Shown here one piece after another: positions 1-40,942 of a stretch of 40,942 nt of DNA (the stretch's first letter is position 1; the number at the start of each line of letters is the position of its first letter). A program made the translations under genes and the position numbers. The DNA comes from Oligoflexia bacterium (GTDB taxonomy: Bacteria; Bdellovibrionota; UBA1018; CAIPTA01; JAALKR01), in assembly GCA_011087955.1 (NCBI GenBank), contig JAALKR010000018.1, forward strand, positions 1 to 40,942, read 5' to 3'. The notes beneath the pieces are model-generated. The model saw only the letters and a program-made list of their open reading frames with translations, was not told where the DNA came from and ran no database searches.

Positions 1-11
1 TACTCATCCCA

Positions 12-1019
12 ATGGCAAAGAAAGAACCAAAGAAAACCTCCAAGAAACCAAGCCCGCCTCCTCATCAGATTCATGACGCTCTCTTTAACGAAATATTTAG
101 TAATAAGAGGTATGGACTAGATCTCTTCCGTTCCGTCCTGACGGACGCAGAGTTTAAACTCTTCAACTGGAAGACACTCAGGCCAGAGGTCACAGTGTTC
201 ACAGATGACAGGGGGGTAGAGCGAAAGATTGATTTGTTGTTCTCAGTTCGAGTCAAGGAGTCGAAGGAGGAGGTGCGTATGCTTTTTATTCTGGAGCATA
301 AAAGCTATCAGGATTCAAAAGTTCTCCATCAGATTCTGAGGTACCAAACTCTGGCTTATAATCGTTGGAACTGGAAGTATCCAGTGATTCCGATTCTCGT
401 CTATCATGGACGGGAGAAGCACTGGAAGGGGAGCTTAAAGTTTCAGGATTCTATTAAGGGCCTCACCCCTTTGCTCAAGCAGAAATCTGGAAAAAACATC
501 CTTAATTTCGACTGCAAGCTCTTGAATATTCACGATATTCACTTGTATGGCGGTTTGAGCAAGAAATTGATTTCTAGACCAATTTTACTTATAATGAGTA
601 GGATATGGAACATCAGCGACAGGAACATCCAGTCGATGTTCAAGATGTTCCAGGCAGCCCAAACGAATACGGGTCTAAGTCCAAAGGAGCGCCGAGACCT
701 TACGGAAAAGGCAGTGGACTACCTTCGTGCAAAAGACCCAAAAGTTACAGCTCGGATTGTTAGAATTGAAAAAGAGGTTGTAGAAGAGGAGTACAGAATT
801 ATGCCAGCATTACAATATTCTTTGGATAAGGAACGAGAGGCAGGTCACAAGGCAGGCATCGAGAAAGGCCGTGAGGAAGGCCTGGAGGCAGGCCGTCAGG
901 ATACTGCGCTGCGACTACTCGAAGAAGGAGTTGATGCGAAGATCATTTGTCGATGCACCGGGCTTACTCCTGAATCTGTAGAGAAATTGCGCAAAAAGAA
1001 CGACAGCGAAACGGAGTAA
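12..1019 (+). CDS. Rpn family recombination-promoting nuclease / putative transposase (YhgA-like, PD-(D/E)XK)
   Basis: 335 aa ORF; N-terminal 'HDALFNEIFS', 'IDLLFSVR...MLFILEHKSYQD' (D...ExK nuclease core), 'ILRYQTLAYNRW', and the C-terminal 'GIEKGREEGLEAGRQDTALRLLEEGVDAKIICRCTGLTPESVEKL' tail typical of Rpn proteins. Confidence 0.9.
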   Translation: MAKKEPKKTSKKPSPPPHQIHDALFNEIFSNKRYGLDLFRSVLTDAEFKLFNWKTLRPEVTVFTDDRGVERKIDLLFSVRVKESKEEVRMLFILEHKSYQDSKVLHQILRYQTLAYNRWNWKYPVIPILVYHGREKHWKGSLKFQDSIKGLTPLLKQKSGKNILNFDCKLLNIHDIHLYGGLSKKLISRPILLIMSRIWNISDRNIQSMFKMFQAAQTNTGLSPKERRDLTEKAVDYLRAKDPKVTARIVRIEKEVVEEEYRIMPALQYSLDKEREAGHKAGIEKGREEGLEAGRQDTALRLLEEGVDAKIICRCTGLTPESVEKLRKKNDSETE

Positions 1020-1147
1020 CCTGTGTACTTTCGCATAATTTTTCCATCTACTTTAGAGTGATGATTCGAATCGAGTTTTCTATGGTTTAGAGGGTTTAGA
1101 TAGTTTAGAAGCCAGAGTTTGCGGTAGATACAAGGAGACCAGACAAA

Positions 1148-1206
1148 GACGTAGCGAGGCGTACTAGAAGTACGTCGAAGCGAGGCTTTGTACGTCGAGC
1201 GAGGCT
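1148..1206. repeat. Short intergenic repeat cluster: AGCGAGGC x3 with TACGTC/GACGTA inverted and direct copies
   Basis: AGCGAGGC at 1153-1160, 1179-1186, 1198-1205; GTACGTCGA(A)GCGAGGCT twice; CGTACT-AGA-AGTACG hairpin at 1160-1174. Confidence 0.6.
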
Positions 1207-1270
1207 ATGGTGCAGTCGACACCGTAGATGCCGTGGAATCGGGTTTCTAATCGTTTTTTATAAGATCCTC

Positions 1271-1299
1271 TTGCATTAACCCTATATTTTTTATATACT
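1271..1299 (+). promoter_or_regulatory. Possible sigma-70 type promoter upstream of the AAA+/Fis regulator
   Basis: TTGCAT, 17-nt spacer, TATACT; -10 is 5/6 to consensus, -35 only 3/6. Confidence 0.3.
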
Positions 1300-1320
1300 G
1301 CTTCGCGTCTAACAAAGGGA

Positions 1321-3027
1321 ATGCCTATGCCTCTTGAGCAGCAACGCAAAGAACTTGAAATTAAGCATCGCCAGCAATTGGCTATGCTGAATGATGTGAG
1401 TAGCAAACTTCAGGGATTGATTGAGTCGGAGAATTTGTACAAGGAAATAGTGCATATTATTCAGGAACGGTTTCATTATTATCATAGTAGTCTGTGGACA
1501 GTGGACTCTATGCGCGCAGCTACGTTGCAGGCCCATAATGGTGACTATAAGCACATACTGAGTCCGGGCTTTGTTCTGAAAGACGAAGGTATTATCGGGC
1601 ACGTAATTAGTACAAACAAGCCCTATATTTCGAACGATATCTCCAAAGATCCGAATTTCTCTAGCCTAAAACTCCCCACGGAAACAAAGAGTTCACTCTG
1701 TGTCCCAGTGATGGGGGGCAAAGGCAAAATTAAAGCTCTAGTCAATATTGAATCGAGCCATGAGAATGAGTTTGATGATGAAGACTTGCATGTGATGGAA
1801 TCTGTAGCTTCGCTAGTTTCATTGGCACTGAATTCCGCACTTCTTTATAATGAGATCGATGATTTTAATAAGCACTTGAAAAAGACAATTGAAGAAAAGA
1901 CGTTAGAGCTGCGCAAAGCGCACGAACGAATTTTAGCGCAACAACGCCTATTGAAGAAAGAGAACCGTGCATTGCGGACAATTGTATCTAAGTCCTACAG
2001 TGACAAAGATATTCTCGGAAAGTCTCCTGCAATCACTTCACTTATATCGATGATTGATAAGATCGCACCGACAAGGGTTTCAGTTCTGATTCAAGGTGAA
2101 AGTGGCACCGGTAAAGAACTAGTAGCCCATCGAATCCATCAGCGCAGTGAGCGCTCGGATCGCCCATTCGTAGCAATCAACTGTGGAACGTTACAGGAAT
2201 CACTTCTAGAGAGTGAGCTTTTTGGCCACGAAAAGTGTGCATTCGCTGGCGCAATCAACCAAAAGATTGGTTTAGCTGAGACTGCCGACGGTGGAACTCT
2301 TTTCCTTGATGAGATTGGCGGGGTCTCACTTTCCTTACAAGCCAAGCTTCTACGCTTTATTCAGGAAAGTGAGCTATATCGCGTTGGCGGAAAGACGCCA
2401 ATCAAAGTGGATATTCGCATCCTCTCAGCAACGAATAAAGACCTAGAACAGGAAGTGCATAATGGAAAATTCCGCGAAGATTTATTTTACCGCCTGAATA
2501 CAATCACACTTCGCGTACCGCCCCTGCGTAAGCGGCCAGAAGATATTCCATTGCTAATCAATTACTTCCTGGAAAAATCGAATTTTGGTTCCCACCAAAT
2601 GCTTTCAGTTGAATCTAGAGCAATGGCCGCATTTCAGGCCTACAACTGGCCAGGAAACGTGCGCGAGCTACAAAACTCTATTGAGCGCCTAAAAATCTTG
2701 AGCGAAGGCGCCATTATTCACTTCGAAGATCTTCCGTTCAATATTCGTATGGCTAAACGAATCGCAGAAGGCAACACGAATAATACTATCACCCAAAGCA
2801 TAAAGCACATGACGCTGGAAGAGCTCGAGAAGAATCATATTTTGCAGATGCTCTCCTACCAGCAGGGCAATAAGACGAAGACTGCGAAGGTGCTCGGTAT
2901 CACAATTAAAACACTCTATAACAAATTACATCGTTACAGACTATTACAGCCCCAGGCAGAAAAGGATAGTAAGACCACCAGCCGCAAGAAAAATCCGGTG
3001 GCAGAAAAACCGTGGCCGACCCAATAA
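1321..3027 (+). CDS. GAF - AAA+ - Fis-type HTH transcriptional regulator (sigma-54 activator family, degenerate GAFTGA)
   Basis: Walker A GESGTGKE, Walker B GGTLFLDEIG, 'FREDLFYRLNTITLRVPPLRKRPEDIPLL', Fis HTH 'GNKTKTAKVLGITIKTLYNKLHRY', N-terminal GAF-like region. Confidence 0.93.
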   Translation: MPMPLEQQRKELEIKHRQQLAMLNDVSSKLQGLIESENLYKEIVHIIQERFHYYHSSLWTVDSMRAATLQAHNGDYKHILSPGFVLKDEGIIGHVISTNKPYISNDISKDPNFSSLKLPTETKSSLCVPVMGGKGKIKALVNIESSHENEFDDEDLHVMESVASLVSLALNSALLYNEIDDFNKHLKKTIEEKTLELRKAHERILAQQRLLKKENRALRTIVSKSYSDKDILGKSPAITSLISMIDKIAPTRVSVLIQGESGTGKELVAHRIHQRSERSDRPFVAINCGTLQESLLESELFGHEKCAFAGAINQKIGLAETADGGTLFLDEIGGVSLSLQAKLLRFIQESELYRVGGKTPIKVDIRILSATNKDLEQEVHNGKFREDLFYRLNTITLRVPPLRKRPEDIPLLINYFLEKSNFGSHQMLSVESRAMAAFQAYNWPGNVRELQNSIERLKILSEGAIIHFEDLPFNIRMAKRIAEGNTNNTITQSIKHMTLEELEKNHILQMLSYQQGNKTKTAKVLGITIKTLYNKLHRYRLLQPQAEKDSKTTSRKKNPVAEKPWPTQ

Positions 3028-3065
3028 TTTTTTTGTGGTAAGGTACATGAGACATAGAAGAGAAA

Positions 3066-3299
3066 GTGATGACAACAATGAATAAGAAGGCAACAGAAAA
3101 AAAAATGGAAGCAAAGAATACAACGAAAGCTAAAGGATCCGCTGGGGTTCCAAAGAACTTCCGTCAGCAAGCGGATATCGAGTCATTCTACCGATTTGTC
3201 TATGAAAATGACCTTCGCAACGAGGCTGTGCAGATTTTTCGTGAGACTAGAGCGCAAAAAGTTGCGCTTAAGGTCGCTAAAAATCGTTTGAAGCACTGA
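3066..3299 (+). CDS. Small basic hypothetical protein (77 aa)
   Basis: ORF between two colinear genes; Lys-rich N-terminus then 'NFRQQADIESFYRFVYENDLRNEAVQIFRETRAQK'; no family recognised. Confidence 0.65.
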   Translation: MMTTMNKKATEKKMEAKNTTKAKGSAGVPKNFRQQADIESFYRFVYENDLRNEAVQIFRETRAQKVALKVAKNRLKH

Positions 3300-3311
3300 G
3301 GACTTCCTCGG

Positions 3312-4269
3312 ATGAATAAGGTACGCCTTCTAATTACCGATGGATTTTCATCGGACGGCTTGGCTAAACTTGGAAAATTCGATCTATTTGAAGTAGATCT
3401 CAATAAAGGCCTGGACGAAGCCGAAGCCGCCAATAAAATTAAAAATGCAGATGCAATGATTATCCGTAGCGCTACCAAGCTCAAAGGAGCTTTGCTAGAT
3501 GCAGGAGCGGATTTAAAGGCAATCGTACGCGCAGGGAGTGGTGTGGACAATATCGACGTAAGCGCTGCCTCCCAAATGGGCATTTATGTTTTTAATACTC
3601 CTGGCGCAAACAATAACGCTGTTGTCGAACTAACCATTGGATACCTCTTTAGCTTGCTGCGCGAATTACCTCGATGCGCTAGCGGTATGAAGGCCGGCAA
3701 ATGGGAAAAGAAAGCACTAGTTGGAGGCGAGGTGCAAGGCCGCACGATTGGCCTCATTGGGCTCGGGGCGATTGGAGCTAGCGTAGCTAAGAAAGTTAAA
3801 GCACTAGGAATGCGCGTGATCGGCTTTGATCCGAGAGCAAAAGAACTCGGCGCGAACTCGTTCTTAGATGAAGTCTGTGAATCCGTAGATGATGTTTTTA
3901 AGAGCTCCAACATGGTCACATTGCACTTGCCGGCTATCGAGTCCACAAAGAATTCGATTGGTAAAGCTCAGTTTGACTTAATGGAGAACGGATCTTATTT
4001 GGTCAATTGTGCTCGTGGTGGAATTGTTGTGGAAAAGGACGTGATCGCTGCCTTAGACAGTGGGAAACTAGCTGGCGCAGCATTCGACGTATTCGAAACT
4101 GAGCCAGTTTCTAAAAATGACCCACTAGTTATGCATGAAAAGGTTATTAGTTCTCCACATATTGGAGCCGCAACAAATGAAAGTCAGAAAAAAGTAGCAT
4201 TGATGGCAGTTGAAAGACTGGTTGGCTTCTTTAAGGACAATCAATCTGAATGTGCTTTAAACTCAGACT

Positions 4270-4286
<17 letters not shown>
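3312..4286 (+). CDS. serA: D-3-phosphoglycerate dehydrogenase, short form without ACT domain
   Basis: 2-hydroxyacid dehydrogenase motifs GLIGLGAIGASVAKKVKALGMRVIGFDP, NCARGGIV, DVFETEP, SSPHIGAAT. Confidence 0.88.
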
Positions 4287-5606
<1,320 letters not shown>

Positions 5607-5609
5607 CAA

Positions 5610-6386
5610 TCATTCGCTGTTATCTTTGACGTTCGTGACTACAATTTCAACTCGCCGATTTTTTGCGCGCCCTGCGGCCGTAGAATTGTCGGCGATTGGT
5701 CTTCCATCTGCCCATCCAGCAGCAGAAACTCGTCTAGCCGGCACCTTATAACGAGCGCTTAGATACCGGACTAACCATGCAGCCCGAACCGCTGAAAGCT
5801 CCCAATTTGTCTCGAATTGATCACTAACCCTACCCTCAGTCGGGTTGTGATCAGTGTGACCTTCAATCCTAAGCAGTCGTTTAGATGGAATGATTGCTTC
5901 GAAAATTTTATTAAACACTGGTAAATATTTTAGATTAACGCTTGTCTGGCCTTCACTGTAGATGGCGTTCGCTGAAAGGCGAATAACCAAACCTCGCTCA
6001 TCATAAACCAGTTCCAAGAGTTCTTTCATGTCCGTAGTCTGCAGTTGATACTCTAATGAATCTTCAATTCGCTCAGCAATCTCTTTAAGTTCTGGTGACG
6101 GCGCTGGCTGAGCATTCGTGTAGCCCATCTGCTTGGCCACAATATGGCCTCTCTGTGCGGATGGTGTTGAAAATACTTGTACTGTCTTCCCTGTACCTAA
6201 GTCCATCCTTCCAGATGAGCCGGTGAAACTACGCTCGATAGATTCTACAATTTGCTTGATCTTAGCCTTGTCCTGGTTGGCCATTGCATACATTACCACA
6301 AAGAACGCAAATAGAAGAGTGATGAAGTCCGCGTATGAAATCATCCAACGTTCGAGATTAACGCGCTCCGGATCTTTCTTTCTCAT
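5610..6386 (-). CDS. motB: Flagellar motor stator protein MotB/MotD type (OmpA C-terminal domain)
   Basis: ERWMISYADFITLLFAFFVVMYA N-terminal TM with conserved Asp; C-terminal LLRIEGHTDHNP...NWELSAVRAAWLVRYL. Confidence 0.95.
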   Translation of the reverse strand: MRKKDPERVNLERWMISYADFITLLFAFFVVMYAMANQDKAKIKQIVESIERSFTGSSGRMDLGTGKTVQVFSTPSAQRGHIVAKQMGYTNAQPAPSPELKEIAERIEDSLEYQLQTTDMKELLELVYDERGLVIRLSANAIYSEGQTSVNLKYLPVFNKIFEAIIPSKRLLRIEGHTDHNPTEGRVSDQFETNWELSAVRAAWLVRYLSARYKVPARRVSAAGWADGRPIADNSTAAGRAKNRRVEIVVTNVKDNSE

Positions 6387-7159
6387 ATATCTTCTTCAAT
6401 TTCACGCAAACTAGGATCAAGGAAGACTTCTAGTTTTTCTTTGAGAAAATGTGGGTTGAGCCCTTCCTGGATACCTGCAATCCCAAGCTTAATTACTTCA
6501 GCTCGCATTGCAATTAACTCGGCCTTGCGCCTCAGCTTTGTACCCATCGGGATGAAAATTAGGTTCGCAAACCCCACACCATAGATTGTTGCAATGAAAG
6601 CAACCGCAATACCGGGGCCAATCAGATCTGGATTGTCTAGATTACGCATCACGAAGATAAGGCCAAGCACCGCGCCGATAATTCCAACCGTTGGTGAGTA
6701 AGCACCGTACCCTTCGGTAAAAGCCTTTGCGCAGGCCTGAAGATCGTCCATCTCCACATAAGCTTCTGTTTCCAAAATTTCTTTTACTGTATCCGGTTCA
6801 AATCCATCAATTACATATTTTAAGGATTTCTTAAGCTGTGGATCCTCAATTGATCCACGTACACCCTCAATAGCCAGCACACCCTCTTTACGAGCAAGAG
6901 TGGCAACTCTTACAATTTCTTCAACCAGTGGGCGGTAGTCCATGTCTACATTGTTAAAGATAACTTTGGAACCTTGGCCTAGCGCTCTCTTGATATCTTG
7001 TGATGGGAAACTAAGTAATACTGCACCAGTCGAACCACCAAATACGATGAGTAAGGCTGTTGGGCTCCAAACAGCACTCATAGGAAGATGTTCAAAGTGG
7101 GCGCCAAGTAAAATTGAAGCAACTCCCAGAATCAGTCCCCCGATAGACGTGATGTCCAT
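6383..7159 (-). CDS. motA: Flagellar motor stator protein MotA
   Basis: MotA family: MDITSIGGLILGVASILLG, FTEGYGAYSPTVGIIGAVLGLIFVM, AFIATIYGVGFANLIFIPMGTKLR; overlaps motB start. Confidence 0.96.
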   Translation of the reverse strand: MDITSIGGLILGVASILLGAHFEHLPMSAVWSPTALLIVFGGSTGAVLLSFPSQDIKRALGQGSKVIFNNVDMDYRPLVEEIVRVATLARKEGVLAIEGVRGSIEDPQLKKSLKYVIDGFEPDTVKEILETEAYVEMDDLQACAKAFTEGYGAYSPTVGIIGAVLGLIFVMRNLDNPDLIGPGIAVAFIATIYGVGFANLIFIPMGTKLRRKAELIAMRAEVIKLGIAGIQEGLNPHFLKEKLEVFLDPSLREIEEDI

Positions 7160-7161
7160 TA

Positions 7162-7359
7162 CTAAGGACTCCTCTCCACGAACCCAATTCGTTTAAATTC
7201 AGCAACTTTCTGCATAATTTCTGCAATCGACTCTCGAACCATCATCTTTCCATTATCACCAATTAACGTGATTAATGTGTCCGGAGTGCTTTCAATGAGC
7301 TTAATTTGTTCTGCATTGAGCAGAAACTCTTTATTGTTTAAGCGATGAAGTAGAATCAT
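7162..7359 (-). CDS. flbD: Flagellar FlbD family protein
   Basis: 65 aa MILLHRLNNKEFLLNAEQIKLIESTPDTLITLI; directly upstream of motA. Confidence 0.93.
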   Translation of the reverse strand: MILLHRLNNKEFLLNAEQIKLIESTPDTLITLIGDNGKMMVRESIAEIMQKVAEFKRIGFVERSP

Positions 7360-7482
7360 TTCCTATGATTGTATCAATCTTTAGTAATTTTCCAACCTAT
7401 GATTTGTAAATGGGCTAGCAGTGAAACACGTGGATAAGGAAATCTCTGACTTGATTAAGTATGCCGTGGTAAGAGGGAATTC

Positions 7483-9558
7483 ATGGATAAGTTCAAGCTT
7501 AGTACAAAATTTACACCCAAAGGAGATCAGCCACAGGCAATTGATTCCTTATGCTCAGGTATTGAGAGCGGTCAAAAACACCAAGTCCTTCTCGGAGTTA
7601 CTGGCTCCGGTAAAACCTTTACTCTAGCGAACGTAATTGCCCGACTAAACCGCCCCTGCCTAGTTGCTGCTCCCAATAAGACCTTAGCTGCTCAATTGTT
7701 CGAAGAGTTTCAGCTCTTCTTTCCAGAGAATATGGTTCAGTATTTCGTCTCCTATTATGATTACTACCAACCGGAAGCTTACATTGCATCGACTGGTACA
7801 TTCATCGAGAAGGATGCTCAGATCAATGAAGAAATTGATCGACTACGTCACGCTGCAACTTTTTCCCTATTGTCCAGAAAAGACGTAATTGTCGTTACCA
7901 GCGTCTCCTTCATTTATGGCCTTGGGTCTCCGGAGCTATATAATAGTTTGCACGTCGATCTTTTGGTCGGAACGGAGATTAAACGCAAAGAGCTTCTAAA
8001 TCAATTAGTAGAACTGCAATACCAAAGAAATGACGTGGACTTTACCCGTGGATCTTTTCGTGTACGTGGTGATGTGGTGGAAGTCTATCCCGCCTATGCC
8101 GATGAAGTTGCAATTCGCATCGAATTGTTTGGAGATGAGATTGACTCTATCACCCAAGTGGACCCGCTCCGCGGCTTACCCTTAGGCAAACTCAATCGCA
8201 TTTCGATTTTTCCTGCCTCTCATTATGTAACCGAAGCAGAAACACGCAAACGCGCAATACATACAATTCAAGATGAATTGCAACAACGTCTAACAGAGCT
8301 AGACTCTTTAGGTAAAACCGTGGAATCGAAACGCATCGAGCAACGCACATTGTATGACGTGGAGATGATGCAAGAAATTGGCTATTGCCAGGGAATTGAA
8401 AACTACTCTCGGCATTTAGATGGTCGAAGTACCGGTGAGCCGCCTCCGACGCTTCTAAATTATTTTCCTGAAGATTTTTTAATGGTTTTAGATGAGAGTC
8501 ACGTAACTGTTCCTCAGATTGGTGGAATGTACCGCGGTGACCGTGCCCGTAAATCCAGCTTAGTAGAGCATGGATTCCGCCTACCAAGCGCTTTGGACAA
8601 TCGCCCTTTAAGCTTCGAAGAATTTGAAAAGAATGTAACAAATCGTGCCTCGGGTATAGTCTATGTTTCGGCAACTCCAGCCGCATATGAATTGCAAAAA
8701 GCAGAGGGAGAGATTGTCGAGCAAATCATTCGTCCAACTGGTTTACTCGACCCAATCATTCATGTACGTCCAGCCACGGATCAAGTAGATAATTTGGTAA
8801 ATGAAATAGTAAAGCGCACGGAAGGGATTGAACCTGCGGATCGTAGTCGAATCCTAGTGACGGTTCTAACAAAGAAGTTCGCTGAAGATTTAACTACATT
8901 TATGTTAAACAAAAAAATCCGCGTAAAATATCTCCATTCAGATATTGAGACTTTAGAAAGAATAGAAATTTTACGCGACCTCCGTATGGGATTATTCGAC
9001 GTGCTTGTTGGTATTAACTTGCTTCGAGAAGGCCTTGATTTGCCAGAAGTGTCTCTAGTGGGAATTATGGATGCTGATAAAGAAGGATTTTTGCGCTCGG
9101 AACGATCTCTTATTCAAACAATCGGTCGTGCTGCTAGAAACCAAGAAGGGACGGTAATCCTCTATGCAGACAAGATAACAGGCTCGATGGATAAGGCGAT
9201 AACCGAGACGAAGCGAAGGCGCAAGATCCAAGAAAAATATAATGCTGAACATGGAATTACGCCAAAAACCATTCGCAAGAGCATCGGCATCGGTCCTAGA
9301 GGCGCAATCAAAGAGTCAGAAAATTCCGGTCGTGGCTCGATCAAAGAGTCGGATGAGTCTTGGGTGGAGGCCAATGCAGTACTCGATGAATTTCCGAACC
9401 TCAAATCTTTGGACGATGTTCGCAAAGCCACCAATAAATGGCATGAAGCAATGCTAGACGCTGCCCGTGAGCGGGAGTTCGAAGAAGCAGCTCGACTGCG
9501 GGATCGTGTGAAGCGCTTAAAACAATTGGAGCTAAAGCTTCTCGAATCAAAGTCTTAA
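7483..9558 (+). CDS. uvrB: Excinuclease ABC subunit UvrB
   Basis: [42 protein letters not shown]-terminal UVR domain [18 protein letters not shown]. Confidence 0.99.
9301..9357 (+). repeat. 33-bp (11-aa) imperfect tandem repeat within the uvrB linker
   Basis: Encodes [11 protein letters not shown] / [11 protein letters not shown]; period 33 bp. Confidence 0.65.
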
Positions 9559-10757
9559 TCTTCTTCGAGGTCCGAAGAGTCATAATAGACAAACTCATCG
9601 TTCTTATAGTTTCGTAGCACAACCTTATTGCCTTTGCGCTCTTTTACATACTCTGGAATCAATGGAATTTTTCCGCCACCGCCCGGGCCATCCACTACAT
9701 AGTGAGGAACGGCCATACCGGAAGTCCAACCACGAAGATTCTCGATGATTTCCAATCCTTTCTCTACTGGAGTGCGAAAATGCGAAATCCCCTGAGCCAA
9801 GTCACATTGGAAGATATAATACGGGCGAACCCGCATCATAAGTAATTTATGATTAAGCTCTTTTACAATCCCAGGGTCATCGTTAATGCCTTTTAGCAGC
9901 ACCATCTGGTTATTAATCATACAACCCGCATCTGCAAGGCGAGCACAGGCCTCAAATGCTTCTGCTGTACATTCCTTTGGATGATTGAAATGTGTATGTA
10001 CAAATACTGGCTGATGCTTGCGGATCATCTGAATAAAGTCGTCATTTATTCGTTGTGGGAGCGTAACCATATTCCGCGTCCCGAGGCGAAACACCTCAAT
10101 ATGATCCATGCTCCTTAGCTCGCCCATAATATAATCAAGACGTTCATCACTATTGGACAGAGGATCTCCTCCAGAAATCACGACGTCTCGAATCTCCGGA
10201 TGGTTACGGATATAGTCCAAACCGACTTCCAACTGTTTCTTTTGAGCAGCAGAAGAAGGGTCTGAAACTTTACGCTTACGCGTGCAATGCCGACAATACA
10301 TGGCGCAGTTGTGGGTCGTATAAAAAAGAACACGATCTGGGTAACGGTGCGTGACGCCAGGTACGGGCATATCTTTTTCTTCACCAAGCGGGTCTTCTAA
10401 ATCAGTCACATCAATCGTTAGCTCACCCATCTTCGGCACGGACTGCATACGAATTGGACAATTTGGATCGTCTGGATCCATTAGTGCCGCATAGTAGGGA
10501 GTGATCGACATATTAAACATCTCGACTGAGCCCTCATAGGCTTTTCGCTCATCGTCGGTTACATTGATTACCTTTTCAAGCTGTTCCAGCGTACGCACGC
10601 GATTGCGTTGCTGCCACATCCAGTTGCTCCAGTCTTTCTCCGAAACATCTTGCCAAATTTTGCCTCGATCCACACTCGGGAAACGCTTCGTAATGCGTTC
10701 ATTGACTGGGTTTAAAACTTGTTTAGGTGCTGTTTCCTTTTTTGTATTGCCTACCAT
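9555..10757 (-). CDS. kamA: L-lysine 2,3-aminomutase (radical SAM)
   Basis: Radical SAM CxxxCxxC as '[13 protein letters not shown]', [42 protein letters not shown] (PLP lysine; both substrate Asp contexts present). Confidence 0.93.
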
Positions 10758-10806
10758 GCCGTCACCTCAAGCTGACTGATTTGTGTCAACTTTGTAAACT
10801 GTCCTA

Positions 10807-11235
10807 TTACTTATTATGAGCCAGAATTTTAACGTCGTCCTGGAAAAGAACTTCTACCTTTGTGCTATCCCTGAGCTGCTGAACTACCCCAACGCCAAAC
10901 CTTGGATGCTTTAAAATATCTCCCACGCCAAAATTGGCGGAAATACTATAGGGAACTTCTGCCTTACTCGCGGCCTCTTCCAACTGCCGCTTCCATTCCA
11001 CGTTGCAAGGAATCTGTTCCACTTTCTGCCTAGGCGCACGTTTAGAAGCAATAACCCGAGCCTTTACCGTACCGGCTGATCCTTTCAGGTTTCGAAATCC
11101 ATGAATCGCGTTGCATGTTCGACACTGGCACTTTGCCACTGGGCCTGAATTCCCTTCCTTATGCGCAATAATATTATGCATAAGATCCAGTTTGCATCTG
11201 CCACAATATGCGAGAACCTCTTGCCCAGCCGCCAT
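10807..11235 (-). CDS. Uncharacterised zinc-ribbon protein with C-terminal PcrA/UvrD tudor-like (SH3-like) segment
   Basis: 142 aa; CGRC...CQCRTC metal-binding pattern; C-terminus FGVGDILKHPRFGVGVVQQLRDSTKVEVLFQDDVKILAHNK. Confidence 0.8.
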   Translation of the reverse strand: MAAGQEVLAYCGRCKLDLMHNIIAHKEGNSGPVAKCQCRTCNAIHGFRNLKGSAGTVKARVIASKRAPRQKVEQIPCNVEWKRQLEEAASKAEVPYSISANFGVGDILKHPRFGVGVVQQLRDSTKVEVLFQDDVKILAHNK

Positions 11236-11310
11236 AAATTTGCCTCTCTACGTGGAAAGAGTTTTACTATAAAGCACCTAGTAAGTATAGCAAAACCAAT
11301 CGCGGTTATT

Positions 11311-13098
11311 ATGAGTAGATCGACTAGAAAAGAGAAGCTTCTCGAAAAAGCTCGAAAGGTAGACACGGGCCCCGGTGTGTACCGCATGCTAGATAAGAAC
11401 AATCAGATTATATATATTGGCAAAGCCAAAAATCTTCGAATTCGGGTGCGAACATATTTTCAAGAATCAAAAAACCCACACCCCAAAACTGCCTTGCTTG
11501 TTTCCAAGATTCATAGCTTTGAAGTCATTTTGACTGACTCCGAAGCTGAGGCCCTAATTCTTGAAAACATCCTCATTAAAAAACATAAACCCCGCTACAA
11601 TATCCTCTTAAAGGACGATAAATCCTATCCATATCTAATCGTTGATTATAACCACTCCTTCCCTAAACTAGTTTACACTCGAAAATTCCGCCGAACGAAG
11701 GGTATAAAAGTATTTGGACCCTTCGTTAGTGCAGGTGCGATTCGACGCGCTAGCCGTTTCCTTAACCACACATTTAAGCTTCGTGATTGTTCAAATTCTG
11801 AGTTTGCTAATCGGAGCCGCCCTTGCATGAATTTCCAAATTGGAATCTGTAGCGCTCCCTGTACTAATGAAATATCTCAAGAAAATTACAATGCCTGTCT
11901 TGAACAAGCGCTAAGCATATTGACCAGAGGTAGTTCCGCCGCCCTAAAAGACATGGAAGCTCAAATGGATAAATTTTCCGAGGAAATGCTCTATGAAGAA
12001 TCCGCACGAATTCGAGATCAAATCACCGGGCTTCAAGAACTATTAAATGAAGGCGAACAAGTAATCGCCTCAAATAATAAAAACAAGCTCGGTGAGGCAG
12101 ACAAAGATGTAATTGCAATCTATCAAAAAAATTCTGTCGCTGCGATTACTGTAATGTTTGTTCGAGGTGGCCGACTTATTGACCGTATATCCTATGAAAT
12201 CAATTCCATTTCCAATGAAAACGAAGAAGAAATTCTTTCGAGATTTCTAGCTCAGTTTTATCTCACTAGAGACTCCTTACAGTCGGTGGAAGTGGAGACT
12301 GCGCAAGACAATGTATTCCTGCCTGGCACCGAGCTCAATGCAATTCCATCAGAAATTTTAATCTCCAAAAAAATTCCCGATTTGGAATTATTCCAAGAGA
12401 GTTTTGCAAACCTTGGTATCAAGGCTCGCTTGAAAACCCCCAGTCGTGGCAGTAAAGCTGAGCTTATTTCCATGGCAGAAAAAAATGCGAAAGAAAACTG
12501 CCTAGAATACCTCAACCAATCGGAAGACATATATCGAACCCTTGGTGAGCTCAAGACACGCCTCAAACTGCAAAACTATCCGCGACGTATTGAATGTTTT
12601 GATGTTTCCAATTTAGGGGACACCGGCATTGTAGCCTCACGAGTTACTTTCATCGAAGGCAAACCTGATAAAACTCTTTATCGACGATACAAGATGAAGA
12701 CAGTCACAACACAAAATGACTTTGAAGCTATGCGTGAGGCTCTAACCCGCAGACTAACTCGTTCTAGTAACTACAATTTTAGTGAAGATAAGGAAGACTT
12801 ACCTGACCTGTTGATTGTCGATGGTGGTAAAGGACAACTTTCGATGGCCGTAGAGGTATTGAAAGAACTGGACATAACGGGCATCGATTTGGTCTCACTT
12901 GCAAAGTCAAAGACGAACCGTAATTTTAAGGGTGATGACATAGTAAAAACCCAGGAAAGAGTATTTAAACCAGGCAGAATGAACCCTATTGGATTGAGGG
13001 ATGGTTCTGGCATTTGCAAGCTAATGCAAAGAGTCCGAAATGAAGCACACCGATTTGCTATCGCATTTCAACGATCTCAAAGAAAAATTAGCAACTAG
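11311..13098 (+). CDS. uvrC: Excinuclease ABC subunit UvrC, lacking the C-terminal (HhH)2 region
   Basis: GIY-YIG: GPGVYRMLDKNNQIIYIGKAKNLRIRVRTYF; UVR domain EEMLYEESARIRDQI; RNase H-like ECFDVSNLGDTGIVAS, DLLIVDGGKGQL, RNEAHRFAIAFQR. Start placed at ATG 11311 rather than the ORF-track 11161. Confidence 0.97.
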   Translation: MSRSTRKEKLLEKARKVDTGPGVYRMLDKNNQIIYIGKAKNLRIRVRTYFQESKNPHPKTALLVSKIHSFEVILTDSEAEALILENILIKKHKPRYNILLKDDKSYPYLIVDYNHSFPKLVYTRKFRRTKGIKVFGPFVSAGAIRRASRFLNHTFKLRDCSNSEFANRSRPCMNFQIGICSAPCTNEISQENYNACLEQALSILTRGSSAALKDMEAQMDKFSEEMLYEESARIRDQITGLQELLNEGEQVIASNNKNKLGEADKDVIAIYQKNSVAAITVMFVRGGRLIDRISYEINSISNENEEEILSRFLAQFYLTRDSLQSVEVETAQDNVFLPGTELNAIPSEILISKKIPDLELFQESFANLGIKARLKTPSRGSKAELISMAEKNAKENCLEYLNQSEDIYRTLGELKTRLKLQNYPRRIECFDVSNLGDTGIVASRVTFIEGKPDKTLYRRYKMKTVTTQNDFEAMREALTRRLTRSSNYNFSEDKEDLPDLLIVDGGKGQLSMAVEVLKELDITGIDLVSLAKSKTNRNFKGDDIVKTQERVFKPGRMNPIGLRDGSGICKLMQRVRNEAHRFAIAFQRSQRKISN

Positions 13099-13109
13099 TA
13101 CAACTAATG

Positions 13110-13352
13110 CTAGTGCAGACTCTGCAGTCCTTTTCGAGCTCGATAGTTGCATTCATGGCAACGAACCACTTCATTCGTCGCCATATTCGTAAAGTCCGCA
13201 AAATAACTGAATTGAAGCTGTGAAGCACATACTGGGCAAGTTTCCAACTGCCGGATAACCTCATCTTTGCTGCTCGTTGGGCTAACATAGGGTTGAAGCC
13301 CTTCGAGTTCAGCCTGAAGATCAGAATCACTGAAATCTTCCAAATCCTTCAT
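13110..13352 (-). CDS. Small zinc-ribbon protein (80 aa)
   Basis: CPVC...CHEC pattern: LETCPVCASQLQFSYFADFTNMATNEVVRCHECNYRARKGLQ. Confidence 0.78.
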   Translation of the reverse strand: MKDLEDFSDSDLQAELEGLQPYVSPTSSKDEVIRQLETCPVCASQLQFSYFADFTNMATNEVVRCHECNYRARKGLQSLH

Positions 13353-13434
13353 TCCACATGCCCCCCTTGCCTATGTAGCCTATATGAAGCATGTCGTCGT
13401 ATATCGCTTGGCTCTTTAGAAGAAAAATTGAAGG

Positions 13435-14154
13435 TTGCACCTTCCACCGAAACAACGTAGAAAAGTTGTGATGAATTCATCGAATACAGTCTCTAACCCT
13501 GGAAAAATTCACTCCGATTTAGAGCAAATATTGCAATGGAGTTTTCGCGGCCTGACAGATCTGATGCTACCGCCAGCAAAGGGCAAAAATTTCGGCGCCT
13601 CTCAGACGATTTCGCTTTCAGAATTTACGAATGCGACAAAAAACTGTCAGAGTTGCGGCTTACACGCCGGTCGCAAGCGTGTAGTACTTGGCACCGGCAA
13701 TGAGTCAGCTCGATTAATGATTGTGCTACCGGCCCCAAGCATGGAAACGGAGTCGAATGATTATCCTTATTCTGGAACTTCGGCAAAGCTGCTGCGGAAA
13801 ATGATTCAAGCTATAAACTTAAACCTAGCGGAAGTTTATTCGACCCCGGTTTTGAAATGCGCTCCAAGAAAAGGGCGCAGCATAAGTGATGCGGAAATTT
13901 TAGAATGCCAGCAACACCTCCAAAAAGAGATTCAGATTGTAAAGCCTGAATTTATCTTGAGTATGGGTGAACTAGCTGCTCGTACACTACTGCGAACCGA
14001 TGCAAACTTGGGAAGCCTTCGTGGCAATTGGGAGCTTTTTCTGAATATACCACTCTTATGTACCTGGGAAGCGGAGCTTTTGCTAAACAGCCCGGACAGA
14101 AAGCGAGAAGCCTGGGCAGATTTGAAAATGCTTATGGCTAGAATGAGACCATGA
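13435..14154 (+). CDS. Uracil-DNA glycosylase family 4-like protein with degenerate active-site motifs
   Basis: Family-4 pattern: CQSCGLH, VYSTPVLKCAP...EILECQQHL (four Fe-S cysteines), PEFILSMGELAARTLL, C-terminal AWADLK. Start could instead be ATG 13471. Confidence 0.82.
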   Translation: MHLPPKQRRKVVMNSSNTVSNPGKIHSDLEQILQWSFRGLTDLMLPPAKGKNFGASQTISLSEFTNATKNCQSCGLHAGRKRVVLGTGNESARLMIVLPAPSMETESNDYPYSGTSAKLLRKMIQAINLNLAEVYSTPVLKCAPRKGRSISDAEILECQQHLQKEIQIVKPEFILSMGELAARTLLRTDANLGSLRGNWELFLNIPLLCTWEAELLLNSPDRKREAWADLKMLMARMRP

Positions 14155-15731
14155 TGCGATCAAGCAATCTACTATTTATTCTCCTCGCTTCATCCATTTT
14201 TGCTTTTTATCCTCTTGCCTACGCAGAGGAAGAGAGCCCAGGAAAAAGTATCATCGATAGAGTTGTGGAAAAATTTAAAGCGGGCGCGAATCCAAAAGAT
14301 AAAAATCAAGATCAGGCTAAAAAAGCAAAGAAAAAATCCCAGCAAAGCAGCAAGGACGTTGTTAAAAAACTTCCACCTCTGATTAAATTCAATAAACAAT
14401 ATCTGAAGTCAATCAAGAGTGGTGTGACTGTTCTTTCCGAAAAAGCGTTCAATGACTTGGCTGTCGTGCCGGCCATCAAGCCAATATCCTATATTGTCAT
14501 GGACGGGACGATAAATCCTGGTAACGCCTCGTTTGTAGAAACCTCAATCAAGCATGCCAAGGAAAAAGGGCACCAGGCCCTTATCATGCGAATGGACACG
14601 CCAGGTGGGCTTCTTTCGAGTACAAGGGATATTGTTCGTTATATTTCTGAGGCTAAAATTCCAGTCATTGTCTTCGTCCATCCAGGTGGAGCAAGAGCTA
14701 CTAGTGCTGGAGCTATTATTTCAATTGCCTCTCATGTCGTGGCTATGTCACCAGGAACAAATATCGGGGCTGCTGCCCCGGTAGCTACTGGTAAGAACCT
14801 CGAAGGAGACTTGCAGAAAAAAGCCAAAAATGATACGGCTGCAATGGTGAAGGCTCAGTCGAATTTGCGCGGACGAAATACCAAAATGGCGGAGCTTATT
14901 GTACGTGAATCATCTTCATTAACTGCTGAAGAGGCTAAAACGCAAAAGCTCATTGAATATACACCATCAAATGTGGATGACCTACTTCGGTCCTTGCATC
15001 GAAATCAGATTCGGATGACTAAAGATGGTGCCAGTGTTGTACTGAATACGGCGGGACTTACTGAGAGCTCTTTGGTTCGTCTTAAAATGAACGCATCCCA
15101 AAAATTTCTTCACCTTGTTGCCAATCCAAATATTAGCACTCTTCTCATGGCATTTGGCGGAATGGGACTTTATGCAGAGATATCCAGTGGATTTACACTC
15201 TTATTCCCTGGTGTCTTTGGAGTCATTTGCTTAATCTTGGCTTTTGTTTCTTTACAGACCCTTCCTATAAACGTTGGGGGGTTGATCCTTTTTGGTCTGG
15301 GTATGGTCTTGATCATGGCCGAGGCATTCGTCTCGACCTTTGGCCTGCTTTCCCTCGGTGGAATAATCTCTCTTGGAATTGGCGCCCTGTTCCTCGTGGA
15401 CACAACTAAGTCAGATATACAGGTATCCATGAGCATAATTGCTCCAATACTTGCTGCCCTAGCTATCATCATGGGTCTAGTTTCTTATATTATTGCCCGC
15501 GACCGAAAGTCCTCGACCAATTCTTCTTTTGATCCGCTATTGGGTAAGAATGCCACCATTCTTGAAATATCTGACGATGGTAGAACAGGTAAAGCATTCG
15601 TTCAGGGTGAAATTTGGCAATTCCGCTCAAATGAGCCCTTTTCTGCTGAAGACATTGGCGTAGTCAAAGGCCAGGATGGAATGATTTTAGAAATAGAAAG
15701 GTATAGAAAGGAAATAACATGCAAAGTTTAA
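14151..15731 (+). CDS. NfeD-type membrane-bound serine protease (ClpP class)
   Basis: Signal peptide; [50 protein letters not shown], multi-TM middle, NfeD OB-fold C-terminus. Confidence 0.94.
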
Positions 15732-16489
15732 TTGAGAATAGTGAGAGCTATTTAATTTTTTTCGTCCTTGTATTCATGTTCCTCGCGAGCATGGTCAAAA
15801 TTTTAAATGAATACGAACGAGGAGTAGTATTCCGACTTGGTAAAGCACTACCGAACCCCAAGGGCCCAGGCGTCGTGCTAATTATCCCTTTAATTGACCG
15901 AATGGTTCGAATTGATCTACGTACGGTGACTTTTGACGTTCCCGCGCAAGATATCATTTCTAAAGACAACGTTACATTGAAAGTGAATGCGGTAATCTAT
16001 TTCCGTGTAACTAACCCTTTGAAGTCAGTGATTTCAGTTGAAAACTATATGTATGCAACATCTCAACTAGCACAAACCACGCTAAGGTCTGTGCTCGGTG
16101 AGGTAGACCTCGATCAGCTTTTGATGGATCGAACCACTATCAACCAAAAGCTACAAGCTATCCTAGATGAGCATACGGAAGGGTGGGGGATTAAAGTCGC
16201 TACCGTGGAAGTGAAGCAAATTGATCTTCCAATGGAAATGCAACGAGCAATGGCAAAGCAAGCAGAAGCGGAACGAGAACGACGTGCTAGCGTTATTGCT
16301 GCTGAAGGCGAATTTCAAGCTGCAAAGCAACTAGCTGCAGCTGCTGAGACAATGGGTAAGCAAGAGCTCACCTTGCAACTTCGTTACTTGCAGACACTCA
16401 AAGAGGTAGCCTCCTCAGAAGGGAATACCACTACCGTGTTTCCTTTCCCGACGGAGTTCTTAAAGACTTTCGCCTCCATAAGTAAATAA
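15719..16489 (+). CDS. Slipin / SPFH (stomatin-like) protein
   Basis: [68 protein letters not shown]; coupled to nfeD. Confidence 0.96.
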
Positions 16490-16543
16490 AATTCGGCTAA
16501 CTATCATCGAATGCCTCAGCTAATTCGGTGATATGATGGGGGA

Positions 16544-17734
16544 ATGCTCCACGGATGGTGTGCTTGGCTCTGGATTGGGTTTGGGTTTCTACAAGTTAGT
16601 CTTTCTACGGCTGCGCCTACATCGCCAAAGGCGCCTAGAGCCGTAAAGGCAGCAAAGGCCCTTACAACGGACAGCCAATTTATTCGCGTCCATGTAAAAC
16701 GTGGCAAGCAAGTTAATATTTCTGGCTACGGACTAAATATTGATTCTAGAATTAGATTCAATCAATACAAGAAATTCAAACTTCGATGTGACAGCGAAAA
16801 AAAAAACGGGGAAATAGTTATAAAGAGCCTTGGGCGCTTTCGTTCTCCTCTCGAGTTTCGCTCTAAGAGTGGCTTTTTATTCGTAAGTGGCAAACCTTAT
16901 CGGAAACTTCTTCGGGTAATTGCGAAGAAAAAAAAATGCATCGTTGTTAATATTAGCCCACTCGAACGATACATTGCCGGTGTGGTAGCAAAAGAAATGC
17001 ACCCCGCCTGGCCGATGGAGGCACTAAAAGCACAAGCTGTCGCCGCCCGATCCTATGCAATTGCAAACATGAAAAAACCCCGCTATAGCGATTATGACCT
17101 CGTCAGTACGACGATGGATCAAGTATATACAGGCGCAACAGGAGAAGACTCCAGAACACTATTAGCCGCTCGTGCAACTAGAGGCTTAGTGCTGAGAGAA
17201 AGAAGGGAGGTTCTACGCGCCTACTACCATTCCCATTGCGGCGGGCGAACGGACATACCTAAAAACGTCTGGGGGAGATCTGAATCCGGATACATCTCGG
17301 TTTCATGCCCGTTTCATAAAAGGCATCAACCACAGAGTGTATGGCGACACGAACTTCCAAAATCATTTTTACAAAGAAAACTTAAGTCATTGGCGTCTGT
17401 TTTACCTCAGTCATTTCGGGAACTCGCCAACCTACGAGTTTCTAAGAACTTTAATTCTAACCGAGTAGTAACTGTAACAATGGCTGACGACCGAGGAAAT
17501 TCGTTGGAACTTGAGGCTAATCATTTTCGAAAAATCATTGGTAATGGACTCCTAAAGAGTACAAAGTTCCACATCATTGACCGTAAAGATTCTATTGAAT
17601 TTAAAGGCTCTGGTTTTGGGCATGGGGTTGGTCTCTGCCAATACGGCTCTAAAGAGATGGCAGAGCGAGGCAAGAATTTCAAATCAATTCTCAAGCATTA
17701 CTATCCACTCGCTAGTCTAAGAAAATTGTATTAG
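16544..17734 (+). CDS. SpoIID/LytB domain-containing protein (putative lytic transglycosylase)
   Basis: SPLERYIAGVVAKEMHPAWPMEALKAQAVAARSYAIANM; HSHCGGRTD; GSGFGHGVGLCQYGSKEMAERG. Confidence 0.95.
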   Translation: MLHGWCAWLWIGFGFLQVSLSTAAPTSPKAPRAVKAAKALTTDSQFIRVHVKRGKQVNISGYGLNIDSRIRFNQYKKFKLRCDSEKKNGEIVIKSLGRFRSPLEFRSKSGFLFVSGKPYRKLLRVIAKKKKCIVVNISPLERYIAGVVAKEMHPAWPMEALKAQAVAARSYAIANMKKPRYSDYDLVSTTMDQVYTGATGEDSRTLLAARATRGLVLRERREVLRAYYHSHCGGRTDIPKNVWGRSESGYISVSCPFHKRHQPQSVWRHELPKSFLQRKLKSLASVLPQSFRELANLRVSKNFNSNRVVTVTMADDRGNSLELEANHFRKIIGNGLLKSTKFHIIDRKDSIEFKGSGFGHGVGLCQYGSKEMAERGKNFKSILKHYYPLASLRKLY

Positions 17735-17759
17735 GGGAGACAGGCCCTAGGCTAACACT

Positions 17760-18671
17760 ATGAAAAGCACAGCAAACGTCAACGGAATAATCTCACCGGC
17801 CGAAGAGGCAAAAATCTCCATTTTGGATCGCGGCTTTTTGTACGGCGACTCCATTTATGAAGTTTTTCGTACCTATAATGGCGTTCCTTACCTCTATGCC
17901 GAACATGCAGATCGATTTGAGAATTCTGCACGACTGGCACAAATGAAGTTGTCGCAGACTCGTGAACAAATTCATAAGGAAATTTCGAAGACTATTGAGG
18001 CATCTGGCGCGAAAAAAGGCGACGACGTCTATGTTCGCTATACAATTACTCGTGGTTCCGGGCCAATTGACCTAGATCCAAATCGAAGCCCTTCCACTAG
18101 TTTCATTATTTTGGTGAAGCCCATTCCGGAGTGGCCACAAGGCTCATATTCTATTGGAGTGAACTTAGCTATCCCTAATATTCGAAGAAACTCTAGCCAG
18201 ACCCTGGAGCCAAACATTAAGGGGGGAAATTATCTAAACAACGTTTTAGCAGTTGGGGAAGCAAAGGCAATGGGGGCAGACGACGCACTTATGCTAAACC
18301 TCAATGAGAAGCTCACTGAATGCTCGAATTCAAATATTTTTTTTGTCTTCAACAGCTATGTCATCACTCCCGCGCTAGCTTCCGGCAATTTGGATGGCAC
18401 GAGTAAACGAATCGTAGCAAAAGTTTGTGAGGCGAATCATATTTCCTACGAAGAGCGAGAGCTATCTGCAGAAAACATCCTCCCAGCAACAGAGTGTTTT
18501 ATTACTAGCGCCACTAGAGAGGTGATGCCAGTCAGAAGTATACAATTACCTGACGGGAAAAAAGTGGCGTTCCCTGAAGGTGGCGGAGAAATGACGAAGA
18601 AACTGCAACACCTATACAATGCCTATATTCAAAAATACGTAGAAGATCATTGGTCCGAAGCATTCTACTGA
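17760..18671 (+). CDS. Class IV PLP-dependent aminotransferase (BCAT/ADC lyase-like)
   Basis: DRGFLYGDSIYEVFRTYNGVPYLYAEHADRF, EPNIKGGNYLNNVLAVGEAKAMGADDALMLN, LTECSNSNIFFV. Confidence 0.93.
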   Translation: MKSTANVNGIISPAEEAKISILDRGFLYGDSIYEVFRTYNGVPYLYAEHADRFENSARLAQMKLSQTREQIHKEISKTIEASGAKKGDDVYVRYTITRGSGPIDLDPNRSPSTSFIILVKPIPEWPQGSYSIGVNLAIPNIRRNSSQTLEPNIKGGNYLNNVLAVGEAKAMGADDALMLNLNEKLTECSNSNIFFVFNSYVITPALASGNLDGTSKRIVAKVCEANHISYEERELSAENILPATECFITSATREVMPVRSIQLPDGKKVAFPEGGGEMTKKLQHLYNAYIQKYVEDHWSEAFY

Positions 18672-18685
18672 GTCTTACTGGAGCT

Positions 18686-18708
18686 GTAGAAATACAGGTA
18701 GAAATACA
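18686..18708 (+). repeat. Two direct copies of GTAGAAATACA, 12-bp period
   Basis: GTAGAAATACA at 18686-18696 and 18698-18708. Confidence 0.6.
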
Positions 18709-18727
18709 ACCTCTGCCCCTATTTTTC

Positions 18728-18744
18728 TGTCTAAACTTTAGACA
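18728..18744. promoter_or_regulatory. Perfect 17-bp palindrome TGTCTAAA-C-TTTAGACA (candidate operator)
   Basis: 8-bp half-sites with a 1-nt centre in the 146-bp gap before the secreted-protein gene. Confidence 0.4.
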
Positions 18745-18817
18745 CCTAACAATATCATTGAGAAGAAGTCGGATATCAGCTACCCTGAAGGTGTATGTAT
18801 ACCGTAGGGAGATATTC

Positions 18818-20056
18818 ATGACTGTATTGATGAGCCACGCTGCAACGGCGTTCGCGTTATCTTTGTTTTTGTTTTCCACTCCGTATGCACAAGCGGACTT
18901 TACTGGTGCTTTTGAGAAGGCTGAAAAAAAGGCTGAGGAGCTCGCCCCCGAAGAAAATACTAATAGCAAGGCAGCTGCGGACACCTTAGAGACCGCGGGC
19001 ACTGTAAAAACGGTGAGCGACTGGGTCGGCGTCACAGCTACTGCAGCGACCATAGGTACCGAACTCTACGAATGGGGCTTCGTGGATGATGAGAAACTAC
19101 AGGAACTAGATTCCGAATACAGAGTTGCCGTTGATGCCGGCAACAATGAAAGAGCTGAAGAGGTTTTAGCTGAATTAACCCAACTTAATGAAAAGAAAAA
19201 GATGGTTGCAAAGGACCAGGCTAGCACACAGAAGTCACTAGGCACGATTCAAAAGGTGGCTGGTTTTGCAAACTTAGGTGCCGCAACTGGATCCATTGCT
19301 TCCGCCGTCATGGGCTATCGGGCGGCTAGAAAATTGGAAGAAGGTAAAATTAGCAATAGCGGAGAAACTAGAAAAGCAAAAAAAGCCGCAAAGAAGGCGG
19401 CCAATCGGGCGCTCGTTTTCGGTGCCGGTGAGGCTGCTGTCGGGCTTGTGTCGTTGAACCTATCGAAAAAGCACAAAGAGCGCGCAGACTCACTAAATTC
19501 TCTAGCTGATGATCTAGACTCTCCTTCCCCTGCCTCAAATATACGCCCTGACCTTCCCTCCGATGTACGTATGGATATCGATGAACTATTCGATAAAGTG
19601 GCTGTAACCAAATGTGGGGCGGGTGCGGAGTACCGCGTACTTAGCCCAGATAGCGCTGTTGAAGGTTATGATCCGGAGGCTCCACGAGTTGCAGGTAATG
19701 CAAATTCCAATGAAGTGCAATACAGAGCCACTTATAACCGTATTGAATGTCTACCGCCAACAGTTGTAGATGCTGATACAGATACAGGTGAGGACCCTGC
19801 CATCATCAATCCTCCCGATGGTGGTATGGCTTTCTGTACCTCGGATGTATTTGCTTGTCCGGACGGATCTTTCGTTGGGCGCGATGCCAGTAACGGTTGT
19901 CAATTTATGAGCTGCCCAAAATCGACGACCATTACCGATGCTTCAAACACTACATCCACCACAGAATCGGGAGAAGTTCCTCGACTACCGTCGTTGGCTG
20001 ATGAACAGGAAGACCTTCAAATGGACGGTGTGGGCGCTGAGGTTGAACAGAACTAA
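18818..20056 (+). CDS. Secreted hypothetical protein with Ala-rich hydrophobic segments and a Cys-rich segment
   Basis: Signal-peptide-like MTVLMSHAATAFALSLFLFSTPYAQA; 'AFCTSDVFACPDGSFVGRDASNGCQFMSCP'. Start set at ATG 18818 rather than 18650. Confidence 0.75.
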   Translation: MTVLMSHAATAFALSLFLFSTPYAQADFTGAFEKAEKKAEELAPEENTNSKAAADTLETAGTVKTVSDWVGVTATAATIGTELYEWGFVDDEKLQELDSEYRVAVDAGNNERAEEVLAELTQLNEKKKMVAKDQASTQKSLGTIQKVAGFANLGAATGSIASAVMGYRAARKLEEGKISNSGETRKAKKAAKKAANRALVFGAGEAAVGLVSLNLSKKHKERADSLNSLADDLDSPSPASNIRPDLPSDVRMDIDELFDKVAVTKCGAGAEYRVLSPDSAVEGYDPEAPRVAGNANSNEVQYRATYNRIECLPPTVVDADTDTGEDPAIINPPDGGMAFCTSDVFACPDGSFVGRDASNGCQFMSCPKSTTITDASNTTSTTESGEVPRLPSLADEQEDLQMDGVGAEVEQN

Positions 20057-20123
20057 GAGGATATTCTGAAAAGTTACTAAAAGCCTTAAATCACAAGGGC
20101 TAGCGGAGGCTAGTCCCCGGCGA

Positions 20124-21152
20124 TCAGTCTGAAAAGCCATTTACTTGACTCATATAAACTTCTAGTTCCTGAACTGAAATAACAGCAGTTCCGGGAACTC
20201 CTACTCCTGCGCCTGCAGCATAATTTGCCATAGTCGCCGCTTCTTTAACAGAAATTCCCGCAGCAATTGCCAATGTAAGCATTGCAATTACGGTGTCCCC
20301 TGCTCCCGAAACATCAAAAACTTGGCGCGCAAACGTAGGGACATGAATAGGAGCCTCCTCTCGGGAGAATATTGTCATTCCATCCTTTCCTCGAGTGATG
20401 ACCAGAATTTTGCATTCTAGCTCGCGCATTAGAGCTCTACCACATTCTAAGATGTCGTCCTCCGCATACAATTCCTTGCCACATAATTGCTCTGCTTCCC
20501 GCAAGTTCGGCGTAACCATATCCGCACCTCGGTAATACTCAATTCGAGAACAATCACTGGTAGAAGGCGGATCAACAGCTACAAACTTATTGGCCCCCTT
20601 TGCAATACGAATCAACTCTTGGGCTACACTCTTAGTGATAGTGCCTTTTGCATAATCCTCAATTACTAAAGCATCCATCGCCTCTATTCCATTTTCAATC
20701 GCTGCGCATAGTGCCCCCTCTTGCTCCTTTGTCAGCGGAGTACGTATTTCGTGATCGACGCGTACCACTTGTTGCCCCATCGCAATTACACGCTCTTTCA
20801 CCGTGGTCCGACGACCTTCATGCTGCATAATTTTATCTCGATTAATAGAACACTCATCGAGCATCCCAAAAAGGTCGTCTGCAAAACGGTCTTTGCCAAT
20901 AAACCCCGCCAAATGTGGCCTTGCGGAAAATGCTGCTAAATTATTCGCTACATTGGAAGCCAAACCCAATTTACTGTGAATCTTTTCCACAGAAACAATC
21001 GGTACGGGAGCCTCTGGGTTCAACCGAGTGGCTTCCCCTTCCGTGTAACGATCAATTCCCACATCGCCTACCACAAGAATTGGCTTACTCTTGATTTGAG
21101 ATACAATTTCTTGAAACCGACTTCGAGATAATTGAAATTGGTTACTTGTCAT
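20124..21152 (-). CDS. D-glycero-beta-D-manno-heptose-7-phosphate kinase type (RfaE1/HldE kinase domain), PfkB family
   Basis: VVGDVGIDRYTEGEATRLNPEAPVPIV, FDVSGAGDTVIA. Confidence 0.9.
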   Translation of the reverse strand: MTSNQFQLSRSRFQEIVSQIKSKPILVVGDVGIDRYTEGEATRLNPEAPVPIVSVEKIHSKLGLASNVANNLAAFSARPHLAGFIGKDRFADDLFGMLDECSINRDKIMQHEGRRTTVKERVIAMGQQVVRVDHEIRTPLTKEQEGALCAAIENGIEAMDALVIEDYAKGTITKSVAQELIRIAKGANKFVAVDPPSTSDCSRIEYYRGADMVTPNLREAEQLCGKELYAEDDILECGRALMRELECKILVITRGKDGMTIFSREEAPIHVPTFARQVFDVSGAGDTVIAMLTLAIAAGISVKEAATMANYAAGAGVGVPGTAVISVQELEVYMSQVNGFSD

Positions 21153-22378
21153 GAGATAATCCCCTCGTCTCCGTCGTAATCACCTTCTAAGTCGTCGTCA
21201 AAAGGCAAACTCGTCATCTCGACCTTAGAGGGCTTTACCATGGATATCTCTCCACCGCCCAAAAGCACATCCAACTGCACTTCTACGTCCTCAATCGATA
21301 TTCTGGGCATGCACGAGTAATATATACAAGATGCGCCGGCACATTTAAATCCCTCCGCACAATTTACGTCAGGAACTAAAATCGTAGACTTATCTTGTGA
21401 GGATACGCCTAAGTTTGTGCCATGTGAAATGCCATATGGCCCCCAGCGCATCCCACTTTGCACCCTAATTGGAGAGAACAAAGTCACCACACGAGTGCCC
21501 ACTCCAACAGCGATATGCATTGGTCCTGTACTGGGCACAACAATCGCATCACAGGAGGAAATGACAGCGATAAACTCTCCCAATGATTCAGTACCTAAGT
21601 ACTTGGAAAGAACTGGTGTACCTGACTCATAACTATGAACTTGCTCAATTTTTTCGTATACCCGATCAACTAAATCCTTCTCATCAGGGCCGCCTGTAAT
21701 TAGGATATTATATTTTCGAACTAGTCTCCGTCCTAATTGTACATAATATTTTTCTGGCCAATTCAGTGCTGATCCAGCCATACCTGGATGAATTGCTACT
21801 AAAGGAAAATTTGAAGAAATATTTTTCTCTTCAAAAATCGATGCAACACGAATTTTTTGAGCTGGGTCTACGGTAATTTCTGGTCGATAACGATGGTGAG
21901 CGACGACAACTCCAAGATCACGCAGTAGCTGTAAATTATAATCAGCCTCGTGCATTTCGACATTGGATCGATTTTGGCGAATCCCCATATTAAGAAATAT
22001 CCAGGACCACCATTTTGAGAGGCCGCCAATACGAAAGGGAATCCCTGCTAAAAATGTGGCAAATGCAATCCGAAAATTACCTTGCATTATGACAGATACT
22101 TGGTAACGCTTGCGGCGCATAGCCAGGACCATGCGAAAGAGACCTAAGATTCCTCCTCTATCCAATTCTTCAAAAACAAGAAGCTCAGAGACATTCGGAT
22201 TACCCTTAAGAACATCTTTAACCGCGCTACGAACACAAACAGAAATCTTGGCCTTGGGTTGAATAGATCGAAGTGCCTTCAGGGTCGGGGTGATTAGAAT
22301 TACATCCCCTATTTTATCGCCGCGAACGACGAGTATGCGTTCCACTTCTCTGAGCAAGAATAACCTCCTTATAATCAT
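21149..22378 (-). CDS. Glycosyltransferase family 9 (heptosyltransferase-like)
   Basis: ILVVRGDKIGDVILITPTLKALRS, VAIHPGMAGSALNWPEKYYVQL, VPSTGPMHIAVGVGTRVVTLFSPIR. True start may be the internal GTG giving VERILVVRG. Confidence 0.92.
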   Translation of the reverse strand: MIIRRLFLLREVERILVVRGDKIGDVILITPTLKALRSIQPKAKISVCVRSAVKDVLKGNPNVSELLVFEELDRGGILGLFRMVLAMRRKRYQVSVIMQGNFRIAFATFLAGIPFRIGGLSKWWSWIFLNMGIRQNRSNVEMHEADYNLQLLRDLGVVVAHHRYRPEITVDPAQKIRVASIFEEKNISSNFPLVAIHPGMAGSALNWPEKYYVQLGRRLVRKYNILITGGPDEKDLVDRVYEKIEQVHSYESGTPVLSKYLGTESLGEFIAVISSCDAIVVPSTGPMHIAVGVGTRVVTLFSPIRVQSGMRWGPYGISHGTNLGVSSQDKSTILVPDVNCAEGFKCAGASCIYYSCMPRISIEDVEVQLDVLLGGGEISMVKPSKVEMTSLPFDDDLEGDYDGDEGIIS

Positions 22379-23057
22379 GCACCATTTCTACGATTCTCTC
22401 TAGAACCTCTTGTATGTTTAATCCACTCGTATCAAGTTCTTTGGCGTCGTCTGCCTTTTTAAGTGGAGCGACTGCTCGCTCAGAGTCATTCTTATCTCGC
22501 TCCCGCAAATCATGGAGCACTGTTTCATAATCAGCGTTTTCACCTTTACCCGTTAACTCCTTTTGCCGCCGTTTTGCTCGCTCGGACTCCGAGGCAGTGA
22601 GAAAAATTTTTACTTCTGCATCGGGAAAGATAACGGTCCCGATATCTCTTCCTTCCATGACAGCGCCACCAGCTCCGCCCATGCGACGCTGTTGATCGAG
22701 TAATGCAGAACGGACTGCTGGAATAGCCGAAACAATTGACGCCATTCGAGAGGCCTCTTCCGTGCGAATTAACTCGCTCACATCTTGACCTTCTATCCAA
22801 ACTCGACTGCCGGATTCAGAAGCACGAAATTCGATATTGATTTTTTCGGCGAATGCGCCAATCTGTGCGATGGATTCGGCCTTTGCGGTTGATTCGGCCG
22901 TTAAGCCCTCTTGTAAAGCTTTCCATCCAACAGATCGATACAGTGCACCTGTATCAATATGAATATATCCAAGCTCTACTGCCACTAACTTAGCTAACGT
23001 GCTTTTCCCACTGCCTGCGGGACCATCAATCGCTATAATCGGTTCAATGCGCATCAT
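22314..23057 (-). CDS. cmk: Cytidylate kinase
   Basis: IIAIDGPAGSGKSTLAKLVAVELGYIHIDTGALYRSVGW, VMEGRDIGTVIFPDAEVKIFLTAS. Confidence 0.97.
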   Translation of the reverse strand: MMRIEPIIAIDGPAGSGKSTLAKLVAVELGYIHIDTGALYRSVGWKALQEGLTAESTAKAESIAQIGAFAEKINIEFRASESGSRVWIEGQDVSELIRTEEASRMASIVSAIPAVRSALLDQQRRMGGAGGAVMEGRDIGTVIFPDAEVKIFLTASESERAKRRQKELTGKGENADYETVLHDLRERDKNDSERAVAPLKKADDAKELDTSGLNIQEVLERIVEMVHDYKEVILAQRSGTHTRRSRR

Positions 23058-24166
23058 TAGGACAACACCTTCTCTAATCTTGCAACTAATTTTTCGTTTT
23101 GTTCTTTCGTGCCAATAGTAATGCGCAAATGTGTTTTTAACCCAAAGTCAATCACAGGGCGCGTGATTAGCCCTTCCTTCAATAACGCGCTATAGATAGG
23201 GATTGGGTCCCTTTCGAAGTCGACTAGGACAAAATTTCCCTGACTAGGCCAAGTTCGAAGACCCATCTCTTTATAAGCATTCTGCATTTTTTCTAAACCT
23301 TGGGTATTCAAATCAACTGATTTTTTTAAGTGCTCCATATCGTCCAAAGCAATCAATGCTGCGTTTAATGTGAAGCTCGTTACATTGAATGGCATCTTTA
23401 CTTTCCACATGGCCGTAATAACGTCCGGATGCGCAATTCCATAGCCAACACGCAGGCCCCCCATCCCATAAGCCTTAGAAAAAGTGCGTGTTACGACAAT
23501 ATTGGGATACTCTTTGTATAACTTGATTGGATCTACATAGTCTTTCGCAATCACGTATTCATAGTAGGCGGAATCAAGCACTACCAAACACTTGCGCTTA
23601 CGCATCTCTTCCAAGAAGCTACATAATTCTTGTTTTTCCACATATGTTCCCGTCGGATTATTGGGGTTTGGTAAAAAAACAACCTTTGTTCGCTCATCAC
23701 AAGCAGTCGACATAGAGCTCAGGTCCGCCTTAAGATCATTGCGCAGTTTTCCTTCTCGGTACTCTACTCCGTGAATTTTAGCTGAAATACGATAAGCAAT
23801 AAATGCCACTGCACAAGAAACAATATTGTCACCTGGAACACAAAAGGTCCGGACCAAAAATTCCAGAACCTCATTAGAACCATTTCCAATGATAATCTCT
23901 TCCGGACTCACACCATTCTCTTTTGCTAATCGCTCACGTAGGTAATAGTGAGCTGCATCTGGATATAGACGAACTGCATCCACGTTATCGTTAATCTGGG
24001 AGTAGATTTTGGGCGAAGGGCCAATTGGGCTCTCATTGGAAGCCAATTTGATGATGTCACTGACTCCAAGTTCTCGCTCTAATTCCTCCATCGGCTTTCC
24101 CGGTTGGTAAGGAATCGACTCTTCGATATATTGTGGCACTGGATGAATATTTAATCGTTCACTCAT
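23057..24166 (-). CDS. hisC: Histidinol-phosphate aminotransferase
   Basis: IKLASNESPIGPSPK, GNGSNEVLEFLVRTF, PNNPTGTYV, TFSKAYGMGGLRVGYGIA. Confidence 0.95.
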   Translation of the reverse strand: MSERLNIHPVPQYIEESIPYQPGKPMEELERELGVSDIIKLASNESPIGPSPKIYSQINDNVDAVRLYPDAAHYYLRERLAKENGVSPEEIIIGNGSNEVLEFLVRTFCVPGDNIVSCAVAFIAYRISAKIHGVEYREGKLRNDLKADLSSMSTACDERTKVVFLPNPNNPTGTYVEKQELCSFLEEMRKRKCLVVLDSAYYEYVIAKDYVDPIKLYKEYPNIVVTRTFSKAYGMGGLRVGYGIAHPDVITAMWKVKMPFNVTSFTLNAALIALDDMEHLKKSVDLNTQGLEKMQNAYKEMGLRTWPSQGNFVLVDFERDPIPIYSALLKEGLITRPVIDFGLKTHLRITIGTKEQNEKLVARLEKVLS

Positions 24167-24183
24167 TCCCGTCTCCCTAAAAC

Positions 24184-24771
24184 CTATCGCGGAATAACCT
24201 TAGTTCGAGCCTTCCATTGATCATTCAATTCTCGGGTAAATTTTTGTAATACCTGCCCTGCAAACTTGGACCAATCGGTTAGACCCATTTCCTTCAAACC
24301 AGCCGCAGCAATGGGTGCGTCTGTCGGATCCAAGTTTATACCAAAATGAATCAGAGACGACACGGGGGAGGCTGTCACAATGGATACGGACAATTTTCGC
24401 CAGCCGGACTTGCTTGAACTTTGCCAAAACAGGTCATCTCCATCACGCTTAAATTCACCTGGCATACCCATTTCACAAAGAGTCTCCTGGACAATAACCG
24501 TAAAAAGGCGCTGCTGCCCAATTGCCCAATTCAAGTCTCCCTGAAAAAACTCTCCAAGAAAGTGAATCATAGACTTTGCTCGAATGAATGTTTTCGCTTC
24601 TCTATCTTCTAGGTCGACCAAAGCATCGGTCTGAACATCCGTAGGCCCCTGAAATGCCACCACTGCCGAGCCATATTTTTTTGTATGTTCGGCAATCCAA
24701 TGCGGGCGTAGTTCTGGTCCGTTATAGGGTATCTCTTCTTCTAAAATTTTAGTAAAAATTTGAAAGCTCAC
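24184..24771 (-). CDS. DUF366 family protein
   Basis: 195 aa; IPYNGPELRPHWI, VDLEDREAKTFIRAKSMIHFLGEFF, IGQQRLFTVIVQETL; overlaps queC. Confidence 0.82.
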   Translation of the reverse strand: MSFQIFTKILEEEIPYNGPELRPHWIAEHTKKYGSAVVAFQGPTDVQTDALVDLEDREAKTFIRAKSMIHFLGEFFQGDLNWAIGQQRLFTVIVQETLCEMGMPGEFKRDGDDLFWQSSSKSGWRKLSVSIVTASPVSSLIHFGINLDPTDAPIAAAGLKEMGLTDWSKFAGQVLQKFTRELNDQWKARTKVIPR

Positions 24772-25436
24772 GCCAATGCCTCCATCGCCCTAGCTAGCCG
24801 CTGACAGGACTCACATTTCCCACATGGCTCGGGCTTATCGCTGTAACACGACCAAATTAACTGAAATGGTAGATTTAGTTCACTACCTCGACGAACGATG
24901 CCTTGCTTATCCATTTCGATAGAGTAAGAGTCCACACCAACTTTTCCATTAGTCGACAATGAGAGAGAAGAATTTAAGGCCCTCAAATAGTCCATCGAGT
25001 TGTCCGGAAACGTAGTGGCTTCCTCTAAGTTGAACCCCACGAAAATACGATCGATACTTCTTGCCTCCGCAATCGCAGCAGCAACGTTAACTAAGACTCC
25101 ATTTCGATTTGGTACCCAAACCGCCTGCATAGTTTTACGCGTAATCTCCATTCGGTCCAAGTCATCGAATTCGATATTGGGAACATCTAATTCTTTATTC
25201 GTTAAAGCACTTGTACTGAGACTTGCTAGCCACGGTAACTCGACTTCAATCAATTCAATGGAATAGTGCTCACACAACGCTTGAACCGATCTCTGCTCGG
25301 AAAGCGCTGCTCTTTGTCCATAGTCAATAAAGCAGGCATAGACCTCGCCAATTTCTGAGTCTGCCACCGCAGCTGCCAAATTGAAGCTTGAGTCTAGCCC
25401 TCCCGAAAGGAGCACCAATGCCGTCTTTGTGTTCAT
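24768..25436 (-). CDS. queC: 7-cyano-7-deazaguanine synthase
   Basis: ALVLLSGGLDSSFNLAAA, WVPNRNGVLVNVAAAIAEA, zinc site CYSDKPEPCGKCESCQRL. Confidence 0.96.
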   Translation of the reverse strand: MNTKTALVLLSGGLDSSFNLAAAVADSEIGEVYACFIDYGQRAALSEQRSVQALCEHYSIELIEVELPWLASLSTSALTNKELDVPNIEFDDLDRMEITRKTMQAVWVPNRNGVLVNVAAAIAEARSIDRIFVGFNLEEATTFPDNSMDYLRALNSSLSLSTNGKVGVDSYSIEMDKQGIVRRGSELNLPFQLIWSCYSDKPEPCGKCESCQRLARAMEALA

Positions 25437-26188
25437 GGGCGCTGATCAAGATGAGCGTAGCGTTTTCCGAATCGAATGACCTTCTTATAGTAATCTAACG
25501 GTAGCCGCCGTTTCCCCCGAACGAACCGCTCAATGCGGGTAGGACCCCAATTATAGGCAGTAACATACTGTATTCGGTGTGGAAGTCGCTCCCGTAGTTC
25601 ATGAAGATAGGCCATCCCGATCTGCAAGTTATGGTGCGGATTTTCTAAAGTTGCCCTACCCCGCCACTTCATTTTGAGCCGTTCTGCCACGGCCTTGCCG
25701 GTGGATGGCTTTATTTGCATTAGTCCTACAGCTCCGGCAAATGACTCAATTTTCGGGTCAAAATTAGACTCGACGTGAATCAAACCAAGGATAAAACCAG
25801 GAGTAAAACCGTATCGCTGGCATAGCCCTAAAATATCGTGCGCCAGACGACGGGCCTTGATTCGAGAGAATTTGGAATTTCGAGTCGCTAGAATATTCGC
25901 CACTGTATCCACAGATGGGTAACCCGCTTTCCGGCCGACCACCACGGTCGTACTGACCTTCTGGCTAGCTACGACTGCACTCGGCTCTGTAGCAGCCACA
26001 GGCTCCCAGTGGGTATTTTCCCAAAACTTCCAATGCTGGATGGGCTGGATTTCCCAGTTCGATAACGCGCGGTCTACTTGACTCACATCCACATTAACCG
26101 CCAAGTAGCCGACTATAGCACTTACGGCCCCTGCCCCAAATAGGGCACGAGTCTTGTTAATTTCAGAAATAACCCGCCAAATCATCAT
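25433..26188 (-). CDS. Lytic transglycosylase (SLT domain)
   Basis: FILGLIHVESNFDPKIESFAGAVGLMQIKPSTGKAVAERL, NLQIGMAYL, VTAYNWGPTRIERF; N-terminal hydrophobic segment. Confidence 0.95.
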   Translation of the reverse strand: MMIWRVISEINKTRALFGAGAVSAIVGYLAVNVDVSQVDRALSNWEIQPIQHWKFWENTHWEPVAATEPSAVVASQKVSTTVVVGRKAGYPSVDTVANILATRNSKFSRIKARRLAHDILGLCQRYGFTPGFILGLIHVESNFDPKIESFAGAVGLMQIKPSTGKAVAERLKMKWRGRATLENPHHNLQIGMAYLHELRERLPHRIQYVTAYNWGPTRIERFVRGKRRLPLDYYKKVIRFGKRYAHLDQRP

Positions 26189-26250
26189 GGGCCATTTGTC
26201 TATCTGGAACGGACTAGAAAGTCAACGCTCCTCGATATATACATGCATGA

Positions 26251-27432
26251 ATGGAAGAATCATTTTTACATTTGTGGCGCAGCCATTTGGAGCGAGTCCT
26301 GTTCTCCCTTTTTGAGGAGCCCAGGGAGCTTCTGGCTGTAGATATTGGTATTCTGGCTGTCGTTCTCGTTCTATTTTTCGTACTTGGGTTCTGGCTTGGC
26401 CGCCGTTCATATGATGCCCGAGAACCTAGTCCAGAGCCGCCCAGTCAAGAACAAAGCCTAAAAGCGGGGCCAGAGCTAGAGCCGGGGCTGCCCTCTAAGG
26501 GAGAGGTGCTTTGGTCTGCAGCACTAAAAAAGAGTCGAGAGCCACTTCTTTCACGCCTACAAGATGCATGGACTAACTTAACTGGCGGCGAAACTTGGTC
26601 AGAAGATCATCCAATGTGGGAGTCACTCGAAGAGGCGTTAATCACCTCAGACATTGGCCCACAAATGACAGACACTCTACTCGACGGCCTCAAGCAGGAT
26701 TTTCGCGAAAAGCCGTCGGAAAAACACCTACGAAAGCGACTTCGCTCACGCATGCTGGAAGTTTTCGAGCTAGTTTCAGAGAAGCCTTCGGATGTACAAA
26801 ACGGTAGTAGCGAGGATCCGAATATCACCATGCTGATCGGGGTGAACGGTTCGGGGAAAACTACCACTGCCGGTAAACTCGCCTTTCAATTGAAGCAGGC
26901 TGGAAAGTCCGTAGTACTCGGGGCTGGAGACACGTTCAGAGCTGCTGCTATTGAACAGTTGCAAGCCTGGGCCGATCGCATCGGCGTAGAGTGTATCAAG
27001 CCGGCCAAGGGCGCAAACCCGGCGGCCGTCGCTTTTGATGCCGTTGCTGCGGGAATTTCCCGCAATGCAGACGAAGTTATTATCGATACAGCGGGACGCC
27101 TCCACACTAAAGACTCGCTAATGGAAGAACTACGGAAAGTGGGTCGAGTAGTTGCAAAGAAAATTCCGGGGGCCCCACACCGTGTACTACTTGTTTTGGA
27201 CGCCACTCTTGGACAAAATGCTCTAATTCAGGCCAAAGAGTTCTCATCCGTGATCGAAGCTACTGGCGTTGTGCTAACCAAGCTGGACGGCTCCGCCAAG
27301 GGTGGGGCGGCACTATCTGTTGTGTCTGAACTGGGGATACCGGTAGTAATGGTTGGTGTGGGCGAATCCGCCGAAGACTTACGCCCTTTCTCCCCGGAAG
27401 AGTTTGTAGAGAATTTGATTCCAGACGCCTAA
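26251..27432 (+). CDS. ftsY: Signal recognition particle receptor FtsY with N-terminal transmembrane anchor
   Basis: LIGVNGSGKTTTAGKLAFQLKQAGKSVVLGAGDTFRAAAIEQL, IDTAGRLHTKDSLMEELRK, LTKLDGSAKGGAALSV; TM IGILAVVLVLFFVLGFWLG. Confidence 0.98.
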   Translation: MEESFLHLWRSHLERVLFSLFEEPRELLAVDIGILAVVLVLFFVLGFWLGRRSYDAREPSPEPPSQEQSLKAGPELEPGLPSKGEVLWSAALKKSREPLLSRLQDAWTNLTGGETWSEDHPMWESLEEALITSDIGPQMTDTLLDGLKQDFREKPSEKHLRKRLRSRMLEVFELVSEKPSDVQNGSSEDPNITMLIGVNGSGKTTTAGKLAFQLKQAGKSVVLGAGDTFRAAAIEQLQAWADRIGVECIKPAKGANPAAVAFDAVAAGISRNADEVIIDTAGRLHTKDSLMEELRKVGRVVAKKIPGAPHRVLLVLDATLGQNALIQAKEFSSVIEATGVVLTKLDGSAKGGAALSVVSELGIPVVMVGVGESAEDLRPFSPEEFVENLIPDA

Positions 27433-27480
27433 CGAAGTACCATCAAAGAAGATAAGGGAGCTAACCTTTGGATAATTGGT

Positions 27481-28050
27481 ATGAAAAATAACCGCCGTCA
27501 GTATCTGATTAATCCGAATTTCCAGCTAAAGTTTGCCTTTTTGATCACTTTAGCAATGTTTGTCTTTAATATGGCATTTCCGCTTTTCATCTTAAACATG
27601 TTTGAAACATCGGCGGAACACAGCTTAGTCACCAACAACCCAATAGCACAAAATGCACTGAACCAAGCACGTAAAGAGTTTATTGCTTTGATGGTGGTCC
27701 TAGAAACTTGTTTCGTCTTGATGACTTTTGTTTTAGCTATCTTTCATTCACATAAAATTGCAGGGCCTCTTTATAAACTTAAAATTTCTATGCAAGCGTT
27801 AAAGCAGGGCGTATTAGATCGTCATATTAGTTTCCGAGCTAAAGATAACTTCCCAGAGCTTGCTGATGAGTTTAATGACATGTCGGATGCGATTTTTGCT
27901 CGCAGACGTAAAGAGCTAGAAGCTATAAACAATATTCTTCCCACAGTTGAAAAACTCCACACTAAATTGGGCGGCAATCAAAAAAAGATGGCAAATGAAG
28001 TGCTCCAGTCACTACAAAGCTTAAGTCGTGGCGCCCAGCAAAATGACTAA
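27481..28050 (+). CDS. Two-TM HAMP-domain protein without an output domain
   Basis: Two hydrophobic segments followed by 'SHKIAGPLYKLKISMQALKQGVLDRHISFRAKDNFPELADEFNDM'. Confidence 0.85.
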   Translation: MKNNRRQYLINPNFQLKFAFLITLAMFVFNMAFPLFILNMFETSAEHSLVTNNPIAQNALNQARKEFIALMVVLETCFVLMTFVLAIFHSHKIAGPLYKLKISMQALKQGVLDRHISFRAKDNFPELADEFNDMSDAIFARRRKELEAINNILPTVEKLHTKLGGNQKKMANEVLQSLQSLSRGAQQND

Positions 28051-28486
28051 TCCTAAAAATTTTACCGCAGAGCAATTATCTGAGAAATACCTACGTGGCA
28101 AAGGCTACGACCGTACATATCGAAAATTGGTTATGTATCGGGATTTAAACGCAGCTGGAACAATTTTTGGCGGCACGCTAGTATCTTGGATGGATGAAGC
28201 GAGCGCCATTTTTGCCGGCGAGCATATGGGCTCTAGGCGCTTGGTGACGGCAAAGATTGATGAGCTAAATTTTGAGCAACCAGCCCGCCTTGGAGATCTC
28301 CTCGAAATTTGGTGTAGCGCTAAACGAGAAGGCTCCTCTTCATTAACAGTTAACGTACTCGTAATTCGCCGCACCTCAAGAGACAGTACTGATAACACAC
28401 CTCAGCCGAGCCAAATCTGTAATTCTGACTTCGTATTTGTTGCTATAGATCAAAATGGCAAACCCCAAGCCTGGAATATGAGCTAA
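28028..28486 (+). CDS. Acyl-CoA thioesterase (YciA-like hotdog)
   Basis: AAGTIFGGTLVSWMDEASAIFAGEHMGSRRLVTAKIDELNFEQPARLGDLLEIW. Start may be ATG 28043. Confidence 0.92.
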   Translation: MAPSKMTNPKNFTAEQLSEKYLRGKGYDRTYRKLVMYRDLNAAGTIFGGTLVSWMDEASAIFAGEHMGSRRLVTAKIDELNFEQPARLGDLLEIWCSAKREGSSSLTVNVLVIRRTSRDSTDNTPQPSQICNSDFVFVAIDQNGKPQAWNMS

Positions 28487-28518
28487 AAATTAGGGGTAAG
28501 TTTGCCTTATTGGACTGG

Positions 28519-28553
28519 ATCAGGTACCTGGTAGCGATTAGTTACCCGGTGAT
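28519..28553 (+). promoter_or_regulatory. Candidate structured leader upstream of the nucleoside transporter
   Basis: Two mutually exclusive pairings: ATCAGGTA/TACC-cgg-TGAT versus CCTGGTA/TACCCGG; contains palindrome CAGGTACCTG. Confidence 0.25.
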
Positions 28554-28580
28554 AGGGTCTTCAGATTTTGGGGGAAATAT

Positions 28581-29885
28581 ATGGAACGCTTCGTCGGATT
28601 TGTCGGTATCTTTGTGTTCTTGGGTATAGCCTACCTGTTTTCAGATAACCGTAAGGCAATAAGCGCCAGAGTCGTTGTTTGGGGTATGCTACTGCAGTTT
28701 ATTTTTGCCTTACTCGTACTGGGGATCCCAGCGGCTGGCATCTCTGGTCCACTTTCCCCAATTTTCTCATTTGCCAACGATGTATTTGCAAAAGTACTAG
28801 CGTTCACCGATGAAGGCTCAAATTTCATTTTCGGATACCTCAATAAACCGGAAAGCGGCGATAAATTTATCTTTGCCGTAAGCGTGTTGCCGACAATCAT
28901 ATTTTTCTCCTCGCTAATTGCAGTCGGCTACTACTTAGGAGTGATGCAGAAGCTCGTCAAAGGCATGGCTTATGTAATGCAGAAGACGATGGGAACGAGT
29001 GGTGGTGAAACGCTTTCCATGGCTGCCAATATATTCGTCGGTCAAACGGAAGCGCCACTTCTCGTAAAGCCATATGTTGCCAAAATGACTCAATCGGAGC
29101 TCATGACAGTTATGACGGGTGGCTTTGCAACAGCAGCTGGAGGCGTATTAGCTGCCTATGTGATGATGCTTCGGGATGCTATTCCAGATATTGCTGGCCA
29201 CCTGATAACTGCATCTGTCTTGTCTGCTCCTGCCGCGCTGGTAATGGCAAAAATTTTTATCCCTGAAACGAAGAAGCCTCTTACTCGAGGCACCACTCAT
29301 TTAAAGGAAGATAAGGTCACGGATGTAAATGTGATCGAAGCTGCGGCTCGTGGGGCGGGAGAAGGCTTAAAGCTAGCCCTAAACGTTGGAGCCATGTTAC
29401 TTGCATTTATCGCGCTCGTAGCGATGCTAAACTTTGGCATTTCCTGGATTGGCGATCTTATTGGATTCAGCTCCTGGGGTAAAGGCTTAGTGCCTGAAGC
29501 CATGCTAAAGGGGGGCGAAGCCAAATTAAGCCTACAATTAATCCTAGGCTGGATCTTTGCCCCATTTGCATTCTTTATGGGTGTTCCATGGTCAGAGTGC
29601 GCGCTTGTGGGCAGCTTGGTCGGCGAAAAAATTTCACTAAACGAGTTTGTTGCCTACCTTAGCCTTTCTGGAATGCAGGAGAGTTTGAGCGAAAGGTCGA
29701 TGATTATCGCCTCCTATGCACTTTGTGGATTTGCAAACTTTTCATCCATTGCAATCCAAATTGGTGGGATCGGCGGAATTGCGCCAACTAGACGGTCCGA
29801 CCTGGCTCGGATCGGATTGCGTGCAATGATTGCCGGCACGATTGCGGCATGCTTGACTGCCTGCTGGGCCAGTATACTTATTTAG
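28581..29885 (+). CDS. NupC-family concentrative nucleoside transporter
   Basis: Multi-TM; AANIFVGQTEAPLLVKPYVAKMTQSELMTVMTGGFATAAGGVLAAYV; GFANFSSIAIQIGGIGGIAP. Confidence 0.96.
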   Translation: MERFVGFVGIFVFLGIAYLFSDNRKAISARVVVWGMLLQFIFALLVLGIPAAGISGPLSPIFSFANDVFAKVLAFTDEGSNFIFGYLNKPESGDKFIFAVSVLPTIIFFSSLIAVGYYLGVMQKLVKGMAYVMQKTMGTSGGETLSMAANIFVGQTEAPLLVKPYVAKMTQSELMTVMTGGFATAAGGVLAAYVMMLRDAIPDIAGHLITASVLSAPAALVMAKIFIPETKKPLTRGTTHLKEDKVTDVNVIEAAARGAGEGLKLALNVGAMLLAFIALVAMLNFGISWIGDLIGFSSWGKGLVPEAMLKGGEAKLSLQLILGWIFAPFAFFMGVPWSECALVGSLVGEKISLNEFVAYLSLSGMQESLSERSMIIASYALCGFANFSSIAIQIGGIGGIAPTRRSDLARIGLRAMIAGTIAACLTACWASILI

Positions 29886-30050
29886 TTCGGCTAGCACACC
29901 GGCTCAAATAATACACGGTACCAAATTATCAGTTAACACGATACAGCTGTGTTGGGGAATTTTTGCGATAAACCCCTCGAAATTCTTTACACATTCCTGT
30001 ACCCTTTGTACTGAATCGATCAATATGAAAAAGACTGTCAGGAGTATGAA

Positions 30051-30581
30051 ATGAAGTTGAAATGTCTTTCTAAAATGAATTTTATTGCAATGCTGTGTAC
30101 GACAATTGTGCTTAGTTTCGGCGCTGTTGGTTGCACTAAAAAATCCTATAAAAGTGAGGATGGCAAAGCGAGTGGTGTCTATGATCCCGAGCTTCGAGAG
30201 GAAACCGAGTCCGAACGTATTCATTCATCAGACAAGAACACAGCGATGGGATTGCAAACGGTTAATTTCCCTTACGACTCTTTCGAAATTACTTCGGGAG
30301 GGATGTCTGCACTTCAAAATAATTACGAGATCTTGATGGAGAATGAGAGTCTAGAGATTCAAATTGAAGGTCACTGTGATGAACGCGGTGGAATTCAATA
30401 TAACCTTGCTCTCGGTGATAAGCGAGCAAATGCACTTCGCAGAAAACTTATCTCCATGGGTATCGACGGAGATCGAATTGAAACTATTTCTTATGGAAAA
30501 GAGCGGCCGCTTGCTCTAAGCCAGTCGGAAAGTGCGTGGGCGCAAAATCGTCGAGGAAATTTCGTAATTACTTCAAAATGA
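30051..30581 (+). CDS. pal: Peptidoglycan-associated lipoprotein (OmpA/Pal)
   Basis: Lipobox-like 'GAVGC'; LEIQIEGHCDERGGIQYNLALGDKRANALRRKLISMGIDGDRIETISYGKERP. Confidence 0.93.
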   Translation: MKLKCLSKMNFIAMLCTTIVLSFGAVGCTKKSYKSEDGKASGVYDPELREETESERIHSSDKNTAMGLQTVNFPYDSFEITSGGMSALQNNYEILMENESLEIQIEGHCDERGGIQYNLALGDKRANALRRKLISMGIDGDRIETISYGKERPLALSQSESAWAQNRRGNFVITSK

Positions 30582-30955
30582 CTCGAGAATTGAATACGCC
30601 AGGAAGATTGAGCTCCTCAGCTCGCTATCTTTCTGGCTTTCTTGTATCTGCCCTATTCCTTACTGGCTGTGGAGTCATTGCTACAAGGCCCGCTCGCCAC
30701 CTTGGTTATGCAGAAACTGCCTTCATTGCAGCACAAAAGGCTAATGCAGAAGCAGAGTCCCCTCAAGAGTTTCAGCTCGCGCGAGAAACTTTACTCAGAG
30801 CTCGTGCAGCCTATCGCTTAAAAAATTTTAATCTAGCTCGAAAGCTGGCTGTTCGAGCTAGATTACTTTCTGAAGAGGCCGAATTTTTGTCCATGTTTAA
30901 AGACGCAGATAAATCATTACTTCCTAAATCAAATCCTGAGGGCGATGAATTTTGA
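30578..30955 (+). CDS. DUF4398-like lipoprotein
   Basis: ATGA overlap with the pal stop; lipobox LFLTGC; 'YAETAFIAAQKANAEAESPQEFQLARETLLRARAAYRLKNFNLARKLAVRARLLSEEAE'. Confidence 0.82.
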   Translation: MTRELNTPGRLSSSARYLSGFLVSALFLTGCGVIATRPARHLGYAETAFIAAQKANAEAESPQEFQLARETLLRARAAYRLKNFNLARKLAVRARLLSEEAEFLSMFKDADKSLLPKSNPEGDEF

Positions 30956-31701
30956 AATTATTACTAACCTTAATAATATGCCTATCACTGCCCCTGAGCG
31001 GATGCCTTAAAACAAAAGCACAGATCAAGCGTGAACAGAAGCAGGTTGAAATGCAAAAGACACTCAATCAAAATATTGCCAGTCAAGAGCTCAATATTGA
31101 ACAGACTCAATTACAATTAGGAAAAATAAACGGCAAAATCGAAGAATTGGAATTCTACAGAAAGAAAGAGCTGGAACAGAATCGAAACACGCTGACAAAT
31201 TATAGTGAGCGTATTTCCATGCTGGAAGAAAAAATTGCAGCCCTAGAAAAAAACCAAGCGGACTTCTTGGAGGAAATGAAAAGGCTACAGAGAGATAACT
31301 TGCGCATACTCCAGAACAAAGGAAGCCGCAAATCTAGAGGCAATGCTTCTTCTTTCAGAAAAGGAGTTCAGGCATTTGAGAAAAAGAGGTATTCGGAAGC
31401 AGCCTCCCATTTTGAGGCTTTCATGAAACGTTATCCAAAATCGAAAAGCTTTTTGCGTGCCAGTTTTTTACTCGGCCAATCTCACTTCAATCTCAAAAAA
31501 TACATGGACGCTATTGTTGCCTACTCTACTGTCTATGAGAAAAATGGAACAAATTCGATCTGGCGTCAATCCGCTTTAAATATTGCAAGAGCTTTTTATC
31601 GCTTGGGCAAAAAATCGGATGCAAAGCCATTTGCTCAAACCGTGATCGATCGATTTCCAAAATCTGTGGAAGCAAAAAGAGCTCAGTCTTTGCTTAAATA
31701 G
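30952..31701 (+). CDS. CpoB/YbgF-like TPR lipoprotein with coiled coil (TTG start)
   Basis: Lipobox LPLSGC; coiled coil; 'AFEKKRYSEAASHFEAFMKRYPKSKSFLRASFLLGQSHFNLKKYMDAIVAYSTV...VIDRFPKSVEAKRAQ'; TTGA overlap with the upstream stop. Confidence 0.88.
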   Translation: MKLLLTLIICLSLPLSGCLKTKAQIKREQKQVEMQKTLNQNIASQELNIEQTQLQLGKINGKIEELEFYRKKELEQNRNTLTNYSERISMLEEKIAALEKNQADFLEEMKRLQRDNLRILQNKGSRKSRGNASSFRKGVQAFEKKRYSEAASHFEAFMKRYPKSKSFLRASFLLGQSHFNLKKYMDAIVAYSTVYEKNGTNSIWRQSALNIARAFYRLGKKSDAKPFAQTVIDRFPKSVEAKRAQSLLK

Positions 31702-31834
31702 GAAGCCCGTTGCGTCCTGCAACTCACTCAACTCACACCAGAGACAGTTGACTGAATTTATCAATTTAATGTAACCTCTTACAAAGAGCTACTTTTAACT
31801 GAAAAAGAGCAAAATTCAGAAAGAAGAGGTAAGT

Positions 31835-33337
31835 ATGAATAAATATCACATAGTGTCAATAGCGAAGAAGGGACTTTTTTTAGGGATATTACTCATCGCT
31901 GTTCTAGCAGTGAGGCCAATGGGGCTTAGTGCAGATAATGCTTCGACATACAAGAGCATGCTTGATCATGATCGTGTCCCAGGAGAGTTTGTTGTACGCC
32001 TGGAAAGCGGCACAAAGTCATTAAACAGCATGAAGGCGACTTTCTATCGAGATCCAACTTTAGGTGTCCAGTCATTTAAAGCTTTCGAGACAAATGCTGC
32101 GCTCGTGGAAGTTAAAATCGCTGATGACACAAAGGCAGAGTTATTCCTAAAGACAATGAATAGTCACCCAGGCGTTCGCTATGCAGAGCCAAACTATACT
32201 GTAAGCTTGTCGAGCTTGGAAGTGCTGCCAAATGACCCAAACTTCAACTTACTTTGGGGGCTAAAGAACACTGGCCAAACTATTCGAGGAAACAGAGGAG
32301 AACAAGGCGCTGACATTTCTGCGACAGAAGCTTGGGCGATTGAGCGAGGCTCAAAAGATGTATTAGTAGCTGTTATTGATTCAGGCGTTGACTATACTCA
32401 CCCGGACCTTAAAGACAATATTGCTTTAAATCAGGGCGAGATGGGCTTTGGCACGGATGGGCAAGATAAAAGCACTAACGGAATTGATGATGATGGAAAC
32501 GGGTTCATCGATGACTGGAGAGGTTGGAACTTTGCTGTTCCCGGCGGGGGCACTAATGATCCAATGGATGATAATCGTCACGGAACTCATGTTGCAGGCA
32601 CAATCGGCGCATTTGGTGATAATGACATTGGCATCACTGGTGTAGCTTGGGAAGTTGGAATTGTTCCGATTAAGTTCTTAAGTGCCTTCGGTTTTGGAAC
32701 CATAGCTAGTGCAACTAAAGCTGTTCAATATGCAACCACTAGAGGCGTGGATATCATGAATAACTCTTGGGGTGGTGGAGGTTTCTCCCAAGCGTTACTT
32801 GAAGCTATTGAAGAGGCAAAAAGTGCGGGAATTCTTTTTGTAGCAGCTGCAGGAAACTCTCGTAGAAACAATGATGTTCGCCCTTCTTATCCAGCTTCAT
32901 ATGAAGTGGATAATATAATCTCTGTTGCCGCCACAAACAATCGCGACAGACTCGCTTCATTTTCAAACTATGGGAAAAGGACAGTTCATATTGCCGCGCC
33001 AGGGGAAGACATCTATTCCACGCTTCTAAACGGCGGATATGGAATGCTTTCGGGAACCTCGATGGCTGCACCACATGTCTCCGGCGCAGCTGCATTGATT
33101 TTATCGAGTTACACAGAAGAAGATTACACTAAGGTTCGTGAGCGAATTCTCGAATCCAGTGATCGGAAACAAACACTTGCATCCAAAATTATGTCTTCTG
33201 GCCGCTTGAATGTCTACGAGGCTCTCCGCTATTCTGCCGACGTTGATCCTCCGGATGAGGAGGACCCGCCGTTGTGCCTGCCGCCGTACTACTATTACAA
33301 TGGGAGGTGCTTCCTGCTTCCCAGCGAGTGGTGGTGA
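31835..33337 (+). CDS. S8 family (subtilisin-like) secreted serine protease with I9-type propeptide
   Basis: Signal-like N-terminus; VAVIDSGVDYTHPDL (Asp), RHGTHVAGTIGA (His), LSGTSMAAPHVSGAAAL (Ser); propeptide VPGEFVVRLESG...VRYAEPNYTV. Confidence 0.97.
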   Translation: MNKYHIVSIAKKGLFLGILLIAVLAVRPMGLSADNASTYKSMLDHDRVPGEFVVRLESGTKSLNSMKATFYRDPTLGVQSFKAFETNAALVEVKIADDTKAELFLKTMNSHPGVRYAEPNYTVSLSSLEVLPNDPNFNLLWGLKNTGQTIRGNRGEQGADISATEAWAIERGSKDVLVAVIDSGVDYTHPDLKDNIALNQGEMGFGTDGQDKSTNGIDDDGNGFIDDWRGWNFAVPGGGTNDPMDDNRHGTHVAGTIGAFGDNDIGITGVAWEVGIVPIKFLSAFGFGTIASATKAVQYATTRGVDIMNNSWGGGGFSQALLEAIEEAKSAGILFVAAAGNSRRNNDVRPSYPASYEVDNIISVAATNNRDRLASFSNYGKRTVHIAAPGEDIYSTLLNGGYGMLSGTSMAAPHVSGAAALILSSYTEEDYTKVRERILESSDRKQTLASKIMSSGRLNVYEALRYSADVDPPDEEDPPLCLPPYYYYNGRCFLLPSEWW

Positions 33338-33355
33338 GCATCTACCGTAATTAAA

Positions 33356-33389
33356 AAGCCAGGCGATCGCTTCGCCTGGCTTCTCTTTT
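33356..33389. terminator. Bidirectional intrinsic terminator
   Basis: Perfect 11-bp stem AAGCCAGGCGA-TCGCT-TCGCCTGGCTT, followed by a T-rich stretch on + and preceded by an A-run (T-run on -). Confidence 0.92.
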
Positions 33390-33393
33390 AAAT

Positions 33394-34008
33394 TTATCGC
33401 TTAGAAAAGTACTCTTGTGAGCCAGCTGGGTCTGGCTTCATAGTGTCCTTACCAGCAGACCAGTTGGCTGGGCAAACTTCACCGGTCTTCTCGTGAGTTT
33501 GGAACGCTTCCAAAACACGAAGAGTTTCATCCACAGAACGTCCAACGCCCAGGGCATGAACCACTTGGTAAGAAATCTCTTGCTTAGGATTGATTAGGAA
33601 CAGTCCACGAAGAGCCACTCCGTCTTCCAACAGAACACCATAATCAGAAGCGATTTCTTTGTTCATATCAGAAAGAAGTGGGAAGTTTAGCTCACCCAAT
33701 CCGCCTTTGTTGCGTGGCTGGTTAACCCATGCAAGGTGAGAGAACTGAGAATCCACAGAACAACCAACAATCTCACAGTTCAACTTTTTGAAATGTTCAT
33801 AGCGATCAGAGAATGCAGTGATCTCGGTTGGGCAAACAAACGTGAAATCTAGTGGATAGAAAAATAGACAAAGCCACCTTCCTTCAAAATCCTTAAGTTT
33901 AATATCTTTGAAGTCCTTTCCAACAACTGCAGTCCCCTGAAATTCAGGAGCCTGGCTCTGCACGAGCGGGTTGAGAGATGACCACATTGCTTCAGTTACT
34001 TCCGACAT
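33394..34008 (-). CDS. 2-Cys peroxiredoxin (AhpC/Prx type)
   Basis: LCLFFYPLDFTFVCPTEITAFSDRY, resolving Cys context KTGEVCPANWSAGKDTMKP. Confidence 0.97.
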   Translation of the reverse strand: MSEVTEAMWSSLNPLVQSQAPEFQGTAVVGKDFKDIKLKDFEGRWLCLFFYPLDFTFVCPTEITAFSDRYEHFKKLNCEIVGCSVDSQFSHLAWVNQPRNKGGLGELNFPLLSDMNKEIASDYGVLLEDGVALRGLFLINPKQEISYQVVHALGVGRSVDETLRVLEAFQTHEKTGEVCPANWSAGKDTMKPDPAGSQEYFSKR

Positions 34009-34102
34009 TAGACCTCCTTAGCTAAACGTCATTAAATCATTACAAGCCTTATACAAACGTCTTACAATATGGAACACATAGCTAACAAGGTCAAGCAAGA
34101 TC

Positions 34103-34753
34103 ATGGTAAATCTCCTAGCCATGACAACTGCTCGCGTAAAAATCAATCCTAGTTTTTGGACACATGACCTCAACATCCCCATTGGATCCGACCTCGTACC
34201 GGCTTCTCTTTTCCAGGAAAATTCGCATTACCTGGTTTTTGATTTGGAAACAAAAACCTTAGCTGACGCAGTGGGAGGCTGGAAAAATTTCAAACAGTTA
34301 GAAATCTCCATCGCCTGTGCTTGGGATTCCAAAACCGAAGAAATGCTCGTGTTCGAAGAGAAGGACATGCCAAAATTAGTTGACCTGCTGTGCTCGCGCC
34401 TGGTCGTTGGCTATAACTCAAACGGCTTCGATTTACCGATCATGGAAAAATATGGCCTCGACGTGGGCAAGGTTGACTCCTTTGACATTATGCTAGACAT
34501 GCAGAACGTCTCGGGCTGGAAATTCGTAAAGCTCGAAAAAGTGGCCACTGCCACGCTTGGCACCGGAAAGAGGGCAGAAGGTACTATGGCCGTACAGTGG
34601 TGGGAAGAGGGCAAGGTCGATAAAATTATTGAATATTGTAAGCAAGACGTGGCCGTTACTCGTGACGTTTTTCAACACGGAATAAATAAGGGTTTCATCA
34701 AAATTGCCAAGGCAGACGGATCCTCCGTGGAGTTTCCAGTCGACTGGTCCTAA
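34103..34753 (+). CDS. YprB-like RNase H-fold (DEDDy) 3'-5' exonuclease-like protein
   Basis: VFDLETK, LVVGYNSNGFDLPIM, IIEYCKQDVAVTRDVF; start may be the internal ATG giving MTTARVKINP. Confidence 0.85.
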   Translation: MVNLLAMTTARVKINPSFWTHDLNIPIGSDLVPASLFQENSHYLVFDLETKTLADAVGGWKNFKQLEISIACAWDSKTEEMLVFEEKDMPKLVDLLCSRLVVGYNSNGFDLPIMEKYGLDVGKVDSFDIMLDMQNVSGWKFVKLEKVATATLGTGKRAEGTMAVQWWEEGKVDKIIEYCKQDVAVTRDVFQHGINKGFIKIAKADGSSVEFPVDWS

Positions 34754-35721
34754 TAAGCTACTGGCTTATAGGTCTTCAAAAATCGCCCTACGGATTGAGG
34801 AGCCGACCCCTCTAAACAATTCCCAAAAATAAAAAATCCTACCCCCTTCGCCGCCACAATCTCTGCACTAATTTCAGATAAATCACGATGGAAATCTTCC
34901 TGTGGCTCTAAAGTTTGATCATACGGTGCCATCCAATCCATGGAAGCGGTCTTTTCTCGATGGGAAGGTAAGAGTGCTCGCAACAGTATGGGAGCCTTCG
35001 CCACCAATCCCGCTGCCCGCAAGCGCTTCCACTGCCAAGCTATAGAAGGCAGGTTGGTATAGGAATGCAAAGCCATCTGGTGCCCATGTCTCCGAATGAG
35101 TTCTATAAATTCCTCGTTCCAAAGCTCACGGTCCCGGACCTCTACATAAAGTGGTATCTCACTAGGAATAGCTTCCAAAAAAAGTGTTAATCTCTCCTGA
35201 GCCCCATCGGCGGAGAGCCCTCCTTTGGAAAAGGCTAAAACAACTGTGGCCACCCGATCTTGCATAAAGCCTATAGGGTCCCAAAATTTTTGTAAAAAAG
35301 CAGCTGCATTTAAAAATTCTGTGTTCTGCTTGCCCGCCAAAGCTCCAAAACGAGGATGCATTGGAAACTTTGGCATCGTCAATTCATTCGTGACCTTTAC
35401 ACAGAATCGAAAACTACTTGGAACCTGATTGAGTAGCTTCCGCATATAGGCTTCTCGAGGCCAGTCATAATAGGTGGCATCCAAACTTACTATCGGAAAA
35501 AGATCTGCATATTCTCGAAGACAATTCTTTTCGAATTCCATTTGAGATTCATAGACAGAAGAATAAATTGTTCCTTCCCAGCCACGAAATTTCCAAGACG
35601 AAGTTCCAAGAAATATTCCAGAACAAATGGCCTCTCCCATTAGATCTTGTTTGAATGGTAAATCGCGAGTTTCCTTGGCAGAGTTGGAACGGCCAAAGAA
35701 AAAACTTTCTTGGTAAGCCAT
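34750..35721 (-). CDS. DUF72 domain-containing protein
   Basis: IFLGTSSWKFRGWEGTIYSS, DATYYDWPREAYMRKLLNQVPSSFRFCVKVTNELT, LYVEVRDRELWNEEFIELIRRHG. Confidence 0.93.
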   Translation of the reverse strand: MAYQESFFFGRSNSAKETRDLPFKQDLMGEAICSGIFLGTSSWKFRGWEGTIYSSVYESQMEFEKNCLREYADLFPIVSLDATYYDWPREAYMRKLLNQVPSSFRFCVKVTNELTMPKFPMHPRFGALAGKQNTEFLNAAAFLQKFWDPIGFMQDRVATVVLAFSKGGLSADGAQERLTLFLEAIPSEIPLYVEVRDRELWNEEFIELIRRHGHQMALHSYTNLPSIAWQWKRLRAAGLVAKAPILLRALLPSHREKTASMDWMAPYDQTLEPQEDFHRDLSEISAEIVAAKGVGFFIFGNCLEGSAPQSVGRFLKTYKPVAY

Positions 35722-35723
35722 GA

Positions 35724-36824
35724 CTAAACATTAAACCTAAAATGCATAATATCCCCATCCTGCACAATGTAATCCTTCCCCTCCATGCGCATTTTTCCTT
35801 TGGCTTTTACTTCTGCCTCAGAACCAAGGCTCATGAGATCATTATATGAAAAAACTTCTGCTTTAATAAAACCACGTTCAAAATCGGTGTGGATGACCCC
35901 TGCGGCCTGTGGCGCTGTATAGCCCTTACGAATTGTCCAAGCACGCACTTCTTTCTCGCCCGCAGTGAAATATGTTTGCAGGCCGAGCAGGCTATAACCT
36001 TCACGAATCAGACGTGCAAGTCCCTCTTCCTCAAGCCCCAAAGTTTCGAGAAAATCTTTTTTCTCTTCTTCGTCCAGCTCAGAAATTTCGGCCTCAATTT
36101 TTCCACAGATAGCAACGACCTTAGATCCTTCTTTTTCTGCGTGGTCCGCCAGTAACTTGAAATGCGAATTATTCATTGGATCCGCAACGGAGTCTTCATC
36201 CACATTCCCCACATAAAGCACTTTCTTTTGCGTAATCAAATGTAGATCATGAATATGAGTCAACTGATCTTCATCGAATTCAAGGGTCCGTATTGGCTTG
36301 CCTTCCTCAAGAGCAGTTTTTACTGAATTTACTGTTTCTAGCGCCGGGCTCGCCTTCTTTGGGTCACGCTTCATTTCTTTTTCTAAAGCCTGTACTCGCT
36401 TTGCAACGGTTTCCAAATCAGCAAACATTAGTTCCGTATCAATTACAGACACGTCCCGAGCCGGATCAACAGAACCGTCTACATGCACCACGTTCGTATC
36501 CTCAAAGCAACGAACGACATGACAGATTGCAGACGTTTGACGAATGTGGCTTAGAAATTTATTGCCTAATCCCTCACCTTGAGCAGCGCCCTTTACTAGG
36601 CCCGCAATATCAGTAAACTCAACCACTGCAGGAATGCTCTGCTGTGGTTTCACTTTTGTCGTAATTTCTTCCAGCCGGCGGTCAGGAACTTTAACCATGC
36701 CCACATTCGGCTCAATCGTACAAAAGGGAAAGTTCTCCGCCTGGGCCCCTGCTTTGGTGATAGCATTAAAGATCGTCGATTTGCCGACGTTTGGTAACCC
36801 TACAATTCCACAGCTCAATGACAT
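35724..36824 (-). CDS. ychF: Redox-regulated ATPase YchF (Obg-like)
   Basis: CGIVGLPNVGKSTIFNAITKAGAQAENFPFCTIEPNVGMVKVPD; FTAGEKEVRAWTIRKGYTAPQAAGVIHTDFERGFIKAEV. Confidence 0.98.
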   Translation of the reverse strand: MSLSCGIVGLPNVGKSTIFNAITKAGAQAENFPFCTIEPNVGMVKVPDRRLEEITTKVKPQQSIPAVVEFTDIAGLVKGAAQGEGLGNKFLSHIRQTSAICHVVRCFEDTNVVHVDGSVDPARDVSVIDTELMFADLETVAKRVQALEKEMKRDPKKASPALETVNSVKTALEEGKPIRTLEFDEDQLTHIHDLHLITQKKVLYVGNVDEDSVADPMNNSHFKLLADHAEKEGSKVVAICGKIEAEISELDEEEKKDFLETLGLEEEGLARLIREGYSLLGLQTYFTAGEKEVRAWTIRKGYTAPQAAGVIHTDFERGFIKAEVFSYNDLMSLGSEAEVKAKGKMRMEGKDYIVQDGDIMHFRFNV

Positions 36825-36844
36825 AATTTAGTCCTTTTCCTTAT

Positions 36845-37417
36845 TTAATCCTTTTCCTTACGATTGAAGCGATTCATGGCTTCAGAAACCTTTCCTTCAA
36901 CCAACATTTCTAAACAAGTAGCTACTTCCGGAAATTGCTCTTCCCAGTGCTTTATCTCCTCATCCGTAAAGTTTCCTAGAACATGACTTATTGGCCGTAT
37001 CTCCGGGTGTGGTGGACGCCCAATTCCTATCCGCAGTCGCAGATAGTCGGTACCGAAAAATTCAATACTCTTAAGACCATTATGAGAGCCAGAGCCTCCT
37101 CCGACTTTTACGCGAAAGGTTCCTTGCTGCAGATCCATTTCATCGTAAACCACTATAATATCTTTCACGGGGATTTTATAAAACTTTGCAACTGCTTGAA
37201 TGGAATCACCGGAGGCGTTCATATAGGTTAGAGGAAGGAGTGCTATCGCATCCTGCTCACCAACCGAGACTCGCGCTACAACTCCCTTGAGATCACGTTT
37301 CTCATTAAAAGAGCCGCCCTGACCACTGGCCCAATGCCGAACAATTCGAAAGCCAGCATTGTGGCGATTTCGTTCATACTCTCTTCCGGGATTACCCAGG
37401 CCAACAACGAGTTTCAC
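36845..37417 (-). CDS. pth: Peptidyl-tRNA hydrolase
   Basis: MKLVVGLGNPGREYERNRHNAGF, VVYDEMDLQQGTFRVKVGGGSGSHNGLKSI. Confidence 0.98.
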   Translation of the reverse strand: MKLVVGLGNPGREYERNRHNAGFRIVRHWASGQGGSFNEKRDLKGVVARVSVGEQDAIALLPLTYMNASGDSIQAVAKFYKIPVKDIIVVYDEMDLQQGTFRVKVGGGSGSHNGLKSIEFFGTDYLRLRIGIGRPPHPEIRPISHVLGNFTDEEIKHWEEQFPEVATCLEMLVEGKVSEAMNRFNRKEKD

Positions 37418-37436
37418 GGATCATGTCTCCGTTAGG

Positions 37437-38396
37437 TCAATCAAATAACGAGCTGACGGAATCGTGATAATGAATCCGTCTGATTGTCTCACCAAAAAGG
37501 CCCGCCACGGTTAGCACTTCGAACTTGGAGCTCTTTAAGGCTTCACCACGCAATGGAATCGTGTCGGTGAAAACTACTTTTTCTAAAGCAGATGCCTGAA
37601 TTCGTTCAACTGCTGGTCCGGAAAGCACCGCATGGGCTGCGCAGGCAAAAACCTTTTTTGCTCCATGTTTTTGCAAAGCCTCGGCGGCTTCCGTTAGGGT
37701 ACCAGCCGTATCGACCATATCATCCACGATCAATGCATTACAGCCTTCCACCTCACCTACGAGGTGCATCGCTTCCGCTACGTTCGGACCAGTACGCCGC
37801 TTATCGATCATGGCCACTTTAGCGTCCACTTTCTTGGCATATGCCCGCGCACGTTCCATACCGCCTGCATCTGGCGATACGATCACTAAATCCCCCTTAG
37901 GCACTAAGGACTCCCGGATATAATCAAGCATCACTGGACGAGCAAAGAGGTTATCAAAAGGAATATCGAAAAAACCTTGAATCTGTCCGGAATGTAAATC
38001 ACAGGACACAACGCGGTCCACACCCACGGCAGTAAGTAGATCGGCCACAAGCTTTGCCGTAATCGGTGTACGAGGCGCTACTTTGCGATCCTGTCGTGCA
38101 TAGCCGTAATAGGGAATCACAGCGGTGATTGTGCTCACAGACGCACGCTTTAGCGCATCGGCAATAACCAGCACTTCCATCAAGTGATCATTCACCGGAT
38201 TGCACGTACTTTGCACGATATAAACATTCGTACCCCGTACGTTTTCTTTTACCTCGGCGAATATCTCACCATCCAAAAATCGCCGTAGTTCCAGTTTGCC
38301 GATTTCGACACCCAAGGTGTCCGCAATATTTTGCGCCAAGGGACGATTCGAAGAGCCGGAGAAGACCAATAATTTACCGGGTAAGGATTCCAACAT
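37437..38396 (-). CDS. prs: Ribose-phosphate pyrophosphokinase
   Basis: LLVFSGSSNRPLAQNIADTLG, YYGYARQDRK, VIVSPDAGGMERARAYAK, ALIVDDMVDTAGTL. Start set to internal Met (MLESLPGKLL) rather than 38453. Confidence 0.97.
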   Translation of the reverse strand: MLESLPGKLLVFSGSSNRPLAQNIADTLGVEIGKLELRRFLDGEIFAEVKENVRGTNVYIVQSTCNPVNDHLMEVLVIADALKRASVSTITAVIPYYGYARQDRKVAPRTPITAKLVADLLTAVGVDRVVSCDLHSGQIQGFFDIPFDNLFARPVMLDYIRESLVPKGDLVIVSPDAGGMERARAYAKKVDAKVAMIDKRRTGPNVAEAMHLVGEVEGCNALIVDDMVDTAGTLTEAAEALQKHGAKKVFACAAHAVLSGPAVERIQASALEKVVFTDTIPLRGEALKSSKFEVLTVAGLFGETIRRIHYHDSVSSLFD

Positions 38397-38494
38397 GATG
38401 GCTTTTGTATACCCCCGGGGGCTCCGCATTTCAATCAAAGACTCTATATTCAAGCGACTAGCTGGGATCTACATTCAATGGTAGAAGGTCGATA

Positions 38495-39520
38495 ATGAAC
38501 AGTATCATTCTAGGCATTGAATCATCTTGCGACGAATCTTCGCTTGCCATTGTCCGCGGCGGACGGGAAGTTCTGGCTAATGTCACCGCCCGTCAAGAGG
38601 AGGTTCATAAGCGCTGGGGGGGTATCGTCCCGGAGCTGGCTTCTCGAAAACACGCGGAAAGCCTTTTACCCGTCACAGAACTCTGCTTGGAACAGGCAGG
38701 CTTAAGTGTGGACATGGTGGATGCAATTGCCGTCACAAACCGCCCCGGACTTATGGGCTCACTCATTGTGGGTGTGAGTGCTGCAAAAGCACTTGCTTAT
38801 GCCACAAAGAAGCCCTTGATCCCCGTGAATCACCTGGAGGCTCACCTAGCCTCTGTTTTCTTGGAATTTGAGGGAGATATCGCCTATCCAGCCCTTGGCC
38901 TGATTATTTCTGGTGGCCATACAAGTCTCTACCGAATAGAGCAAGACTTCTTAAAGTTCACCCTACTAGGCCACACTCGAGACGATGCAGCTGGCGAGGC
39001 TTTTGATAAAGGGGCACGCCTCCTAGATCTTCCCTATCCCGGCGGACCTGCAATTTCCAATCTGGCGCTTAAGGGAGATGCAAATGCTATCGACTTTCCT
39101 CGAGCTTTGCCGAGTAAAAATACGCTCGATTTTTCATTTTCCGGATTAAAAACCTCGTTAGTGAACTTTCTACGTACGGACCATGGTCAATCGAATGCGG
39201 ATATTGCCGCAAGTTTTCAAGAAGCCATTGCCGACGCGTTAGTTCGAAAAACGAAACAAGCACTTGAAAGAGATCACTACCGCTCTGTTGTCGTAGCTGG
39301 TGGAGTATCAGCTAACACCCGCATTCGCGAAAAACTGACGAATGCGCTGACTTTGAAAATAAACCTACTAATTCCCGATTTAAAATACTGCACCGACAAT
39401 GGAGCGATGATCGCAGCCATGGGAGATATTCTTTATAAACGAAAAGAGTATCTCCAAGGTTCGGAATTTTACTCCCTTCGCCCTAGCGCTCGAACAGAGC
39501 TGAAGGGGAAAGTGTCTTAA
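38495..39520 (+). CDS. tsaD: tRNA N6-adenosine threonylcarbamoyltransferase TsaD
   Basis: ILGIESSCDESSLAIV, GGIVPELASRKHAE, NHLEAHLAS, LIISGGHTSLY, VVAGGVSANTRIRE. Confidence 0.98.
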   Translation: MNSIILGIESSCDESSLAIVRGGREVLANVTARQEEVHKRWGGIVPELASRKHAESLLPVTELCLEQAGLSVDMVDAIAVTNRPGLMGSLIVGVSAAKALAYATKKPLIPVNHLEAHLASVFLEFEGDIAYPALGLIISGGHTSLYRIEQDFLKFTLLGHTRDDAAGEAFDKGARLLDLPYPGGPAISNLALKGDANAIDFPRALPSKNTLDFSFSGLKTSLVNFLRTDHGQSNADIAASFQEAIADALVRKTKQALERDHYRSVVVAGGVSANTRIREKLTNALTLKINLLIPDLKYCTDNGAMIAAMGDILYKRKEYLQGSEFYSLRPSARTELKGKVS

Positions 39521-40366
39521 ATGGTGAAAACAAAAACGAGGGTGAAAAAATCTTTGGGACAAAACTTCCTTATCGACAACCATGCCATTGCTGAGATTCT
39601 TGGTGCAATCCCTGAAGATGCAAAGGCTATTCTAGAGATCGGACCTGGAAGAGGCGCATTGACTTTGCCACTTGCCAGACTGGGCGCGCGCATTCTGCTT
39701 TTAGAAAAAGACGAGCAAGTACTTGCTGGAACTAGAACCTACTTAAAAATTGAAGGTGTCGAAAATTTTACCGCTTGGGAAGGCGATGCTCTTGAATTCG
39801 ATTTTGCTAGCATTTGGAACGATGGGCATGCGGAAGGTGATATTGTTGTCGTTTCCAATCTTCCTTATAACATTGCTACGGAGATTATGTTTCGCCTCCT
39901 AAATTTTCAGTCCAAGATATCTGCAATGGTATTGATGTTTCAAGAGGAAGTCGCTCGAAGAATTTCTGCCTCGAGCGGATCCAAAGCCTATGGTGCGATC
40001 TCGGTTCTCGTTCAAAATTATTATCAAGTAGAGCATATCCTCAAACTTTCCCCGGAATCTTTTCGTCCGCGCCCTAGAGTGGAGTCAGGAGTTTTAAAAT
40101 TTGTTCGTAGAGAACGTCCGCTTTTATCCATTGCCGAGGAGAAGTACGGGAAATTCAGAGACTTTGTGCACTTCTGCTTTCGCCACAGAAGAAAAACATT
40201 GCTGAATTCGCTTAGCCACAATGTGGCTGAGCTGCCGATCCGTAATAGATGTGGTAAAACTGAGCTAGCCTCAAGCCTACGTCGTCTTGGAATTGATGAG
40301 TCCCGTCGAGCCGAGACCCTAGAGCTTGAAGATTTTTTAAAATTGTTTCAGCTATTTAGTTCATAG
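39521..40366 (+). CDS. rsmA: 16S rRNA dimethyladenosine transferase RsmA (KsgA)
   Basis: KKSLGQNFLIDNHAIAEI, ILEIGPGRGALTLPLA, VVSNLPYNIATEIMF, FRPRPRVESGVLKF. Confidence 0.97.
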   Translation: MVKTKTRVKKSLGQNFLIDNHAIAEILGAIPEDAKAILEIGPGRGALTLPLARLGARILLLEKDEQVLAGTRTYLKIEGVENFTAWEGDALEFDFASIWNDGHAEGDIVVVSNLPYNIATEIMFRLLNFQSKISAMVLMFQEEVARRISASSGSKAYGAISVLVQNYYQVEHILKLSPESFRPRPRVESGVLKFVRRERPLLSIAEEKYGKFRDFVHFCFRHRRKTLLNSLSHNVAELPIRNRCGKTELASSLRRLGIDESRRAETLELEDFLKLFQLFSS

Positions 40367-40389
40367 CCAACATAGCCGGAGAAATACAC

Positions 40390-40875
40390 GTGGCCAAATC
40401 GGGGAAAGGCAGCAAAGGTGGTGGAGAAAAGGTTATTGCGACCAATAAAAATGCCCGCCGTCAATACCAAATTCTTGACACCCTGGAAGCCGGAATTGTA
40501 CTCCACGGAACGGAAGCGAAAACCATTCGCCAAGGAATGTCGCAGATGACAGATGCCTACGTGTATATCAAGAATGCCGAAGCTTTCCTCGCCAACCTCA
40601 ATATTCCGGTGTACGAGTTTGGCAATCGAGAGAATCATGAACCACTAAGAGTGCGAAAACTGCTTTTGCATAAACGTGAAATCAACCGTTTACGCGCTAC
40701 GATCGAGGAAAAAGGTAGAGCAGTTGTTGCCACTCGGATGTACTATAAAAAAGGGCGAGTAAAGGTGGAATTAGGGGTCGGACAAGGCAAAAAATTACAC
40801 GATAAGCGCCAAGACCTGAAGGACAGAGACCAAAAGCGCGAGATGTCGCGCGAGATGAAAGTTCGACAGCGCTAA
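40390..40875 (+). CDS. smpB: SsrA-binding protein SmpB (GTG start)
   Basis: NKNARRQYQILDTLEAGIVLHGTEAKTIRQGMSQMTDAYV, RKLLLHKREINRL, GQGKKLHDKRQDLKDRDQKREMSREMK. Confidence 0.97.
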   Translation: MAKSGKGSKGGGEKVIATNKNARRQYQILDTLEAGIVLHGTEAKTIRQGMSQMTDAYVYIKNAEAFLANLNIPVYEFGNRENHEPLRVRKLLLHKREINRLRATIEEKGRAVVATRMYYKKGRVKVELGVGQGKKLHDKRQDLKDRDQKREMSREMKVRQR

Positions 40876-40942
40876 GTATACCTAAAATGGAGATACGCCC
40901 AAAAGTTGTGGGTCAGAGCCTAGGCAACCCCCTCTTGGTTGG

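Follow-up and report, generated by a model that had tools for sequence, protein, structure and literature searches.

Can a nuclease gene from a very distant bacterium hold, within its own reading frame, a second gene for a protein that restrains the nuclease? The question is raised by an rpn gene at one end of the window, the whole 40,942-nucleotide stretch of DNA analysed here, whose host belongs to the Bdellovibrionota. The toxin-antitoxin design itself comes from E. coli, where Zhong et al. (2023; PMC10327210) proved the internal antitoxin, besides showing that a C. difficile gene expresses one, and what is new is a putative member of this kind in so distant a bacterium. On the evidence set out below, we regard the window gene as a candidate rpnL/rpnS gene-within-a-gene toxin-antitoxin locus and consider this reading likely to be right.

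The nuclease gene and the candidate start signal inside it

The gene (12–1019, forward strand) encodes a full-length RpnL-type protein of 335 amino acids, made up of a PD-(D/E)XK nuclease (PF04754) and a C-terminal oligomerisation domain. Its PF04754 match (E=3.3e-24), at 86 bits against a cut-off of 21, places it among the Rpn (YhgA-like, COG5464) nucleases; the TIGR01784 match, at 41.9 bits, falls under that model's cut-off of 52.1, and the NF007361 (RpnA) model also matches, more weakly than PF04754. Alignment with 43 homologues locates the catalytic motif, D74 ... E95-H96-K97 (231–302, forward strand), in columns that hold D in 42/43, E in 43/43, H in 42/43 and K in 27/43 sequences, with Q instead of K in the E. 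coli type. A phmmer search of the PDB with the window protein gave no match, PADLOC held no model convincingly matching it, and Foldseek on its full-length AF2 model, a low-confidence one (pLDDT 60) used for rough secondary structure only, returned weak matches to restriction-endonuclease folds. Position 12 adjoins the contig edge (G000:C22:1), so that the window does not show the Shine-Dalgarno (SD) sequence of the main start; on contig C45 the paralogue has no obvious strong SD at this start.

The original prediction had placed a second SD and start inside the gene, and the letters agree with it exactly: AAGAGGAG occupies 784–791 (forward strand), nine nucleotides follow, and an ATG stands at 801–803, in frame as codon 264, from which a C-terminal product of 72 residues (MPALQYSLDKEREAGHKAGIEKGREEGLEAGRQDTALRLLEEGVDAKIICRCTGLTPESVEKLRKKNDSETE; 801–1019, forward strand), the predicted RpnS antitoxin, would be made. 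A simple duplex model, the source of the SD energies given here, puts the pairing with the anti-SD at -8.6 kcal/mol; the site lies at the 90th percentile of accessibility among the gene's codons, and the 16S 3′-end motif that constitutes the anti-SD (GGATCACCTCCTT) is found in the source genome. Pairing of at least this strength precedes 5 of the 268 internal in-frame ATGs (1.9%) in the 38 window ORFs, two of the five being in the rpn gene itself, at 801 and at 279 (-12.7 kcal/mol). When the eight upstream codons (VVEEEYRI) were randomised by local codon usage, 32% of the synonymous recodings gave an SD as strong as that of 801 or stronger, because Glu-Glu-Glu is SD-like by nature, and the signal at 801 from the window gene alone is therefore weak, barely to be told from chance. 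The stronger SD-like site at 279 makes SD strength by itself a misleading guide in this gene. ATG279 was rejected as a true internal start, its column holding I, V or L in most homologues and M in 2/43, and its SD being buried (13th percentile of accessibility).

These figures lend weight to a reading by chance, in which a Glu run (GAA-GAG-GAG) in a charged helix mimics an SD before a structural Met and the full-length protein is the sole product. The recoding result (p=0.32) and the stronger match at 279 agree with it, as does the helix of the full-length model, which runs unbroken across M264; we nevertheless hold it to be quite improbable, for what the homologues indicate (see below). The gene also contains a promoter-like sequence, TTGATT-17-TATAAT (567–595, forward strand), 205 bp ahead of ATG801, which might drive a short rpnS transcript of the kind made in E. 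coli; with one such sequence found against 1.8 expected in shuffles, an internal promoter there does not rise above chance.

Conservation of the internal methionine

Single-protein scans of genome-contig and viral-contig collections gave no close homologues; 1/96 other relatives matched the window Rpn by protein, 10/369 genomes of the phylum carry Rpn, and the source genome is the sole member of its family in the collection compared. Because no close relatives were found, distant homologues served for the conservation test, namely 43 Rpn proteins from Bdellovibrionota, Leptospira plasmids and phages, Gammaproteobacteria and two Bacteroidota, about 20–47% identical to the window Rpn, a set limited to the collections searched and drawn from unevenly sampled lineages. 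The M264 column holds Met in 41/43 of them, encoded by ATG in 41/41, and ranks with D74, E95, H96 and Y111 among the most conserved, amid neighbouring residues that vary. Across Bdellovibrionota, Leptospira and Gammaproteobacteria, conservation of the putative internal start thus comes close to that of the active site.

In 31/41 genes no other in-frame start codon has as strong an SD as the M264-equivalent (mean fractional rank 0.05), and a synonymous-codon test, in which each cluster at 50% identity counted as one observation, found that codon choice favours an SD before it (p=0.0012, 10 clusters). The residues encoding this SD differ from lineage to lineage (KE, EEK, GED, KGG, YED): it is AAGGAGAG from KE in E. 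coli RpnA, AAAGGAGG from KGG in one Bdellovibrionota family, GGGGAGG from GED in Bacteriovoracales, and GAGG from YED in Leptospira, weaker (-5.9 kcal/mol) than that of the window, a variation for which protein function alone would hardly account. It is here that chance loses ground as an explanation, for a Met conserved amid changing neighbours, an SD spelled by different residues and a codon bias toward it across clusters all speak against mimicry by a Glu run, as do the stand-alone genes that begin at the equivalent Met. Conservation of the SD-ATG pair had been named beforehand as a test on which the original prediction could fall, and the pair survived in these distant homologues.

The Met is missing from the two Bacteroidota proteins (L156 and L165), and internal initiation at this site is therefore not universal. 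Bacteroidota rely little on SD sequences. L156, without the conserved internal Met, yet retains glycine tetrapeptides.

Closest to the window Rpn are the proteins of a Bacteriovoracales MAG (L151–L153; 40–47% identity), which share with it an EDRIM/KERIM start context with an SD and an SLD...G repeat region, but whose repeat units differ. The relative G162, of the same phylum as the source genome, has Rpn loci identical to those of a Bacteriovoracales record, and it is on this that the phylum name rests. The Leptospira plasmid and phage proteins (L086–L093), about 27% identical to it over their full length, have a conserved MTTAEKLRKEG start with GAGG upstream, and some are followed directly by a stand-alone C-domain gene. 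On two of the plasmids (L086, L088), genes annotated as 'hypothetical protein' at 2415–2657 overlap the rpn stop codon, and their products, stand-alone RpnS-like C-domains, are candidate second antitoxins. Leptospira phages of the LE1-like kind (L092, L093) themselves carry full-length rpn.

The predicted short product and its proposed action

In E. coli RpnA, M244 is the start of RpnA-S, as proven by mutation (PMC10327210), and it is with M244, from which the 49-residue chain of PDB 7TH0 begins, that M264 aligns. By the SD measure used here M244 comes first in RpnA, and so does its counterpart in each of RpnB, C, D and E. Stand-alone RpnS genes have this Met as their first residue: ypaA of E. 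coli, a neighbour of rpnE that is a second RpnE-S copy according to Zhong et al. (2023; PMC10327210); a gene on an E. coli plasmid, located downstream of rpn (L163); and one downstream of rpn in the relative G003, preceded by an SD (GGAGG) in GTGGAGGAAAAAATC-ATG. That this Met is so widely kept, usually has the best SD and coincides with the RpnA-S start supports the predicted gene-within-a-gene logic, and position 801 is very probably an internal translation start.

Like the E. coli RpnL-RpnS systems (RpnA-RpnE, RpnP2; Zhong et al., 2023; PMC10327210), the window gene appears to combine a PD-(D/E)XK N-domain, an internal in-frame SD and ATG at the homologous residue before the repeat helix and C-terminal domain, tetrapeptide repeats that vary in number, and stand-alone RpnS derivatives. 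It differs from them in overall sequence (about 20–25% identity), in a canonical E-x-K where E. coli has E-x-Q, and in the length of the predicted RpnS (72 residues against 49).

The predicted anatomy of the 72-residue product is that of an RpnS protein such as RpnA-S, with a long repeat helix and two short ones. Five glycine tetrapeptides, EAGH KAGI EKGR EEGL EAGR (837–896, forward strand), lie in the long first helix and start 12 residues after M264 (from residue 13 of the product), inside the range of 8–20 residues after the internal start in which RpnS repeats, the specificity element of these proteins, are placed (PMC10327210). Two short HTH-like C-terminal helices similar to those of RpnA-S (936–1001, forward strand) are suggested by the sequence and by AF2, a single-sequence model of the product (mean pLDDT 82) having helices at residues 3–41, 46–53 and 57–70, and the C-terminal part aligns with RpnA-S over 38 residues at 39% identity. 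Foldseek with this model found weak matches to HTH folds in the PDB, and 7TH0 was not among the top 50.

In the mechanism that we propose, the upstream start would yield the full PD-(D/E)XK nuclease and the internal SD and ATG (784–803) the 72-residue C-terminal domain alone, which would dimerise through its tetrapeptide-repeat helix with the matching helix of the full-length protein; the nuclease would be held inactive by the bound small protein, and repeat number would set the fit of antitoxin to toxin. Translation, inhibition, toxicity and phage defence at the window locus we infer from E. coli. Given the internal start, we have high confidence that its product would act as an antitoxin. 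The small protein could also be made and be no inhibitor at all, serving instead as an essential structural subunit, in the way that Cas11d serves Cas10d, or regulating transcription through its HTH-like end. Such roles would suit its HTH-like C-terminal helices, and the 2:2 complex that RpnS and RpnL form in E. coli makes a structural one conceivable (PMC10327210), but those RpnS proteins of E. coli that were tested block their cognate RpnL (PMC10327210) and the C-terminal sequence resembles RpnA-S, and we think this alternative very unlikely.

Less certain than the antitoxin reading is a candidate role in phage defence. No defence neighbours were found among the ten ORFs tested to the right, several of which are housekeeping genes, and the left flank lies beyond the contig end; one defence-type match to the right (1321–3027) covers the AAA-HTH part only of an RtcR-type regulator model. 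For the family at large, the conservation of the internal start suggests that self-encoded inhibition arose long ago and is common to most Rpn genes, and it offers a sequence rule, a Met before glycine tetrapeptides and preceded by an SD, that would predict RpnS proteins missed by annotation.

Other rpn copies in the source genome

The source assembly is of metagenome type (1.8 Mb in 45 contigs) and has at least four further rpn pieces at or near contig ends, several of them truncated or frameshifted; the window gene, at a contig end itself, stands among these decayed copies. Such company might mean that the locus too, left over from a multicopy rpn family, is in decay and has lost its function. 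The window copy, however, is on its sequence a full open frame with an intact catalytic motif, and the 5′ end of the gene differs from the C45 copy by six synonymous and two nonsynonymous changes, pointing weakly to purifying selection; loss of function strikes us as most improbable.

Repeats near the internal start vary in number between these close copies, as in RpnL-RpnS systems: there are five glycine tetrapeptides in the window gene and in the C38 copy, seven in C23 and three in C11, the last counted at the DNA level because a frameshift lies inside the repeat. Such differences among the paralogues of one genome make the idea of repeat specificity directly testable. The C23 and C11 copies lack everything upstream of about nucleotide 734–748 of the gene and keep the SD, ATG and repeats; that on C11 is broken by its frameshift, and that on C23, which runs off its contig, may be an intact stand-alone rpnS. 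Their SD-ATG context is identical to that of the window letter for letter, which was not counted as evidence because the paralogues are too similar. A solo rpnS from residue 261 on C38 was dismissed, the contig merely ending there.

A 110-nt flank (L051, 71–180; L042, 3770–3879) meets rpn at two different internal places, at nucleotide 748 of the gene on C11 and at a fragment of nucleotides 57–139 on C2, an arrangement that resembles the outcome of deletion or recombination among rpn copies. One may imagine from such copies an Rpn toxin-antitoxin network, in which 5′-truncated ones (that on C23, with seven units, for example) would act as stand-alone antitoxins, repeat number would pick the full-length Rpn to be silenced, and recombination between dispersed copies would create new pairs; we offer this as a speculative idea, unlikely as a whole.

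Other sequences recur beside these genes. On C23 the C-terminal rpn fragment (L064, 231–800) adjoins a sequence judged by eye to resemble BspA-type leucine-rich repeats, itself repeated at many contig ends, and the last ~50 bases of the window (40890–40942) recur at many other contig ends, the assembly breaking at dispersed repeats. A non-coding block downstream of the window rpn (1080–1250) recurs at three other contig ends (L141 on C38, L145 and L150 on C5, L146 on C4); its copies are bounded by TTAGAAGCC ... GGCTTCTAA, with 9-bp inverted ends, the window copy having GGTTTCTAA, features that point to a small dispersed repeat element travelling with rpn or next to it.
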